Positions 1 through 64,000 of a stretch of 64,000 nt of DNA are shown piece by piece. The notes beneath the pieces are model-generated. The model searched no databases and was not told the DNA's origin. It saw nothing but the letters and a program-made list of their open reading frames with translations. The stretch is from Acidisarcina sp. (GTDB lineage: Bacteria > Acidobacteriota > Terriglobia > Terriglobales > Acidobacteriaceae). The stretch's first letter is position 1. Each line of letters starts with the position of its first letter. A program made the translations under genes and the position numbers. The stretch spans positions 124,001-188,000 of the forward strand of contig DATLIY010000007.1 in the NCBI GenBank assembly GCA_035539175.1, given 5' to 3'.

Positions 1-662
1 CCGCCAAGCTCATCGACGCATTGGCGAACGCGGTGGATTGCCAACTGATGTGCGGCAGGATCTCGCACGATACCGCCCTTGCCGATATGCTCCCTGCCAG
101 CCTCAAACTGCGGCTTCACCAGCACCACCGCTTCCAGTGCGGATGACGGGCCACTCAGGATCGCGGGGATCACTGAGGGAAGCACCAAAGTGGCCGAGAT
201 GAAGGATACGTCCATCGAGAGAAAGGTGATGCCTGCAGGCAGTCCCCCGGGCTGGAGAAGCCTCGCGTTGGTACGCTCCATCAACTCCACGCGCGCATCG
301 GATCGCAGCTTTTGGGCTATCTGCCCATACCCGGTATCGACCGCGAGCACCCGCCGCGCACCATGCTGCAACATGCAGTCGGTAAAGCCTCCGGTCGAGG
401 CTCCGACATCCAGGCAAAAACGATCGTTCAGGTCGATCTTCCAGTGCGCGAGCGCCGCTTCGAGCTTGAGCCCGCCCCGGCTCACATAGCGCAGATCTTC
501 GCCCAGCAGCCGAAACACCGCATCCTCGGATACTGGTGCTCCTGGCTTTTCGATCTTCTGCTCGTTCACGAGAACGCGCCCGGCAAGGATCATTGCCTGG
601 GCGCGTTCTCGTGTCGCGATAACTCCCCGCGCCACCAGCAGCTTGTCCAGCCTCGTCTTCAT
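1..662 (-). CDS. tlyA: TlyA-family rRNA 2'-O-methyltransferase (C-terminus cut by window edge)
   Basis: Reading the minus strand from the ATG at 662 gives an uninterrupted frame that runs off the left edge. The first ~60 residues form an S4 RNA-binding domain (begins MKTRLDKLLVARG, then a segment containing RAQAMILAGRVLVN). Next comes an FtsJ-like SAM domain with LDVGASTGGFTDCML as motif I, and KPQFEAGREHIGKGGIVRDP further on. That order is diagnostic of TlyA/hemolysin-A proteins, which 2'-O-methylate rRNA; family members are about 250-275 aa, so roughly the last 40-50 residues are missing. It lies 15 nt downstream of the beta-propeller lipoprotein gene and is probably co-transcribed with it. 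Despite the old hemolysin name, an rRNA methylation role is the safer call. Confidence 0.93.
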   Translation of the reverse strand, partial: MKTRLDKLLVARGVIATRERAQAMILAGRVLVNEQKIEKPGAPVSEDAVFRLLGEDLRYVSRGGLKLEAALAHWKIDLNDRFCLDVGASTGGFTDCMLQHGARRVLAVDTGYGQIAQKLRSDARVELMERTNARLLQPGGLPAGITFLSMDVSFISATLVLPSVIPAILSGPSSALEAVVLVKPQFEAGREHIGKGGIVRDPAAHQLAIHRVRQCVDELG

Positions 663-677
663 GGCTTGACTCGTGCT

Positions 678-2057
678 CTAGGGGGTTCCGGAACCAACGA
701 TGCGGCTGGCGTTGATCGAATTGCTGCCTCCTGCGACCTGACCACCTGTGCGGAGATCCACGACCCAGCCCGGCAAATCCACTGACGCCGAGATCGTGTC
801 CGTATCCGTACGAATGACGATTATCTGAGAACTGGTGGGCGAGGTTACGTACACCTTCCCAATCAAGGCATTCGATACTGCCGCCACGGAGCGCGGCTGA
901 CTCATCACCGTAATCGTCTTCTTCACCGTGAAGCTGGTCATATCGACCACGCTGACCGTGCCATCTCCCTGGTTGGCGGTATAGGCTCGCGTGCCGTCCT
1001 GCAGCACAGCCACCGTCGCAGGATGATGGCCCACCGGAACCGTGGCGAGCACCCTGCCGAAGGTGGACGAATTATTGCCATACACGTCGGTGGAGATGTC
1101 GATAAAGCTGACCGTATTCGAATCGTAGTTCGCGGTCACCAGGATGCTGGCCTTCTGGTAGATCTGCGCGTACACCGGACCTGCGCCAACGGAGATCGTC
1201 TGGCAGTTATAGGGGCAGGGCTGGTGATCCGGACCCCATGTCGCCGCATTGAGCTGGTTTGTCTGGCCGTCGATTACCGACACTGTTCCGCTGCCGCGGT
1301 TGAGGATAAACACGCGACGATTGTCGGAAGAGGCCACTCCATACACTGGGCAGGCGCCAACCGTAATTTCACCTGAAACCGTGTTGGTAGACTCCTCAAT
1401 CGCGTCCACCTTCCCGTTCACGCTCTGCGATGGTGTGTCGCAGACTCCCGGCGCCACCATCTGATTGATCGAGTACACCCGCTGAGCGCCAGAGTTCCCC
1501 ACCACCGTCACCGGCCCCATCTCCACAGGAATTGCCTGCTTCAGGGCGACCGGGCTTCCGGTCAGGAAATCCACCTGGTTCGTCGCGGAGTCGGACAGGA
1601 AGACAGCGTTTCCCGTGGACAACACGTTAGCCGGGGTCGTGCTTGCCAGCAACGTGGTCACGTTCACGTTCTTCGTCATCAGGCTCGCGGTTACCGGAAA
1701 GGAGCTGATCGTCTGGTCGTGGTTCAAGGTATAGGCCTCCCCCCCGCTTGGGCTTAAAGCAAGGCCGATGGGGCCGGGTCCCGTAAACGCCTGGGCGAGG
1801 ATGCTATCTCCTGAAAAATTCAGAATAGTCGCAACTCCAGGGGTCTTAGGGTCGGGAACAGCACCGGGAGCATTCTGCTGGGAGAGCGCCACCACCAGCG
1901 TGGCAGGTTGCGGGGCCGGGCCGGTCGGGTTGATCGGGACTACCACCGGGCGATAGGTACTTCCACAGCCGCAAACTGCGGCCAGCATCAGCAACCCACC
2001 GGCTGCCCACCAAGGGCGCTTCGGCCCTGTCAGACTCAACACTCGTGAATACCTCAC
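678..2057 (-). CDS. YVTN-type beta-propeller lipoprotein
   Basis: 459 aa, GTG start preceded by a GGAAG ribosome site 5 nt upstream. The N-terminus has a basic stretch, a hydrophobic segment (residues ~18-30) and a lipobox-like AVCGC, so it is probably an exported lipoprotein anchored at Cys29 or Cys31. The rest is repeated ~45-residue blades with the pattern of YVTN/NHL surface propellers, for example RAYTANQGDGTVSVVDM and KVYVTSPTSSQIIVI, together with GTVSVIDGQTNQL. Such propellers are binding or scaffold proteins; no catalytic motif is visible and the ligand is unknown. It is upstream of tlyA on the same strand and divergent from the DUF92 gene, sharing a ~190-bp intergenic region. Confidence 0.8.
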   Translation of the reverse strand: MRYSRVLSLTGPKRPWWAAGGLLMLAAVCGCGSTYRPVVVPINPTGPAPQPATLVVALSQQNAPGAVPDPKTPGVATILNFSGDSILAQAFTGPGPIGLALSPSGGEAYTLNHDQTISSFPVTASLMTKNVNVTTLLASTTPANVLSTGNAVFLSDSATNQVDFLTGSPVALKQAIPVEMGPVTVVGNSGAQRVYSINQMVAPGVCDTPSQSVNGKVDAIEESTNTVSGEITVGACPVYGVASSDNRRVFILNRGSGTVSVIDGQTNQLNAATWGPDHQPCPYNCQTISVGAGPVYAQIYQKASILVTANYDSNTVSFIDISTDVYGNNSSTFGRVLATVPVGHHPATVAVLQDGTRAYTANQGDGTVSVVDMTSFTVKKTITVMSQPRSVAAVSNALIGKVYVTSPTSSQIIVIRTDTDTISASVDLPGWVVDLRTGGQVAGGSNSINASRIVGSGTP

Positions 2058-2245
2058 TTAAACTTCCAGTCCTTCCAGGAACTCCCGCCGCGGCTGTATC
2101 CAGGTACCAGGGCGCGCGGTTTATCCGCCAGGAAACGCCGTACTTCGCTACTCTTACCAGAACGGCAGAACTGAAATTGACTCTCGAAGCATGATTGTAA
2201 ATCACGAAAGGCACTCGAGGCCGAGACTGGCTCCAGATCGCGAAG

Positions 2246-3133
2246 ATGACCCTACCTGAACAACCCGCTCCGGTCGCGATGGAACGCGCGCCAATCCTCG
2301 TCTGGCAATCTACTGCAATCCTGGCTACCACCCTGTCGCTGGCTGCTTTCTGGATTCTTGTGGTCGCCCATGCACCGGCGGGCTTCCCCCACTTTGCCCT
2401 TTCCGTGGGGATATGTTGCGCGCTGGCGCTGGCAGCCTGGATTCTGCATGCCGTCACCCCTATGGCGGCATGTACCGGCGCTCTCCTCGCTTTGTCACTG
2501 TCTATCTCCGGTCAGATCTGGTGGCGCTCCCCTCTGGTCCCGATGCTCGCGGTCTTCCTTCTTACCCACGTGGCAACCCGATTCCGTCGGGAGCGCAAGG
2601 AAAAACGGGGTCTCGCCGAAGCCCGCCGCGGCAGAGCAGCCTCGCAGATCGCCGCCAATGTCGGTGTTGCCGCATCGGTCTTGCCACTTGCTTCGGCGCA
2701 CGACTGGCTCCCGTCGGTCCTGCCCTGCTTTTTCTGCGGAGCAGCAGTGCTTCCCGCCATCGTTGCTGCGCTGGCGGAGGCCGCAGCCGATACCGTCTCC
2801 TCGGAGATGGGGCAGGCCCTGTCCGGCCAGCCACGGATGATCACCACCGGCAGGCGGGTTCCACCGGGAACGGACGGCGCCATCAGCATTGCGGGAACGA
2901 TGGCTGGGGCTGCCGGGGCCGGGATAGTTGTGCTGGTGTCGCTGGCGGTGCTCCACCTCTCGCCACTCGCCGCCATCCTCGCCTTTGCTGGCGCCAACTT
3001 TGGATTGTTTGTCGACAGCCTGCTGGGGGCCACGCTGGAGCGATGGGGATGGCTGAACAACGATGCGGTCAACTTCTCCTCAACCCTGGCCGCTGCCGCA
3101 TCGGCGGGACTGCTCGCCTCTGTGTACCTCTAG
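2246..3133 (+). CDS. DUF92 family integral membrane protein (TMEM19/VTE6-like)
   Basis: 295 aa, almost entirely hydrophobic helices (about seven predicted by eye) broken by a basic loop near residues 110-130 (RFRRERKEKRG). The signature of DUF92 is present: AADTVSSEMGQ followed by GTDGAISIAGTMAGAAGAG, and FGLFVDSLLGATLERWG near the end. Plant VTE6 in this family is a phytyl-phosphate kinase and cyanobacterial members act in isoprenoid salvage, so a polyprenol-phosphate kinase role is possible but not shown here. The stop codon overlaps the stop of the convergent ElyC-like gene: both use the shared tetramer CTAG at 3130-3133. Confidence 0.85.
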   Translation: MTLPEQPAPVAMERAPILVWQSTAILATTLSLAAFWILVVAHAPAGFPHFALSVGICCALALAAWILHAVTPMAACTGALLALSLSISGQIWWRSPLVPMLAVFLLTHVATRFRRERKEKRGLAEARRGRAASQIAANVGVAASVLPLASAHDWLPSVLPCFFCGAAVLPAIVAALAEAAADTVSSEMGQALSGQPRMITTGRRVPPGTDGAISIAGTMAGAAGAGIVVLVSLAVLHLSPLAAILAFAGANFGLFVDSLLGATLERWGWLNNDAVNFSSTLAAAASAGLLASVYL

Positions 3134-3777
3134 ATCGTTGCCCCGGTAAGCCAGTGGATATGCAGCCGCCACGCCGCATAGCTCATCATCTCGTGGAGCA
3201 TCCGCTCCGCTGAGTCATATCCGCTGATGCTTTTGCCCGGCGGCCGCGGAGAGGTGTACACCTCGAGCCCCTCTGCCGCGCATAGCTCATGAATCCGGAA
3301 GAGATGGGTTCCATCGCTCACGATGACGATGCGCCGCAGGTGATTCGCGCGGGCGATCACCGCCAGCCTGCGCGCCTGCTGTCCGGTATTGACGCTCTGC
3401 GTCTCCGCGATGATCTGGCTCTCCGGTACGCCGTGCGCCAGCAGATAATCATGGCCCACGCCGCCCTCCGAGTGCACTTCGTCTCCCGCACCGCCGAGCG
3501 TAATCACTAATGGCGCAATTCCCTGCTCGTAGAGCGAGAGAGCGTGATCCAGACGGGCCCGCAGGACCGGTGAGGGCCTGCCGTCATACTCCGCCGCACC
3601 GAAGACCGCAATGGCGTCGGCGGTCCGGGCCTCATCGTGCTCGGCAAAGTATTGAATCTGCGAGTAGACCCATGCAAACCAACCCAACGCAACAAACACT
3701 GCAGTTGGCAGGAGCCATCGCAGCAGAGATCTCCCCGGCTTTCTTGCGCCTCGTAGATTTGTATCCGGAACGATCAT
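3130..3777 (-). CDS. YdcF/ElyC/SanA-like DUF218 membrane-anchored protein
   Basis: 215 aa. One N-terminal membrane anchor (residues ~20-40, LLPTAVFVALGWFAWVYS) is followed by a DUF218 domain: ADAIAVFGAAEYDGRPSP, VLRARLDHALSLYEQG, ITLGGAGDEVHSEG and AETQSVNTGQQARRLA. Family members (ElyC, SanA, YdcF) are inner-membrane proteins linked to envelope integrity and polyprenyl-lipid handling; the reaction is unknown. It starts 2 nt after the stop of the tsaC-like gene, so the two form an operon. The C-terminus is convergent with the DUF92 gene. Confidence 0.85.
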   Translation of the reverse strand: MIVPDTNLRGARKPGRSLLRWLLPTAVFVALGWFAWVYSQIQYFAEHDEARTADAIAVFGAAEYDGRPSPVLRARLDHALSLYEQGIAPLVITLGGAGDEVHSEGGVGHDYLLAHGVPESQIIAETQSVNTGQQARRLAVIARANHLRRIVIVSDGTHLFRIHELCAAEGLEVYTSPRPPGKSISGYDSAERMLHEMMSYAAWRLHIHWLTGATI

Positions 3778-3779
3778 GG

Positions 3780-4424
3780 TTAGCGCTGCAATGCCATCAC
3801 AACCTCGTGGGTGGGGATGGCCCCTTCACGCAAAATCTGCCAGGAGTCTCCGTCTCCCGTAAGATCGACGATTGTCGTCGGGACAGCGCGGCCGGTGGGG
3901 CCGCCATCCACGATCAATGGAATCCGCCCGCCAATCTGATCTCGAACTCCACTCGCGTTCGTGCACTCCGGCATGCCTCGGAGATTGGCTGCCGTCGCAG
4001 TGATGGGCAATCCGAACGCCTCCACCACCGCCCGAGGAATGGCGCAGTCTGGTACGCGTAGCGCCACATTTCCCGTATTCGCTGTGCTGCGCAGAGGCAG
4101 GCGCGATCCTGCCTTTACGATAATCGTCAACGGTCCGGGCCAGAAGCGCTCCGCCAACCGGTCAAAGTTGGCATCAATCTCGCGCGCCAGCTCAAAAGCC
4201 TGGGCTACGCTGGCCAGCAGCAAAGAGAGCGGCTTGTGACGCAGACGCCCTTTGATCTGGTAAATTCGCTCCACCGCCTGCAGATTCACCGGGTCCACCG
4301 CAAGACCGTAAAAAGTATCGGTGGGCATCCCAACCACCTTGCCGCTCCTCAGGCAGGAAACGATGTATTCCACGTGCTTCGCTTCAGGTTCATCGGGATG
4401 GACGCGCAGGATTTCCGCAGACAA
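3780..4424 (-). CDS. tsaC: L-threonylcarbamoyladenylate synthase, short TsaC/YrdC type
   Basis: 214 aa, a single YrdC-like domain without the extra C-terminal Sua5 domain. Recognisable blocks are GKVVGMPTDTFYGLAVD near residue 30, IKGRLRHKPLSLLLAS (the KxR-type ATP/tRNA-binding motif), FWPGPLTIIVKA, VALRVPD and LPITATAANLRG. The enzyme makes threonylcarbamoyl-AMP from threonine, bicarbonate and ATP for the t6A modification of ANN-decoding tRNAs. It is the first gene of a two-gene minus-strand unit with the ElyC-like gene and is divergent from the rRNA methyltransferase gene. Confidence 0.93.
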   Translation of the reverse strand: MSAEILRVHPDEPEAKHVEYIVSCLRSGKVVGMPTDTFYGLAVDPVNLQAVERIYQIKGRLRHKPLSLLLASVAQAFELAREIDANFDRLAERFWPGPLTIIVKAGSRLPLRSTANTGNVALRVPDCAIPRAVVEAFGLPITATAANLRGMPECTNASGVRDQIGGRIPLIVDGGPTGRAVPTTIVDLTGDGDSWQILREGAIPTHEVVMALQR

Positions 4425-4529
4425 GGTCTCTCCGTACTGGGTAAGGTAAACGTTTGGCGAAGCCGGAAACTATCATACCGCTCGAGCACCCTGCAACTCC
4501 ATGCAGGAACACAAGGTAGAATCGCACTG

Positions 4530-5375
4530 ATGCAGACGGCTCGAAACCAGACGCGTATTCGCATTGTACAGAGCCGGCAGAATAGCCGGGTGAAAGAACT
4601 GCGTGCCGCTCTCTCCCGCGGCCCTCGCAGCTCCCAGGACCCCGTCGCTCTGGAAGGTTTGCACCTGGTCGAAGAGGCCCTGCGCAGCGGATTGAAGGTC
4701 ACCACGGTCTTTCTCCGCCAGGGCAGCGAACCGTTGCTGGATACCCTACCGCTTGCGTCGGAGACCGAAGTTCTTGCGCTTCCGCCGGAGGTTTTTGCCA
4801 GTGCGCTTACCACCGAATCCCCCCAGGGAGTCGCGGCGCTTGCTCTCCCTCCCCACTTCGATCCCCAGGATCTCTTTCGCCGCCAGCCCCTGATCCTCGT
4901 CGCTGCCGGGCTGCAGGATCCCGGCAATATGGGGACGCTGCTGCGCTCCGCGGAAGCGTTTGGCGCAACCGGCATTCTCGCTTTGCCCGGCACCGTCAGC
5001 CAATGGAATCCGAAGGCCCTTCGCGCCTCTTCCGGATCGGCCTTCCGCCTGCCAGTGTTCGCCATGGGCGAGGGAGACGCCGTGGCCCTGCTGCGGCAGC
5101 ATCGCCTTCTTCTGCTGGCCACTACCGTCAATGGGGGCACCCCTCTGCGGGAGATGAACCTGAACCAGCCCTGCGCCCTGCTGATCGGCAATGAGGGCGG
5201 CGGGCTGTCACAATCGCTGCTCGAGAAGGCAGATGCAGCCGTCACCATTCCCTGTGACGGACCGGTGGAATCGCTAAACGCCGCCGTCGCGGCCAGCATC
5301 GTGCTCTATGAGGCGTCTCGTCAGCGAAGCTTGCTCTCCACCGCTCTTGCCTCGCGGGAGCTCACACGGCCATGA
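4530..5375 (+). CDS. TrmH/SpoU-family RNA 2'-O-ribose methyltransferase
   Basis: 281 aa from the ATG at 4530. The frame is open further upstream, but that part lies antisense to tsaC and its composition does not look coding, so the internal ATG (MQTARNQTRIRIVQSRQNSR) is preferred. The N-terminal ~105 residues fit the SpoU substrate-binding domain. The C-terminal SPOUT knot is clear: LQDPGNMGTLLRSAEAFGA (motif 1), LIGNEGGGLSQSLLEKA (motif 2) and IPCDGPVESLNAAVAASIVL (motif 3). The target, rRNA (RlmB-like) or tRNA, cannot be decided from sequence alone. The stop overlaps the rarA start in an ATGA, implying translational coupling. Confidence 0.92.
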   Translation: MQTARNQTRIRIVQSRQNSRVKELRAALSRGPRSSQDPVALEGLHLVEEALRSGLKVTTVFLRQGSEPLLDTLPLASETEVLALPPEVFASALTTESPQGVAALALPPHFDPQDLFRRQPLILVAAGLQDPGNMGTLLRSAEAFGATGILALPGTVSQWNPKALRASSGSAFRLPVFAMGEGDAVALLRQHRLLLLATTVNGGTPLREMNLNQPCALLIGNEGGGLSQSLLEKADAAVTIPCDGPVESLNAAVAASIVLYEASRQRSLLSTALASRELTRP

Positions 5376-6709
5376 GTCTCTTCGATCAAACGCCCGATCT
5401 GAGCGCCCACGACAGAAGCCAGGCCGCTCCCCTTGCCGAGCGCATGCGCCCGCGCACGCTCGACGAGTACGTCGGGCAGGAGCACCTGCTGGCTCCAGGC
5501 AAGCCATTACGGGTCCAGATTGAACGCGACGATGCTGCGTCGATGATCTTCTGGGGGCCTCCCGGCGTTGGAAAGACCACGCTTGCCAAGATCATTGCCG
5601 AAACCACCAAGGCCAGCTTTATCGAGTTCTCCGCCGTCCTCAGCGGCATCAAGGAGATCAAGCAGGTGATGGTGGACGCCGAAAAGGCCGCAGCCTACGG
5701 CTCGCGCACCATCCTCTTCATCGACGAGATTCACCGCTTCAACAAAGCTCAGCAGGATGCGTTTCTTCCCTACGTTGAGCGGGGAACCATTCGCCTCATC
5801 GGTGCGACGACGGAGAATCCTTCGTTTGAAGTGATCGCCGCCTTGCTATCGCGCTGTCGGGTCTTCACGCTGCACCCGCTCACCCAGCCTCAGTTGATCC
5901 TGCTGCTGGAACGCGCTCTGAAAGACGAGACCCGCGGTCTTGGCTCGTTGCACCTCGAAGCCGATGCGGATGCTCTCGCCATGATCGCCGACTACTCCAG
6001 CGGGGACGCGCGCAACGCATATAACGCGCTGGAGATGGCCGCACGCATGTCCAGCGATGGCCGGATCACCAAGGCTATTGCCGGGGAAGCGCTGCAGCAG
6101 CGGGTTCTACTTTACGACAAGCATGGCGAGGAGCATTACAACCTCATCTCTGCCCTGCATAAGTCTGTGCGGAACAGCGATGCCGATGCTGCTCTCTATT
6201 GGCTGGGCCGCATGCTGCAAGGCGGCGAAGACCCCATGTACATTGCCCGGCGCGTAGTTCGTATGGCGGTGGAGGACATTGGCCTTGCCTCACCGGAAGC
6301 GCTGAACCTGACTCTCTCCGCACGCGATGCCATGGATTTTCTTGGTTCGCCGGAAGGAGATCTCGCGCTTGCGCAGGCAGTCGTCTACCTGGCGCTGGCT
6401 CCAAAGTCGAACGCGGTCTACACCGCCTACGGTGCGGTTCGCAGCGATATTGAGGCGACGCGCGCCGAACCCGTTCCCCTTCACCTTAGAAACGCGCCGA
6501 CCAGCCTGATGAAGTCCCTCGACTACGGCAAAGGCTACAGATATGCGCATGACGAAGAGGGCCGCGTTGCGGATATGGACTGCCTGCCGGAAAGCCTGCT
6601 GGGACGCAGCTACTATCACCCGACGCAGGAAGGCCGGGAGAAGCTGCTGGCGCAGCGGATGGCTGAGATCAAGCGGATCCGCGCTGCAAAGCACAAGCGT
6701 GAGGAGTAG
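5372..6709 (+). CDS. rarA: Replication-associated recombination ATPase RarA/MgsA
   Basis: 445 aa. AAA+ core: ERMRPRTLDEYVGQEHLL at the N-terminus, Walker A FWGPPGVGKTTLA (residues ~58-70), Walker B ILFIDEIHRFNKAQQD, sensor 1 GATTENPSFEV, then the C-terminal MgsA/RarA tetramerisation domain (VRNSDADAALYWLGRML, MAVEDIGLASPEAL). The family acts at stalled replication forks and interacts with SSB. It is translated from an ATGA overlap with the upstream methyltransferase and ends exactly where the convergent dsbD gene ends, with no intergenic base. Confidence 0.97.
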   Translation: MSLFDQTPDLSAHDRSQAAPLAERMRPRTLDEYVGQEHLLAPGKPLRVQIERDDAASMIFWGPPGVGKTTLAKIIAETTKASFIEFSAVLSGIKEIKQVMVDAEKAAAYGSRTILFIDEIHRFNKAQQDAFLPYVERGTIRLIGATTENPSFEVIAALLSRCRVFTLHPLTQPQLILLLERALKDETRGLGSLHLEADADALAMIADYSSGDARNAYNALEMAARMSSDGRITKAIAGEALQQRVLLYDKHGEEHYNLISALHKSVRNSDADAALYWLGRMLQGGEDPMYIARRVVRMAVEDIGLASPEALNLTLSARDAMDFLGSPEGDLALAQAVVYLALAPKSNAVYTAYGAVRSDIEATRAEPVPLHLRNAPTSLMKSLDYGKGYRYAHDEEGRVADMDCLPESLLGRSYYHPTQEGREKLLAQRMAEIKRIRAAKHKREE

Positions 6710-8791
6710 TTACTGCCGCTGAAGACCATTCAACGCATCGATAACGATGCCTGCGGTCAGCACCTCGGGAAGCAGGCGAGGCGGTTCAGTCGCCGATGCC
6801 GGATAGATGGCATACGTCGGCACTCCGCTGCGGCCCAGTTGCGCCAGCGTCTGCGCAATCATCCCATCGTGCTGCGTCCAGTCCGCGCGTAGCAGCACCA
6901 TTCCACTCTGCTTCAAGCGCTGCTGCACGTCGCTCCGGTCGAGCACCACGTGTTCGTTTACCTGGCAGCTCAGACACCAGCTCGCGGTAAAGTCCACGAA
7001 GACCGGCTTGCCAAGTGCGCGATACTTCTCCACGGCCGCCGGAGTGAAAGGCTCCCATGTAAGGTCGCCGGACTTTGCCGTCGTTTGTATTGGAGACGCG
7101 GTACGCACGGCATAGACCGGGATAGCCACGGCGATTGCCGCGACCACGATTGCGAAGACAGAAGCCATCCGCTTTGCCGGCCATCGGCCTACGATCCACC
7201 CCGCAACCGCCAGCATCAGGAGCGCAGCCAGCAGGCCGATCAGCGCATTTACACCAGCCGACTGCGTAAACACCCACACCAGCCAGATCACGGTGCCGAA
7301 TACCGGAATGGCGGTTGCCTGCTTCAAGACTTCCATCCATGCCCCGGGCCGAGGCAAAAGCCGCGTCCATGCCGGATTGAACGTCAACAGGAGGTAAGGC
7401 AACGCCAGGCCAAGCGCGACCGCCGTAAAGATAAGGAACGTAACTCCCGCAGGTTGGGCCAGCGCAAAACCGATAGCCACGCCCATAAACGGAGCCGTGC
7501 ACGGAGTAGCGACCACCATCGCCAGCACTCCGGTAAAGAAGCTCCCCGTGTATCCGCTGCGCTTCGCCAGGGAGCTGCCAGCACTCGTGAGCGTCAGGCC
7601 GATCTCAAATTGTCCTGCGAGCGACAGGCCAAGGAAGAACAGCAGCATTGCCATCAGGGCCACAAAAACGGGCGACTGAAATTGAAATCCCCAGCCCAGT
7701 TGCCGTCCACCTGCACGAAGCAGCAATAGCGCGGCAACCACAGCCCAGAATGACACCAGGATGCCGAGGGCATAGACCATCCCATGCATCCGCATACGGT
7801 GGCGATCTTCTGTGGAAGACTGTACCAGCGCCAGACCCTTCAGAAACAGCACCGGGAAGACGCATGGCATCAGGTTCAGCAGCAGTCCGCCCAGCATTGC
7901 CAGCCCTGCAATCCGCAGCACCATACCTGCGCTCGCCCTGGGAGCCGCCATCGGCGCGGTGGGCACGGTTCCCTGCTGGGCATTTACCAGGTAGCCGACG
8001 CCGTCCAGCACGATCAGACCGCGAAGCCGGTCTGGATCCTTCTTCAGATCTTCGTCCTTCTTCAGGTCGATCAGCAATCCGTCAGGTAGTGACTGAACCG
8101 GCTCCGGAGCGGGATTACTGATTTCATCCCGATGAAGCGGAAAGAATTGCGCCCCCGACTCTCTCTTCCCTGTAATCACCGCCATGCGAAAGCCGGTCGC
8201 AGTGGGCGCGAATCGGACCTGCCATGACGCGGGAAGCGGTTGCGGCAGGGTCTTGCTCAGGCGATCGAACAACGCAGCCACATCCGGATTGACCGGCGGA
8301 GGAGTGGTTGCGCTCCCTGCAATATCGAGCGATACATTCGCCTTTCCCGGAATGCAGACCTCACGGCACACCAGCCAATCCACCTTCGCGGCCAGCGGCT
8401 CATGCTGACCTGGCTTCAGCGCCGTCTTCACCTTCATGGGGATTGGGAATAACACCTCGTTCTCGTAGCCGTAATCCATGTAGGGTCCGAGCGGCAAACG
8501 GCCAGGCGTCGGAAACTGGATGGGGCTCGCGGAGAATCCCGGCGGCAGGTTCCACTTCACGGTCGGCGGAAGTCCCGAGTCGCCAGCATTGACCCAGTAA
8601 ATGTGCCACCCCTTCTCCAGCTTGAAATACAGACCCGCCTCGAAGGATCCCGGCGACGCAATAGCTGGAGTTGGCGTCAGCAACTCCACCGTCAGATGGG
8701 GAGCACTCACGGGCGCAGCGTGAAGCATCGCCGCTCCCATAGTGGCAAGCATGGCGACAACGATCCATATTCTAAGCAAGGGTGCCTTCAT
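6710..8791 (-). CDS. dsbD: DsbD-family thiol:disulfide interchange protein
   Basis: 693 aa from the ATG at 8791 (MKAPLLRIWIVVAMLA), which begins a good signal peptide; an in-frame start 54 nt upstream would add a non-signal-like N-terminus. Domain order: signal peptide; periplasmic alpha domain with the CREVCIPG cysteine pair; about eight membrane helices with NLMPCVFPVLFLKG and VATPCTAPFMG (the membrane cysteine pair); C-terminal thioredoxin domain with FVDFTASWCLSCQVNE (CLSC). It carries electrons from cytoplasmic thioredoxin across the inner membrane to periplasmic thiols. A perfect 12-bp palindrome lies about 17 bp upstream of the start. Confidence 0.95.
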   Translation of the reverse strand: MKAPLLRIWIVVAMLATMGAAMLHAAPVSAPHLTVELLTPTPAIASPGSFEAGLYFKLEKGWHIYWVNAGDSGLPPTVKWNLPPGFSASPIQFPTPGRLPLGPYMDYGYENEVLFPIPMKVKTALKPGQHEPLAAKVDWLVCREVCIPGKANVSLDIAGSATTPPPVNPDVAALFDRLSKTLPQPLPASWQVRFAPTATGFRMAVITGKRESGAQFFPLHRDEISNPAPEPVQSLPDGLLIDLKKDEDLKKDPDRLRGLIVLDGVGYLVNAQQGTVPTAPMAAPRASAGMVLRIAGLAMLGGLLLNLMPCVFPVLFLKGLALVQSSTEDRHRMRMHGMVYALGILVSFWAVVAALLLLRAGGRQLGWGFQFQSPVFVALMAMLLFFLGLSLAGQFEIGLTLTSAGSSLAKRSGYTGSFFTGVLAMVVATPCTAPFMGVAIGFALAQPAGVTFLIFTAVALGLALPYLLLTFNPAWTRLLPRPGAWMEVLKQATAIPVFGTVIWLVWVFTQSAGVNALIGLLAALLMLAVAGWIVGRWPAKRMASVFAIVVAAIAVAIPVYAVRTASPIQTTAKSGDLTWEPFTPAAVEKYRALGKPVFVDFTASWCLSCQVNEHVVLDRSDVQQRLKQSGMVLLRADWTQHDGMIAQTLAQLGRSGVPTYAIYPASATEPPRLLPEVLTAGIVIDALNGLQRQ

Positions 8792-8807
8792 GAAGAGTGG
8801 TCCCGCC

Positions 8808-8819
8808 CGAAAGCTTTCG
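8808..8819. promoter_or_regulatory. 12-bp perfect palindrome upstream of dsbD
   Basis: CGAAAGCTTTCG reads the same on both strands and lies 17-28 bp before the dsbD start codon, inside the 102-bp gap to the CoA-binding gene. It could be an operator half-site pair. A 12-bp palindrome can also arise by chance, and no second copy was noticed nearby. Confidence 0.25.
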
Positions 8820-8893
8820 CCTTCTATTCTAACCGGAATCGGCATCGCATCGAAGCTACGCAGGATAGGCCTGGCAGGTGCAATGTGAGCCGA

Positions 8894-9307
8894 TCAACCG
8901 TAAATACGGGCGTGTTCCCTGAAGATACAGCGGTCCATCACCACTTTGATGCCGTCAGCCTCGGCCCATCCCGCAGCCTCGTCGTGGCACACACCTTCCT
9001 GCAGCCACAGATACGGAATTTTGAGCCGCATTACATCTTTCACAATCTCCGGAACAAACGCTGAAGCGCGAAATACATCCACCAGGTCAATCTTTCCGAC
9101 GGCCCGGCATGCATCCTCCAGCGTGGGATAGCAGGTCTCCCCAAGAATCTGCGTGGCTGCGGGGTTCACCGGAACAATGCGATAGCCTTGCTGCTGCATG
9201 TAGCGGGAAACTCCAAAGCTTGGGCGGTCAGCCTTGTCAGACAATCCGATGACGGCAATGGTTTTGGTGTTCCGTAGAATCTCTTCGATCGTCTCTGGCT
9301 CGTTCAT
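8894..9307 (-). CDS. CoA-binding domain protein (YccU/CoA_binding_2 family)
   Basis: 137 aa, a single Rossmann CoA-binding domain: TIAVIGLSDKADRPSFGVSR, YRIVPVNPAATQILGE, VDVFRASAFVPEIV, IPYLWLQEGVCHDEAA and ending VVMDRCIFREHARI. These small stand-alone proteins resemble the CoA-binding part of succinyl-CoA synthetase and bind CoA; their role is undefined. It stands between prfB and dsbD on the same strand, with 51 bp to prfB upstream and 102 bp to dsbD downstream, so co-transcription is possible. Confidence 0.9.
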   Translation of the reverse strand: MNEPETIEEILRNTKTIAVIGLSDKADRPSFGVSRYMQQQGYRIVPVNPAATQILGETCYPTLEDACRAVGKIDLVDVFRASAFVPEIVKDVMRLKIPYLWLQEGVCHDEAAGWAEADGIKVVMDRCIFREHARIYG

Positions 9308-9358
9308 CTGTCAGTTGCCTCCCAGTGGCTCAAGCTCAAACCCCTTGAGATGCTGGAT

Positions 9359-10499
9359 CTAGTCATCCAGATCGTCACCCGCTTCGACCGCCGCAGGCAC
9401 GCCGCCCTGCCGCCGCATCAGCAGATATCCGCGAATAAAAGGCTCCAGATAGCCATCCAATACGCGATCCACATCGCCCACTTCCACCTTCGTCCGGTGA
9501 TCCTTTGCGATGCGATAGGGCTGGAGGACGTAGGAGCGGATCTGCGAACCAAAATTAATTTCGAGCTTGGCGTCTTCCACCTGCTTGGTCACTGCCCGCT
9601 TCTTTTCCAGCTCATATTCGTACAGGCGCGAACGCAGCATCTTCATGGCCCGTTCGCGATTCTTATGCTGCGAACGCTCGTTCTGGCACTGCACCACGAT
9701 ATTTGTCGGCAAGTGGGTGATGCGGACGGCCGAGTCCGTGGTGTTCACATGCTGGCCGCCCTTGCCGCCGGAGCGGTAGGTATCCACACGCAGGTCTTCG
9801 CTCTTGATATCGATCTCGATCGAGTCATCAATCTCCGGCGATACATAGACGCTGGCAAACGAGGTATGCCTCCGCTTGGCCTGGTCAAACGGGGAAATGC
9901 GAACGAGCCGGTGAACCCCTATCTCTCCGCATAGCATCCCGTAGGAATTCTCTCCCGTGATCGTGAACGTTGCCGACTTGATGCCGGCTTCCTCCCCATC
10001 CTGGTAGTCGTTGACCTCTGTCTTGAAGCCTTGACGCTCTGCCCATCGCAGATACATTCGCATCAGCATCTCGGCCCAGTCCTGCGACTCCGTGCCGCCC
10101 GCACCGGGATGCACCGTGACAATCGCATTCAGAGGATCGGTCTCCTGAGAGAGCATGGTGCGCGATTCCAGCTCGTCGACAAACTCGCCGAGTGCGTGGA
10201 TCTCACGCTCCAGGTCCGCCTCGACAGGCTCGCCCTCCCGTGCCAGTTCGAAGTATGCCTCGATGTCGCCGGTTCGCCGCGTCAACTCGGCGGCATCCGC
10301 CAGACGCGACTCCAGTCGCTTGCGATCACGCATAAGTGGTTGAGAGAGTGCGGGATTGGACCAGAGGCCGGGGTCCGAGAGCTTCGCCTCGACGGAAGCT
10401 AGCTCGCTGCGCTGTCGTGCGGGGTCAAAGATACTCCCGCAGGTCGCGAACTTTTTCGCTCACCTGGGTGTAGGCGAATTCGAGTTCGTTGATTGTCAT
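9359..10499 (-). CDS. prfB: Peptide chain release factor 2, expressed through a programmed +1 frameshift
   Basis: Two frames make one protein. Frame 1 starts at the ATG at 10499 (MTINELEFAYTQVSEKV) and reaches an in-frame TGA at 10427-10425 after 24 codons. Skipping one T at CTT-TGA-C continues as DPARQRSELASVEAKLS into the long downstream frame, giving 379 aa in total. The long part holds the RF2 hallmarks: HPGAGGTESQDWAEMLMRMY, RSGGKGGQHVNTTDSAVRI with the GGQ tripeptide, and the class-I release-factor C-terminus. An SD-like GGGAG lies just before the slip site. The start overlaps the lnt stop by one base (TGATG), so translation is coupled to lnt. Confidence 0.97.
10425..10430 (-). promoter_or_regulatory. 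prfB: RF2 autoregulatory frameshift site
   Basis: On the minus strand the codons read CTT TGA C, preceded by GGGAGTAT, which supplies the internal Shine-Dalgarno-like sequence. When RF2 is scarce, slow termination at TGA lets the ribosome slip +1 and make full-length RF2. The arrangement matches the well-known bacterial prfB site at the expected codon position (~25). Confidence 0.95.
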
Positions 10500-12157
10500 C
10501 ACGTAAGGAGACCTGTCTTTTCAAGAAGAATCTGGCGGCGGCGAATGTACAACAACTTCCCCGCCCGTGCCGTTGCCACTATCGCGATTATGGCACACAG
10601 GATTGCAAAGATGTCGCCATGGGTCGAATAGAAGGTCAGGTCGTCACGGAACCCATAGCTGCCATAGAGCGAACTCTGCTGATTCCGCGGGATGCTTACC
10701 GTCAACCGGCCATAGGGATCGATGATGGTTGTCGTGCCGTTATTGGTATCGCGAAGGATCCAGCGCCGGTTTTCAATGGCACGCATGCGCGCCATGTTGA
10801 GGTGCTGCCAGGGAGCGCTGGTGTCTCCATACCATCCGTCATCGGAGATGTTCACGAAGACCTCGGCTCCATTCACCGCAAACTGGCGTACCTCGTCGGC
10901 AAAGATCGATTCGTAGCAGATAAAGACTCCGTAGCGGTGCCCGCTGGTGCGAAAGACCTTGCGATACTCCCCGCGCCCAAAGTCAGAGACATTCCGGGTC
11001 AGGTGGCCCGCGAACGTGAGCAGATTCTTGAAGGGCACGTACTCGCCAAACGGTACCAGGTGAATCTTGTCATAGCGCCCGACAAACTGTCCGCTGGGCG
11101 CAACTATCTGTGCCGAGTTAAATATCTGGTAGCTCTCCGGCTTTACATCGATCCCTATAATTCCGGCAATCACCGAAGCGCCGGTCTCCGTTGCAAGCCG
11201 GCGCATCACGTCCTGAAAGCGCGGATCTATATCTCGAAATGCAGTAGGTGCTTCCGGCCAGACGATCACCGCTGGTAATTTCGCAGGTTGCGTACAGGGA
11301 ACCTCGATCGATGGCGCACCCGTCTCCGGCATCCCGGCGATATAGGTGCCGCAGGTTTGCTTGCTCAAGGCTGAAAAAGCCTGGGCATGCGCGTCATAGT
11401 CTGCGCCTACCCAGTCCTGATTGCTCTTTACGCTCAAGTTAGGCTGCATGAGAACGGCGGTTGCCTGCGTAGGCTGCTGAGGCGGGGGGAAGAAATGCCC
11501 CATCTGCAGGCAGACTGCAAGCAGCAACCCCACAACGCCAAGCTGTAGCTGGAGTTTGCGAGTGCCCGCCAGAAGCGCCGCCGCCAGCAGCGCACTAACG
11601 GATGCCAGCAGGAAAGATAGTCCATACACGCCTGTGATGGTTGCAATCCGGGTCAGCCAGTAGTTCTCTACCTGTGAGTAGCCCAGTTGGTCCCACGGAA
11701 CACTGGTGATGCGGGACGCGGCAAACTCCAGCGCCACCCAGAATATGGGAACCGCCAGCAAGGCTGGCAGGTTCCGGCCAAAGCTTTTGCGCATGAGCGC
11801 GATAAAAAATCCAAATAGCGCGAAGTAAAGCCCGAGAACAAGGCTGTATCCCAGTAGAATCGCCGCGGAAGCAGCCGCTGAAATTCCACCGTAGTAGAAC
11901 ATCGTCTGGTAGATCCAGTAGCAATTCCCCAGATACCAAAGCACACCCGTAAGGTATGCAAGCAGCGCGCTACGGCGCAGATAATGCGGCTCGGCCACAC
12001 GATTGCCATGCAGCAACGCAAAAATCAGCGGTACCAGCGCCGCCCAGCCAAAGACCGTACGCCACCAGGGCACTGGCCCGGCGATCGGAAACGGCAGCAA
12101 GAGAAGAAACGCGGACAGGACTGCATGGACCCAAGGCAGATTCTTGAGCGTATTCAT
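10499..12157 (-). CDS. lnt: Apolipoprotein N-acyltransferase
   Basis: 552 aa. N-terminal half: about seven membrane helices (FLLLLPFPIAGPVPWWRTV, GWAALVPLIFAL and following). C-terminal half: a nitrilase-type periplasmic domain with the expected triad context: VIVWPEAPTAF (Glu), GRYDKIHLVPFGEYVPF (Lys) and GVFICYESIF (Cys). It adds the third acyl chain to diacylglyceryl-modified lipoproteins. This fits a genome with many lipoproteins; at least four are predicted in this window. Its stop overlaps the prfB start. Confidence 0.95.
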   Translation of the reverse strand: MNTLKNLPWVHAVLSAFLLLLPFPIAGPVPWWRTVFGWAALVPLIFALLHGNRVAEPHYLRRSALLAYLTGVLWYLGNCYWIYQTMFYYGGISAAASAAILLGYSLVLGLYFALFGFFIALMRKSFGRNLPALLAVPIFWVALEFAASRITSVPWDQLGYSQVENYWLTRIATITGVYGLSFLLASVSALLAAALLAGTRKLQLQLGVVGLLLAVCLQMGHFFPPPQQPTQATAVLMQPNLSVKSNQDWVGADYDAHAQAFSALSKQTCGTYIAGMPETGAPSIEVPCTQPAKLPAVIVWPEAPTAFRDIDPRFQDVMRRLATETGASVIAGIIGIDVKPESYQIFNSAQIVAPSGQFVGRYDKIHLVPFGEYVPFKNLLTFAGHLTRNVSDFGRGEYRKVFRTSGHRYGVFICYESIFADEVRQFAVNGAEVFVNISDDGWYGDTSAPWQHLNMARMRAIENRRWILRDTNNGTTTIIDPYGRLTVSIPRNQQSSLYGSYGFRDDLTFYSTHGDIFAILCAIIAIVATARAGKLLYIRRRQILLEKTGLLT

Positions 12158-12231
12158 CGGGCAGAGTCTACCATTCTCCGTCGCATCATAATTCGTTCCA
12201 CGTGCCTCTCTTCAGGTTACAATTCAGCATC

Positions 12232-12363
12232 ATGCTACAGGAACTCCTCCACTTCGCGATGCATGTACTAACCATCACCTTTTTTATTGGAATGGCTGGC
12301 TCGTCCATCGTTGTCGTCATCAGTTTTGTTGAGGACCTCGTGGAACTCTTTGGACAAGAATGA
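12232..12363 (+). CDS. Predicted 43-aa single-span membrane peptide
   Basis: ATG at 12232 to TGA at 12361-12363. The product is a short amphipathic lead (MLQELLHFAMHVL), a strongly hydrophobic span (ITFFIGMAGSSIVVVI) and an acidic tail (SFVEDLVELFGQE). That topology is protein-like rather than random. It sits alone between the divergent lnt start and the permease gene, 116 bp before the permease start. No strong ribosome-binding site is visible. From memory, similar ~40-residue peptides with a VVVxISFxEDxxxLF ending occur in acidobacterial genomes, but I could not check this. Confidence 0.5.
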   Translation: MLQELLHFAMHVLTITFFIGMAGSSIVVVISFVEDLVELFGQE

Positions 12364-12479
12364 CCGCCCTCCACACCAAAGACGTTGTTGACTGCATCGA
12401 AATTCAGACATACACTCAGCCCTGGGCGGCAAACAGTTACAGAATCTTCGATTAGCTAGCTTTGAAACAAACCTTATCC

Positions 12480-14852
12480 ATGGATCAAACTACCACCCAG
12501 GCTCCTTCAAATCGTGTACGGCTGGTAGTGGCGTCCTCGGTGATGCTCACCTTCATCTCCTTCTGGCGAGCCGCAGCTATCGTCCTCAATGATCTGGGCT
12601 CCTCCGCTTTCTACGCCGGAGGCATTTCGGAAGAAGCCGTCGGCAAGTCCGCCCCCTGGTTCATCCTCGGAGTTATGCTCTTCTCCTTCGCGGTGCGAGC
12701 CGTTTATGTGGAGAGTTGTTCCATGTTCACGCGCGGCGGCGTTTACCGCGTGGTCAAAGAAGCACTTGGCGGAACCTTTGCTAAGCTCAGCGTCTCCGCC
12801 CTGATGTTTGACTACATCCTTACGGGACCAATATCCGGCGTGTCTGCCGGACAGTATATTACGGGCCTGCTCAATGAAATGATGTCGGTAAGCGCGATGC
12901 ATGGGTGGTTGCCCCATGCTCTTCTAAACGCGAACCAACAGGCAACGCAACTGCCCATGAATGGAACCTCTGCTGTGCTGGCAGCGGCGGTGACCATCTT
13001 TTACTGGTGGCAGAACATCAAGGGCATTGAAGAATCCAGCGACCGGGCGATGGAAGCTATGAAGATCACGACCGTCATGGTCGTCATCCTTCTCGTCTGG
13101 GGCATTTATTCCGCCATCCACCTTGGCGCAAAACTCCCTCCATTCCCCACTCCATCTCATCTGCATTTCAGCAGTGACGCCCTTGGTCTCTTTCGGCATA
13201 CGAAGGCCGCCGGAGCTCTCGGCCTCTTCGGCGTCATCATGGCCTTTGGCCACTCCGTCCTGGCGATGAGCGGCGAGGAGTCCCTTGCCCAGGTCAACCG
13301 TGAAATCGAACACCCCAAGCTGAAGAATCTCAAGCGTGCCGCGATTGTGATCGCGATCTACAGCCTCGTGTTCACCGGCATGGCATCGATGCTCGCCGTA
13401 ATGCTGATTCCCGACGCGGTTCGCGTGCCCATCTATCGCGATAACCTGATCGCTGGAATGGCGATGTATATGGTAGGCCCGCAGGTATTGCGGATTGCCT
13501 TCCGCGTCTTTGTCGTTGTTGTTGGATTCCTCATCCTCTCTGGCGCGATCAATACCTCCATGATTGGCTCGACCGGCGTATTGATGCGGGTAGCAGAGGA
13601 TGGCGTTCTTACGGACTGGTTCCGTAAACCGCAGAAGCGCTATGGCACCAGCTACCGCATCGTGAACATGGTTGCGCTCCTCCAACTTTTCACGATCATA
13701 GCCAGCCGGGGCAATGTCATCACCCTGGGCGAAGCGTACGCCTTTGGCGTCATCTGGAGCTTTACGTTCAACAGCCTGGCAATGCTCGTCCTGCGCTACA
13801 AGTACAAGGGCGAGCGCGGATGGAAGGTGCCACCAAACTTCCGTATCGGCAAGCTGGAAATTCCGGTCGGCCTGACCTCCGTCTTCATGGTTCTGGTCTG
13901 TACGGCCATCGTGAACTTCTTTACCAAGACGGTCGCTACGGTGAGCGGGGTCGCTTTTGCGGCCACCTTCTTCTGCATATTCAGCTTCTCGGAACGGCAG
14001 ATTAAACGGCGCCATGCCATAACTACCCAGCAGATGAAGGAGCACTTCCAGCTTGAGCATGAAGACACGGTGGGCCGTGAAGCGCTGAAGATAAAGACCG
14101 GCAGTGTAATGGTCACCATGCGCGATGCGGCGAATCCGTTTGCACTCAAATGGGCGCTGGCACGTACGGACACAGACGTGCAGGACATCGTCGTTCTTAC
14201 CGCTCGCGTCATGGGCGTTGGCGGACCGGAATATGTCGAAGCGTCCGAGCAGTTATTCAGCGAACATGAGCAGATGGTCTTCACCAAAGCCGTGTCCGTA
14301 GCGGAGAGCTTTGGAAAGCATATCTCCCTGCTGGTAGTACCTGCCGGCGATGTCTTCGCAGCTCTGGTTCAGACCGCAAACTCGCTGGAAGCCGACGCTG
14401 TAGTCTCTGGACTATCCAGTCGAATGACTGCGGAAGACCAGGCATTTCATGTCGGCCAGGCGTGGGAAGTGATCCCAGATCCCAAACGTCAGTTCACCTT
14501 TTACGTAGTTGCCCCTGATGGCGAGGCACAGGCATTTCACATTGGTCCGCATGTACCCACGCTACAGGCCGATGACGTGCAGCTTGTCCATCGCCTATGG
14601 CTAAACTTCCACCGTGATCCGGATATGCAGAGTCTGCATCACAGCGATATCGTCACTTATGCTTTAACCCGTCTGGCCACAGAGTATGCACGCGATAAGG
14701 AGGAGACACTGAAAGATATGCGCCGCTCCGCCCTTAGCGGCCACCAGGTGAGAAGTCTAGGTTCTTCTTATCCAGAACTAACTGAGCAACCTTCCAATGT
14801 ATCCATGCCTGCTCCCAAGGGCTTTAATGATCCCAACGATACGGAACCTTAG
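12480..14852 (+). CDS. APC-superfamily permease with C-terminal UspA-like domain
   Basis: 790 aa from the ATG at 12480 (a TTG 18 nt upstream is an alternative; neither has a clear ribosome site). Residues ~15-510 hold about 12 membrane helices in APC amino-acid/polyamine transporter style, with VRLVVASSVMLTFISFWRAA, the loop FTRGGVYRVVKEALGGTFA and FGVIMAFGHSVLAMSGEESL. Residues ~540-700 form a soluble UspA-like domain (GSVMVTMRDAANPFALKWAL, DIVVLTARVMGVGG, LEADAVVSGLSSRM). Substrate unknown. The fused stress-protein-like tail suggests regulation of transport by nucleotide or cellular state, which is inference. Confidence 0.88.
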   Translation: MDQTTTQAPSNRVRLVVASSVMLTFISFWRAAAIVLNDLGSSAFYAGGISEEAVGKSAPWFILGVMLFSFAVRAVYVESCSMFTRGGVYRVVKEALGGTFAKLSVSALMFDYILTGPISGVSAGQYITGLLNEMMSVSAMHGWLPHALLNANQQATQLPMNGTSAVLAAAVTIFYWWQNIKGIEESSDRAMEAMKITTVMVVILLVWGIYSAIHLGAKLPPFPTPSHLHFSSDALGLFRHTKAAGALGLFGVIMAFGHSVLAMSGEESLAQVNREIEHPKLKNLKRAAIVIAIYSLVFTGMASMLAVMLIPDAVRVPIYRDNLIAGMAMYMVGPQVLRIAFRVFVVVVGFLILSGAINTSMIGSTGVLMRVAEDGVLTDWFRKPQKRYGTSYRIVNMVALLQLFTIIASRGNVITLGEAYAFGVIWSFTFNSLAMLVLRYKYKGERGWKVPPNFRIGKLEIPVGLTSVFMVLVCTAIVNFFTKTVATVSGVAFAATFFCIFSFSERQIKRRHAITTQQMKEHFQLEHEDTVGREALKIKTGSVMVTMRDAANPFALKWALARTDTDVQDIVVLTARVMGVGGPEYVEASEQLFSEHEQMVFTKAVSVAESFGKHISLLVVPAGDVFAALVQTANSLEADAVVSGLSSRMTAEDQAFHVGQAWEVIPDPKRQFTFYVVAPDGEAQAFHIGPHVPTLQADDVQLVHRLWLNFHRDPDMQSLHHSDIVTYALTRLATEYARDKEETLKDMRRSALSGHQVRSLGSSYPELTEQPSNVSMPAPKGFNDPNDTEP

Positions 14853-14952
14853 AAGCTAGATGCTGCACTGCAATTCCCTGCTCGATACCATTTCTCTTGC
14901 TCTCCCATATCCCACCTTCCTCCACAATTAGCATCTAACTCCCGAGTTATTC

Positions 14953-14972
14953 TCTTTGACATTTGTCAAAGA
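14953..14972. promoter_or_regulatory. Inverted repeat upstream of the small basic protein gene
   Basis: Arms TCTTTGAC (14953-14960) and GTCAAAGA (14965-14972) are perfect inverted copies around a 4-base ATTT spacer, about 75 bp upstream of the GTG at 15048. The size and symmetry fit a dimeric-repressor operator or a short hairpin in the leader. The regulator is unknown. Confidence 0.4.
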
Positions 14973-15047
14973 AGGAGTATTTTGCGTATCGTGAAGTTAA
15001 GGCAAGTCTTAGGCTTTGCAACGAGAGAAGGCTTAAGAGGAGGAAGA

Positions 15048-15317
15048 GTGCAGGTTTCAGAGATCCTACAGGAAATCGACAAAGAGATATCCAGGTTGCA
15101 GCAAGTTAGAGCCCTCTTGGCGGGAGATACTGCGAATGAGGCTCCCAGGCGCCGTGGCCGGAAGAAAAAGGTAGTGACCAGCTCTTCAACAGCAGCAAAG
15201 ACGGTTGGAAAAACCAAGAGAAAGCTAAGTCCAGAAGGCCGCAAACGAATTGCGGATGCTATGAAGCGGCGTTGGGCCGAACGGAAGAAGCAACAGGCGG
15301 CGAAAGCCGTAAAGTAG
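15048..15317 (+). CDS. Small basic protein: coiled-coil head plus KR-rich LSxEGRxRIAxAxxxRW tail
   Basis: 89 aa from the GTG at 15048, chosen because AGGAGG lies 4 nt upstream and because the resulting N-terminus (MQVSEILQEIDKEISRL) lines up with that of the paralogue at 35906-36202 (MTRAEILIEIEGEIAKL). An upstream TTG at 14982 with its own AAGGAG is a weaker alternative. Residues 1-27 are a helical/coiled-coil segment. The middle is AT-hook-like (RRRGRKKK) and Ala/Ser/Thr/Lys-rich. The tail reads KLSPEGRKRIADAMKRRWAE. The composition suggests a nucleic-acid-binding protein resembling NUMOD3-type or histone-H1-like tails; the function is unknown. A perfect hairpin terminator follows 23 bp after the stop. 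Confidence 0.75.
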   Translation: MQVSEILQEIDKEISRLQQVRALLAGDTANEAPRRRGRKKKVVTSSSTAAKTVGKTKRKLSPEGRKRIADAMKRRWAERKKQQAAKAVK

Positions 15318-15340
15318 TCGGGCCTGCAAAAGCTCCCAAG

Positions 15341-15377
15341 AACAAAGGGCAGATCGAATAGCGATCTGCCCTTTGTT
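15341..15377. terminator. Bidirectional intrinsic terminator, 16-bp perfect stem
   Basis: Arms 15341-15356 and 15362-15377 are exact inverted copies (AACAAAGGGCAGATCG and its complement) around a 5-base loop. The A-rich left end and T-rich right end give a U-tract in both directions. It lies between the convergent small basic protein and UPF0173 genes and can serve both. Confidence 0.9.
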
Positions 15378-15394
15378 TGTTCTTATACATCAAG

Positions 15395-16105
15395 CTACTG
15401 TAAGGTTTCTCCGGCCTTTATCTTTGCAACTTCAATCCCGCTATCTTTCAAATGCTCTGCCAACTCTTTCGGTGTACCCTTTAGCGGCGGAAATGTTCCA
15501 TAGTGAATCGGCAGAACTATCCTGGCGCCTAGATACTTCGCAGCCAGCGCCGCCTCTCGCGGTCCCATCGTGTAGTGGCCTCCAATCGGCAGCATGGCTA
15601 CCTCAGGAGAATACAGTTCGCGGATGAGCTTCATATCACTGAAGACCGCGGTATCTCCAGCGTGATAGAGCACGGGTCCATTATCGATGGTGAGCACAAA
15701 TCCCGCCGGCTCGCCGCCATAGATCGTCTTATCCCCATCGTGAATACCAGAAGAATGCTTTGCTTCGACCATCGTCAGAACCACATCCTGGAAGCGAACC
15801 GATCCTCCAATATTCATCCCATTCGTCTGGGTAACTCCCTTGGAAGCAAGCCAGCTCGCGACTTCAAAGATCGCCACAACCATGCAGTTGTGCTTCTTCG
15901 CCTGCGTCGCCGCATCTGCGATGTGGTCAAAGTGCCCATGTGTGACCACGATCAGGTCTAGCTTTTCAGGAAGCTTATAGTTCTTTGGGAAACTGGGATT
16001 CTGCTCGATAAACGGATCGATCAGGATAGATGTTCCACCGCCGGTAAGAACATGAACGGTAGCGTGTCCCAGCCACGTAACTACTGTTCCGCGCAACTTG
16101 CTCAT
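15395..16105 (-). CDS. UPF0173 metallo-beta-lactamase-fold hydrolase (YtkL-like)
   Basis: 236 aa. Beta-lactamase-fold metal ligands are present: VVTHGHFDHIADAA (HxHxDH-type), VLYHAGDTAVFSDMK, LPIGGHYTMGPREAALAAKY and IVLPIHYGTFPPLKGTP. This set is the UPF0173 signature (YtkL, and the archaeal and thermophile homologues). The substrate is unknown. It is convergent with the small basic protein gene and 30 bp downstream of the methyltransferase gene on the same strand, so the two are probably co-transcribed. Confidence 0.92.
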   Translation of the reverse strand: MSKLRGTVVTWLGHATVHVLTGGGTSILIDPFIEQNPSFPKNYKLPEKLDLIVVTHGHFDHIADAATQAKKHNCMVVAIFEVASWLASKGVTQTNGMNIGGSVRFQDVVLTMVEAKHSSGIHDGDKTIYGGEPAGFVLTIDNGPVLYHAGDTAVFSDMKLIRELYSPEVAMLPIGGHYTMGPREAALAAKYLGARIVLPIHYGTFPPLKGTPKELAEHLKDSGIEVAKIKAGETLQ

Positions 16106-16135
16106 AAAGAAATTCCCTCCACCTGGAGTTCCCGG

Positions 16136-16801
16136 CTATCGAGTAATGATCACTTCGTAGACGTTATCTTTCGCGAGAAAGAATTTGTAGTTGCTATACG
16201 CCTCGAATATCTTCTCGATACCCCGGTTGGTAAAAACCCTTTGCACCGGATAGTGTTCGCTCTCCTGCATCTCAATACTGTCCGAATCCGTAAGATGGTA
16301 GCGACAAAACGCGGTCTCCGCGCCTGCCTTCTTCGTGTGGAACAGTGCAAGAATCCGCCCGCCGGGTTGCATGCAGGAATGGAATCTCTCGATCACAGGA
16401 GCAATCATGGGCTCGGGCAGATAATCCAGCGTTGTCCATAAAAGAACGACATCGAACATCCGTCCTGAGAATTCAAGGTTCTGTGCCAGAAATGCTTCCG
16501 TGTCGTATTGCTCAGCGGCCCCTTCTTCGCCCTCAGCCGCTGGCTTCACCCAGTCTGGCTTCATCGCTTCATGCACAATGTCCGCCATGTAGACACTATG
16601 GCCAAGGCCGGTGAGGAAGTTGATATTCGAGGGAGACGTCGGGCCGATGTCGAGAATGCGCAGGTTTGGCTCGGCTTTCAGGTGCTTCAGCATAGCGGAC
16701 CAGCCGCTCGAATGCCGAGGCACACGAGGACCTGAGAGCAATGTGGGGCTCTCTGAGCGGCGATCGCCAGAATGACTTCGTTGGAATATCTTACGCAGCA
16801 C
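16136..16801 (-). CDS. SAM-dependent methyltransferase of unknown substrate
   Basis: 221 aa. Class-I Rossmann methyltransferase features: LRILDIGPTSPSNINFLTG (motif I variant), HSVYMADIVHEAM (acidic residue after beta 2), FDVVLLWTTLDYLPEP (motif IV) and CMQPGGRILALFHT. The final third (FCRYHLTDSDSIEMQ to the C-terminus) is family-specific and I do not recognise it. It lies between the bactofilin and UPF0173 genes, all on the minus strand with gaps of 30 and 55 bp, suggesting one transcript. Confidence 0.8.
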   Translation of the reverse strand: MLRKIFQRSHSGDRRSESPTLLSGPRVPRHSSGWSAMLKHLKAEPNLRILDIGPTSPSNINFLTGLGHSVYMADIVHEAMKPDWVKPAAEGEEGAAEQYDTEAFLAQNLEFSGRMFDVVLLWTTLDYLPEPMIAPVIERFHSCMQPGGRILALFHTKKAGAETAFCRYHLTDSDSIEMQESEHYPVQRVFTNRGIEKIFEAYSNYKFFLAKDNVYEVIITR

Positions 16802-16856
16802 GTTCCCGTCTTCCCAGTCGACAGCACGCTGGCAACTGTTGCTGGTCCCCGCTCAA

Positions 16857-17267
16857 TTAGCCGCGGACCGGCAGGGTGGAGTGGGCGCCCTGCGCTGCCG
16901 AGGTTACAGGCGCCTCAACTTTGGCTGCGGAGGGTGCTGACACTAAGTCTACCTTGCCGGTGAAGTTTGCATTTTCCTCAATGGAAAGACGAGCTGCCCG
17001 AATGTCGCCCAGCAAAGTTGCACCTTGCCGAAGCTCCACTCTGCCAGTCGCAAGAATGTTCCCAGTAAGCACGCCCTGCACAATTACATCCCGTGCAGAG
17101 ACATTCGCCTGTACACGGGCGTTCGCGCCAACGGTCAGCCGGCTATCCGAGAGCGTAATGGTTCCCTCAATATGCCCGTCAACCACCAGGTCTTCGTTGC
17201 CCTTCACTTCTCCGCGGATTTCCACGGATTTGCCTATCACCGCTGCAGCGTTCTCACCTGGAATCAT
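16857..17267 (-). CDS. Bactofilin (polymer-forming cytoskeletal protein)
   Basis: 136 aa. The central bactofilin beta-helix (DUF583) spans residues ~10-108 with repeating turns: VIGKSVEIRGEVKGNEDLVV, DGHIEGTITLSDSRLTVG, ANVSARDVIVQGVLTGNI and GRVELRQGATLLGDIRA. A short Ala/Pro/Ser tail follows. Bactofilins self-assemble into filaments without nucleotide and help position envelope or polysaccharide machinery. No membrane-targeting M23 peptidase partner is adjacent. Probably the first gene of a bactofilin-methyltransferase-UPF0173 run. Confidence 0.92.
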   Translation of the reverse strand: MIPGENAAAVIGKSVEIRGEVKGNEDLVVDGHIEGTITLSDSRLTVGANARVQANVSARDVIVQGVLTGNILATGRVELRQGATLLGDIRAARLSIEENANFTGKVDLVSAPSAAKVEAPVTSAAQGAHSTLPVRG

Positions 17268-17580
17268 TTATCTCTCCTCAATCCATCTGGGACTCAATCG
17301 AACTATACGAAACACTTGAAGCGTGCCGCAATCGCCCGGCACATGAAAGAAGCCCTTTGAACCATCAGCGATACGCCCTTGCCCGTCGTTTTCCCGCTCG
17401 GCGTATCTTTGTGGCCGCCCATCAACACGTCGCTACAACAACACAACTGCAACATACTTGCCGGTTGAACCTCTTCGAGACAACTTGCGTCTAATCAAAC
17501 AGGAGAATGATTGTGATAGCCGATCGGTGAGTTCTCCCACGAAGAATTCCTATGCGAGTATTTTGGTAGATATAACTTCG
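17268..17580. other. Divergent intergenic region, bactofilin / exported protein
   Basis: 313 bp between the diverging starts. The only structure seen is an 8-bp inverted repeat, GATACGCC (17370-17377) and GGCGTATC (17400-17407), with a 22-base loop. Promoters for both genes must lie here, but no box stands out. The frame of the downstream gene stays open back to 17458; I consider that part non-coding. Confidence 0.5.
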
Positions 17581-18480
17581 ATGCGACCAACTGTACAAGC
17601 GCTGCTATGGCGCCTTCTTACTACAATATTTCTAGCGGTGACCGCCTTTGCGCCACCGGCCACCTCAGCACAGAGCAAAAACGACTTTACCGGCGATGTT
17701 ATGGCCCTCGTCCGCCGCGCCGCGGCCAATGAGATGCAGGCAAACCAGAGCCGGGGAACACAGAACCCAAGTCCTGTCCGGTTTACGATCCATAAAAGGG
17801 ATCAGAAGGGGGCCACGACTAAGGAGATCATACAGACACGGGAAGGCAGCGTCGCCCGCCTCATCGCGGTCAATGACATGCCTCTCTCTCCAGAACAGGA
17901 GCAGGCTGAACACGCCCGTTTACAGCGGCTGCTCGATCAGCCAGAGATACAGGAGCATCGGCGTAGGCGGGAAAAGGAAGACGCAGACCGCGCCAATAAG
18001 CTCATCAAGGTGATGCCCGACGCGTTTCTCTACTCCTACGCTGGCATGGCGCAAGCACCCAGCGGTCCGGCGATCAAGCTCCACTTCAAACCCAACCCTA
18101 ACTTTGTCCCTCCCGATCAGGAATCTCGCGTGGCCACCGGAATCGAAGGCGAGTTGTGGATTGACCAGGCGCAGGAGCGAATGGTGCGCCTCGATGCTCA
18201 CCTCTTTCAGGATGTGGATTTTGGATGGGGCATCCTCGGGCGGCTCTACAAGGGAGGCGACATTCACATTGAGAATGCCGACATCGGCAATCACAACTGG
18301 CAACTGGTAAACATGAAGATGGACCTCGTGGGAAAGGCCCTCATGCTCAAAACGCTGACCTTCCACATCACGGAAACTGCGAGCGGCTTTCAACCCGTCC
18401 CAAGAGAATTAACCTATCAGGATGCGGTTCACCTGCTGCAATCCAACTCATACCCTCTGGTTCCGGCGTCGGGGAGATAG
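17581..18480 (+). CDS. Exported protein of unknown function, LolA/outer-membrane-lipoprotein-like
   Basis: 299 aa from the ATG at 17581, which starts a clear signal peptide (residues 1-~31, MRPTVQALLWRLLTTIFLAV ending near ATSAQS). The mature part starts with helical charged segments (DVMALVRRAAANEMQANQ; EQAEHARLQRLL then HRRRREKEDADRA) and then beta-rich segments (GPAIKLHFKPNPNFVPP, GIEGELWIDQAQERMVRLDA, WQLVNMKMDLVGKALM). The antiparallel-sheet pattern recalls LolA/RseB-type lipid-binding folds, but this is only an impression. It is convergent with the menC-like gene, 5 bp apart. Confidence 0.65.
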   Translation: MRPTVQALLWRLLTTIFLAVTAFAPPATSAQSKNDFTGDVMALVRRAAANEMQANQSRGTQNPSPVRFTIHKRDQKGATTKEIIQTREGSVARLIAVNDMPLSPEQEQAEHARLQRLLDQPEIQEHRRRREKEDADRANKLIKVMPDAFLYSYAGMAQAPSGPAIKLHFKPNPNFVPPDQESRVATGIEGELWIDQAQERMVRLDAHLFQDVDFGWGILGRLYKGGDIHIENADIGNHNWQLVNMKMDLVGKALMLKTLTFHITETASGFQPVPRELTYQDAVHLLQSNSYPLVPASGR

Positions 18481-18485
18481 CCGTC

Positions 18486-19610
18486 TCAGGACACCAGTTC
18501 CAGCGCGCGGATAGTCTCTTTGCGTACGGTGAGGCGCTCCACAAGCTCTGTCTTTACTTCAAAGCCCCGCCCTGGTGTCGTAGGCACTTGAATCTCCCCG
18601 GCGGAAGAGACAGTCACCTCCGGCTCGATAATGTCTTCAGCCCAATACCGCTTGGAGGCCGAGACATCTCCTGGCAGGGAGAAGTTCTCCAGGGAAGAAA
18701 GAGCGATGTTGTGGGCGCGGCCAATCCCCGTCTCCAGCATGCCTCCGCACCACACAGGGATTCCCCGCTCATGCGCAACATTATGCACCGCGATGGCCTC
18801 GCTGAAACCACCCACCCGGCCCAGTTTGATGTTGATGATGCGGCATGATTCCATGTCGATTGCCGCCAGAGCATCGCGCCGGTTACGAATCGATTCATCC
18901 AGGCAAATTGACGTCTCCAACTGCTTCTGCAACATCGAATGGAAATAAAAATCGTCTGCCCATAGAGGCTGCTCGATCATCAACAATCCAAATTCATCGA
19001 AGCTCAACAGATGATTGGAATCCCGCACACGATATGCAGAATTGGCGTCGCAGCTCAGCAAAATCTCCGGCCAGCGCTGGCGTACTGCTCGAAAAACCTC
19101 GGTATCCCAGCCCGGCTTGCACTTCAGCTTTATCCGTTGATATCCGGCGGCCAGTTCCTTCTCCACTTCCGCCATCAGGAGTTCTATGCTCGGCTGAATC
19201 CCAATCGAAACCCCGCACGGAATCACTTCCCGAACTCCGCCCAGCAACTGTGCCAGCGGCACACCCTCCATCTGCGCCTGCAGGTCCCAGACCGCATTCT
19301 CCAGCGCCGCCTTTGCCATGCGATGCCCACGCACTCGCCCAAAGAGGTGCGGAATCTTTCCCGGGTGCGCAACCTCAGCCGCAGCGAGAACGGGCGCCAG
19401 TTCGGCCAGCATTATGGTCCAGGCAGTATCCACTGTCTCATCGCTGTAGTAGGGATGCTCTCCAGCAGTGCACTCTCCCCATCCACTCAATCCGTCTGCG
19501 CGAATCTCCGCCAGCAGAATGCGCCGCTCTGTCGTGCGCCCAAAGCTGGTCTCAAAAGGCCGCACAAGCGGGATACGAAGTTCGCGAAGAAAAATAGCCT
19601 CTATCTTCAT
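18486..19610 (-). CDS. menC: o-Succinylbenzoate synthase / N-succinylamino acid racemase (enolase superfamily)
   Basis: 374 aa. Catalytic set of the OSBS/NSAR group: KLK (Lys161, Lys163), metal ligands in LLSCDANSAY (Asp188), LMIEQPL (Glu213) and ICLDES (Asp238), and general base in NIKLGRVGG (Lys262). From family knowledge these lie one residue off the Amycolatopsis racemase positions. Sequence alone cannot separate the menaquinone dehydration from N-succinyl or N-acyl amino acid racemisation, and many members do both. No other men gene is nearby. The adjacent co-directional GNAT gene, 33 bp upstream, favours NSAR, so the menC symbol names the family only. Confidence 0.88.
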   Translation of the reverse strand: MKIEAIFLRELRIPLVRPFETSFGRTTERRILLAEIRADGLSGWGECTAGEHPYYSDETVDTAWTIMLAELAPVLAAAEVAHPGKIPHLFGRVRGHRMAKAALENAVWDLQAQMEGVPLAQLLGGVREVIPCGVSIGIQPSIELLMAEVEKELAAGYQRIKLKCKPGWDTEVFRAVRQRWPEILLSCDANSAYRVRDSNHLLSFDEFGLLMIEQPLWADDFYFHSMLQKQLETSICLDESIRNRRDALAAIDMESCRIINIKLGRVGGFSEAIAVHNVAHERGIPVWCGGMLETGIGRAHNIALSSLENFSLPGDVSASKRYWAEDIIEPEVTVSSAGEIQVPTTPGRGFEVKTELVERLTVRKETIRALELVS

Positions 19611-19643
19611 AAAACCCGTGTCTCAATACAGTTTAGGAACCGT

Positions 19644-20447
19644 TCAGCAGAAGGCATCTTCCCCTGCGATTCCAAGTTGGAAAACTCCGTTGCCTTCAGC
19701 ATCCTTTTCGAAGTCCATCACGGCAAGCCCCCGCTCGAACGCATGCTGAAACTGCTCCCGTACTTCCCTTTGCGCCGCTAGAGCTTGCGTCAGATCCTTC
19801 GCCTGCTTCCACTCCCCGATTGCCGCTGGAATCAGAATCGTTTCCACAACCTCTGTCGTTGGGAGATTACCCGAGAGCGCCCTCCAAACGCGAGAAGAAT
19901 CCATCCACCATTCGGCATGCAGACGGTCCGTAGGCATGCCCGCCTGCAACTGGGATGAGGATACACCATAAAAGTCCGGCGTATAGCGACGAACAATCGC
20001 TCCCAGCCGGCGAATGTTCAAATGAGCGTTTTTAATCTCCAGCGGATCGAAAGTCCATTCCATCAGGACAATTTTCCGGCTAAGAGCATCGGCTCGCTGG
20101 CTCAGTTTCAGCCTCTGGCCAATGCCTCGATTACGATATGGCGCCCGTACCGCCAGCATATGCGAGTGTAAGTAACCTTTACTGTTACGAATACCGGGAA
20201 GAGCCATTGCGAAACCGATCAGGTTGCGCGCCTCTCCCTCCGGAGCACTTCCCGGGATCGAAGTATCAAATGCTCCGAAGACCTGCCCGCCAATCTTCTG
20301 AATCACGATAAACTCGCGCCTGGGGATAACGTCTCCGCCGGAGTAACCCCAGACCTCAATCTGCAGATCGACACAGGCGGCAAGTTCCTCCAGCCCCGAG
20401 CAGGAGCGAATCAAAATAGGATTTGTAACCGTTGAAGTATCATTCAC
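19644..20447 (-). CDS. GNAT-superfamily acyltransferase (COG3375-like), racemase partner
   Basis: 267 aa from the GTG at 20447, which overlaps the mazG stop as GTGA; earlier starts would run far into mazG. GNAT features: LIGFAMALPGI (beta 4), HMLAVRAPYRNRGIGQRLKL (pyrophosphate-binding Q/RxxGxG loop) and IVLMEWTFDPLEIKNAHLNI. The family-specific stretch YGVSSSQLQAGMPTDRLHAE and late DRLHAEWWMDS resemble the predicted acetyltransferases commonly found beside OSBS/NSAR genes. In the Geobacillus D-to-L amino acid pathway a GNAT succinyltransferase makes the racemase substrate; a similar role is inferred here. Confidence 0.82.
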   Translation of the reverse strand: MNDTSTVTNPILIRSCSGLEELAACVDLQIEVWGYSGGDVIPRREFIVIQKIGGQVFGAFDTSIPGSAPEGEARNLIGFAMALPGIRNSKGYLHSHMLAVRAPYRNRGIGQRLKLSQRADALSRKIVLMEWTFDPLEIKNAHLNIRRLGAIVRRYTPDFYGVSSSQLQAGMPTDRLHAEWWMDSSRVWRALSGNLPTTEVVETILIPAAIGEWKQAKDLTQALAAQREVREQFQHAFERGLAVMDFEKDAEGNGVFQLGIAGEDAFC

Positions 20448-21349
20448 GGCTTCAACCCTCCATCCACATTCCTCTCGAGTTCCTTGGCATCGTTCCACAG
20501 GTGATCGAGCGCTTCCAACGGCAGCGATTCCAGTGGCTCCGCCGCGGCACACTCCATTGCGCGGAATCGCCTTCGAAACTTCGCATTCGTGCCACGAAGC
20601 GCCATCTCGGGATCTACCTTCAGACGGCGGGCTAGATTCACCGCGGTGAACAGCAGATCTCCGACCTCTGCTTCGACGGCCGCATGGGAGCCTGCCTCCG
20701 ATGTCGCACTCTCGGCTATTGCCTCCCTCAGCTCGGCTGTCTCTTCATCCAGTTTGGCAAAGAGTCCTTCTATCTCCGGCCAGTCAAAGCCGCTCTTGGC
20801 TGCACGCGACCCCAGCTTGGCGGCCTCCAACAAAGCGGGCATCCCACGCGGAATGGAATCCAGCCGCGACTCCTTCTCTTCTTCCTCGACGCGCGCAATC
20901 TTCTCCGCCCGTTTGATTTCATCCCAATTACGGAGAACCTGCGCCGCATCGATACCCTCCGTCGTCAAGCGTTGCGCAGAATTTCCAGCGGCTGCCGCTG
21001 CCTCCTCCCCAAAGACATGCGGGTGCCTGCGAATCAGCTTGCGATTCAAACCATCGATTACTTCCGCAATCGTGAAGTAGCCTGCCTCAGTGGCCATCTG
21101 CGCATAGAAGAGCACCTGCAGCAGCAGGTCGCCCAGTTCTTCCTTCAGGTCCGTCCAATGCCGGCGCTCGATGGCGTCCAGAACCTCGTAGGTCTCCTCC
21201 AGCGTGTACTTTCGTATCGTGTCGAAGTTTTGCTCGCGGTCCCACGGGCAACCACCGGGACCTCGCAAACGCGCCATGATTGCAACCGCCTCCGCAAATG
21301 CGGCCTCTGGCAGATTCTGTTCTTTTCGCTGAAATTCCGGGCTATCCAT
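20444..21349 (-). CDS. mazG: Nucleoside triphosphate pyrophosphohydrolase MazG
   Basis: 301 aa with the two tandem MazG domains. N-terminal: LRGPGGCPWDREQNFDTIRK, LEETYEVLDAI, LKEELGDLLLQVLFYAQMA and RRHPHVFG. C-terminal: LDEETAELREAI and EAEVGDLLFTAVNLARRL with ALRGTNAKFRRRFRAME. ExxE...ExxD metal-binding quartets are seen in both. The enzyme hydrolyses NTPs to NMPs and pyrophosphate in nucleotide-pool cleansing. It is the first gene of mazG-GNAT-menC, with coupled GTGA overlap to the second. Its start is 57 bp from the divergent prepilin peptidase start. Confidence 0.96.
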   Translation of the reverse strand: MDSPEFQRKEQNLPEAAFAEAVAIMARLRGPGGCPWDREQNFDTIRKYTLEETYEVLDAIERRHWTDLKEELGDLLLQVLFYAQMATEAGYFTIAEVIDGLNRKLIRRHPHVFGEEAAAAAGNSAQRLTTEGIDAAQVLRNWDEIKRAEKIARVEEEEKESRLDSIPRGMPALLEAAKLGSRAAKSGFDWPEIEGLFAKLDEETAELREAIAESATSEAGSHAAVEAEVGDLLFTAVNLARRLKVDPEMALRGTNAKFRRRFRAMECAAAEPLESLPLEALDHLWNDAKELERNVDGGLKP

Positions 21350-21406
21350 GCCTACACTTTAAACCGAACTCCGCAGCGCTACCCCGTATACTGCCAGTAT
21401 CCAGAG

Positions 21407-22264
21407 ATGACCCTGCTCGCGTCCGTCTTCCTAACGCTCTTCGGTCTCGCCTTCGGCAGCTTCCTGAACGTCTGCATCTCCCGGCTGCCGCAGCATCAGT
21501 CGGTTGTGACCCCGCGTTCCCACTGTCCCCGATGCGGAGCCTTTATTCCGGCTTCCGACAACATACCGCTCCTTAGCTGGATTCTTCTCCGCGGACGATG
21601 CCGCACCTGCAGCGCCAAAATATCGCTGCGCTATCCACTCGTCGAAGCCGCCCTGCCCGCGCTCTGGATCGCCTGCTACTTCACCTTTGGGTGGACCCTG
21701 AGCTTCGCCGGAGCCGCCGTATTCTGCTTTCTGCTGCTCGGGCTGGCCGTGATGGACGCGGAGACAATGCGCCTGCCAGATGCCTTCACGCTGCCTGGAA
21801 TAGTTCTGGGTATAGCCTTCGCTTTTGCCGAATCTGGAAGTGCACTGATAGGACGTGCGCTGGTCGCACCGCAAGCCGGATCCCTGGCATCCTCGCCAGC
21901 CTCGCCGTGGAGCGCAATGGGCGCGTCGGCAGCCTCGGCTGTACTCGCCGCCGCATGCATCGTTTTTATCCGTATGCTCTATCGATGGATCCGCGGCCAG
22001 GAAGGAATGGGACTGGGCGACGCTAAACTGCTGGCAATGATCGCGGCGTGGCTGCGCGTCGAGCGCACGATACTGGTTTTCTTTGTGGCAGTGGTTGCCG
22101 CGGCGTTGGTAGGAATTGCTGGACGGTTGCTGCAGCCTTCGCAGCAGAGCAAAGAAGGGTGGCTCGAAGAGCGGCTTCCCTTTGGCACATTTCTAGCCTG
22201 TGCGGCTATCTACGCGTTATTCCTGGGCTGGCGTACGATTCACTGGTATATGGGCTTCTTTTGA
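21407..22264 (+). CDS. pilD: Type IV prepilin peptidase / N-methyltransferase (A24 family)
   Basis: 285 aa from the ATG at 21407; the open frame continues upstream antisense to mazG and is not used. Features: N-terminal FGLAFGSFLNVCISRLP, zinc-binding CPRCG and CRTCS pairs flanking DNIPLLSW, first catalytic Asp in LAVMDAETMRLPDAFTLPG and the second in GMGLGDAKLLAMI (GxGD). About seven helices. It cleaves and N-methylates type IV pilin or type II secretion pseudopilins; none of those genes is in the window. An Ala/Ser-rich cytoplasmic insert (AGSLASSPASPWSAMGASAA) is not part of the core motif set. Its 3' end overlaps the convergent DinB gene by 59 bp. Confidence 0.94.
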   Translation: MTLLASVFLTLFGLAFGSFLNVCISRLPQHQSVVTPRSHCPRCGAFIPASDNIPLLSWILLRGRCRTCSAKISLRYPLVEAALPALWIACYFTFGWTLSFAGAAVFCFLLLGLAVMDAETMRLPDAFTLPGIVLGIAFAFAESGSALIGRALVAPQAGSLASSPASPWSAMGASAASAVLAAACIVFIRMLYRWIRGQEGMGLGDAKLLAMIAAWLRVERTILVFFVAVVAAALVGIAGRLLQPSQQSKEGWLEERLPFGTFLACAAIYALFLGWRTIHWYMGFF

Positions 22265-22832
22265 CCCCATTCGGAAGCACAGGCGTAGCCTGCCGGGGAA
22301 GATGGCTTGTGGGAGCTTCCGCCAGAATGCGCTGTATCTGGTCCAGATGGTGAAGTCCATGAATCACGTGGAACCGGCGCCATTGGTCCACCCGGAGCGG
22401 CCCCAGAATCTGATGGCTTGCCACTCTCTGGAGCCCGAACATCGTCCGGCACTGGCTCAACAGCTCATCCATCTTTTCGGCCTCACTGGAGAGCTTCCAC
22501 GCGAGTTCGCGGCCACTCAGCGGAAGCGAAGACTGCGGCGGCACGGTCTCAGGAGGAGCAGAGGCCCCCTTGGGCATCCGTCCCAGGCTCAGGACCACCA
22601 TCTGCAGCCACCATTCCAGCGAAGTGCACTTGGCAGCCGTCGGGCGGCGTTTCTCCAGCCGGGTCGTCAGGGTCGTACTCGTAAGTTGATACGTGAGAAT
22701 CAGATGCTCCACAACCTGTTGAACATTCCAGCGCAGCAGATTGCCGCCGGGATGCACCTGCGCCTCCTCGGCGTCAACCGAACCCAGGACGGAATGAAAC
22801 AGATTTTCAACGTTCTGAAGTATGGGATGCAT
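22206..22832 (-). CDS. DinB/DUF1569-family protein
   Basis: 208 aa. Four-helix DinB-type pattern with putative metal-ligand histidines: WNVQQVVEHLILTYQL (His in helix 2), LGPLRVDQWRRFHVIHGLHH (C-terminal His pair with following LDQIQRIL). The family includes thiol-transferases and uncharacterised stress proteins; the substrate is unknown. The last ~25 residues (LPRQATPVLPNGVKRSP and on) are low in helix signal and are encoded inside the 59-bp overlap with the prepilin peptidase gene. Confidence 0.82.
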   Translation of the reverse strand: MHPILQNVENLFHSVLGSVDAEEAQVHPGGNLLRWNVQQVVEHLILTYQLTSTTLTTRLEKRRPTAAKCTSLEWWLQMVVLSLGRMPKGASAPPETVPPQSSLPLSGRELAWKLSSEAEKMDELLSQCRTMFGLQRVASHQILGPLRVDQWRRFHVIHGLHHLDQIQRILAEAPTSHLPRQATPVLPNGVKRSPYTSESYASPGITRR

Positions 22833-22858
22833 TCGATTCTTTCACCCAAAATTGATAT

Positions 22859-22886
22859 CGAAAGTGCTCCTCAATACGCACTTTCG
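22859..22886. promoter_or_regulatory. 9-bp inverted repeat upstream of the DinB-like gene
   Basis: CGAAAGTGC (22859-22867) and GCACTTTCG (22878-22886) flank a 10-base spacer, 27 bp before the DinB-like start. It could be an operator or a leader hairpin. The remaining ~210 bp up to 23095 shows no gene. Confidence 0.35.
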
Positions 22887-23095
22887 TGGACGATAGACCT
22901 CCAACCAAGAACTTGGTAGTCCCTATCTAGCTACCCCTGTCCGGCCTTCCCGGCGGAATGTAACAACCACGCAGAGGCTAGCACCTGAGATCGCGATTGC
23001 AAACCATACCATCGCATTATCTGGTGCGACAAAGGTGTTAGTACGCGACCCGGCCCGTCCCTAATATGTATGCCATTTCCTTCACGTGGTGAGAT

Positions 23096-23803
23096 TCAGC
23101 GCGCAGATTTTGCAATTTCCGCAAGTGCCTTGCGCGCCGCTTTCGCCCGCCGTCCATCCGGATCAAGATTGAGGTAGAGCTTGTAATTCTGCGCTGCTTC
23201 GTCCATCTGATTCATCTTGCGCGCCGACTCGGCTATACCAAATGCAGCGTCTGCGTTCTCAGGGTCCAGCGACAGGGCCTCTTTGTAGCGGATATAGGCT
23301 CCCCTATAGTTTTCCGTCTGGAAATACATCTTCCCGATCCCGATATCCTCGGCTGCCATCTTGGGATTGTGTACGGGCTGGGCGATCGATTTCTGTTCTT
23401 TTCGGGAGGCATCGGGATCGCTGTCGTCCAGCCCCTCCAATCGCGTTCGGCTGGAACTAACCCCCTCATCGGTGGAGTTCGCACCCTGGCCATCCGGGGG
23501 CTGCCCAGCGGCGCTCGACGAGCCTTCCCCAGCCTCATCCGCCGGCGCTGCCCGAACCTGTCCTGACCGCGCTTCCCTGGCTGCACTCTCCGACTGCGCC
23601 TCTGGAAAAGGATTTTCTTCCGCACCCGATTTCTTTTGGGGCTGACCCGACTCAGTGGCAGCCTTATCGCTCCCCGGCCCCTGGGCTGGCGTGGATGCGG
23701 TTTTCTCTGGAGTCGCTGGGTGGGATTGTTCCTGGGCCAGAATCACCGAAGGAACGCCACTCAGCACGGCAAGGAGAAAGACGAGAGTCGAAGGACGCAA
23801 CAT
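23096..23803 (-). CDS. Exported TPR-repeat protein
   Basis: 235 aa. Signal peptide at residues 1-~23 (STLVFLLAVLSGVPSVILAQ). Then ~115 residues of low-complexity Pro/Ala/Glu/Ser/Gly linker, and a C-terminal block of about two to three TPRs: AAEDIGIGKMYFQTENYRGA, YIRYKEALSLDPENADAAFG and AAQNYKLYLNLDPDGRRAKA. Such proteins are periplasmic scaffolds. Partner unknown. Divergent from the SET-domain gene with 119 bp between the starts. Confidence 0.82.
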   Translation of the reverse strand: MLRPSTLVFLLAVLSGVPSVILAQEQSHPATPEKTASTPAQGPGSDKAATESGQPQKKSGAEENPFPEAQSESAAREARSGQVRAAPADEAGEGSSSAAGQPPDGQGANSTDEGVSSSRTRLEGLDDSDPDASRKEQKSIAQPVHNPKMAAEDIGIGKMYFQTENYRGAYIRYKEALSLDPENADAAFGIAESARKMNQMDEAAQNYKLYLNLDPDGRRAKAARKALAEIAKSAR

Positions 23804-23922
23804 AGTCCTCTTCAGTCTAGACGATCTGCCACAGGATGGAGATGCCTGGTTCCGCCTTTGTTCCCGGCAGGATGCAGCCGTCGCCGCGTATTGCTATACT
23901 CGGCCAGAAACTATTGAAATCC

Positions 23923-24507
23923 ATGGCCCTTATTATCCGTTCTTCCGCCATCCATGCAGCCGGCTGTTACACGACCTCACCCATCCGCGCGAATACCCGT
24001 GTGGTCGAGTACACCGGGCCGCGTATTTCAAAAGAAATTGCCGACGAGAGGTATCAGAACCTGCCGGTCACCTACCTGTTCGGCATCGGCGACGGCTCCG
24101 TTGTGATCGATGGGCACGGGACCGCGATGTTCATCAACCACTCCTGCGATCCCAATTGCGAAACGGACGAAAAGAAGGGGCGCGTCTGGATCAAAGCGAT
24201 CCGGGATATCGCGGCGGGCGAAGAGCTCACTTACGACTACAACCTCTACGATGGAGATGAGAGCGAGGCTTTCTGCAATTGTGGCGCGAAAACTTGCCGC
24301 GGAACCATGTATTCCCGCGAGGAAATCCGCCGTCGCCGCCGGGCAGCCAAGGCAGCATTGGCCAAAACGAAGGGCGCACGGGACCCAGGCAAAAAGGCGC
24401 AATCGGGCAAGAAAATGGTCGGCCGCAAGCCTGCTACCGGCGACCGGGTTCAGCACACCACTGCCCCCGGAAAGCAAGCCGGGAAGCAAAATCGGACGCG
24501 CGCCTGA
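23923..24507 (+). CDS. SET-domain protein-lysine methyltransferase-like protein with basic tail
   Basis: 194 aa from the ATG at 23923; the longer frame from 23836 adds a sequence without domain match. Residues ~1-120 are a complete SET domain: SSAIHAAGCYTTSPIRANTR, RVVEYTGPRIS, TAMFINHSCDPNCE (the catalytic pseudoknot), GEELTYDYNLYD and a post-SET CNCGAKTCRGTM whose cysteines can bind zinc with the CDPNC cysteine. Residues ~135-194 are Lys/Arg/Ala-rich and probably disordered (RRRRRAAKAALAKTKGAR). SET enzymes methylate protein lysines in eukaryotes; some bacteria carry them. Target unknown. Confidence 0.88.
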   Translation: MALIIRSSAIHAAGCYTTSPIRANTRVVEYTGPRISKEIADERYQNLPVTYLFGIGDGSVVIDGHGTAMFINHSCDPNCETDEKKGRVWIKAIRDIAAGEELTYDYNLYDGDESEAFCNCGAKTCRGTMYSREEIRRRRRAAKAALAKTKGARDPGKKAQSGKKMVGRKPATGDRVQHTTAPGKQAGKQNRTRA

Positions 24508-24572
24508 CTCTGCAGATTCGGGAACGCTAGTATCCAGAGCGATAGTATCGGGAACGGGGAGACGGTGACTCG

Positions 24573-24839
24573 ATGCGTTTATGGCAGAAGCTCGTTCTGA
24601 TGAACGTAGTAGCGGTGGGCGGCTGCCTGTTGCTGCTGTCTCTCATTCCGGGCCACGTACCCCGCAGCGTCTATTTCGTAACCGCGGCACTGGCCTTTGG
24701 GTTGGGAAACTCAATCGCATTTCTCGGACCCCATCTCTCCCGGGACACCACAGGCCGCCCCGAACGCCTGCAATTGCTGATCACCTTCGCCTTGCTCATC
24801 CTCGCCTGTTTTCTCGCCTGGATGTGGTACCGGCGCTGA
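24573..24839 (+). CDS. Small membrane protein, unknown function
   Basis: 88 aa, three hydrophobic segments: KLVLMNVVAVGGCLLLLSLI, SVYFVTAALAFGLGNSIAFL and LLITFALLILACFLAWMW, ending in YRR. A GGGGAG ribosome site lies about 11 nt upstream of the ATG. It follows the SET gene by 65 bp on the same strand. No family recognised. Confidence 0.7.
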   Translation: MRLWQKLVLMNVVAVGGCLLLLSLIPGHVPRSVYFVTAALAFGLGNSIAFLGPHLSRDTTGRPERLQLLITFALLILACFLAWMWYRR

Positions 24840-24901
24840 TCCAGATCGCATCGCGAACAGCCATTCTGGCGTAATTGGACGCCGAGGCAACTGCATCGCA
24901 A

Positions 24902-24970
24902 GCAGGGTAGCTGGCGAGCGGATACAATCAGTTTTTTAGGGATTGTTTTCGCCTGCCGAAGCTACCCTGC
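24902..24970 (+). ncRNA. Nested-hairpin leader element upstream of dnaX
   Basis: Three stacked, collinear helices can form from one 69-nt stretch ending 20 nt before the dnaX start. Outer: GCAGGGTAGCT (24902-24912) with AGCTACCCTGC (24960-24970), 11 bp. Middle: GGCGA (24913-24917) with TCGCC (24949-24953). Inner: ACAATC (24924-24929) with GATTGT (24941-24946), loop AGTTTTTTAGGG. All arms are exact complements. It does not look like SRP RNA (no GGAAG tetraloop motif) and has no terminal U-tract, so a leader structure, attenuator or small RNA is more likely than a terminator. Confidence 0.55.
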
Positions 24971-24990
24971 ATGCAACACACCGAGAGACA

Positions 24991-27108
24991 ATGGCTTACC
25001 TCGTTTTAGCTCGCAAATACCGGCCCCAGCGCTTTTCTGACGTTGCGGGACAGGACCACGTTACCCGCACCATGATGAATGCCCTGTCGCAGGGACGCAT
25101 CGCCCATGGCTACATCTTCAGCGGCCACCGCGGCATCGGCAAAACCACCATTGCCCGCATCCTGGCCATGGCCCTGAATTGCAGAACCGCCATCGGCAGC
25201 GAGCAGCGCCCCACGCCGGAGCCCTGCGGGATATGCGAATCCTGTACCGAGATTCGCGCCGGGAATGCCGTCGATGTCATCGAGATCGACGCCGCGACCA
25301 ACCGCGGCATCGACGAGATCCGCGAACTTCGGGACGCAGCCCGCTACTCCCCTGCCCGCGACCGCTACAAGATCTACATCCTTGACGAGGCTCACCAGAT
25401 TACCGATGCGGCCTTCAATGCGCTCCTCAAGACATTGGAAGAGCCGCCGGACCACGTCATCTTTATGATGGCGACAACGCAGCCGGAAGACATTCCGCAG
25501 ACCATCCGCTCCCGCTGCCAGCACTTCAGCTTTCATGCCGTCCGCTTCGACGACATTCTGGCGCAATTGCGCAGCATCGCCACCGCGGAGGATATTCTCG
25601 CGGAGGATGCGGCTCTCGCTCTGCTGGCTGAGGCCGGAGACGGCTCCATGCGCGATGCACTGTCGATCATGGACCAGGCCATCGCCAGCGCCCCGATGGA
25701 GAACGGACGCGCCCGCCTCGATGCGGAGCAGATCCGCGAGCTGATGGGAACCGTGCCCAACAGCGTCTTTGAGCACGTTCTGCAGGCTGTCAGCGACAAC
25801 CAGAGCGCCACCGTCATCGAAGAGATCAATCGACTGCTCAACGCCGGTCACAGCCCTTCGCAGCTGGCCCGCCAGTTTGTCCGCTACCTGCGTAACTGCC
25901 TCATGGCCCGGCTGGGTGGAGAGGCGACGGAGCTCATCCAGCTCTCTCCCGACGAACGGGCACGCGCGGTACGCTCCGCCAGCCTCTTTAGCGAAGAAGA
26001 CCTGTCCCGATTCCTGCAAATGATGCTGCGAACCTTCGACGAGCTGAACTACCGGCAGGAGCAGCGCTTCCACCTGGAACTCGGCCTGATAAAGCTGGTC
26101 CATCTGCAACGCTTGTTGCCTATCGAGGAATTGCTGAGCCAGTTGCCCGTGGGCGGCGCAAAGTCCGGAATGTCCCGTCCAGCCGCGACCTTGCCGTCCT
26201 CTGGCCGCAGCAGCACCCCGTCGGCGGCAGCTTCGCACACGCAGACGGCACACACGGAGACGGCACACACGTCAGCGCGCACGACGGCTCCAGCAAGCCC
26301 GGCTGCCCCTCCCGCCCCAGCCAAGGCGGCGCCTTCTTTTTCTCCGTTTGAGGCGGACCGCAATCGCAAGTCTGGCGGAGAAGTGTTGCAGAGCACGCCG
26401 GCTGTCAAAGGCATGGTTGATCTCGCGGCCTCGGGCAGTCCTGCGCCAGTCCCCAGCCCTGTCTCAGTTCCCAGTCCTGCGCCAATCTCCAGCCCCCCAC
26501 CGATTGCCAGTTCTGGACCGATGCCCAGTCCGGCATCGCCACGCCCGCTCGCGCCGATCGAAGCTGCCTCCCAACCCGTCGTGGCCACTGCGCCCGAGGC
26601 TGAGACTCCCCCATCGCGACAGCCAGCTGCCGCGGCTCCCATTACCGGGAACGGAACCTCTGGGGCTCTCGCCCTGGCTCCCGAGGCCAAACCCGCAAGC
26701 CCAGACGCAGGGATCGATCTCGATGCAATCCGCGAAGCCGTCTCCGCCGCACTGGAGAATGGCGGTCATCACACCGCCGCGGCTTTGCTGGCCGCCGGTA
26801 CATGGTCTCTTTCGGGAAGTACGATCCAGGCGGAAGTTGCTATTAAGAAGACCATGCTCGGCCTCACCATGAACGCCGAGGCCGACAAGATTGCGCGAAA
26901 CGCCATGCGCGCCGGTGGCTGGACACAGAAGCTTTCCGTCGTTCCCGGCAACGGAGACAGCAAAGGCGGCGAAACAAAGGCTCCCCCCCGCAAGGCCAGC
27001 GAGGGCAGCGCCCATGGCCGCGCGCTCAAGCACCCACTGGTTCAGCAGGCGCAGGACCTCTTTCAGGCTGAGGTACGCAACGTTCTCGACCTTAGCGAGA
27101 AGAGCTAG
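24991..27108 (+). CDS. dnaX: DNA polymerase III subunit gamma/tau
   Basis: 705 aa from the ATG at 24991 (MAYLVLARKYRPQRFSDVAG), the standard DnaX N-terminus; an upstream in-frame start is inside the structured leader. Walker A FSGHRGIGKTTIARILA, zinc-binding cysteines in CRT..CGICESC, Walker B YIYILDEAH-type (KIYILDEAHQITDAAFNALL) and SRCQHFSFHAV follow. Residues ~400-590 are a long Pro/Ala/Ser linker of low complexity. A tau-like C-terminal domain ends the protein (ASGSTIQAEVAIKKTML region onward). No A-AAA-AAG slippery heptamer was seen, so the short gamma form, if made, needs another route. First gene of dnaX-ybaB-recR. Confidence 0.96.
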   Translation: MAYLVLARKYRPQRFSDVAGQDHVTRTMMNALSQGRIAHGYIFSGHRGIGKTTIARILAMALNCRTAIGSEQRPTPEPCGICESCTEIRAGNAVDVIEIDAATNRGIDEIRELRDAARYSPARDRYKIYILDEAHQITDAAFNALLKTLEEPPDHVIFMMATTQPEDIPQTIRSRCQHFSFHAVRFDDILAQLRSIATAEDILAEDAALALLAEAGDGSMRDALSIMDQAIASAPMENGRARLDAEQIRELMGTVPNSVFEHVLQAVSDNQSATVIEEINRLLNAGHSPSQLARQFVRYLRNCLMARLGGEATELIQLSPDERARAVRSASLFSEEDLSRFLQMMLRTFDELNYRQEQRFHLELGLIKLVHLQRLLPIEELLSQLPVGGAKSGMSRPAATLPSSGRSSTPSAAASHTQTAHTETAHTSARTTAPASPAAPPAPAKAAPSFSPFEADRNRKSGGEVLQSTPAVKGMVDLAASGSPAPVPSPVSVPSPAPISSPPPIASSGPMPSPASPRPLAPIEAASQPVVATAPEAETPPSRQPAAAAPITGNGTSGALALAPEAKPASPDAGIDLDAIREAVSAALENGGHHTAAALLAAGTWSLSGSTIQAEVAIKKTMLGLTMNAEADKIARNAMRAGGWTQKLSVVPGNGDSKGGETKAPPRKASEGSAHGRALKHPLVQQAQDLFQAEVRNVLDLSEKS

Positions 27109-27132
27109 GTCACATTTCGACGGAGACACGAG

Positions 27133-27456
27133 ATGAATCCACTAAAACTGCAGGAGATGCTGGAACAGGCCCGCCAGATGCAGGAGCAGGTTCAGCAGAA
27201 GCTCGGTCAGACGGTTGTCGAGGGCACTGCGGGCGGTGGTGCCGTCACGATCACCATGAACGGGCGCAAGCAGGTGCTGAAGGTCAGAATTGATCCTGCT
27301 GCCGTCATGAGCCTTAGTGGCAGCACCGCCGATGTCGAGATGCTGGAGGATCTGCTCGCCGCGGCCTTCAACGAGGCAGGACGGCGGGCGGATGAAGTGG
27401 TCCAGTCCAACCTCAGCGGAGTGCTCGGCGGCCTCAATCTTCCGGGTTTGACGTAA
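27133..27456 (+). CDS. YbaB/EbfC nucleoid-associated protein
   Basis: 107 aa: [20 protein letters not shown] (helical arm), [20 protein letters not shown] (central sheet) and [20 protein letters not shown] (C-terminal helix), the full YbaB fold. It binds DNA as a tweezer-shaped dimer. It sits 24 bp after dnaX and 32 bp before recR, the conserved dnaX-ybaB-recR order of many bacteria. Confidence 0.96.
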
Positions 27457-27488
27457 GATTCTGCAGAGCGGTTTTGGGAGAGTTCCGA

Positions 27489-28088
27489 TTGTCAAGATTT
27501 GCCGAGCCCATGTCGCGGCTCATCGACGAATTGAAGAAGCTGCCGGGCATCGGCTCCAAGAGCGCCCAGCGCCTCGCATTTCATATTCTGCGCTCCAGCG
27601 AGGAGGATGCCAGCGCCCTCGCAGATGCGGTCCGCGAGTTGAAAGAGAAGTTGCGCCTCTGCTCCATCTGCAACAACATCACCGATGTCGATCCCTGCAT
27701 CTACTGCTCCAGCCCGACTCGCAATCAGCGACTCGTCTGTGTTGTCGAGGAACCGACGAATATCTCATCCGTGGAAAAAACACGCACCTACAGTGGTGTC
27801 TATCACGTGCTGCACGGCACACTCTCTCCGCTCCACGGAGTAGGCCCCGAGCATCTGCGCACCGCCAATCTGCTTCTGCGAGTTCAGGCAAGCGAGGTCG
27901 ATGAAGTTATTCTGGCCACCAACCCCACCATCGAGGGCGAAGCAACTGCCGTGTATCTCGCCGACCTTTTGCGCCCCACTCACGTCAAAGTAACGCGCAT
28001 CGCTACCGGGGTTCCCGCTGGAAGTGACATCGAGTACGCCGATGAGGTCACGATGGCACGAGCGATGGAAGGCCGTCACGAGATATAA
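27489..28088 (+). CDS. recR: Recombination mediator RecR
   Basis: 199 aa from the TTG at 27489, chosen because GGGAG lies 8 nt upstream and gives the usual RecR length; an in-frame TTG at 27474 would use no ribosome site. Features: helix-hairpin-helix [20 protein letters not shown], four-cysteine zinc motif [16 protein letters not shown], Toprim domain [30 protein letters not shown] and [15 protein letters not shown], ending [20 protein letters not shown]. RecR loads RecA with RecO/RecF in gap repair. Confidence 0.96.
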
Positions 28089-28285
28089 AAACAATTCCGC
28101 CGCCAACCGGCAACAACCTTTCGACTCCTCATTCTTTCGCAGTTCTGAAAATATCGCGGCAATTCGCGCAAGGTGGTACCCTCACGGAGGATCCGTTACC
28201 AGGATCGATTCGGATGGTTCCATCCCGTTTTGTTTTTTGTAAAGCTGCTGCACACACGATAAGAATCTTCCCTTACAGGACCATT

Positions 28286-31200
28286 ATGCTGATGAAGATC
28301 CGCTCTGCCCTTGGTTCGTTTCCGCGCTTCCTTTTAGTTGCTCTGCTCACGACCGGCTTCGGCGGCGTTTCCCGCCTTCACGCACAGACAATCATCCCCT
28401 CACGCATAACAGCGCCGATCAACGAGAACGCGCCGGTTCGCCTGCGCGGCAATGTTCATCCCCTGGCGCGGGCAGAGTTCGATCGCGGCGCGGCTCCCGT
28501 CTCCCTGCCTGCGGAACGCATGCTCCTCCTCCTCAAGCGCGCGCCGGAGCAGCAGAAGGCGCTCGATGAGTATCTCCGGGCGCTTCAAGATCCCACGTCC
28601 CCGAGCTATCACAAATTCATCACACCCGAAGAGTTCGGCAAGCTCTACGGGCCAGCGGACGCGGATATCCAGACCGTCACCAACTGGCTACAGGGTCACG
28701 GGTTCCAGGTCAACCAGATATCGAAAGGTCGCACCGCGCTGGAATTCTCCGGCAGTGTCGGCCAGGTTCAGGGGACATTCCAGACCTCAATCCATAGCTT
28801 TATCGTGCACGGACAACAACACTGGGCCAACACCACGGACCCGAGTATTCCAACTGCGCTCGCGCCAGTCATTGCAGGCCTCAGCCCGCTGAACAACTTT
28901 ACGGCTCGGCCAAACAGCACGCGAGCCCCCAGCGCCACCTATGATCCCAGTACGCATACGGTTACGCCGCTGCTTACCTCGACCTCGGGCGGCAACTTTC
29001 TTTACGTGGGCCCAGCCGATGCAGCGACCATCTACAACACACCCAACGCATCTCTGAACCTCAACTATTCTTCCACTACGCCGTCCTACGACGGATCGGG
29101 CATCACGATCGCGGTCGCCGGCGTCTCTCAGATCAACACCTCCGACGTGGACCACTACCGCACGATCTTCGGATTACCAGCCAATACCCCACAGGTCATC
29201 GTGGATGGCACCGACCCTGGCCACAATGACGCTGAAGACGAGGCGCTACTCGACCTTGAAATATCAGGCGCACTTGCCCCGGGCGCAAAAACAATTCTCT
29301 ACACCGCTGCTAGCACCACCCTGCAGGATGGTCTTTTCCTCGCCATTACACGAGCGCTGCAGGACAACACCGCCAGCATTCTCAACGTCAGCTTCGGCAA
29401 CTGCGAAGCTGCCTTTGGCAACAGCGGGAATCAGTACATTTCCAGCCTGTGGGAGCAGGCCGCGGCGCAGGGTATCTCCGTCACGGTATCCACCGGAGAC
29501 TCCGGATCGGCAGGCTGCGACGATCCTAACGCGGTAACAGTCGCCTCGAAGGGCCTTGGGGTAAACGGATTGGCATCCTCGCCGTACAATATCGCCGTCG
29601 GCGGAACGGACTATACCACTCTCCCCACCAACTTTCTTACCTATGCCAGCACAACGAACCGTCAAGGCACTCGCGGCTCAGCCCTGAAGTACATTCCTGA
29701 GGGTCCCTGGAATGACTCCACCAGTTTTGACGGAAAGCTCGCGCAGAACTCGCCGCTCACCGATAAAAACGGAGCCAAGAATATCTGGGGTGGTGGTGGC
29801 GGAGTAAGCATCTACTACACCAAGCCGGCATGGCAGAAGAACGTCACGCCTCAGGATGGGGTGCGAGACCTGCCCGATGTCTCCCTGCTGGCCGCGGATG
29901 GCCTCTACTCTGCAACGTGGGCCGTCTGCGCTTCTCCCTATGTCAACTCGTCCGGAGTGACGATTACAGACTGCGTACCCAACACCTCCACCAACACCTA
30001 TTACCTCTCGGGCTTCGGTGGCACATCGACCTCCGCCCCCGCCTTCGCAGGAATGCTGGCGTTGGTGCAACAGAGCGTTGGCCACAGGCTGGGCCAGGCG
30101 AACAGCGTGCTTTACAAACTCTCACAGACCGCTCCCGCCGTCTTTCATGACGTCACAACGGGCAATATCTCTGTCTATTGCAGCGGGGGAACGGCCGCGA
30201 ACTGCGGCACCAACAGCTTCCTCACCGGCTATGACGCAGGCACGGGCTACGATCTCGCCTCTGGTCTCGGCAGTGTCGATGCCACTGCGATGATCAAGAA
30301 CTGGGCCAGCGCGGGCCTTAGCGCCAGCACAACCACGCTCAGCCTTAGTCAGACAACCTTCACCCATGGCACGCCAGTAACGATCAATATAGGCGTCTCC
30401 GGCAGCGGCGGCACGCCCACCGGAGATGTAGGTCTCGTCAGCAGCAACACCAGTGCGGATGCAGGGGGATTAGGCTTCCTAACCCTGGGCACGTCCGGGA
30501 CCGCCTCGACCAGCTACAGCTACTTCCCCGGCGGTAGTTACTCGGTCTCTGCAAATTACGGAGGCGATACAATTTTCTCAGGCAGCGCTTCTCCTGCAGT
30601 CCAGATCACAGTAGCCCCGGAGGCCAGTACTCTCCAGCTCACCGCCCAAACCATCGTAGGCAACAACCTGGTCAGCGTCGCTAACACGAGCTTCCCTTAT
30701 GGAACCTACGTCTCTGTCGACGCCACGCCCATTGGCCAGTCGCAGAAGGGACAGACATCTCCCACTCCACTGGGAACTGGTTCCGTCACCTTTACGGATA
30801 CTCACGCGCCTGTCACTGCCAGCACGGTGGCTGTCAACTCCAATGGCAGCGCCGAACTGCCAATCTATTCTTATGACCCTGGCCCGCATAGCATCAGCGC
30901 CGTCTACTCAGGAGATGCCAGCTTTACGGGAAGCAGCGGGGGCCCGGTAGCATTCACCGTCACGGATGCGGCACTGTCTGCGGCGTCCACCTCCCTTGCC
31001 CTCTCTGCAGGCCAAAGTAAGCCTGTAACCCTGACACTCACCCCATCCAATGGCTTCAGCGGAACGGTCAGCCTGAGTTGTGCTTTCACCGCTGGCCCCA
31101 CCAACGCGGTCTCCATCCCCACCTGCAGCATTTCTCCTGCGACCGTCGCAATCAGTGGGACATCCTCTGCGAGCGCAACGCTTACCATTGCAACCAGCAC

Positions 31201-31501
31201 CACCAAATCTGGAGCGGTGCACTATCCCGGCTGGATTACTAGCGGCGGAGGCGCGGTACTGGCATGCCTTCTCTTCTTCGGTATCCCGGCGCGGCGCAGC
31301 AGCTGGCGCGCGATAGTGTCACTCCTCTTCTTCGTGGGTGTCATCTCCGCGACGGGATGCGGTGGAGGAGGCAGCAGCACGACTGGCAGCACGAGCGGCG
31401 GTACAACTGGAACCACTCCAGGAAATTACACCGTAACTGTGACAAGCTCCACCAACGGATCGGTCATGCACAAACTCGACATTCCCGTCACCGTAAACTA
31501 A
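28286..31501 (+). CDS. Secreted S53 (sedolisin/pro-kumamolisin) peptidase with Ig-like and C-terminal anchor modules
   Basis: 1071 aa from the ATG at 28286 (another ATG at 28292); signal peptide to about SRLHAQ. Order: pro-kumamolisin activation domain (residues ~30-190, SPSYHKFITPEEFGKLYGP); S53 catalytic domain with EALLDLE (Glu/Asp of the triad near 29240), STGDSGSAGC (oxyanion Asp) and GGTSTSAPAFAGM (Ser near 30025); two Ig-like repeats (GVSGSGGTPTGDVGLVSSN; GTGSVTFTDTHAPVTAST); then a beta module interrupted by two hydrophobic segments, a CGGGG lipobox-like site and a Ser/Thr/Gly linker. It is predicted to be an acid-active exported endopeptidase. Followed by a terminator. Confidence 0.93.
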   Translation: MLMKIRSALGSFPRFLLVALLTTGFGGVSRLHAQTIIPSRITAPINENAPVRLRGNVHPLARAEFDRGAAPVSLPAERMLLLLKRAPEQQKALDEYLRALQDPTSPSYHKFITPEEFGKLYGPADADIQTVTNWLQGHGFQVNQISKGRTALEFSGSVGQVQGTFQTSIHSFIVHGQQHWANTTDPSIPTALAPVIAGLSPLNNFTARPNSTRAPSATYDPSTHTVTPLLTSTSGGNFLYVGPADAATIYNTPNASLNLNYSSTTPSYDGSGITIAVAGVSQINTSDVDHYRTIFGLPANTPQVIVDGTDPGHNDAEDEALLDLEISGALAPGAKTILYTAASTTLQDGLFLAITRALQDNTASILNVSFGNCEAAFGNSGNQYISSLWEQAAAQGISVTVSTGDSGSAGCDDPNAVTVASKGLGVNGLASSPYNIAVGGTDYTTLPTNFLTYASTTNRQGTRGSALKYIPEGPWNDSTSFDGKLAQNSPLTDKNGAKNIWGGGGGVSIYYTKPAWQKNVTPQDGVRDLPDVSLLAADGLYSATWAVCASPYVNSSGVTITDCVPNTSTNTYYLSGFGGTSTSAPAFAGMLALVQQSVGHRLGQANSVLYKLSQTAPAVFHDVTTGNISVYCSGGTAANCGTNSFLTGYDAGTGYDLASGLGSVDATAMIKNWASAGLSASTTTLSLSQTTFTHGTPVTINIGVSGSGGTPTGDVGLVSSNTSADAGGLGFLTLGTSGTASTSYSYFPGGSYSVSANYGGDTIFSGSASPAVQITVAPEASTLQLTAQTIVGNNLVSVANTSFPYGTYVSVDATPIGQSQKGQTSPTPLGTGSVTFTDTHAPVTASTVAVNSNGSAELPIYSYDPGPHSISAVYSGDASFTGSSGGPVAFTVTDAALSAASTSLALSAGQSKPVTLTLTPSNGFSGTVSLSCAFTAGPTNAVSIPTCSISPATVAISGTSSASATLTIATSTTKSGAVHYPGWITSGGGAVLACLLFFGIPARRSSWRAIVSLLFFVGVISATGCGGGGSSTTGSTSGGTTGTTPGNYTVTVTSSTNGSVMHKLDIPVTVN

Positions 31502-31521
31502 AGTTCCTTTATCTCTCGAAC

Positions 31522-31549
31522 GGGCGGCTCTCCAGGGCCGCCCTTCCTT
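31522..31549 (+). terminator. Intrinsic terminator after the S53 peptidase gene
   Basis: GGGCGGC (31522-31528) pairs with GCCGCCC (31537-31543) around an 8-base loop, followed by TTCCTTA. It lies 21 bp after the peptidase stop. Confidence 0.75.
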
Positions 31550-31655
31550 ATGCCTCGGAAGAATTGCCTCAATCTTTCCCCACGCCACGCGGCCCAAGTT
31601 GATACTCTGGTAGGTCATCAAAACATCGCTAAATTAATCCTTATCCGAGGTGTCC

Positions 31656-33092
31656 ATGGATCGCCGTAGTTTTGTAGCTGGATCAATTGCCTTGGCTTCC
31701 GCCGCGGCCACGCCATCACTCTTCTCTTCCGATAGAGCCTTTGCACAGAGCGCAGCCGCTCCGCCCTCCAAAAGACCCGAGCCAGGCAAACGAAAGTTTG
31801 TATCGACCGCGGTAGACGAACGCATAGCCCAGGTCAAGAAAAAGATTCGCAATCCGCAATTAGCATGGCTCTTTGAGAATTGTTATCCCAACACTCTGGA
31901 CACCACCGTGGATTTCTCCACCTCGGATGGCCAGCCAGATACGTTCGTCATCACCGGAGATATCGACGCGATGTGGCTGCGCGACTCCACTGCGCAAACC
32001 ACTCCCTATCTATCTCTGGTCCATCTGGATCCCCACCTGCGCGAGATGTACCGTGGGCTGATGCGCCGCCAGGCTCGCTGTATCCTGATCGATCCGTATG
32101 CGAATGCCTTCTACTCATCCGCCCGCTATGGCGAATGGAAGGATGACGAAACCACCATGAAGCCCGGCGTCCATGAGCGCAAGTGGGAGATCGATTCGCT
32201 CTGCTACCCCATCCGTCTCGCCTATCTTTACTGGCAGCAGACGCACGACCCGGTTCCCTTTACTGCCGAATGGAGCCAGGCCGCGCATCGCATCGTTGAA
32301 ACTTTCCGCGTCGAGCAGCGCATCACCGCCGATTCTCCGTATCGCTTTGCGCGCAAGGCCACCAGCTTTACGGACAACGCCCCCAACGACGGCCGCGGCA
32401 ATCCCACCCGCAAGATCGGCCTCATCCACTCCGCGTTTCGTCCCTCGGACGACAGTTGCCTGTTCCCATTTCTCGTGCCGTCGAACATGTTCGCCCGGAC
32501 GTCGCTTGATCAACTGGCAGTGATCGCGCGTGAGGTCCTGCACGATGCATCGCTCGAAAGCTCTGCGAAGAGCCTCTCCGCGCAACTGGCGAAGGCTCTG
32601 GAAGAATACGCCATCACGGAACATCCGAAGCACGGCAGAATCTTTGCCTACGAAATCGACGGCTACGGAAACCGCCTGTGGATGGACGACGCCAATGCTC
32701 CCGGCCTTGTATCCCTCGCCTATCTGGGCTGTCTCGATCGCAAGGATTCGCTCTACCAGAACACCCGCAACTTCGCCCTCAGCGAAGACAATCCCTACTA
32801 CATGCGCGGCAAGTATGCCGAGGGTGTAGGCGGCCCGCACACCGGCCCGGGAACCATCTGGCCACTCTCGATCATCATGCGCGCGCTCACCAGCACCGAT
32901 TCCGCCGAAATCAAGAACTGCATCGAGATGCTGATGCGCACCGATGCAGGCACAGGATTCATGCACGAGTCGCTCGATCCCAATAACCCCGGGAAGTTTA
33001 CACGGTCCTGGTTTGCCTGGTGCAATTCCCTCTTCGGTGAAATGATCGCCACGATGGCCGACCAACACCCCGACCTGCTCTCGTCCATTTAG
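31656..33092 (+). CDS. Glycoside hydrolase family 125 exo-alpha-1,6-mannosidase-like protein
   Basis: 478 aa from the ATG at 31656. A Tat-type signal peptide is visible (MDRRSFVAGSIALASAAA, ending near RAFAQS), so it is folded before export. The GH125 (former DUF1237) core includes VITGDIDAMWLRDSTAQTTP, VHERKWEIDSLCYPIRLAY, HSAFRPSDDSCLFPFLVPSN, GYGNRLWMDDANAPGLVSLA and YAEGVGGPHTGPGTIWPLSI. Characterised members remove alpha-1,6-linked mannose by inversion. A GH2 beta-mannosidase gene lies 3 kb away, suggesting mannoglycan use. Convergent with the CocE-like gene through a strong hairpin. Confidence 0.92.
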   Translation: MDRRSFVAGSIALASAAATPSLFSSDRAFAQSAAAPPSKRPEPGKRKFVSTAVDERIAQVKKKIRNPQLAWLFENCYPNTLDTTVDFSTSDGQPDTFVITGDIDAMWLRDSTAQTTPYLSLVHLDPHLREMYRGLMRRQARCILIDPYANAFYSSARYGEWKDDETTMKPGVHERKWEIDSLCYPIRLAYLYWQQTHDPVPFTAEWSQAAHRIVETFRVEQRITADSPYRFARKATSFTDNAPNDGRGNPTRKIGLIHSAFRPSDDSCLFPFLVPSNMFARTSLDQLAVIAREVLHDASLESSAKSLSAQLAKALEEYAITEHPKHGRIFAYEIDGYGNRLWMDDANAPGLVSLAYLGCLDRKDSLYQNTRNFALSEDNPYYMRGKYAEGVGGPHTGPGTIWPLSIIMRALTSTDSAEIKNCIEMLMRTDAGTGFMHESLDPNNPGKFTRSWFAWCNSLFGEMIATMADQHPDLLSSI

Positions 33093-33115
33093 AAAAGATA
33101 TTCGTAACTATTACA

Positions 33116-33155
33116 GATACAGTCCGCTGATTCGGGTGAATCAGCGGACTGTATC
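33116..33155. terminator. Bidirectional terminator, 18-bp perfect stem
   Basis: Arms 33116-33133 (GATACAGTCCGCTGATTC) and 33138-33155 are exact inverted copies around the tetraloop GGGT. The hairpin lies between two convergent genes. No clean U-tract follows, so it may also act as an mRNA 3'-end stabiliser. Confidence 0.8.
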
Positions 33156-33195
33156 AATCACCACAACTTCGCCACCTCACAGCTTCCTGGCTGGC

Positions 33196-35112
33196 TCACG
33201 GCTGAGGCAGCACCATCACTTCCACTCCCGAGGCGCTTCCCTTTCCAACAAAGATCTGCTCCGTAGCCTTGTGGAAGTCCTCCGGCCTGGCATTCGGTAT
33301 GTCGACAAAGCTCTGCGGGTTCCGATCCACGAGCGGAAACCAGGAGCTTTGCACCTGAACCATAATCCTGTGTCCTTTACGGAAGGTGTGGTTCAAGTCC
33401 GGCATGGTGAAGTCCAACTCTGTCATCTTGCCGGGGCTTAAAGGCTCAGGCTTCTCCCAACTGTTGCGGAATTTGGCGCGCATCGGCTCGCCACGCAGCA
33501 GCTGCTGATATCCGCCCATACGCAGCGGCGGAGCACTCAGCACCCGCTTACCCACCATGTCCTCTTCCGGATCGGGATAATCGTTGGGATACACATCGAT
33601 CAGCTTCACGACAAAATCCGAATCAGTCCCCGATGACGCAACCTTTAACTTTGGAGAAACCGGGCCTGCGATCGTCACGTCTTCTTCCAGCACGTCGCTC
33701 TGGTATACCAGCACATCCGTGCGGCGTGAGGCGAATCGCTGATCGTCCACCATGTAGCGTTGCGGCACGGTGTCTGTCGTGTAGGAGACGAACGGCACCG
33801 GGTGCGCCGGGTCGCTCACATACTCATCCACCGAGCCACTCTCTGTGGGAGGATCGAAGGAGAGCTTTCCTCCGGCACGCAGATAGAGCATCTTTGCCTG
33901 CGCTGCCTTCGGCGGCCAGCTTGCATATTTGCGCCACACATTCGTGCCCGTCTCAAACACCTCCGCCTCCGCTGGCGCTTCGCCCTTCCCTTTCAGATAG
34001 TGTTCAAAGAATGGAAACTGCAGATTTGCGCGAAAGAATTCCGCCGTCTTCGCGTTGAACTGCACATCGCCCAAATGATCTCCCTCCGAGCGCGCCCAGC
34101 CACCGTGAACCCATGGGCCGATCACCAAAGCATTCGGAGTCCCTGGATTGTTGTGCTCGACAGCGTGATACACCTTGAACGGACCAGAGAGGTCCTCCGC
34201 ATCAAACCATCCTCCCACGGTCATTACCGCGCACTTCACGTTCTTCAGGTGGCGCGACAAGTCTCGCTGTTGCCAATAGCTGTCATAGGTATCGTGAGAG
34301 ATCTGGTCGGTGAAGAGGCGGTTCTTTCCCTGGAGATACGTCTTGTTCAGATTCGAGAGCGAACCGGCATTGAGATAAAACTCATAGCTGTCCGGTGTGC
34401 TGAACTGAAAGGACGGCTCTCGTGGTGGCAGGCTCGGCTCCGGAAACGGCTTGAAGAATGTATAGAAGCCAAAGCTTGCCGAGAGCATGAAGGCGCCCCC
34501 ATGATAGGAATCATCGCCCTGAAAGAGATCCGTCATCGGAGCCTGCGGCGAACAGGCCTTCAGCGCCGGATGGGAATCAATCATGCTGGCCGAAGTATAG
34601 AAGCCCGGATACGAGATTCCCCAGATACCGACCTTGCCGTTGTTATTCGGCACATGCTTCAACAGGTACTCGATTGTGTCGTAGGTATCCGACGCATCAT
34701 CCACATCCTGCGGTCCCTTCTTCACGTCGATGTGCGGATGCATCTCGACAAATTCACCTTCCGACAGGAAGCGGCCACGCACATCCTGGTAAACAAAGAT
34801 GTAACCAGCCTTCTCGAATTCATCCGATGGTCCTAACGACGACTTATACTGATCTTCTCCATAAGGGGCGACGCTGTAGGGCGTGCGATCCATCAAAATC
34901 GGATAGGGCTCCGACGCATTCTTCGGCACGTAGACCGAGGTGAACAGCTTCTTCCCGCCACGCATCGGAATGCGGTATTCATATTTTGTGTAGTGCGCTT
35001 TGACATAGTCCTCGGCGGGTGCCGCAGGCTTCTGTTGCGCTATCCCTGCGGTTGGGAGCGTAAAGAACATTGCTACCAGCGTGACAAGTATTTGAGTTTC
35101 AGTCTTCCGCAT
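33196..35112 (-). CDS. Exported CocE/NonD-family alpha/beta hydrolase (X-Pro dipeptidyl-peptidase S15-like)
   Basis: 638 aa with a signal peptide (ILVTLVAMFFTLPTAGIAQ). The S15 hydrolase domain has RTPYSVAPYGEDQY, YQDVRGRFLSEGEFVEM, the nucleophile elbow GKVGIWGISYPGFYTSASM and, later, LVIGPWVHGGWARSEGDHLG carrying the likely catalytic His. The C-terminal jelly-roll (LVYQSDVLEEDVTIAGPVSP, then LNHTFRKGHRIMVQVQSSWF) is the XPP-C domain. Family members include cocaine esterase, glutaryl-7-ACA acylase and peptidases, so the acyl or peptide substrate cannot be named. Divergent from the DUF4126 gene. Confidence 0.93.
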   Translation of the reverse strand: MRKTETQILVTLVAMFFTLPTAGIAQQKPAAPAEDYVKAHYTKYEYRIPMRGGKKLFTSVYVPKNASEPYPILMDRTPYSVAPYGEDQYKSSLGPSDEFEKAGYIFVYQDVRGRFLSEGEFVEMHPHIDVKKGPQDVDDASDTYDTIEYLLKHVPNNNGKVGIWGISYPGFYTSASMIDSHPALKACSPQAPMTDLFQGDDSYHGGAFMLSASFGFYTFFKPFPEPSLPPREPSFQFSTPDSYEFYLNAGSLSNLNKTYLQGKNRLFTDQISHDTYDSYWQQRDLSRHLKNVKCAVMTVGGWFDAEDLSGPFKVYHAVEHNNPGTPNALVIGPWVHGGWARSEGDHLGDVQFNAKTAEFFRANLQFPFFEHYLKGKGEAPAEAEVFETGTNVWRKYASWPPKAAQAKMLYLRAGGKLSFDPPTESGSVDEYVSDPAHPVPFVSYTTDTVPQRYMVDDQRFASRRTDVLVYQSDVLEEDVTIAGPVSPKLKVASSGTDSDFVVKLIDVYPNDYPDPEEDMVGKRVLSAPPLRMGGYQQLLRGEPMRAKFRNSWEKPEPLSPGKMTELDFTMPDLNHTFRKGHRIMVQVQSSWFPLVDRNPQSFVDIPNARPEDFHKATEQIFVGKGSASGVEVMVLPQP

Positions 35113-35297
35113 TCTTCTGGTTCACCTTCCATCTTTTAAGCTTCCCTGCTATCCCTTATGGGCTCCTTCATCATCCCACTCCCTGCGCTTCTCACAAAGA
35201 AGCATTTCACCGCGGAGCCAAGCCTCTCTGCCGCAGGAGGAGAGTTACTGCCTTTCGTCGAAATGTACTAGAATCAGCCATCACGGGAGAGTACCTT

Positions 35298-35900
35298 ATG
35301 ACCGCCTTCACTCCAAGCACGATCGCGGCGCTGGTGATCGCTGCAAGCTTCGCTGCCGGTTTGAATGTCTATGCCACTGTGCTTACGCTCGGCCTGCTTG
35401 CGCATGCGCACTGGGTCCAGTTGCCGCAGGGGTTGGAGGTACTCTCGCGATGGTGGGTCATCGGCATCAGCGGAGCGCTCTTCGCAGCGGAATTCATCGC
35501 AGATAAAATTCCCGGCTTTGACATGGTCTGGAACACCATGCACACGTTCATTCGTGTTCCAGTTGCGGCCCTGATCGCCTACGGAGCCACCTCGCACCTC
35601 TCGCCTGGAATGCAGGTGCTCGCCACCACAGCTGGCGCCACGATTGCTCTAGCAGCCCATGGATCGAAGACGGCGGTGCGCGCCGTTCTCACACCGAGTC
35701 CAGAGCCTGTTTCTAATATCGCCCTCAGCACTACCGAGGACGGAGTTGCCATAGGCCTGACATGGCTCGTGACGCAACACCCGTGGACTGCTGCCACCAT
35801 TGCCGCGGCGCTTACCCTGATTGCGATCCTGATGACTCGATGGATGGTGAAGACACTGCGCCGCCTGTGGCATCGTACGGCGCAGGCACCGGTTGCCTGA
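35298..35900 (+). CDS. DUF4126 membrane protein
   Basis: 200 aa with about five hydrophobic segments. DUF4126 features: AAGLNVYATVLTLGLLAHAH, LPQGLEVLSRWWVIGISGAL, IADKIPGFDMVWNTMHTFIR and VAALIAYGATSHLSPGMQVL, LAAHGSKTAVRAVLTPSPEP. The function of the family is unknown. It is convergent with the second small basic protein gene, 5 bp apart. Confidence 0.85.
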   Translation: MTAFTPSTIAALVIAASFAAGLNVYATVLTLGLLAHAHWVQLPQGLEVLSRWWVIGISGALFAAEFIADKIPGFDMVWNTMHTFIRVPVAALIAYGATSHLSPGMQVLATTAGATIALAAHGSKTAVRAVLTPSPEPVSNIALSTTEDGVAIGLTWLVTQHPWTAATIAAALTLIAILMTRWMVKTLRRLWHRTAQAPVA

Positions 35901-35905
35901 AAGCA

Positions 35906-36202
35906 CTACATCCCCTTTTGCGCCCTGCGCTGACGAGCCCAGCGCTTCTTCTGCGCCAGGGCAATCCTTCGCCGACCCTCGGCGCTCAACACCCGCTTCG
36001 CTGGTATGCTGCTCGCGGACTTGCTGCGATTTGCCGCCGCGTTCGTCGCCGTTCCCCGAACCTTGCCATGGCTGGCGAGCGCGCGCCGGGTCAACGAATC
36101 AATCTTCCTTAATCCCCTGCCGCTCTCGACCAGCATGCGACGGACTTGGACGAGCTTCGCAATCTCGCCTTCGATTTCAATGAGTATCTCTGCGCGTGTC
36201 AT
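35906..36202 (-). CDS. Small basic protein, paralogue of the one at 15048-15317
   Basis: 98 aa from the ATG at 36202; a TTG 9 nt upstream (MRG extension) is possible and the GAGG just before the ATG is closer than ideal. N-terminus MTRAEILIEIEGEIAKLVQV matches the paralogue's helical head. The C-terminal KRVLSAEGRRRIALAQKKRW matches its tail, while the middle (basic, Ala/Ser/Thr-rich) is diverged. Probably nucleic-acid-binding; function unknown. The pair within 21 kb suggests a family present in several copies per genome. Confidence 0.75.
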   Translation of the reverse strand: MTRAEILIEIEGEIAKLVQVRRMLVESGRGLRKIDSLTRRALASHGKVRGTATNAAANRSKSASSIPAKRVLSAEGRRRIALAQKKRWARQRRAQKGM

Positions 36203-36273
36203 ACCTCGCAAGTATAACCAAGGATCAAGCTTGAAGAGCGCGCGACTCGCAGGAGAATTATTGGACAGCGACA

Positions 36274-36300
36274 GGGGCCACCCTATTATCGAGTGGCCCC
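36274..36300 (-). terminator. Hairpin downstream of the GH2 gene
   Basis: GGGGCCAC (36274-36281) pairs perfectly with GTGGCCCC (36293-36300) around an 11-base loop, 42 bp past the stop of the minus-strand GH2 gene. No U-tract is present on the minus strand, so termination is plausible but not certain. Confidence 0.5.
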
Positions 36301-36341
36301 TCTTCTTGCCCCTTGTCTTGCCCCTTGTCGCGTGCCCTTCG

Positions 36342-38969
36342 TTAATGTGCTACGGAGGGCTCGACAGCCTCGGCTGTCGGACCAATGGCGTCTACCAGAG
36401 AAATTACTTTCAGGCTCGAACGTAGATCCTCCAACAATGCCTTGCTGGTGATCCTGATTTCCTGTGCTTCTCCTGGAAGAAGATCGATGTAGTTATCTGA
36501 CATCTTCACGTCGTGGTTCCCGAAGGATGCGTAGACGCTCCGCGCCAGCGCCTTCGATGCAAGCCGCAAGGTGTATGCATCGCCCGATTGCGCCAGCGTA
36601 GCCTCGATGGCAGCTACAGGCAGATGCACCAGCTTCGGTGGGGCAAGGTAAACGATGTTGCTGGAAACTCGTTGACCGCCAACCAGCAACTCCGCAGCGC
36701 CATAAATCTGCGCGGAGTCGGTTCCGTCCTTGCTCACAAATTCCGTCAGCGGCCACACCATGTAGCTCTTGCTGGAAAGCGCCGGTATCTCCACCGTTTG
36801 CTGCTCGTCGCGAATCACTGTGCCATCCAGGTTCATCAGCCGAAGCCGAAGCTGTGCATTCGTCGGCGTCATCTTGTCCGAGACGACGTATACGGCCAGC
36901 ACTCCGTTCTCCACGTGCGGAGAGACGAGCAGTGGACTATAAAACCGTTTCGCATAGTATTGGAGAGCCTTCCAGCGTCCATAAGAATCCAGGCTGGCCC
37001 AGGATGCCACAGGCCAGCAATCGTTCAACTGCCAGTAGATCGCACCCATCGCGCGCGGTCTTGTCCGGCGCAAATGCTCCGCGCCAATCCGCATCGCCTC
37101 CGCCTGCAATACCTGGCTGGCATAAAGAAAGTTATTGAAGTCTTTTGGCGTGCCGTAATACCGCTGCATGTAATCGCGAATAATCGAATTCCCTGCGTTG
37201 TTCTTCTGATGCGACAACATCACCGGGGTAAAAATGCTGGTTCGATCCTCCGGCAGTGTAAAAGCATCCACCGTGCGCTGTTCCGGAAATGACTGGAAAC
37301 CGAATTCCGTCATGAATCGCGGAAAATGCTTTTCATATTCGGTAAACGGAACACGTCCATGCCAGACACTCCAGTCATGCATGTCCCCGGACTGAAAGTT
37401 CTCCGAGAGTTCCTCATAATCCGCTGAAGGAGAGCTTGGCCAGTAAGGTGTCTCGGGGTTGAGCCGGTTCACAGTGCGATCCAGAATCCCGCTGAAGATG
37501 GTCAGGTAGTCCTGCCACATCTGCAGCTTCACATCGGCGGGCAGACTCTGGCGTCCATTCCAGGACATCGCCGCTTCGGTCTCATTGTTCCCCGACCAGA
37601 GCACGATGCTTGGATGGTTGCGCAGACGCGTCACCTGATACTCGGCTTCCTTCTCCACCCCCTGCTTGAAGGCGTATGTGCCGGGCTGCCAATCGTTCCC
37701 AAACATGAAGTCCTGCCAGATCATAAGGCCGAGTTCATCGCACATGTCATAGAACTCGTCCGTCTCGTAGTAGCCGCCGCCCCAGTGCCGGATCATGTTC
37801 ATGTTGGCATCGCGAGCCGACTCAAGTACCTGCCGGTATTGCGCCGTTGTCACACGGCTGGGAAATGAGTCGAATGGAATCACATCTGCACCCTTGGCAA
37901 AGATCGGGATCCCATTCACGTTTATCTCAAACGATCTGCCCCACTGGTCCAGATCACGCCGCAACACGATCGAGCGCAATCCTGCGCGCGCCTGCCGCTC
38001 CGCCTCCAGTTTTTTACCGATACTCAACCTGGCATTGAATTTGTAAATAGGTTGGGCGCCATAGCCAATTGGGAACCAGCGCTCCGGCTGGTTGATGTCC
38101 AGCGGCAGAATCACGTGGTTGACTCCCTTGGCCAGTACCACGTTGCGGGAGACTGTCGCGCGCTTCTCCCCTGTGCCGTAATCCACGGCAAGGGTCGCCC
38201 CACCATCGCCGGAGGCAATGACCTCTGCCTCAATCGACAAGTGTGCAACGGACGCACTGACATCCTTCTGGTGGATGTAAAGATCGGCGATCCTTGCCTT
38301 ATCCCACATCTCCATGCGGGCCGGACGCCAGATTCCGCTGGTCACAAAACGCGGGCCCCAGTCCCAGCCATATTCATACGCAGCTTTGCGAATATAGGTC
38401 TTTGCTTCCACCTTCGTCCGCGAACGCCACGGATCCTTCACCGCGATCTTCTCCGCCGCACGTATAGGAGACGGAAAGACAATGCGAAGCTGATTGTCCC
38501 CCGCCTTCAACAACGGCCTGGCATCGATGCGCCAGCCGAGGAACATGTTGTCCGCGGTCAGCGCCAGTTTGTCGTTGATGTAGATCTCTGCATATGCGTC
38601 CAGGCCGTCAAATACCATGTCCAAATGCTGGTGGCGTAGCATCTCCGGGGTCACCTGGAGAGTTTTGCGATACTCCCAATCGGCATTCTCGATCCATTGC
38701 AGTTTCGCCTCATTGTCCCGGTAGAAAGGATCGGGAATCAGCTTGTTCGCAATCAGATCCAGATGCACATCGCCGGGAACCTTTGCTGGCCTCCACTCCG
38801 ATGGCATGTCTCCGGGTGCAGGCGCCGCCGTGGGAATCTCGCGAAACTCCCATCCCGAATCCAGCGAAACGCTCTGCTGGGTCTCCTGCGCAGGAAGATT
38901 CATGGTTGCAACACCGAAAAAGAATAGGCACAGCAATGGTATGAGGGACTTCCTTTGCCACGAGAACAT
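36342..38969 (-). CDS. Exported GH2 beta-mannosidase-like glycoside hydrolase
   Basis: 875 aa from the ATG at 38969, which starts a signal peptide (MFSWQRKSLIPLLCLFFFGV, ending near MNLPAQ); the frame is open 40 codons further upstream but that part is not signal-like. Domains: N-terminal GH2 sugar-binding jelly-roll (SGWEFREIPTAAPAPG, NADWEYRKTLQV, VFDGLDAYAEIYIND), Ig-like domain, TIM barrel with acid/base Glu in VLWSGNNETEAAM and nucleophile Glu in RFMTEFGFQSFPEQ, and C-terminal beta domains. The pattern DAYAEIYIN plus SGNNE is typical of beta-mannosidases. Probably acts on beta-mannosyl ends with the nearby GH125. Confidence 0.92.
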   Translation of the reverse strand: MFSWQRKSLIPLLCLFFFGVATMNLPAQETQQSVSLDSGWEFREIPTAAPAPGDMPSEWRPAKVPGDVHLDLIANKLIPDPFYRDNEAKLQWIENADWEYRKTLQVTPEMLRHQHLDMVFDGLDAYAEIYINDKLALTADNMFLGWRIDARPLLKAGDNQLRIVFPSPIRAAEKIAVKDPWRSRTKVEAKTYIRKAAYEYGWDWGPRFVTSGIWRPARMEMWDKARIADLYIHQKDVSASVAHLSIEAEVIASGDGGATLAVDYGTGEKRATVSRNVVLAKGVNHVILPLDINQPERWFPIGYGAQPIYKFNARLSIGKKLEAERQARAGLRSIVLRRDLDQWGRSFEINVNGIPIFAKGADVIPFDSFPSRVTTAQYRQVLESARDANMNMIRHWGGGYYETDEFYDMCDELGLMIWQDFMFGNDWQPGTYAFKQGVEKEAEYQVTRLRNHPSIVLWSGNNETEAAMSWNGRQSLPADVKLQMWQDYLTIFSGILDRTVNRLNPETPYWPSSPSADYEELSENFQSGDMHDWSVWHGRVPFTEYEKHFPRFMTEFGFQSFPEQRTVDAFTLPEDRTSIFTPVMLSHQKNNAGNSIIRDYMQRYYGTPKDFNNFLYASQVLQAEAMRIGAEHLRRTRPRAMGAIYWQLNDCWPVASWASLDSYGRWKALQYYAKRFYSPLLVSPHVENGVLAVYVVSDKMTPTNAQLRLRLMNLDGTVIRDEQQTVEIPALSSKSYMVWPLTEFVSKDGTDSAQIYGAAELLVGGQRVSSNIVYLAPPKLVHLPVAAIEATLAQSGDAYTLRLASKALARSVYASFGNHDVKMSDNYIDLLPGEAQEIRITSKALLEDLRSSLKVISLVDAIGPTAEAVEPSVAH

Positions 38970-39405
38970 GCTCCGAGCTCCGTTCGACAAGTGAATGAAA
39001 ACATGATTCGATTCTGTCAACCCAGGTAGACAGGGTTGGATGACGCTCCAAACCGCCCCATGGATGCACACACTTTTCCCGTCTCCCAATGGATGGAGCG
39101 CGGATATAGATAAATCGATGAACCTGTTGTTTTTATTCTTATGGCCCCTTGCATGTCAATCCGGCATACATCAGGCTACTTGCAGCGATGGAAAGGTTAC
39201 CACGGCGTTGATCCATAAGATGACCGACTGGATCGTCTCTATCGCACACAACGTTCAGCACGCTCGTGTTATTCCTTTGTGATTGCACTTGTGGTTACAT
39301 TTGGGGATACGATGTGAGGGTGCGATGCCGTCCATTGGAGGCGATGCCCTGTTGTGGATCATAGGAACGAGATGTAGGACGCAGTTTAACCGAAGGGAAG
39401 ATTAC
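38970..39405. other. Divergent intergenic region, GH2 / glycine-zipper lipoprotein
   Basis: 436 bp with no convincing gene; an 80-codon open frame at 39040-39282 has no ribosome site or protein-like pattern. An inverted repeat CAACCC (39018-39023) / GGGTTG (39032-39037) lies about 50-70 bp upstream of the GH2 start and might be an operator. Both flanking genes must take promoters from here. Confidence 0.5.
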
Positions 39406-40224
39406 ATGATGGAAATAAAGAGTAGCCAGATCGCTCACCCCCTTACCGCTCTCACCCCTGGCAGGATCCTGTCCATCGGTCTCACGGGGCTGGTTCTGCT
39501 CGCAGGTTGCAATAAACAGCCCGCTCCCCAGACGACCCCGCCAGCCGCGAGTCCGCAAACCTCCAGCACCACCGCGCCCAATCAGTATCAGTCGGCACAG
39601 CCCGGCTCCAACATGGCCGCTTCCAACTCGGCGCCCGCTGCAGCAGCCGCTCCAAGGGCTATCGAACGGCCTCCAGCACCACCTAAGGTCTACACCATTC
39701 CTTCCGGCACTGCTGTCACCATACGTACCGGCTCGGAAATCAGCGCAAAGACTGCCAATGTCGGTGATCCCTTCTCGGGAACGCTGGTGAATTCCCTCTC
39801 CTCTGAAGGCAAGCTGCTCTTCCGGGCAGGTGCTCCCGTTTCCGGCACCGTAGTGGCCGCTCATGGCCAGGGCAGATTCAAGGGAGCCGGCGACCTGGGC
39901 GTAACCCTCAAGTCCATCGCATCTCATCCCGTATCGACTTCCACCTATGAGAAGAGCGCGGGTGGCAAGGGCAAGCGCAGTACGGCAATGATCGGCGGCG
40001 GCGCCGGTGGTGGCGCGCTGATTGGCGGTCTCGCCGGCGGTGGTAAGGGCGCTTTGATTGGTGGATTGCTCGGTGCCGGCGCAGGTACGGCAGGCGCAGC
40101 ACTTACGGGAAATAAGAACATCTCGATTCCTGCTGAGTCGACCATCACCTTCACCCTCAGGGCTCCGGTCAGCATCACTTCCAGAGAGAGTGCAGCCGAT
40201 GCAACAGCAGCACCGGCTCAGTAA
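39406..40224 (+). CDS. Lipoprotein with glycine-zipper segment
   Basis: 272 aa from the ATG at 39406, with AAGGGAAG 5 nt upstream. Lipobox LVLLAGC at residues ~30-36, then a Pro/Ala/Ser/Gln-rich linker. A beta-rich domain follows (TIPSGTAVTIRTGSEISAKT, GDPFSGTLVNSLSSEGKLLF, GAPVSGTVVAAHGQGRFKGA), then a Gly-zipper hydrophobic hairpin (IGGGAGGGALIGGLAGGGKG with GALIGGLLGAGAGTAGAAL) and a final beta segment (IPAESTITFTLRAPVSI). It is probably outer-membrane associated. Molecular role unknown. Terminator follows 22 bp after the stop. Confidence 0.82.
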   Translation: MMEIKSSQIAHPLTALTPGRILSIGLTGLVLLAGCNKQPAPQTTPPAASPQTSSTTAPNQYQSAQPGSNMAASNSAPAAAAAPRAIERPPAPPKVYTIPSGTAVTIRTGSEISAKTANVGDPFSGTLVNSLSSEGKLLFRAGAPVSGTVVAAHGQGRFKGAGDLGVTLKSIASHPVSTSTYEKSAGGKGKRSTAMIGGGAGGGALIGGLAGGGKGALIGGLLGAGAGTAGAALTGNKNISIPAESTITFTLRAPVSITSRESAADATAAPAQ

Positions 40225-40245
40225 CGTGTAAGCCGGCACACGCAG

Positions 40246-40279
40246 AAGGGCACCTCCAGAGTTCTGGCGGTGCCCTTTT
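40246..40279 (+). terminator. Intrinsic terminator after the glycine-zipper lipoprotein gene
   Basis: AAGGGCACC (40246-40254) pairs with GGTGCCCTT (40269-40277), with an inner CCAG/CTGG pairing, and is followed by TTC. It could also serve the convergent BIG2 lipoprotein gene ending at 40295. Confidence 0.85.
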
Positions 40280-40294
40280 CAGTTCTGCTGTTTG

Positions 40295-40936
40295 CTACTG
40301 CGTTACCGTTAGCGTGGTGGTGGCGTTCACTCCGCCCGAGCTGCCCTGGATTTGTGTGTTGCCTGTCGCGATGGCTGTCGCCAGCCCGTTGGCATCGATT
40401 GTCGCTGTAGTGGTCACCGATGAAGTCCAGGTAGCCGTTTTGGTAATGTCCTGGGTTGTTCCATCGGCATACTTGCCTGTAGCAGTAAATTGCTGGGTCG
40501 TTCCTTTTGCCAGGCTAATCGTCGGATTCAGCGGAGCCAAGGTAATCGACTGCAGGGCGGCACTTTGTACCGTGAGACTGGTTGTACCGCTCACCCCGCC
40601 GGAGGTTGCAGTGATGGTGGCTGTTCCCGCGGCAATGCCCTTTGCCAGTCCTCCGCTGCTGATCGTGGCCGTGGTCGGTGAAGAGGACGTCCACACCGGC
40701 GATATGACCTTTGTACTGCCGTCGTTATAGGTTCCCACGGCCTGGTATTGCTGCGTTGCCCCAATAGTGACAGTCGCACTTGCCGGCGTCACCGCGATCG
40801 ACGACAGCGTTGGATCCACAAAAAAGCCCTTGCACGCAGTGCACGCCAACAGAATCAGGCTGGCCGCAAGGATACTCGCAAAGGCCGCTAACTTATTTTC
40901 CCGGTGCTCCCTCGGGCTATCTCCCATTTCTCTCAT
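40295..40936 (-). CDS. Lipoprotein with two BIG2 (bacterial Ig-like) domains
   Basis: 213 aa. Basic N-terminus, hydrophobic core and lipobox SLILLACTAC, so lipidation at Cys32 or Cys35. Two tandem BIG2 domains: LSSIAVTPASATVTIGATQQ, GTYNDGSTKVISPVWTSSSP, GLAKGIAAGTATITATSGGV and, again, ITLAPLNPTISLAKGTTQQF, GKYADGTTQDITKTATWTSS, GLATAIATGNTQIQGSSGGV. Such small BIG2 lipoproteins are surface or periplasmic adhesion modules. No catalytic part. Confidence 0.85.
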   Translation of the reverse strand: MREMGDSPREHRENKLAAFASILAASLILLACTACKGFFVDPTLSSIAVTPASATVTIGATQQYQAVGTYNDGSTKVISPVWTSSSPTTATISSGGLAKGIAAGTATITATSGGVSGTTSLTVQSAALQSITLAPLNPTISLAKGTTQQFTATGKYADGTTQDITKTATWTSSVTTTATIDANGLATAIATGNTQIQGSSGGVNATTTLTVTQ

Positions 40937-41252
40937 AGATCTGCTGCCCCCCGGCTTGCGGCGGTATTCCCTGTCTGTCTGTGCCCGTCTCTTCGATTTC
41001 CAGCCCCGTCAGGCGATGCTACAGCGGATTTCCCATCCCTATATACCGCAGCACCTGCTTGTATCGCATCGATTGACGTGAGAGACGCTGCGACCGATTT
41101 CTCTCTTTGCCTCTGCCCGATAGACGCACCTTATCACTCTGCGCTCGGACGCGCAGGAGGATCATCGTCCGGGCCTGAGTGTGGTCAAAAGGAAACAGAA
41201 GAGGCTCCCGCCGCGGCAAGCACTCGTCGTATGCCCGGCGAGTCCCCCTCTA
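40937..41252. other. Intergenic region without recognisable gene
   Basis: 316 bp between the BIG2 lipoprotein start and the end of the methyltransferase gene upstream of it on the same strand. I saw no coding pattern, tRNA-like fold or strong hairpin. The BIG2 promoter presumably lies at its left end. Confidence 0.4.
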
Positions 41253-42056
41253 TCAGGCCGCCTTGACCATGATTCCAAACTGGGCGTCCTTGTTCTCTTC
41301 CTGAATGAACGTGGGCATCAACGGTTTCGCCGTGGCGGCAAAATCCGCAAACGCATCATTCATCCCCACATCGTCTGATAGCAGAATTCCACCGGGACGC
41401 AACCTCGGCCAGACCGACTCAAATTCAAACGTCATGTTGCGAAACGTATGGAGGCTATCGTGAATAAAGACATCCAGTTCACCAATGGAAGCAAGAATGT
41501 CGGGAAGAACTCGTTTGGTAGGCCCGAGGTAGAGCTTCCAGCGGCCTCTTAGATGTTGAGGAACGAGCGCGCCAACATGCTGATCAGCTTCCTTCCCAAG
41601 CGGCGGAAAATCAATGCTGAAAAGTCTTCCCTTCCGATTGACCGCTAGTGCCTGGAGCGCAAAGGCACTTGAGACTCCATTCGCCACTCCCGTCTCCAGG
41701 ACCACATCCGGCATGCGGAGCCGGCAGATGACATAGATCGATCTGGCCAGCGCGAAGTCTCCGTTATGATTCCGGTTGAACGAGTCTTCTGCGCTGGCTT
41801 CCGCAATCCTCTCCGACACGGCCTTTTCAATCGCTGCTAGATCCTTCTCTGCAAGAATCTTCGCGATGTCGTCCTGCGATACATTCAGTGCCGCGCTGAG
41901 CGCATCCATTACCGACATAAACTCGCAGGTCTTGGTTGAGGAAATCCCGCGCTCCTTTTTGACCTCTACAACCGTCATCACTCGGTCGTAAAACTCCACC
42001 GGGTGCGTTGGGAGCAAGGAAAGCAACCGCAAAGCCTTGGAGGGGGTGACGCTCAT
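41253..42056 (-). CDS. Class-I SAM-dependent methyltransferase (Methyltransf_24-like)
   Basis: 267 aa from the ATG at 42056 (MSVTPSKALRLLSLLPTHPV); the open frame continues 27 codons further but without coding character. The N-terminal ~100 residues are helical. Core: PDVVLETGVANGVSSAFALQ (motif I), KGRLFSIDFPP (post-beta-2 acidic), GELDVFIHDSLHTFRNMTFE (motif IV with metal-type DSLH) and LRPGGILLSDDVGMNDAFAD. The pattern resembles O-methyltransferases and cephalosporin-hydroxylase-like/sugar-modifying enzymes. Substrate unknown; may belong to the glycan-modifying genes that follow. Confidence 0.85.
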   Translation of the reverse strand: MSVTPSKALRLLSLLPTHPVEFYDRVMTVVEVKKERGISSTKTCEFMSVMDALSAALNVSQDDIAKILAEKDLAAIEKAVSERIAEASAEDSFNRNHNGDFALARSIYVICRLRMPDVVLETGVANGVSSAFALQALAVNRKGRLFSIDFPPLGKEADQHVGALVPQHLRGRWKLYLGPTKRVLPDILASIGELDVFIHDSLHTFRNMTFEFESVWPRLRPGGILLSDDVGMNDAFADFAATAKPLMPTFIQEENKDAQFGIMVKAA

Positions 42057-42217
42057 GGAATCCTCTTCTCCGCACGCACCCGAACATGGTGGGCAATATA
42101 AGAATTGCGCCGACGCCGGATATTCGCGCCACTTCATTTTGAGAGTCTCGATCTCAAATGCGTTAGTTTAGATGCGGATTTCCAACCGGTCAGGTGTGCA
42201 GCGTATAGGATTTTTTC

Positions 42218-42973
42218 TTACTCGCCTGGCACAAAAGGCCACATCGAAGTCACCGTGTGCCCACCGTCCACCGGAATCACCTGCCCGGTCATGTAGTCCG
42301 ACTGACTGCTCGCCATATACACCGCAAGCGGACTGACATCTTCCGGCGTCCCCAGACGCGGAGACGGCTGACTCTGCTTCAACCAGTTTTGCAGCTTCTC
42401 ATCCTTCCACATCTCGCGGTTTAGATCCGTAAGGATAAAGCCTGGAGCGATGCAATTTACCTGAATATTATGCCGCCCCCACTCGGCCGCAAGGCACCGC
42501 GTCCATTGGGCAAGCGCCCCCTTGGAAGCTCCATAGATAGTGATATATGGAATGCCGATCAGTGAAGTCAGACTTCCTATATTGATAATCTTCCCGCCAG
42601 CTTTACGGGCGATCATATCGCGTCCGACGAACTGGGTTAGCCGCATCAACCCCACGAGGTTCGTCTGCAGGATGGCTTCCATCTCGTCCCGAGTGAAATC
42701 CTCGAAAGCCTTGCGAATATTCATCCCGGCTACATTCACCAGTATGTCGACCGCACCCGCTGCCTTGGCTGCACGCTCAATCGAGGAGTCCTGCGTCACA
42801 TCCAGTTCCACTGCGCTGCCCTTCAATTTTTCAGCGGCGGCCTCCAAAGCATCCATCGAACGCGCTGCCAGAACAACATGTGCGCCTTCCTCCGCCATCT
42901 TCGTCGCAATCGCCAAACCGATTCCCCGGCTCGCACCAGCTACAAGTACCCGCTTCCTCTCCAGCAATCCCAT
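42218..42973 (-). CDS. Short-chain dehydrogenase/reductase (SDR)
   Basis: 251 aa from the ATG at 42973 (MGLLERKRVLVAGASRGIGL). Classical SDR motifs: VAGASRGIGLAIATKM (TGxxxGxG type), LVNVAGMNIRKAF (NNAG variant NVAG), catalytic Ser in IINIGSLTSLIGIPYI, YGASKGALAQWTRCLA (YxxxK), VNCIAPGFILTDLN, and C-terminal MTGQVIPVDGGHTVTS. It most resembles gluconate 5-dehydrogenase/FabG-type reductases. The cofactor is probably NAD(P)(H); the arginine after GAS favours NADP. The substrate is unknown. Gaps of 161 and 172 bp separate it from the two methyltransferase genes. Confidence 0.92.
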   Translation of the reverse strand: MGLLERKRVLVAGASRGIGLAIATKMAEEGAHVVLAARSMDALEAAAEKLKGSAVELDVTQDSSIERAAKAAGAVDILVNVAGMNIRKAFEDFTRDEMEAILQTNLVGLMRLTQFVGRDMIARKAGGKIINIGSLTSLIGIPYITIYGASKGALAQWTRCLAAEWGRHNIQVNCIAPGFILTDLNREMWKDEKLQNWLKQSQPSPRLGTPEDVSPLAVYMASSQSDYMTGQVIPVDGGHTVTSMWPFVPGE

Positions 42974-43145
42974 ATCTCTTCTTCCTATCTCTGTACGCGT
43001 GGCAATGCCGGCGCGAATCGCAGCTAGCCCTTCGCCGTATTCGCACTCGGCTGTACTCTGCTTCAACAGATCTCAAAAATATGCGTAAGACCGCCGCTAT
43101 CTGCGGCAGCCATTTACGCCATTCTATCGCGATGCTGAATTTATC

Positions 43146-43907
43146 TTAAGCAGCGGTAGCACGCGCCTTGTTGTTCTGTGCATATTCGGGGTCGAAGTGG
43201 CCGTTCTTTATCCAGGGCTGGTACCCGAGCTTCGCTACGGCGCCGAAGAAGTGATTCCCCTGCGAGCGCGTCGGCGGTACGAGGTTTAATAGCCCGCGAC
43301 ACTTCTGCGCAGCCTGGGTAAGCTTTCCCCACGACGAGGTCGAAATCTCGCGCTCGTGCTCCGTAAGATTAAAGTCCCAGTAGCGAAAGCTGTAGCAAGC
43401 GAGCTTGCGTTCCGGAACAGCGCACAGTGCCGTCTTCTTCAACTCCGCCGGTGTCCAGCGGTGGATGAAATTCGGCACATCCGAATGCATCACGCCCCCG
43501 CGAACATTCTCGTTATCCATGACCGCAACGATCTCATACGGCTGCTTGAGGCCAAGCGACACCGCCAGATGAGCCGTCATCGAGTCGTTCGGTTCAAAGA
43601 AAACGACCCATCCCCGCGCAACCCGCAACATCTCCGCCAGTGCCTTGTAGGGAGAGCGGCAATGATGCAGAGTCGCGTGCGCAAACACCAGGTCGTAGCT
43701 GTCATCTGGCAGCGCAATCGCCTCCGCATTCAGATGTAGGCCTGTAGTATTCAGGTTGGACAGGGTCAGGTTGTGGAAGCCGGCACCTTCCAGAATTGCT
43801 ACATCGTCACTCGCTCCGCCAATCACCAGCACTCTGCTATCAAGAGGGATGGCAGCCTTCTGGGAGTAACTCGCGAGAATATGAATCGGTACGGAAAGAT
43901 CCCTCAT
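43146..43907 (-). CDS. Class-I SAM-dependent methyltransferase (Methyltransf_11-like)
   Basis: 253 aa from the ATG at 43907 (MRDLSVPIHILASYSQKAAI); the frame is open 72 codons further upstream but that stretch lacks coding character. Motif I is altered: SRVLVIGGASDDVAILEGAG. Then NLTLSNLNTTGLHLNAEAIA, LPDDSYDLVFAHATLHHCRS (motif IV), EMLRVARGWVVFFEPNDS. The C-terminal ~100 residues (YEIVAVMDNENVRGGVMHSD onward) are family-specific. Position next to the glycan locus suggests sugar or lipid-sugar methylation, which is inference. Confidence 0.85.
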   Translation of the reverse strand: MRDLSVPIHILASYSQKAAIPLDSRVLVIGGASDDVAILEGAGFHNLTLSNLNTTGLHLNAEAIALPDDSYDLVFAHATLHHCRSPYKALAEMLRVARGWVVFFEPNDSMTAHLAVSLGLKQPYEIVAVMDNENVRGGVMHSDVPNFIHRWTPAELKKTALCAVPERKLACYSFRYWDFNLTEHEREISTSSWGKLTQAAQKCRGLLNLVPPTRSQGNHFFGAVAKLGYQPWIKNGHFDPEYAQNNKARATAA

Positions 43908-44143
43908 ATATGCCCCCACACAGTTCTTCCTGTTACTGCCAATGGACTTCGAGCGTTCTAAGTAACCCGGGCCTCGAAGTGTTGCGATGGGCAGAGATGA
44001 TAGCAAGCCAGGAGCGACTACACAAACTCCTGCCCAGATACGATTTACGCCAGTGATTATCCGATTGAAACTTTCGTTTGGCAACTTGTTTCCGCAGGCA
44101 CCGACGAAAGAGCAAAGAGACAACCTCTTTATCCAGAATTCTC

Positions 44144-47100
44144 CTATTGCGCCTTGATTGAAATGCCTTGCACCGAGTAAGCCGGAACGTCGATCGTAGT
44201 TGTATAACCTGTTCCCTGTTGCGTTAACGATAGGGAGGAGGAATTAATCATCGCTCCATTCACAATTTGGTAGAGCGTAGCTTGAGGTGTCCCAAAGCCG
44301 ACGTTCTGCAGGCTCACTGATATGCGTGAGTAAGCCGTGGATGTCGGATTGGTGATCACTATGGCATCCTGAGTCGCGTTATAAAACGCCGTCGCCGCCA
44401 ATCCACCACCACCAGACAGTGGAGTCACAGACTTAGCCATGTAACCACCAGCGGCAAGTCCCAGGTAATTGCTGGCGCCTATCAACTGGAACGCATAGTA
44501 CTGCGGATAGGGCGCAGGCGTTGCGCCTGCGGAGTAGAGGCAATCGGAGTTCTCGTCCAGAACCCCCACAATGCAGAACCATGGATACGCAGAACTCGCA
44601 AAATAGACAAGCTTACTTGGTAGAGGTAATCCGCTGTACACCGAATTCAGCATGTCGCTGGCATACAGTGCATTCCAGACGGGCGCATAGGTCGCATCGT
44701 TCCGGCAGCAGTCCTTAAAGAATGCCCAATTTGTGTTGAACTCTGTCACATAAATCGGTGTGTTAGCCCCCAACGGCTGGCTACCCAGCTTTACCTGCTG
44801 ATAGACCTTGTTATAGACGCCATAAGCCCCATTATTTGGATCCTGTGTCTGTTGATAGACGGAATTAGTGCCGTTATAGCTATCCCATTGGGCTTGCAAG
44901 CCTACTTTGCCAAACAGATAGTGGTGATAGCTGACAAAATCCACATAGGGTGCAGTCGTCGAACCGCTGAGAAGTGTGTTGATCCATAGCTGCGAATACC
45001 CCGAAAGCACAGGGCCACCGACACGGATGGTTGCGCCATCCGCGGCTGCCTGCTGCTTCATCAACGGAGCGGCAGCGGCATAGATAGACATGTAGGTACT
45101 CAAGTGATTGTTCGTGCAGAGACCTGTCGCATTCGGCTCGTTCCAGATCTCATAATCCTGAACATAGCCTGGAAATTTGGCATCCATGTGAGCCACATAA
45201 GCCGCAGCCATCTGTCCCCATTGATTTACGTCCGTTGGAGCAACCGTGGTATTCCCCGTTCCGCAAGGATTAGGATTCGGCTGCAGCCATGGCGGCGTCA
45301 ACGAGATCTGTAGAAGAACCTTTTGTCCAGCCGCCTGGATTGAGGCGATCATCGGGTCGATCTTCGTCCAGTCCGGCGTCGTGGTACTGAAGACCAATGG
45401 AACCTGCGCATACAAGCGAGATACTGTCACACCCGCCTGAGTAATCAACGTCCTGTCCGCCGTAGAATGCATGGCCTCACCCCGGCCCGCACCAAATATA
45501 TCGGCGGCAATCGGGTAGTTGGTAAAGGTGCGCCCACCAAAGTCCGCTGAGATACCAGACATCACGGTGACGACTGCACCGCTTGTCTTATTCAGTGTCG
45601 TATCTGTAACTCTCACGGTATGTTTTCCAGGAGTGGCGGGAGCCGTGTATACACCGTTATTGGTCACGGTTCCAACGGTAGAATTGCCGCCTGCGATGTT
45701 ATCCACCGTCCACGTCACCGTTCCTGCGTCCGGTACGGCACAGAGTTGAGGCTGGAATGTCTGCTGTCCGGATGGCGGGATGTAAGAGGTGTAGGGATAA
45801 ATTCCAAATGACGGGCTGCTGGAGATGGTGATGGTAGACGATCCCGTAACACTGGTTGAGGCTTGGCTAACCGCACGTATGTTATGGGTTCCGGTGGTTG
45901 CCGGCGCCGTATACAAGCCTCCGGAAGTAATGGTGCCCACTGTACTGTTTCCGTTGAGTTTTCCGTCCACATACCAGGTCACTGCGGTATTGGTCATTCC
46001 CGTTACGATGGCCGTGAACTGCATCGTCTGCGATGGCAGAGAACACGGCAGGTATGGACCGACGGTAACCATAGGTCCGGGATCTCCAGCGATTCCTGTG
46101 CCGGTTAATGGAATATTCAGCGGGCTCCCCATTGCGCTCTCATTGACAACCATAGTTGTCGAGCGCGTGCCAATCGCCTGGGGGTTAAAGATGATGGAAA
46201 CCGTGCAGGTTGCATTCGCAGCCAGCGTGCCGCTGCCATTGCTTCCAACGCAGTCGGTGGTAAAAGGATAGTCTGCCGACGTCTTGATCGAGTTGATCGT
46301 AAGCGCTACGGACTGGTTGTTGGTGATCGTCACCGGCAAGGGGGTGCTCGGCGTCAGGACAATCTGGTTATAAAAGTACAAACCTCCTACTACCGGAACC
46401 GTCGATACGGCTAACACTGCATTTCCCGATATCGAAATGGTTTGTGGCGAGCCCGGCGCATCATCGGTAACGACGAGATTGCTGGTGGTATATCCAACCA
46501 CTGTCGGCGAATAGGTAACTGTAATCGTACAAGTCTGGCCCGCCGCCAAAGAGCTTCCGCAGTTGTTCGTCTGTGAAAACGGCGCACCGATCTGAATACT
46601 GGAGATCGTTAACGGCGTTGTTTGTCCATTGGTCAGCGAGAGATTCTGGGATGCACTCGTTCCAATCGCCTGGTTGGGGAATGCGTAGCTCTTGAGCGAC
46701 GTCGTCACTCCGCTCGAAGTCGTTCCACCACTTGCAGAGCCCGATAGATATAGGACTTGGGTTCCCGAACCATAGTTGACAATCACGGAGCCGGTCTTCG
46801 TTCCAGATGACGTGGGAACGAAATTCACAGTTATCGTGCAGCTCGCATTTGCCAATAGAGTCGATGGACAGTTGTTGGTCTGAGAGAAATTCCCTGTCGT
46901 GGTAATGCCACTGATCGTGAGCGATGTTGTCAGCTCATTCGTTAACGTTGCGGTCTGAGCAACGCTGGTACTCCCAACCGCCGTACTCGAAAACGTAAGA
47001 GACGTCGGCGAGAAGAGTACCGGGCCAATCACGCCCGTACCACTCAAGGGTACCTGTTGTGGGCTTGCAGGACCGTTGTCCGTTATTGTGATGGTGTCGG

Positions 47101-48409
47101 AGCGGACCCCTTGGGCCAGCGGTTGAAAATCTACCGAGATGGTGCACGACGCACCGGCTGCAAGCGTCGATGGCGACAAGGGGCAAGTCGTCGAGGTGAT
47201 CGCATAATCCGCCCCAACGCCGATTGAGGCGATCGCCAATGCCGCGGATGTTCCGTTCGTCACGGTCACCGTCTTTGCGGACGATATCTGGCCGATCTGT
47301 ACGTTGCCCCAGGAGAGTGACGCAGGTGAGAACGAAACACCGGTTGATACCGATGTCCCCGTACCGGTCAGAGATGCTGTTGTCGGCGACCCCGGCGCGT
47401 TATGGGAGATCGTGAGCGTATCCTGCCTGGTACCAGTGGCCGTTGGTGTCAACGTGACCGTCACTGTGCATGTGGCATTCGCTGCAAGCGAGTTCGGACT
47501 CACCGGGCAGTTTGACGAAGTTGTATAGTCCGTCAGACTAGTTGCTATCGAAGAGATTGTTATCGGCTGGGTATAGGTGTTGGCTAACGTCAGGCTCTGC
47601 GGAGAACTTGAAGCACCAACCTGCACGCTACCAAAGTCAACACTGTTGGGCGTGAGCGTCACATAGTTCGACGGCGTCGATCCCGAAAGATAAAGCTGCA
47701 ACACACTGCTGCTGGTCGGCGTCGTGAAGCCCACCGTAACGCCACCACTGGAAGAGCCTGCTGCAATCGGACTATAGGTCACAGAGAAGGTGCAGGTAGC
47801 TCCAGCGGCCAGGGTGCTGGGGCTGATCGGGCAATTATCCGTCTCTCCAAAGCGCGCGCTCACTTTAATGCTTGTCAGGGTAATCGCGCTGGAGGTGGTG
47901 TTCGTTAATGTAGCAGATTGCGGCGTACTCGTCGTGCCAACAGCAACGCCCGTAAAGCTCAGTAATGTAGGCGAAAACAAGATAGGCCCGACGGCACCAA
48001 GTCCAGACAGCGGCAGGGATTGCGTCGCGCTAGGGGCATCATCCGTGATTGTGACTGCATTCGTCCTAGTGCCCGAGGCCAGCGGACGAAACTGAATGGA
48101 GACGGTGCAGGAAGCCGCCGCAGCCAGCGTGGACGGAGAGACTGGGCACGTGGTCGCGCTCACAAGAAAATCCGAGCCTGAAGGAACAGAAATACTCGAG
48201 ATCGTCAGAGGGACGGATTGACTATTGGTCAGCGTAAAGGACTTTGCTGCCGAGACCTGACCGATCTGCACTGTATTCCACGAGAGGCTGGTTGGGGAGA
48301 GTGTCACGTCCTGCGCCGCTGCAAAGGCGGCCATTAACGGAAACATTGTGCACAACATGAAGTGAAGCTTGTTAGGAAGGAGCTTAGTCTTTCGTTCAAA
48401 AAGTTGCAC
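44144..48409 (-). CDS. Giant exported protein: seven choice-of-anchor-D repeats, two Ig-like domains and a clan-GH-A glycosidase domain
   Basis: 1421 aa from a GTG at 48409 with GGGGGAA upstream, giving the signal peptide KLHFMLCTMFPLMAAFAAAQ; an ATG at 48448 is an alternative. Residues ~35-760: seven ~100-aa repeats of the type LSWNTVQIGQVSAAKSFTLT and VDFGSVQVGASSSPQSLTLA (ASPM/HYDIN-like, choice-of-anchor D). Residues ~765-960: two Ig-like domains with the repeated signature GTITSGGLYTAPATTGTHNI. Residues ~960-1421: TIM-barrel glycosidase resembling GH39/GH5, acid/base Glu in DYEIWNEPNATG (near 45145) and nucleophile Glu in IYVTEFNTNWAF (near 44740), plus a final beta domain. Substrate unknown. 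Confidence 0.85.
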   Translation of the reverse strand: MQLFERKTKLLPNKLHFMLCTMFPLMAAFAAAQDVTLSPTSLSWNTVQIGQVSAAKSFTLTNSQSVPLTISSISVPSGSDFLVSATTCPVSPSTLAAAASCTVSIQFRPLASGTRTNAVTITDDAPSATQSLPLSGLGAVGPILFSPTLLSFTGVAVGTTSTPQSATLTNTTSSAITLTSIKVSARFGETDNCPISPSTLAAGATCTFSVTYSPIAAGSSSGGVTVGFTTPTSSSVLQLYLSGSTPSNYVTLTPNSVDFGSVQVGASSSPQSLTLANTYTQPITISSIATSLTDYTTSSNCPVSPNSLAANATCTVTVTLTPTATGTRQDTLTISHNAPGSPTTASLTGTGTSVSTGVSFSPASLSWGNVQIGQISSAKTVTVTNGTSAALAIASIGVGADYAITSTTCPLSPSTLAAGASCTISVDFQPLAQGVRSDTITITDNGPASPQQVPLSGTGVIGPVLFSPTSLTFSSTAVGSTSVAQTATLTNELTTSLTISGITTTGNFSQTNNCPSTLLANASCTITVNFVPTSSGTKTGSVIVNYGSGTQVLYLSGSASGGTTSSGVTTSLKSYAFPNQAIGTSASQNLSLTNGQTTPLTISSIQIGAPFSQTNNCGSSLAAGQTCTITVTYSPTVVGYTTSNLVVTDDAPGSPQTISISGNAVLAVSTVPVVGGLYFYNQIVLTPSTPLPVTITNNQSVALTINSIKTSADYPFTTDCVGSNGSGTLAANATCTVSIIFNPQAIGTRSTTMVVNESAMGSPLNIPLTGTGIAGDPGPMVTVGPYLPCSLPSQTMQFTAIVTGMTNTAVTWYVDGKLNGNSTVGTITSGGLYTAPATTGTHNIRAVSQASTSVTGSSTITISSSPSFGIYPYTSYIPPSGQQTFQPQLCAVPDAGTVTWTVDNIAGGNSTVGTVTNNGVYTAPATPGKHTVRVTDTTLNKTSGAVVTVMSGISADFGGRTFTNYPIAADIFGAGRGEAMHSTADRTLITQAGVTVSRLYAQVPLVFSTTTPDWTKIDPMIASIQAAGQKVLLQISLTPPWLQPNPNPCGTGNTTVAPTDVNQWGQMAAAYVAHMDAKFPGYVQDYEIWNEPNATGLCTNNHLSTYMSIYAAAAPLMKQQAAADGATIRVGGPVLSGYSQLWINTLLSGSTTAPYVDFVSYHHYLFGKVGLQAQWDSYNGTNSVYQQTQDPNNGAYGVYNKVYQQVKLGSQPLGANTPIYVTEFNTNWAFFKDCCRNDATYAPVWNALYASDMLNSVYSGLPLPSKLVYFASSAYPWFCIVGVLDENSDCLYSAGATPAPYPQYYAFQLIGASNYLGLAAGGYMAKSVTPLSGGGGLAATAFYNATQDAIVITNPTSTAYSRISVSLQNVGFGTPQATLYQIVNGAMINSSSLSLTQQGTGYTTTIDVPAYSVQGISIKAQ

Positions 48410-49163
48410 GTCTTCCCCCGGTTCTCTGAATGGACAAGCACATTTCATACGTCGCAATACGTCGCAGTGGCGCTGAAGGGGTCCCGGGCGAGTAGGTTGA
48501 AGGAAGATACCAACGCCCTCCCCGTTCATATTCTGTCGCGAGGATCGCCTAAGCTCTCGCGTCGATGTACGCGGGGCGGAAGATCTTCGCGTCATGGTTC
48601 TGTGCAAATGAGGGGCCACTTCCAGCACATCGCTCTTCTTTAAAGGACGAATCGCAGTTGGAAAGCCAGGCCCGCTCTGAGATAACGCTCCTGCAATCCC
48701 ATTGTTAGACGTGGATGAGTAAGGCTGGGTTGTAACAGTAATGGATATTCGATTGCAGCAAAGAGGGCTGGAATCGGCAGTACGTTGCATACTTCGGCTA
48801 GCGGGTTACCTCTAGCTATTGGACGATAAGAGCGGACCACTTACTTTCGTAATAGATTGCGCCGATTTTGAAGTTTCCGGCTGGAGGCTTCAGCTTCAAG
48901 TCATTACTTTGTAATTGCAGGTGTTGCGTGTGGAACCGATTTTCGCACCGCCATTTCAGGATTGCGGCTGCTGTTAAGAAGGCAATTTAGATGAGTGCGT
49001 CCTATGGCTCCTTGGTATATGTCACCGTCTCAGGCACGCTTTCTGGGATAAATAGTGCAGAACATTGCACACTAGCTGGACGTAATTAGCATCTCTTAAG
49101 GTAAGTACTTTGTCTCAACTGTTCCTGCGTCGTCTAAAAAGCTCTGACGAAAGGATCGAATGT
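48410..49163. other. Long divergent intergenic region
   Basis: 754 bp between the diverging giant glycosidase and IPT lipoprotein genes. Open frames here (such as 48362-48643 plus strand) lack ribosome sites and protein-like patterns. A split inverted repeat GTGCA (49054-49058) / TGCAC (49065-49069) with a 6-base spacer lies ~95 bp upstream of the lipoprotein start. The length suggests long leaders or several regulatory sites for the exopolysaccharide region. Confidence 0.45.
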
Positions 49164-51380
49164 ATGGGCTTGCAACGGTCTCGCACTCTTCTGCTCCTTG
49201 TGTATCTCTCAGCGTTACTGCTAGTGGGGTGTGGAGGATTCAAAGGAGTAGTTACACCAACTCTCTCCTCCATCTCGCCTTCAACCATCGCTGCGGGCAG
49301 CGCCGGTTTCACGCTCACAGCCAATGGCAGTAACTTCACCGGCGGAACGAAGATTGTGTGGGACGGTGTCGCGCAACAGACCACGGTAGTCTCCAACACC
49401 CAGTTGACAACTACCATCTCTGCAGCCCAGATTGCATCTCCTGGAACCATCGCCATCAGCATTCTCAAGTCGGATACCACTTCCTCCAATGTGCTCAAGT
49501 TAACGATCACCGGAACGGGCCCACAAGGTCCCACGCTCACCTCAATCTCTCCCTCCACCATAGCCGCCGGCAGTGCAAGCTTCACCCTCACGGCTACAGG
49601 CACGAACTTCACAAAGGGCAGCACGATCACCTGGAACGGCGTCTCCATCAGCACCACCACATTCGATTCGGCGACTCAACTTCACGCCACCATCTCCGCC
49701 GCACAGGTCGCGCTTCCCGGCACCGTCAACGTGGGCATCCTCGACTCCACCAACACCCTGTCGAATCAACTTCCCTTCACTATCACCGGCACAGGCTCCA
49801 CCGCGCCACCTACGCTCACTTCGCTCAATCCATCCACCGTAGTGGCCGGAAATCCTGGCTTCACGCTGACCGCTACCGGGACCAACTTCGTAAATGCCAG
49901 CCAGATTACATGGAATGGCGCCCCCCTCACCACGACCTTTGTGTCGGCAACGCAACTCACGTCTGTGATTTCAGCAACCTCCCTCGTTGCAGCACAGAAT
50001 GTAAACGTGGCTGTGCTGAATCCTGACAGCACAATTTCCAATTCTTTGACCTTTGAAATCTCTGCGAACCCGGATGTCTCCCCGACGCTTACTTCTATCA
50101 ACCCATCCGTCGTCGCCGCAGGAAGTCCTGCGTTCACGATGACGCTGGTTGGAACGAACTTTGATAATGCAGCGGTCGTGCAATCGACGAATTCGAATGT
50201 GACGACAAATCTGACGACGACTTTCGTCAGCCCCACGCAACTTACCGCACAGATTCCTGCCTCGATGCTTACGGATATAGGGCAATATCAGATCACCGTC
50301 CAGAACCCAGGCCCGAGAATTTCGAATCCAAGACCTCTTTATGTCGGCATTGTCACTTACTTCGGAGAGGTGAAGGATCTGGTCTGGGATCCGCAGCACC
50401 AGTTGTTCTATGCCTCGGTACCGAACGAATCCACCAGGAGCCCCAATACGGTTGTGGCGCTCACACCAACGGGCAAACCTACATTCCACCCGGTCCCGGG
50501 GGATCCCGATCGCCTCGCGATCTCCGGCGACGGGCAGTATTTGTATGTTGGGCTCGACGCAAAAGGAACGGTTCAGCGTTATAGTCTGCCCAGCTTTACA
50601 CCGGATATCAGTGTGTCGCTAGGTGCGGATCCTAACCTGGGCCCGTACTATGCGCTCGATCTCCAGGTCGCGCCGGGAGCACCGCATACGATCGCGGTAT
50701 CTCGAGGAATACCCGGCACAGCTTCCATCTATCAGGCGCAAGGCGGCGTCGCGATATATGATGACGCGGTCCAGCGCCCCTCTGTTGTCACACCTACCAG
50801 CCAGCCCGGAGTTACGGCGCTGCTGGATACGATTCAGTGGGGAGCCGATAGCACCATACTTTATGCTGCAGATTATGAGAACGCCGGTGGCGACTTCTAC
50901 CAACTGGCGGTGTCTCCGTCTGGCGTAACCTTTGTCAGCGATCACCCCAACTACTTCCCGCCTCCTGATCTCCGCATTCATTTCGATACGGGGAAGCTCT
51001 ATGGAGATGATGGTGCCGTCGTCGATCCTGTAAGTGCCACCCAATTGAAGAGCTTTGTTGCCGGAGGAATCATGACTCCCGACTCCACTCTGGGGCTGGC
51101 CTATTTCCTGGGACAACCCGCGGCTCAATCTGGCACCGTGGGCTACCTGCTCCAATCCTTCAACCTCGCGTCTACCAATGCAATCAAGGGCATCCCGCTC
51201 TATAACATTCAAGGCGCGCCTCAGCACATGGTCCATTGGTCGACAACTGGAACGAGCACAGTCAACGGTCTGGCCTTCAGTACATCCAAGATCGCTAACT
51301 GCGCATTCTCCCCCTGCTCTACCAGTTCTGGAGGGGTCTATATCCTCGTCGGTCCATTTATCACCAGCACAGCACCGTAG
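49164..51380 (+). CDS. Lipoprotein with four IPT/TIG repeats and a beta-propeller
   Basis: 738 aa from the ATG at 49164, with AAAGGA about 10 nt upstream. Lipobox LLLVGCGG at residues ~19-26. Residues ~35-395: four tandem ~90-aa IPT/TIG domains, each starting PTLTSISPSTIAAGSA-like and containing FTLTATGTNFTKGSTITWNG; DNA repeat units lie at ~49258-50340. Residues ~400-738: a propeller-like domain (VKDLVWDPQHQLFYASVPNE, DRLAISGDGQYLYVGLDAKG). The layout is seen in surface sugar- or protein-binding lipoproteins. Its position at the head of a co-directional run in the glycan locus suggests surface glycan binding, not shown. Confidence 0.85.
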   Translation: MGLQRSRTLLLLVYLSALLLVGCGGFKGVVTPTLSSISPSTIAAGSAGFTLTANGSNFTGGTKIVWDGVAQQTTVVSNTQLTTTISAAQIASPGTIAISILKSDTTSSNVLKLTITGTGPQGPTLTSISPSTIAAGSASFTLTATGTNFTKGSTITWNGVSISTTTFDSATQLHATISAAQVALPGTVNVGILDSTNTLSNQLPFTITGTGSTAPPTLTSLNPSTVVAGNPGFTLTATGTNFVNASQITWNGAPLTTTFVSATQLTSVISATSLVAAQNVNVAVLNPDSTISNSLTFEISANPDVSPTLTSINPSVVAAGSPAFTMTLVGTNFDNAAVVQSTNSNVTTNLTTTFVSPTQLTAQIPASMLTDIGQYQITVQNPGPRISNPRPLYVGIVTYFGEVKDLVWDPQHQLFYASVPNESTRSPNTVVALTPTGKPTFHPVPGDPDRLAISGDGQYLYVGLDAKGTVQRYSLPSFTPDISVSLGADPNLGPYYALDLQVAPGAPHTIAVSRGIPGTASIYQAQGGVAIYDDAVQRPSVVTPTSQPGVTALLDTIQWGADSTILYAADYENAGGDFYQLAVSPSGVTFVSDHPNYFPPPDLRIHFDTGKLYGDDGAVVDPVSATQLKSFVAGGIMTPDSTLGLAYFLGQPAAQSGTVGYLLQSFNLASTNAIKGIPLYNIQGAPQHMVHWSTTGTSTVNGLAFSTSKIANCAFSPCSTSSGGVYILVGPFITSTAP

Positions 51381-51389
51381 CGGACTCTT

Positions 51390-51425
51390 CGAGAATTGCC
51401 GGTTGTAAAAAGCCGGCAATTCTCG
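51390..51425 (+). terminator. Intrinsic terminator after the IPT lipoprotein gene
   Basis: CGAGAATTGCCGG (51390-51402) and CCGGCAATTCTCG (51413-51425) form a 13-bp perfect stem with a 10-base A/T-rich loop, 10 bp after the stop. A short T-containing tail follows. Confidence 0.8.
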
Positions 51426-51557
51426 ATCTCTCTGGAACGCCAGGTTCGGATTCGCAACAAGGTTTTACAACGCACAGTGAACGCAGATTGGACAGTCCAG
51501 TTACGAAGCTCGAGTGCTTCCAACCTGCATTTTTGAATACTCCTGGAGGAGTACCCC

Positions 51558-52106
51558 GTGTTTCAAAAATATCTGATTGCCGCTGCGCTGCTTCTGGGGC
51601 CCGCCTGCATGTTCAGCCAGGTGGTGCCTGCAGCCCGCGGAGGAGCGCCCCCGCTCACCGTCGGAGGTTACTTCTCGTATTTCAATACTGACTATGCTTC
51701 CAATCACATGGCAGGGTTCGGAGCCTGGGTGGACTGGATGCCGCTGCGCAACCTTGGAGTCGAAGCCGAAGGCCGCTGGCTTCGCTTCAACGCCCCACAC
51801 GACTTTCACCAGGACACATACCTGATTGGCCCGCGTTACTCCTTCCGTCGCGGCCATCATCTCACGCCCTACGTCAAGGTGCTGCTCGGTGCAGGTGAGA
51901 TTAACTTTCCTTATAGCCTTGCGCATGGCGGATACTTCGCCGTCGCACCTGGGGGCGGAATCGACTACCGGCTCCAGCGGCACTGGCGAGTGCGTGCGGA
52001 CTACGAGTATCAGTTCTGGCCAACAGCGGTCGGGATTCCGGGCATCTCCAGCAGTATGCTCAAACCGAATGGAGTGAGCGTGGGACTCTCCTATCGCATC
52101 TATTAA
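51558..52106 (+). CDS. Outer-membrane beta-barrel protein (OmpA-like barrel)
   Basis: 182 aa, GTG start with GGAGGA 7 nt upstream. Signal peptide to about CMFSQV. The mature part shows alternating aromatic/polar beta strands of an eight-stranded barrel: LTVGGYFSYFNTDYASNHMA, FGAWVDWMPLRNLGVEAEGR, YLIGPRYSFRRGHHLTPYVK, FAVAPGGGIDYRLQRHWRVR, and a C-terminal aromatic strand VSVGLSYRIY, the usual barrel-assembly signal. Members occur in acidobacterial glycan loci; the role is unknown. Confidence 0.85.
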   Translation: MFQKYLIAAALLLGPACMFSQVVPAARGGAPPLTVGGYFSYFNTDYASNHMAGFGAWVDWMPLRNLGVEAEGRWLRFNAPHDFHQDTYLIGPRYSFRRGHHLTPYVKVLLGAGEINFPYSLAHGGYFAVAPGGGIDYRLQRHWRVRADYEYQFWPTAVGIPGISSSMLKPNGVSVGLSYRIY

Positions 52107-52278
52107 AAGCAGACTGGTCCATAACCAACTAACGCCACGCTACGTGGGCCCCCGGCTCGCTTCGATTCCCGTTAGGATCAGAGGCTCGCTCCCGGCTCTG
52201 GCGCGCTCAGAACCAGCACAGGCTATAGGGATTCCGGAGCAACAGAGGGTGAATTTGGATGACAAGAACCTGGTCAAG

Positions 52279-53667
52279 ATGAGCACGGAAGACACAACAC
52301 TCCGGAATGTACCGTCACTGGTAGCCCGCAATCTCATTGCCCGGCTCTCTACCGAGTGCAAGGCCTACTGCATTCTGAGCGGCTATGACCAGCTTCCTGA
52401 AAGCTTCGACTCCGACATCGACTTGATGGTCGACGCCAATGACTTTCAACATATGCCCTTGCTCATTCAGGATCTGGCAAGCGGCACTGGCACGCATTTG
52501 TTTCGCACCACGCAACACGAGATCAGCGCTTGCGCCTATCTTCTATCCGCACAATCGGGTGCGAACCTCATCTTCATATCTGCTGATTGCTGTGCAGACT
52601 ACCGTCATTATGGCCGATTGTGGCTCCGCGCCGATGAAGTCCTTGCAAGCCGCCGCCGGCATCCCAATGGTTTCTGGATACCGGGCGCCTCCTATGAGTT
52701 TCTCTACTACCTCATCAAGCGGATGAACAAGCGGGACTTTACCGCTCAGCAAGGCCAACGACTGCATCGTCTGTACACGGAGGATCCGCAGGGATCGGAC
52801 CAGATGCTGGCCCGCTACTGGACCGGCAGTCACAAAGAGGCGCTTCGCTCGATGGCTGCGTCTGGAAACTGGGATGCCATGCCTTCCAACCTGGAATCCT
52901 TTCGCCGCGAGCTGATGCTTCACTCCATCGAATCGCCTCTCGAAAAGCTGGGCTCCCTGGGAGAACATCTTCATCATTTTCTAGACCGCGTTCTGCGCCC
53001 AACCGGTGGCTGGATTGCGTTCATGGGCCCGGATGGGTGCGGAAAGTCCTCGGTCATCCAGGCCATTACAGCCGAGTTTGCCCCGGCCTTCAGTGGAGTC
53101 AATCCATTCCACATGACACCCAAACTTCTGCGCAAAGGCAATCCCGCACTCCGCGATGTCACAGCGCCCCACGGACAGCCGCCGCGCGGCCTGGCTGCTT
53201 CCATCGCCAAGGTCTTCTACTACATTGCCGATTATGCGCTGGGGTATCTCCTTCGCATCCGGCCAGCGATGCTTCGCACCCGTCTCGTCGTCTTCGACCG
53301 ATACTTTTATGACCTGCTTGTCGATAACAAGCGTGTCCGCTACGGAGGCCCCACATGGCTGCTACGCTTTGCAGCCAGGCTTATTCCGCGCCCAGAGCTT
53401 GTCCTTCTGCTGGATGCATCGCCCGAAGTCCTATGGTCACGAAAGCAGGAGGTTCCTTTCGAAGAGGTCGTTCGTCAGCAGATGAGCTTTCGCAAATTGA
53501 TCGAACAGCTTCCTTCTGCCGTCGTTATCAATGCTTCCCAGCCATTGCCAGGCGTTATTCACGACACCGCTGCGGCAATCGTCTCGTTTTTTGAGGACCG
53601 CACTGCAATACGACTTGGACTCAACAGCCACTCCAGTTCGTTAGAGCTGACGGCCCCAAGGAAATAG
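52279..53667 (+). CDS. Fusion of a nucleotidyltransferase-like domain and a thymidylate-kinase-like P-loop domain
   Basis: 462 aa from the ATG at 52279; a GTG at 52249 or TTG at 52255 could add 8-10 residues. Residues ~25-235: NTase-fold-like segment with AYCILSGYDQLPESFDSDID (D-x-D acidic pair), VLASRRRHPNGFWIPGASYE and YLIKRMNKRDFTAQQ, which resembles uncharacterised NTP_transf_5-like proteins of glycan loci. Residues ~245-440: P-loop kinase: WIAFMGPDGCGKSSVIQAIT (Walker A), RLVVFDRYFYDLLVDNKRVR and PRPELVLLLDASPEVLWSRK. A sugar or lipid kinase role in exopolysaccharide assembly is inferred; dTMP kinase activity is unlikely given the context. Confidence 0.78.
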   Translation: MSTEDTTLRNVPSLVARNLIARLSTECKAYCILSGYDQLPESFDSDIDLMVDANDFQHMPLLIQDLASGTGTHLFRTTQHEISACAYLLSAQSGANLIFISADCCADYRHYGRLWLRADEVLASRRRHPNGFWIPGASYEFLYYLIKRMNKRDFTAQQGQRLHRLYTEDPQGSDQMLARYWTGSHKEALRSMAASGNWDAMPSNLESFRRELMLHSIESPLEKLGSLGEHLHHFLDRVLRPTGGWIAFMGPDGCGKSSVIQAITAEFAPAFSGVNPFHMTPKLLRKGNPALRDVTAPHGQPPRGLAASIAKVFYYIADYALGYLLRIRPAMLRTRLVVFDRYFYDLLVDNKRVRYGGPTWLLRFAARLIPRPELVLLLDASPEVLWSRKQEVPFEEVVRQQMSFRKLIEQLPSAVVINASQPLPGVIHDTAAAIVSFFEDRTAIRLGLNSHSSSLELTAPRK

Positions 53668-53792
53668 AATCGGAATAAAATCGACGACTGGAAAGCTCGA
53701 GGATTGCACTGGACACCGTCACCACATCCGAGGTACTTGGCATTGTCTTCCCGGCCCACTCGTCTGAGCCTGCGGCCTCGCTGGACCGCAAG

Positions 53793-54857
53793 ATGTGCGT
53801 CATTCCTCAGGCCGAGGAACCTCGCTGGATCATTCTCGGAGATCCGCGCAGGGCCATCCCAGTATTGCGAAGCTGGCGTCCATTCAAGCTCCAATCCCAG
53901 TTGAAATGGAAGCTGGTTGTCCTGGCTTCTTCCGCAAACGCATTAACCCATCTGCGCGGCACGGTTTGCGAGACAGTCCGCCTCGATCTCACTTACTGGC
54001 AGCGCCGGCTACCCGGGTGTTCGCAGGATTGGACGTACGTCATCCATGTGGGAAACGCATCCCATACGCGGAAGGCCATCCTCTTCATGCTTGGCAAGGA
54101 CGCAGCCGTCAAGGCTGTAGCGAAGGTCCCACTTGCTGAGGAAGCAAGCGGAGCTATTCTCAATGAGGCCACTATCCTTCGCCGTCTCCATCCCTTAGGA
54201 GACTTGCCCGAAGTCCTGTTTCAAGATGAACAACACGGTATCGCCGCACAGACCTGGCTGGAGGGAAAAGCAGTCTCCCGGACATTCGAAGTGGCACACA
54301 TTGACCTTCTAAGCCGGCTCGCGCAGGAGGATGAATCAGTCCGCCTTTGTGATTTCCAGAGTTCCATTGCTGCCAACCTGGACAAACTTGACCTGCCGCT
54401 GGATCGTTCTCGTCTCGGTCAGGCCCTCGATCTCATGGACTCCGAGGAGAAATTGCCCGCGTTCATCGAACATCGCGACTTCACTCCGTGGAACCTGAAG
54501 CGGCTTCGCAGCGGCCATTTCGGTCTTCTTGACTGGGAATGGGCTGTCGAAAAAGGTCTTCCATGGCAAGACATCTGCCGCTTCTTCTATGAGCAGGACT
54601 TCCTTTTTCAAGGGCCCGGCAAGGTTTGGGAGACGCTTTCGAGCCATCCCCTGCTGCGCACCTACTTGCGCCGTTTTGACATACCGGCCGATACCCTACC
54701 TGGATTGACAATGCACTATCTCCTGCGAAATCTATGCCTTAGGGTTCTCCACATGGATACGACGAGCTTCGATACTGCAGCCGTGGAATATACCGTGCAG
54801 CAGATTGAAGCCATCCTCGATACCAAGGCTAGGATCTCCAGCAAATCCCGGATCTGA
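53793..54857 (+). CDS. APH/ChoK-like phosphotransferase of the exopolysaccharide locus
   Basis: 354 aa from the ATG at 53793. The APH core is in the second half: AKVPLAEEASGAILNEATIL (ATP-binding Lys and Glu), catalytic loop FIEHRDFTPWNLKRLRSGHF (HxDxxxxN) and metal site FGLLDWEWAVEKGLPWQDIC (DxE/DWE). The in-frame sequence upstream of 53793 (back to the stop at 53676) is also protein-like, so translation may start earlier at a non-ATG codon. It follows the nucleotidyltransferase-kinase gene and probably works with it, phosphorylating a sugar or polyprenol-linked intermediate. Not an antibiotic-resistance gene by context. Confidence 0.8.
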   Translation: MCVIPQAEEPRWIILGDPRRAIPVLRSWRPFKLQSQLKWKLVVLASSANALTHLRGTVCETVRLDLTYWQRRLPGCSQDWTYVIHVGNASHTRKAILFMLGKDAAVKAVAKVPLAEEASGAILNEATILRRLHPLGDLPEVLFQDEQHGIAAQTWLEGKAVSRTFEVAHIDLLSRLAQEDESVRLCDFQSSIAANLDKLDLPLDRSRLGQALDLMDSEEKLPAFIEHRDFTPWNLKRLRSGHFGLLDWEWAVEKGLPWQDICRFFYEQDFLFQGPGKVWETLSSHPLLRTYLRRFDIPADTLPGLTMHYLLRNLCLRVLHMDTTSFDTAAVEYTVQQIEAILDTKARISSKSRI

Positions 54858-55080
54858 CACGGCAAGATTCGATACCCGGTCCCGAAAGTAGGGCCATTTT
54901 TGATCAATATGGTACTTTAGTACCGTATATGGCCCTATTCCCTCCTGTATGACTCTCCTCATTCCCAATAAGTGTTCCATTTTTGGACTAAAGTAATGGA
55001 AATCTAACACTTCTGTGCAGTTTCGCATTTATCCTGCCGATGGCAACATTTTGAGCACGATAAAAGCGGGAAGGGGCCGT
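54858..55080 (+). promoter_or_regulatory. Inverted-repeat-rich regulatory region before the small membrane protein
   Basis: Four elements are seen in ~115 bp. TAGGGCCAT (54889-54897) and ATGGCCCTA (54929-54937) are exact inverted arms. Between them lie the 8-bp palindrome TTGATCAA (54900-54907) and GGTAC-TTTA-GTACC (54911-54924). Further on, TTCCAT (54975-54980) pairs with ATGGAA (54996-55001). The core octamer ACTTTAGT (54914-54921) recurs in inverse orientation as ACTAAAGT (54987-54994). The stretch is more AT-rich than its surroundings. A terminator for the phosphotransferase gene and an operator/promoter for the next gene could both be here. Confidence 0.5.
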
Positions 55081-55308
55081 ATGAGCACATCCTCTCTAGC
55101 CAATCAGCCGATGGAAAGCACTTCGACACAGATTACCGACGTCGAGCGACTGCAGACGTTCGCTTCGGTCGAGGAACTCATCCCCCTCCGTAAGGGCTCG
55201 TCAAGTTCGCACAAGGTTTTCAGGGCCATACTCTTAGCCGCTGTTGGCGGCTCTGCCACATGGTATGGAACCTGGAGGCTGGCGGCGTTTCTTCTGCACT
55301 GGCGATAA
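55081..55308 (+). CDS. 75-aa single-span membrane protein in the exopolysaccharide locus
   Basis: ATG at 55081 with GGAAGGGG 5 nt upstream (an upstream ATG at 55015 lacks such a site). Residues ~1-48 are polar and Ser/Thr-rich (MSTSSLANQPMESTSTQITD, VERLQTFASVEELIPLRKGS); residues ~52-75 are one hydrophobic helix (AILLAAVGGSATWYGTWRLA). It could be a small regulator or assembly factor for export machinery; no family recognised. It is followed by a poly-A run and a 320-bp gap. Confidence 0.65.
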   Translation: MSTSSLANQPMESTSTQITDVERLQTFASVEELIPLRKGSSSSHKVFRAILLAAVGGSATWYGTWRLAAFLLHWR

Positions 55309-55632
55309 AAAAAAGGGTCCCGAGTCCAAAAAATAGTGGATATGGGAGTACGTCATGTTAGGATTTCACAAAATAAAAGAAATCGAAGACTCCTGGCAAT
55401 CCGGCTGTTTTGTTGTAATCCCTGGATTTTGTGTTTACCAAGTAGATAATATGCGTTGAGTTTACTCGGTAACATCCTTGGCATCGCTTAACGTGGTCAG
55501 ACAAGACCCAATAGAGGCCCTCTGACAATCACGGTAAACGGGGAAAGTGCTTCCCCGTCTGCCACATGCACGCACGTTACATGACGATGAACAAGAATGA
55601 CAAACGCAAATCCTTACCTCCCCTGAGGCACT
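55309..55632. other. Leader/intergenic region before the beta-helix gene
   Basis: 324 bp without a gene. A tight hairpin ACGGGGAA (55540-55547) / TTCCCCGT (55553-55560) with a 5-base loop lies ~75 bp upstream of the beta-helix start and may be a leader hairpin or attenuator. The left half is unusually AT-rich. No riboswitch consensus was recognised. Confidence 0.45.
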
Positions 55633-57588
55633 ATGCAGTTTTCTAAAGTTCTCATTGCATTTCTTGCAACTCTGGCAATGCCAGCATGCGCGCTCGCACA
55701 GGCGAACGTCACAGAGAACCAGACCACCTACTTATATGTAGACGCAAGCTCTGGCTCAGATCTTAACCCGGGAACACAATCCCAGCCGTTTCGCACCGTA
55801 GGGAAAGCCGCCGCCAAGGCGAAATCAAATAATGTCAGCGGCATCGGAACGAAAGTCTTCATAAATCCCGGTGTTTATAGGGAATTTCTTAACATCTCGG
55901 CTACCTACGGGCAGACATCGGCCCCCATTACCTTTCAGGCTACCCAGACCGGCACAGCGATCCTCTCGGCTTCTGATGTCCTTACCGGCTGGTCTAAGGG
56001 AAGCACCGCTGTCTATACCCACGCATGGAACTACAACTTCGGCACCTGTGCCGTACCGTCCGGATGGCCTTCGGGATTCGCACCTGTAGTTCTACGTACT
56101 GAGATGGTTTTTGTGAACCATATCCCCTATACGCAGGTCATGTCCCGCTCCCTCATGCGTGCCGGGACGTTTTACGTGGACGAGGCCGCGAACCTTATCT
56201 ACCTTTGGCCCTCCTCCACCACAAGCATGAGCACGGCTCTGGTGGAAGCAGCGGTTCGCCCACAGACTCTTCAGGTCCAAGGCCGCACGAACATGGTCTT
56301 CCGTGGGCTTGTCTTCAGTCATGCAGCAAGCTGCATCAATCAGAAGAGTGCGAACGTCTATGGCAGTACGAACATCCTGTTCGACAGCATTCAGGCAAAC
56401 TGGAACAACTGGGGCGGCCTGGGGATCAACACCAGCAACTACATCACGGTAAAGAATTCTGTTGCAAGCTATAACGGCGGCGTAGGATTTTCCGGTCTTC
56501 AAACACGCCATGCTCTCTATCAGTACGACGAGAGCGACTACAACAACTGGCGCGGTGCAATGGGAGCGCTTTACAACTGGGGCATGGGCGGCACCAAACT
56601 CATGGGAATGCACACCGCCACGGCAGATCAGATCCATGCCTACCGCAATCAAGCGCAAGGATTGTGGTTCGATACCGATAACAAGAACATCACCATCAGC
56701 AACGCGAGACTCGTACAAAACACCTTTGCGAATCTCCAGTTAGAAGCGAATGAAGGACCCGTTTCCCTTTCCGGCAGCGCGCTATGCTCCGGTGGAATTG
56801 GAATGAACATCATCAACACGGCGAAATTGACCGCGACCGGGAATGCCTTCTACAACAACGGCGGCACAAATAAATGGCAAGGCCAGTTCTTCCTCGCAGG
56901 AAAACCCGGAGGCCGTCAGATTACTGACTGGGAAACTGGTCAGGTGTACTATCTCTACACCCAAAATACAACCATGCACGGCAATCTCTTCCAGGATTCT
57001 GGTGCTGGGCAGTTTGTATTTGCTACGTTTCTATCCGGGACGGATTGGAGCTACTTCGCGGGATCGCTTACCTCCAATAACAACTATTGGTACGATGGCA
57101 CCTCGACCAAGAAGTTTACTCTTCCCAATGGCAAACTGGCAGACCTTCCCGGCTGGCAAGGGAACACAGGCGAGGACCTCGCTTCTGTCTGGACTACCAA
57201 TACGACATTGTCAAATACTTGCGGCGTTCCTGCTCCAACTTACACGGATTACGCCATAAATCTGGATAACTACACCTACAGCATGTCCGGGGGGAAGGCC
57301 GCAATCAAGATGTGGGTCAACTCGTTTGGGTATGGAACGGTTTCCCTCTCCGTGGCGGGATTGCCTTCGGGTGTGACAGCCGCTTTCTCGCAAAACTCCC
57401 TGATCAGCGGTGCGCCTGTGCTGACCCTTACTGCATCTTCGACCGCAACCAACCAGACCGTGCCTGTAACGGTTATCGGCACCAGTGGGAGCCGTGTGCA
57501 TACGGTCACGGTTAATGTACATATCATTCCGTCTACGACCGTTGCCGCTGCGGCGGCTCCTACGGACTTGCAGGCGGTCCTTAACTAA
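55633..57588 (+). CDS. Exported right-handed parallel beta-helix protein with C-terminal beta module
   Basis: 651 aa. Signal peptide MQFSKVLIAFLATLAMPACA to about ALAQ. A DUF1565-type start (YLYVDASSGSDLNPGTQSQP, PFRTVGKAAAKAK) leads into ~450 residues of parallel beta-helix coils rich in Asn and aromatic residues (NILFDSIQANWNNWGGLGIN, YITVKNSVASYNGGVGFSGL, NITISNARLVQNTFANLQLE). Residues ~550-640 are a beta-sandwich module (GTVSLSVAGLPSGVTAAFSQ ... VTVIGTSGSRVHTVTVNVHI). This fold is used by polysaccharide lyases and glycosidases; the position in the locus suggests it trims or cuts the exported polymer. Terminator follows. Confidence 0.85.
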   Translation: MQFSKVLIAFLATLAMPACALAQANVTENQTTYLYVDASSGSDLNPGTQSQPFRTVGKAAAKAKSNNVSGIGTKVFINPGVYREFLNISATYGQTSAPITFQATQTGTAILSASDVLTGWSKGSTAVYTHAWNYNFGTCAVPSGWPSGFAPVVLRTEMVFVNHIPYTQVMSRSLMRAGTFYVDEAANLIYLWPSSTTSMSTALVEAAVRPQTLQVQGRTNMVFRGLVFSHAASCINQKSANVYGSTNILFDSIQANWNNWGGLGINTSNYITVKNSVASYNGGVGFSGLQTRHALYQYDESDYNNWRGAMGALYNWGMGGTKLMGMHTATADQIHAYRNQAQGLWFDTDNKNITISNARLVQNTFANLQLEANEGPVSLSGSALCSGGIGMNIINTAKLTATGNAFYNNGGTNKWQGQFFLAGKPGGRQITDWETGQVYYLYTQNTTMHGNLFQDSGAGQFVFATFLSGTDWSYFAGSLTSNNNYWYDGTSTKKFTLPNGKLADLPGWQGNTGEDLASVWTTNTTLSNTCGVPAPTYTDYAINLDNYTYSMSGGKAAIKMWVNSFGYGTVSLSVAGLPSGVTAAFSQNSLISGAPVLTLTASSTATNQTVPVTVIGTSGSRVHTVTVNVHIIPSTTVAAAAAPTDLQAVLN

Positions 57589-57615
57589 AACTAGTCGAGT
57601 CTGCACTCGTAACCA

Positions 57616-57650
57616 GGGCTCATGGGGATCTTCCCCGTGAGCCGCTTTTT
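57616..57650 (+). terminator. Intrinsic terminator after the beta-helix gene
   Basis: GGCTCATGGGGA (57616-57627) pairs with TCCCCGTGAGCC (57631-57642) with one G-U and a 3-base loop, followed by GCTTTTTC. A classical rho-independent terminator. Confidence 0.9.
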
Positions 57651-57802
57651 CTAGTGCGACAAGCGAAGCACCTGCCGAACCATATCCCTTCCCGATAACG
57701 CCCCGGATGGTATGCTCTTCTAGAGATTGAGGATTGCGTCGTCATGCCGCAATGAAATGCGAGCACAATCGCTGCATCCCATATTCTCCGAAGCCACTGG
57801 CC

Positions 57803-59038
57803 ATGAAGATCCTCTTATCCGCATATGCTTGTGAGCCAAACAAAGGCTCTGAACCTGGCGTTGGCTGGAATTGGACTCAGGCGCTCCTCAAGCAAGGACA
57901 TGCTGTTCATCTTCTTACGCGTAGTAACAATCGCGCTTCCGTGGAAGCTGCTCTATCTCTCCAGCAGGTAAAGCCCACGACGGCTTACTACGACCTACCG
58001 CGCTGGTGCCAGCGCTGGAAGCATTGGCCCGGCGGCATTTATCTCTATTACTTACTCTGGCAGATCGGCGCATATCGTCGCGCTGCAATGCTGCATGCGA
58101 CTGAGAAATTCGAACGCGTTCACCACATCACCTTCGCGTCATTTCGCCAGCCTTCGTTTATGGGCCGGCTGGGAATTCCCTTTATCTTTGGACCAGTTGG
58201 CGGTGGCGAGGAGATGCCTCGCATCTTCCGTAAAGGAATTCCTCTCACGGGACGGCTCCTTGAAGCCTTACGCAACATTGGGAATCGGTTGACCTTCATC
58301 GATCCACTGATGCTCTCCACGTTTTCCAGCGCTTCGCTCGTGGCTTGCACCACCAGCGATACCTTAAAGAGGATTCCCGCCCGCTTTCACCGGAAGTGCA
58401 TCGTGCTGCCCACGATCGGCATCGAGGAAGCGGAGATCGCGGCACCTTCCTCCAATACGGTCAGCGAGCCACGATTCCTCTTCGTTGGTCGTCTCATCTA
58501 TTGGAAGGGGGTGCATCTTGCCCTCCGCGCATTGGCACAGGTTCGACGGTCAGTACCGTTGGCCTCTCTAAGAGTGATTGGAGATGGGAGAGATGCCGAG
58601 TGGCTGAAAAATATCGCGTCAGATTGTGGCGTTGCCGATGCTGTGGAGTGGCTTCCCTCGATGCCGCATGACGAAATTCTGCGCGAATATGCGAGCAATA
58701 CTTCCTTTTTATTTCCCAGCCTGCACGACTCTGGAGGCATGGTCGTGCTGGAAGCCCTTGCCCGTGGACTCCCTGTAATTTGCCTCAATCTAGGTGGGCC
58801 GGGAGCCATAGTAACTCCATCCTGCGGAATACTTATCGATGCGCACCAACAAGGCGAAGCAGAGGTCGTAGCATCTCTAGCACAGGCTATGATAAGGCTC
58901 GCAACAGATGCTGCAACCCGAAACAACCTGTCAGCGAACGCTATTTCCCGCGCACGCGAACTCACCTGGGAGAGAGCTGCACAGGCGATCCACTCCTCAG
59001 CATGCCTGGATCGCGCGCCGGTCCAATCCGCTCGCTGA
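57803..59038 (+). CDS. GT4-type glycosyltransferase
   Basis: 411 aa from the ATG at 57803 (MKILLSAYACEPNKGSEPGV); the frame is open earlier but this N-terminus is typical of the family. GT-B fold: N-terminal acceptor domain with GSEPGVGWNWTQALLKQGHA, and C-terminal donor domain with FLFVGRLIYWKGVHLALRAL, LRVIGDGRDAEWLKNIA, and the nucleotide-sugar EX7E-type motif SLHDSGGMVVLEALARGLPV. It probably adds a sugar to the lipid-linked repeat unit in the cytoplasm. Convergent with the flippase gene. Confidence 0.93.
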   Translation: MKILLSAYACEPNKGSEPGVGWNWTQALLKQGHAVHLLTRSNNRASVEAALSLQQVKPTTAYYDLPRWCQRWKHWPGGIYLYYLLWQIGAYRRAAMLHATEKFERVHHITFASFRQPSFMGRLGIPFIFGPVGGGEEMPRIFRKGIPLTGRLLEALRNIGNRLTFIDPLMLSTFSSASLVACTTSDTLKRIPARFHRKCIVLPTIGIEEAEIAAPSSNTVSEPRFLFVGRLIYWKGVHLALRALAQVRRSVPLASLRVIGDGRDAEWLKNIASDCGVADAVEWLPSMPHDEILREYASNTSFLFPSLHDSGGMVVLEALARGLPVICLNLGGPGAIVTPSCGILIDAHQQGEAEVVASLAQAMIRLATDAATRNNLSANAISRARELTWERAAQAIHSSACLDRAPVQSAR

Positions 59039-59079
59039 CCGCTGCCAGGTTGTACTTCATGCTCGACAAGCAAGGAGAT

Positions 59080-60372
59080 TTATTTTGCTGCGATCTCCAA
59101 CGGTTCCGCTCCCGCCTTCGCGCGGATACGCACCCAGGCAAAGATTAGATAGCCAAGATTTCCGACCTGCCCTGCAACCGCAGCCATCACAATGCCTAAT
59201 GCATCCAGATGCCTAACGAACGGGTACACAAGCAGCATGCTCAGCGTAGCCGCAACAATCGACGAGATCAGAATCGGTGAGGTCTTGCGGATCGTACGGA
59301 ACAAAAAACTAAGTTGACGGATTGGCCACGCCAACAGGAAATATAGGAACTGTAGATTCAGAACGCTGGAATAGTCGCGGAGTTGATGCCCATAAAACAA
59401 TGTTAGAAATTGAGCAGAGAACAACGAAGCGATAGAGAACACGATCAGAAGAGCCAGGACGCCCGCGCTGCCAAACCGAAATAAGAATCTGGATGCCTGG
59501 CGAATGCCCCCGCGCCGCATCTCTTCGCCAGCGCGAATGGGAACAATATTTTCCATCGCCTGAAACGCAACATTTACCGGACCAATTACATTCTGTGTGG
59601 CACGCACACCTCCAGCAGCCTGCGGTCCAACGAGGCTCGCGCCTACCAGTATTGCGCCTTGATATACGAACCATTGCAACTGATTTGCGATTCCAAGATC
59701 CAGGGAAATCCTTCGCGCCTTCCCCCACGCCGCTCTCGTCTCCGCGAGGGTATTGCTCAATTGCTCCGCGACTACACCGATGCCGAACGCCAGCGCCGAC
59801 GTTAAGGCAATGGCCCAGAATGCCGTCTCCACCGTCAACCGTCTCGCCCACAACAGCAGACCCAACACAACCAACTGGCCAAGGTAACTAATCGCGTCAT
59901 TCCATATCGACGAGGCTGCCTTCCCTACCGTGAAGTAATAGCGGCGCAACCAATCCTGCATCAGGAAGAAAACTACCGCGGTGGTGAATGCCAGGACAAG
60001 CCCCAGGGGTACAGCTCCTGGATGCAGCAAAATGTAGAGAAGCACGGCCAAGGCAGCAACGAACGAAGCCATCGCGCAAAACATTAGCTGCACACCATAC
60101 ATGCCGCGAACGAAGTACCGCATTTCCTCCGGAGTCGAGCAGAGCGCGCCCAGCGTTAACATTGGCGATGAGATAAAGCTCAATTGCACGCTGTTCGCTA
60201 AAAGAAGTATTGCGTAGGCTACCGTAAACTTGCCAAATTCAGACAAACCAAGACCGCGAACCAACAGGATACCAGTCGCAAAGTTCGATCCACTCACTAC
60301 AAGTTGATCCAGAATGGTTTGCGTTCGGCGGTTGCTTTGAAATAGGAATTGAAGGCTTGAAAGAAGCCTCAC
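59080..60372 (-). CDS. Wzx-type polysaccharide flippase (MOP superfamily)
   Basis: 430 aa with about 12 hydrophobic helices: LDQLVVSGSNFATGILLVRG (typical first helix with FGKFTVAYAILLLANSV next), YFVRGMYGVQLMFCAMASFV, VGPQAAGGVRATQNVIGPVN (the flippase loop 6-7 feature) and PIRQLSFLFRTIRKTSPILI. It is predicted to move undecaprenyl-linked repeat units across the inner membrane. It is followed in reverse order by the polymerase, export and kinase genes on the same strand, with gaps of 42-63 bp, suggesting one transcript that starts beyond the right edge. Confidence 0.88.
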   Translation of the reverse strand: MRLLSSLQFLFQSNRRTQTILDQLVVSGSNFATGILLVRGLGLSEFGKFTVAYAILLLANSVQLSFISSPMLTLGALCSTPEEMRYFVRGMYGVQLMFCAMASFVAALAVLLYILLHPGAVPLGLVLAFTTAVVFFLMQDWLRRYYFTVGKAASSIWNDAISYLGQLVVLGLLLWARRLTVETAFWAIALTSALAFGIGVVAEQLSNTLAETRAAWGKARRISLDLGIANQLQWFVYQGAILVGASLVGPQAAGGVRATQNVIGPVNVAFQAMENIVPIRAGEEMRRGGIRQASRFLFRFGSAGVLALLIVFSIASLFSAQFLTLFYGHQLRDYSSVLNLQFLYFLLAWPIRQLSFLFRTIRKTSPILISSIVAATLSMLLVYPFVRHLDALGIVMAAVAGQVGNLGYLIFAWVRIRAKAGAEPLEIAAK

Positions 60373-60435
60373 TATAGAATTTCTCCCGTAGCTATAGAAG
60401 CTCGCGCAATCTTAGGTGCAGAACAATCAGAGAAT

Positions 60436-61761
60436 CTAGCCTAACTGCGGTTCTTTTCTCTTGACGAAAAACCGTGGCCAAAAAGCAGGAATAGGTGCGA
60501 CGACCTGAGCCATCTGAGCTCGACGCCGGACTAAATCAACATTGGTGATGATGCAAAGGAAGAGCGCCACCTCATACCCCATCCATCCCAGTATTCCAGT
60601 GGACATGATTGTGGTCATCCATACGTGGACAATTAACACATAGGTCCCTCCATACTCTGGATTCGTCTCCCATGCCTTCCACGAACGCAAGGTCGCTAGT
60701 ATAAGCATCGAAGTGCCAATAGCAAATCCAACAAGGCCAAGGCCGGTAAGCAACTCCAGAAACCCATTGTGAAGAGAACTCATTTGTTCCAGATACATGT
60801 TTCCGATATGTCCAATGACTTCCTTGCCACCAACTCCGCCTCCTACTCCTAAGAGGGGGTGCAGTTCAAACTGACGCGATGCGGCTGTCCAGACCACAGT
60901 TCTGCCGCTCAGGGTCATAAAGTCTTCCGAACGCTGATGCCCCTGCAAGCGCGTCAGGATGCCACTCCAGAAAATCCATCCACCGATCGATACAGCCCCA
61001 ATCGCCATTGCGGCCAGAATCTTGGATCGCTTAAACATTACGATCAGGATAGTCAGAAGAAGAATCCCAAAAGATGTGCGGCTTGCGGATAAGCTGAAGA
61101 GTGCCAGGGCAAATACCATCTCACGCATAGCTGCGGTTGTTTCTAGTCGATGCGCCTGCCATTCTGCCAAAACCACCAGAAACAAAGCGCTGGAGACATA
61201 GCCCAGTCCATTGCCTGAAAGGAACGGAGCCTGGGCAGTGGTTTGGGAGATAATGCCGGGCCTCGGCTGAACAAACATATGAATGCGCAGCAGAAAACCT
61301 GCAACGGTAACCAGCGCAATAGAAGACATCGTCAAGAGAATAATCTGGCGAAGTGCTTCCAGTCGTTTTAGGGGATTCTCAGAGCTGCTGACCTCAAGAA
61401 AAACCACGCCTGCCAACAAGAGCTCCGCACTTTTACCTACTGTTGCAAATCGCTGTTCCGACCACAACGCAGACGCAAAATATAAGAGAGCAAAAGACGC
61501 ATATGCAAAACGCAGTTCGTTCGCCCTTATCTTTGCAATCCGAGGACGATATAACAGAACTAGAAAAGCCAGCAACAGCGCTGGGGCTCGGACAAGGAGC
61601 ATAAGCTTGGTACTGCTATGCCCCGCTCCCCCGCCCGTTATATCTCCAACCTGAAGCATGGCACCCAGCAGGAGACTGAATAACGCGATACCCGGAAATC
61701 CCGCCACGCGAAATGCCGCACGCCATGCCTTCAGGTCCCAGGGATAAATGGTAATGCCCAT
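60436..61761 (-). CDS. O-antigen ligase/polymerase-like membrane protein (Wzy/WaaL superfamily)
   Basis: 441 aa, about 11 hydrophobic helices and one large periplasmic loop. O-antigen-ligase features: FALLYFASALWSEQRFATVG, SASRTSFGILLLTILIVMF, LTRLQGHQRSEDFMTLSGRT and the periplasmic loop LHPLLGVGGGVGGKEVIGHI with QMSSLHNGFLELLTGLGLVG (the family HN motif). In a locus with Wzx, Wza and a BY-kinase it is more likely the polymerase than a lipid-A ligase. Confidence 0.88.
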   Translation of the reverse strand: MGITIYPWDLKAWRAAFRVAGFPGIALFSLLLGAMLQVGDITGGGAGHSSTKLMLLVRAPALLLAFLVLLYRPRIAKIRANELRFAYASFALLYFASALWSEQRFATVGKSAELLLAGVVFLEVSSSENPLKRLEALRQIILLTMSSIALVTVAGFLLRIHMFVQPRPGIISQTTAQAPFLSGNGLGYVSSALFLVVLAEWQAHRLETTAAMREMVFALALFSLSASRTSFGILLLTILIVMFKRSKILAAMAIGAVSIGGWIFWSGILTRLQGHQRSEDFMTLSGRTVVWTAASRQFELHPLLGVGGGVGGKEVIGHIGNMYLEQMSSLHNGFLELLTGLGLVGFAIGTSMLILATLRSWKAWETNPEYGGTYVLIVHVWMTTIMSTGILGWMGYEVALFLCIITNVDLVRRRAQMAQVVAPIPAFWPRFFVKRKEPQLG

Positions 61762-61803
61762 ACTTCATTCCTCAGCTCAATTTTCCGTCGACATTCGCCG
61801 AAC

Positions 61804-62838
61804 TCATCGCACAGCGTAGATAGTTGCGGAAGTAGCTTGTCCGATGATCGAAGCACCTCCTGTAAGCATAGCTTTCACCTTACTCACAGGAACGTAGACG
61901 ATGTCTTCGGCTTCAAGCTTGATTGGAGTCGCCTTTCCTTCCATCATGTGCTTATACGAAACAGGAACTTCCTTGAGCTGACCATCTGGAAGCCGTTTCA
62001 CCACCCTAAGGCCACTGGTCTTTGCTTGCATGGAAAGCCCCTGGGCTAGCGAAATCGCCTGCGCCACGTCGAGTTCGCCATCCTCCTGCATCACATACCC
62101 TCCGGGACGGTTGACTGCTCCCAGGACATACACGACCCCCGCTCGTTTCACCATCACCGTGTCACCGGGACGCACCATCACATCTCGAATCGAATCCCCA
62201 TTGCTGCCTCGGGAGTATTCGTAGATGTTTGTTGGCGGCTGGCCTGCTGCTACATCAGCATGCTTCACTTCCACTACCTTCCCGGCCGTCTGGGTCTCTC
62301 CGCCAGCCATACCAATCACGTCCAGCAAGGTGTGAGGAGCGAGAAGCTCAATCCTCCCTGGGCTTTGAACTTCGCCTAGAACTGTTACCCCGGTCGCCGC
62401 GAATTGCTCGATGTTGAGAGTAACTTGAGGATTTGTCAGAATCTCCTGATCGCGAAAACGCTGCTGAAGCTTCTTCTGGGCTTCCGGCATCGTATCTCCC
62501 GCCACGTGCAAAACACCCAGGAACGGAAAGCTGATGTTGCCGTCGTTGTCCACGCGAACGCGACCTGACAACTCCGGCTCTCCATACACATCAACACTCA
62601 GCAGAAATCCCGGGGCCAGTTTCAGGCTGGAGAAATCGTCCGGAATCGCGGCGAGCGATTGAGGACGGGGAGTCGCTGCACCTCTTCCCTCCTGCATTCC
62701 CGTGGCTGTCTTCGCAGGAACCGGACTACTTTGTGCCGTGGCCTGTGACGATTGTGCGAAGGTTATGCCCAGCAGAATCGCACCGCCGACACCCATGCAA
62801 ACGATCAACCGATGATAAGAAAAGTCTGGATCATGCAT
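61804..62838 (-). CDS. Wza-like polysaccharide export protein
   Basis: 344 aa from the ATG at 62838; AGGAGG lies 11 nt upstream and the start overlaps the kinase stop by 8 nt. After a hydrophobic N-terminus (residues ~15-35), a Poly_export domain starts at SLKLAPGFLLSVDVYGEPEL with VRVDNDGNISFPFLGVLHVA, followed by SLBB-type repeats (VTVLGEVQSPGRIELLAPHT, VYVLGAVNRPGGYVMQEDGE) and ends KVKAMLTGGASIIGQATSAT. No clear lipobox cysteine. It forms the outer-membrane or periplasmic export channel together with the BY-kinase/PCP protein upstream. Confidence 0.93.
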   Translation of the reverse strand: MHDPDFSYHRLIVCMGVGGAILLGITFAQSSQATAQSSPVPAKTATGMQEGRGAATPRPQSLAAIPDDFSSLKLAPGFLLSVDVYGEPELSGRVRVDNDGNISFPFLGVLHVAGDTMPEAQKKLQQRFRDQEILTNPQVTLNIEQFAATGVTVLGEVQSPGRIELLAPHTLLDVIGMAGGETQTAGKVVEVKHADVAAGQPPTNIYEYSRGSNGDSIRDVMVRPGDTVMVKRAGVVYVLGAVNRPGGYVMQEDGELDVAQAISLAQGLSMQAKTSGLRVVKRLPDGQLKEVPVSYKHMMEGKATPIKLEAEDIVYVPVSKVKAMLTGGASIIGQATSATIYAVR

Positions 62839-64000
62839 TGTAGTAGTCGCCTCCTGCATCGTGACCATACGCTTCGTAATAGTCGACAGATTTCGTATCG
62901 ATCCCGTTGAGCACCAGGCCCACCGCCCTGCTGCCACTCGACTCCAACATCTCTGAAAGATGCTGAAGAACTGCGCCGCTTGTTTTTCCTGCTCGGATTA
63001 CGGCGAGAGTCGCATCCAACTTGCCAGCCAGAATCCGTGCATCCGTCACCAGAAGCATCGGCGGACTATCTACAATAATGAGTTCGTACTTCTGGCCCAG
63101 GGAAACCAGTAGTTCATCCAACGCTTTTGAGCTAAGCAGTTCTGCAGGCATGCTGGTGTCTGACCCTGCCGTCAATAGCGACAGAGAAGGCACCGAGGGA
63201 TGCTTGTGCATCGCCTGATCGACAGTCGCTGCACCCGTAAGCACATCGCTCAGTCCAGGCGCATTTGGCACGCTGAAGATATCGTGTAGATGAGGCTTGC
63301 GCATATCCGCATCCACCAGGACCACGTTCTTCCCTGCCTGGGCAAACGCCACGGCAGTGTTATAGGCAACCGTGGTCTTTCCTTCACCAAGAACAGGACT
63401 GGTAACCAGCAGAGAGCGCAGCCGGCCGGCTGCCGACGAAATCATGATGGAAGTACGAAGGGCGCGATACGCTTCCGCACCTACCGACCTGCGATCTGTA
63501 ACCAGCGGACTCGTCTCTGAAGAGATCTTTCCACCACCGCTTCCGTCCGATAACCAGCGAAGCTCCTCTGCGTATGGGATGTTGCCGAGAACTGGAAGCC
63601 GAATACGAGAATTCAGCTGCGTCGCATTATTTACGGTGTCGTCGAAATGCTCGCGTACTAATGCTGAGGAGAGACCAGCAAACAATCCAGCAACCAAACC
63701 AATGGCCAGGTACAGAGGAGGATTGGGCCGCGTCGGTGACGCCGGTGGATTTGCAGGATCCATGATGCCAATATTCGTGGCGCGAAGCCCTGCCTGGATA
63801 TCGACCTCCTTAAGCTTTCCATAGAGCGCGTCATATAACTGACGGCTGGCAGCAGCCTCCTGCGTCAGCACCTGCAACTGTACCGTGCTCGCATTCAGCT
63901 TTCCTGCCTCCCGCTGTGCCTCTTCGAACGCCTGACGAATATCATTTTCATTCTGACGAGCTAACAGAAAGTCATTGCGCGCCCTTGCATTAATCTTCAC
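62831..64000 (-). CDS. Wzc-like polysaccharide co-polymerase / BY-type tyrosine autokinase (N-terminus cut by window edge)
   Basis: 389 residues, open at the right edge. Order: coiled-coil end (RQAFEEAQREAGKLNASTVQ, LTQEAAASRQLYDALYGKLK), GNVR-type PxxP region MDPANPPASPTRPNPP, second membrane helix LYLAIGLVAGLFAGLSSALV, then the cytoplasmic kinase: Walker A TSPVLGEGKTTVAYNTAVAF (near 63395), A' VVLVDADMRKPHLHDIF, Walker B YELIIVDSPP. The C-terminus is a tyrosine cluster (VDYYEAYGHDAGGDYYNA), the autophosphorylation tail that controls chain length. Translationally overlaps the export-protein gene. Confidence 0.95.
   Translation of the reverse strand: MKINARARNDFLLARQNENDIRQAFEEAQREAGKLNASTVQLQVLTQEAAASRQLYDALYGKLKEVDIQAGLRATNIGIMDPANPPASPTRPNPPLYLAIGLVAGLFAGLSSALVREHFDDTVNNATQLNSRIRLPVLGNIPYAEELRWLSDGSGGGKISSETSPLVTDRRSVGAEAYRALRTSIMISSAAGRLRSLLVTSPVLGEGKTTVAYNTAVAFAQAGKNVVLVDADMRKPHLHDIFSVPNAPGLSDVLTGAATVDQAMHKHPSVPSLSLLTAGSDTSMPAELLSSKALDELLVSLGQKYELIIVDSPPMLLVTDARILAGKLDATLAVIRAGKTSGAVLQHLSEMLESSGSRAVGLVLNGIDTKSVDYYEAYGHDAGGDYYNA

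Follow-up and report, generated by a model that had tools for sequence, protein, structure and literature searches.

A putative internal lipoprotein signal within a predicted split Ig-like domain at the C-terminus of acidobacterial exported proteins

Bacterial lipoproteins, which are handled by Lgt, LspA, Lnt and the Lol system, carry a basic n-region, a short hydrophobic core and a lipobox with G/A/S before the Cys, followed by a Gly/Ser-rich stretch; in E. coli, an Asp at position +2 of the lipoprotein Cys bears on release to the outer membrane. In the GAIN domains of adhesion GPCRs and in donor-strand complementation of pili, a chain break is bridged, or two chains are held together, by beta strands that complete a fold. 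In the MYXO-CTERM/myxosortase system, surface proteins carry an invariant Cys, for which lipidation has been proposed, in front of a single terminal hydrophobic helix that has Arg at its end (PMC11980579). GlyGly-CTERM/rhombosortase signals consist of a glycine-rich start, a hydrophobic helix and a basic cluster and occur on extracellular proteases (PMC13393428, PMC6219818).

The tail described here was found at the end of a peptidase encoded in the window, i.e., the whole 64,000-nucleotide stretch of Acidisarcina sp. DNA that was analysed. The peptidase gave Pfam matches to Pro-kuma_activ (2e-29) and Big_3_5 (1.9e-21) and contains a GGTS motif at residue 602. The features are as follows:

28214..31501, + strand: tail-bearing S53 peptidase (kumamolisin/sedolisin-type), 1095 aa, with a signal-peptide-like stretch near the N-terminus
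30965 to about 31192-31204, + strand: N-terminal part of the predicted split Ig-like domain, strands A-E (AlphaFold2 strands; unbroken-module HMM, 39.3 bits)
31193..31243, + strand: linker between strand E and helix 1, mostly without regular structure (AlphaFold2); possible site of a second cut
31244..31288, + strand: hydrophobic helix 1, GGGAVLACLLFFGIP (AlphaFold2 helix 90-105)
31289..31309, + strand: basic loop ARRSSWR, expected to be cytoplasmic
31310..31357, + strand: hydrophobic helix 2, AIVSLLFFVGVISATG, with lipobox SATG (AlphaFold2 helix 113-129)
31358..31360, + strand: Cys1049 of the lipobox, where lipidation and the LspA cut are predicted, as judged by conservation
31361..31417, + strand: Gly/Ser/Thr linker after Cys1049; in variants longer and with an added domain
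31418..31498, + strand: last two strands (F, G), predicted to complete the Ig-like domain (AlphaFold2 strands 153-163 and 166-177, block pLDDT 94-97; HMM gain over shuffled strands)
57289..57513, + strand: unbroken copy of the same module in a beta-helix protein (residues 555-629 of the stop-to-stop ORF from 55627; 36.0 bits, unbroken-module HMM)

Taken together, the basic loop and helix 2 look like a type II signal peptide in an internal position. As in bacterial lipoproteins, the tail has a basic n-region, a short core (16 residues from ARRSSWR to the Cys), a G/A/S-Cys lipobox and a Gly/Ser-rich follow-on, with no Asp at +2. Unlike in these lipoproteins, about 1025 residues, including another hydrophobic helix, precede the signal, the Cys being residue 1049 of 1095, so that it is not an N-terminal signal, and the piece predicted to be lipidated is the C-terminal end. 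The tail resembles MYXO-CTERM in pairing an invariant Cys with an Arg-bearing hydrophobic helix, but here the Cys follows helix 2 and is itself followed by a strand pair, an order that differs from that of MYXO-CTERM. With GlyGly-CTERM, it has in common the glycine-rich start, helix and basic cluster and the occurrence on extracellular proteases; the tail departs from it in that the hairpin is not terminal (63 residues follow the ARRSSWR loop in the window peptidase) and in that the genome contains no rhombosortase over the cut-off. A Pfam match of the hairpin to DUF4131 (E 0.031) was below the cut-off and was discarded.

The preliminary description of this locus had known no name for such tails. 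This has been superseded, as the window tail matches the NCBIfam model NF058595.1, invert_tail (June 2026 release), with 51.9 bits at a cut-off of 37, residues 976-1095 aligning with model positions 3-113 of 113 and the match ending at the last residue, 1095. In the NCBIfam scan of the peptidase at E<=1, the only other match was to one unrelated family. NF058595 is thus a named, functionally unproven family, and a recently named one; literature searches retrieved neither a paper on the tail nor the term 'lipo-invert'. We infer a sorting or anchoring function for the tail, and NCBIfam independently calls it, in the title of the model, a "lipo-invert putative C-terminal anchoring domain". What we add are a proposed mechanism based on a split domain, the mobility of the cassette and the variants with a spacer domain; with these, the anchoring hypothesis becomes open to direct test.

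Six full-length tails are encoded in the genome of the window, which measures 3.9 Mb and is 99.96% complete, five of them over the NF058595 cut-off and one at 32.6 bits. The model can give false positives, because intact Ig modules without the hairpin exceed its cut-off: of three such modules at C8:528353-529087 of genome G000 (L006-L008), two, matching model positions 71-113 only, reached 40.6 and 37.3 bits, and the third reached 34.3 bits.

For comparison with the split module, an HMM of the unbroken module was built from 25 copies from 7 proteins, containing no split copies. Unbroken copies are present in the window's own genome (L006-L008) and, in tandem and just before the split copy, at L064 and L092. 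The N-terminal part of the window tail alone scored 39.3 bits against this HMM, and joining the last strands to it raised the score to 54.6 bits. Over 90 tails, the joined strands gave a median gain of 12.7 bits, exceeding 5 bits in 73/90, while strands shuffled as a control (mean of 10 shuffles per tail) gave a median of -3.0 and a gain of more than 5 bits in 0/90; reversed strands exceeded 5 bits in 1/90 tails. With a looser cut of the N-terminal part, which kept more of the linker, the median gain was 2.8 bits with many negative values, and more than 5 bits were gained in 71/174 tails versus 0/174 after shuffling; here the best alignment spanned the junction in 149 of the 174 tails, compared with 33 with shuffled strands.

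AlphaFold2 modelling of the uncut chain of the window tail placed the strands within positions 2-76 and 153-177, with block pLDDT values of 94-98, and the two hairpin helices at 90-105 and 113-129 (pLDDT about 72). The predicted beta-sandwich superposes on solved, continuous Ig-like domains: VIA-align of model 1..178 gave Z 13.1 over 103 residues at 2.1 A with Vpr 594-700, and Z 12.3 over 97 residues at 2.2 A with the Micromonospora sialidase 405-502. The flanks of the insert are therewith predicted to form one Ig domain. The preliminary description had proposed that a membrane hairpin with a lipobox splits a beta module at the end of the S53 peptidase, as a membrane or lipidation cassette between its last strands that might act as a sorting signal, and that the beta-helix protein carries the same module unbroken. 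The mapped anatomy and the gain on joining the strands bear out the insertion, the predicted split fold agrees with a cassette within one module, and the beta-helix copy was recovered with 36.0 bits. The two modules are related: by sequence, that of the beta-helix protein matches the HMM of unbroken modules, and the split module is predicted to superpose on continuous Ig domains.

To characterise the hairpin, 90 full-length tails were collected with a home-made HMM from the window and 80 regions of up to 20 kb, all of which had been picked for a tail listed there by the genome-sample or own-genome search; three secondary weak domain rows in already counted proteins were dropped from the initial 93 rows. 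A wider set comprised 176 tails (159 by HMM, 17 by a scan requiring a Cys), 174 of which were located automatically. The two exceptions were L056, which has the Cys and a Glu in the box, and L193, which has no Cys; L199 (open-ended) and L158 (N-broken after the Cys) were left out of the 174-tail analysis. Since the layout recurs in 176 collected tails, chance hydrophobic stretches were rejected as an explanation.

The hairpin Cys was present in 90/90 tails, counting for L109 the second Cys of GCGC, and was preceded by G in 69, A in 16 and S in 5. In the wider set it was present in 175/176 tails, with G126/A33/S15 at -1 in the 174 located ones. In an alignment of 47 tails (46 from named loci and the window tail), the Cys was one of two invariant columns. 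The densest part of the basic stretch between the helices contained 2-7 K/R, the last K/R stood 15-23 aa before the Cys, giving helix 2 the length of a signal peptide, and the piece from the Cys to the stop measured 35-56 residues, each among the 90 tails. As a control, we took from the remaining ORFs of the window and the 80 regions those Cys residues that follow a hydrophobic uncharged stretch; here G/A/S preceded 134/344. A PROSITE-type lipobox pattern fitted 132/156 hairpin Cys versus 99/344 control Cys, and 24/156 hairpin Cys failed it. This control replaced the other Cys of the same proteins, 197/1823 of which fit the pattern, a comparison that is unfair because the hairpin Cys had been pre-selected for having no charged residue before them. 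An ordinary-lipoprotein control consisted of 8 ORFs only, some of them spurious, and was kept out of the statistics.

The conserved feature of the tail is the Cys with a small residue before it. CGGGG and ARRxxW, which the preliminary description had put forward as profile features, are both common and neither is defining. CGGGG was rejected as a signature, with Gly at +2 in 60/90 tails and with tails carrying GCNPRYYY or ACSAQYGY. Among the 174 located tails, position +2 was occupied by G134/S19/A12/N5/V2/T1/I1, and none had Asp there. If the rule for E. coli applies here as well, the absence of Asp is in keeping with release to the outer membrane. The hairpin tail of L193 (ORF 5001-9356) carries Tyr at the position of the lipobox Cys; either the predicted lipid site was lost in nature, or the metagenome assembly contains a sequencing error.

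A start codon in the loop could in principle give rise to a small independent lipoprotein, by gene fusion or internal initiation. An in-frame ATG is found in the loop or early helix 2 of 43/90 tails and any start codon in 73/90, but the codon is accompanied by a Shine-Dalgarno-like stretch in 6/90 only, and the small product would comprise just two strands of the fold; we hold this explanation to be hardly credible.

The hairpin could also be a plain two-helix inner-membrane anchor, in which case the chain would remain uncut and the Ig domain would merely tolerate the insertion. Two hydrophobic helices and a basic loop suffice for such an anchor, and it was the uncut chain that AlphaFold2 modelled well. 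What it would leave unexplained is the invariance of the Cys and the restriction of the -1 residue to Gly, Ala or Ser in a hairpin that is otherwise variable, and we regard it as unlikely. The conservation of the Cys, the -1 residue and the terminal strands, together with the tolerance of very different linkers, fits better with a clasp formed by the terminal strands.

The reading we prefer, with confidence only a little beyond an even balance, is that the tail is an internal lipoprotein signal inside an Ig-like domain, at which LspA cuts the chain, and that the lipidated C-terminal piece holds the enzyme. From the arrangement of the tail we infer lipidation, LspA cutting, assembly of two chains, a second cut and an outer-membrane location, as set out below. 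The N-terminal signal peptide would export the peptidase until helix 1 stops transfer, leaving the Arg-rich loop in the cytoplasm. Acting as the signal peptide of a lipoprotein does, but from mid-chain, helix 2 and the lipobox would then lead the chain back into the periplasm. Lgt would lipidate Cys1049 and LspA would cut before it, yielding a lipopeptide of 47 residues with the last two Ig strands at its end. Since the fold to which these strands belong starts ahead of the insert, the small piece would stay clasped to the enzyme, and the peptidase would become a two-chain protein with the lipid on its C-terminal piece. The hairpin would be removed by a second cut, made either within helix 1 or ahead of it, and Lol could then carry the complex to the outer membrane. 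A mid-chain lipoprotein signal between domains, if used, would lose the enzyme upon the cut; within a beta-sandwich, the last strands can stay bound as a donor pair, the small chain bearing the lipid. The proposed clasp resembles GAIN domains and pilus donor-strand complementation in its strand completion, with no sequence relation being claimed; it differs from both in that the cut is predicted to be made by the lipoprotein signal peptidase and to serve anchoring.

The fate of helix 1 is the weakest step of this mechanism. Helix 1 and what remains of helix 2 would go on holding the large chain after the LspA cut, which we count against the clasp, and if helix 1 is neither cut nor extracted, this chain would stay in the inner membrane. 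Also counted against the clasp are the Tyr of L193, the hairpin Cys that fail the lipobox pattern, the smaller HMM gain with the looser cut and, among the variants described below, the long tails that gain nothing or lose on joining, the weakly found upstream module of L160 and L176, and the lack of a cassette in the S53 relatives L131 and L205. Helix 1 contains about 3.1 Gly/Pro per 17 residues versus 1.6 per 16 in helix 2, and in many tails it is preceded by GG or GS and followed by RRR. These properties would suit a tripartite sorting signal in the style of GlyGly-CTERM or MYXO-CTERM, where an intramembrane protease would cut at helix 1 and the Arg cluster and join the enzyme to a lipid, the remainder being discarded or separately used. 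Candidate enzymes for it would be offered by the window's genome, in which rhomboids gave two matches and CPBP proteins four. Against it, the best match to TIGR03902 was 42.7 bits at a cut-off of 84, by which rhombosortase was dismissed as a candidate, and GG is not general among the tails. The strands after the Cys are also unlikely to be throwaway, because they resemble the missing strands of the module. We consider a tripartite signal distinctly improbable. Rhomboid and CPBP matches were given up as pointers to the enzyme, being present in 14 and 11, respectively, of 14 control genomes and thus too common.

In favour of the preferred mechanism, LspA, Lnt and LolA gave one match each in the window's genome. 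A second LspA was considered and dropped, the match being single. The apolipoprotein N-acyltransferase Lnt is encoded in the window itself, at about 10706-11947 (- strand, 290.6 bits), and another window ORF, 49086-51377 (+ strand), starts with what looks like a lipoprotein signal of the ordinary N-terminal type, with LLVG-CGGF at its end, offering a comparison within the window for the internal signal. GspD-type secretins gave three matches in the genome, all below the cut-off, and a type II secretion route is for this reason not argued.

Natural variants were sought by scanning the genome contigs with an alignment of tail-bearing S53 peptidases. The best 80 of 504 relatives were kept and contained 72 S53-like ORFs, 55 of which have the tail by HMM. 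By reading, a variant cassette was recognised in 8 more (L130, L165, L175, L176, L179, L196, L201, L207); in L158 the cassette is present but its end is broken, L131 and L205 have no cassette at their ends, and L134, L137, L168, L188, L192 and L209 could not be read to the end. A scan for a hairpin with a Cys, imposing no strand requirement, returned 192 ORFs, of which 156 were tails by HMM; the other 36 were divided by reading into 18 further tails and 18 polytopic or spurious frames. All 18 further tails except the broken L158 end in a strand-like pair.

The distance from Cys to stop was up to 60 residues in 158/174 tails and longer in 16/174. Six proteins (L167, L173, L175, L184, L196, L201) have a homologous added domain between the Cys and the last strands, which in L173 was modelled as an IPT/TIG fold (144-234, Z 12.7 to EBF3). 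Model 1..262 of L173 aligned with SbsC 554-645 (Z 10.1, 90 residues), the split Ig domain being predicted to close around the IPT/TIG domain. Of the 16 tails with long C-terminal pieces, L183, L189 and L207 showed neither an HMM gain nor an alignment spanning the junction, and L093 and L175 had a lower HMM score when joined.

In three proteins, L130, L136 and L165, the module interrupted by the cassette is of the Big_3 type. Using an HMM of 12 intact modules, with the pieces chosen by eye and 30 shuffles each, the joined pieces scored 39.9, 50.4 and 31.7 bits, respectively, versus shuffle maxima of 19.7, 15.5 and 8.5. L160, L176 and L165 are syntenic orthologues, being 65-70% identical and having the same gene as their downstream neighbour. 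It is the last module that is split in L160 and L176, at a point about one strand ahead of the usual one, and the Big_3 module upstream is unsplit but weakly found (6.3 and 8.1 bits); L165 has an unbroken last module (57.7 bits), its cassette being in the preceding one. As different adjacent modules are split in L160/L176 and in L165, these comparisons show that the cassette moves between Ig modules, staying, where modelled or scored, inside a predicted Ig fold.

The in-fold position also bears on a release switch, in which the halves would separate after the LspA cut and the peptidase would be shed from the cell. Two strands alone would hold the Ig domain after the cut, which makes separation conceivable, but a switch of this kind gives no reason for the cassette to lie within a fold, as seen in L173, L130, L136, L165, L160 and L176, and the enzyme would still be held by helix 1. 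We deem it very improbable. The fullest form of the mechanism that we prefer may be called a 'lipo-clasp': LspA would cut within an Ig domain, the C-terminal lipopeptide would serve as donor strands and thereby join the lipid non-covalently to the protein, the cassette would be mobile and could accommodate a spacer domain, and secreted enzymes of acidobacteria would in this way become surface proteins. We advance this form tentatively, our confidence in it falling slightly short of even. If true, it would amount to C-terminal lipid anchoring that needs only the general lipoprotein enzymes, a remover of helix 1 and a foldable domain, with the cell using beta-strand complementation to glue together what it has cut on purpose. 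It would become predictable where many exported proteins of acidobacteria are located, and a simple anchor for surface display is suggested.

Tails are borne by peptidases, nucleases and propeller-type proteins. In a random draw of 45 of the 90 tail proteins, made among those of 300-1300 residues, the cargo matches were S53 propeptide in 14, Big_3_5 in 23, choice-of-anchor D in 11 and ExeM/NucH extracellular nuclease in 5; NF058595 matched 41/45 at E<=1e-4. According to a crude script, a signal-peptide-like start was present in 65/88 tail ORFs (two ORFs cut by the locus end being left out) versus 156/601 other ORFs of >=400 residues, and a few of the misses appear to have one from another start codon. 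The tail proteins thus look like exported proteins.

The insert is not unique to the window peptidase. In the own-family sample, 145/150 genomes matched the tail model at E<=1e-6, many with several matches, and 144/150 were over the cut-off; the 5/150 without a match were G297, G317, G348, G360 and G416. In the phylum sample of 297 genomes, a tail match at E<=1e-6 was obtained in 42 (31 from the own family, 11 from other families) and a match over the cut-off in 36, with 235 giving no match at all. Copy numbers are rough, because only the best candidates were scored per genome (14 in the 297-genome sample, 28 in the 150-genome sample) and because the model also matches intact modules. In f42, another family of the phylum, strong matches were found in G216 and G272 (L063 and L072; E 1.5e-22 and 1.0e-20), with one tail match per genome at that threshold, a pattern attributable either to old inheritance or to transfer. 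S53 peptidases with the tail also occur on contigs labelled Betaproteobacteria and Rhodanobacteraceae (L178, L208), perhaps from mis-binned genomes. At L057 and L062, three tail-bearing ORFs, some of them S53 peptidases, follow each other on the same strand, which suggests tandem expansion.
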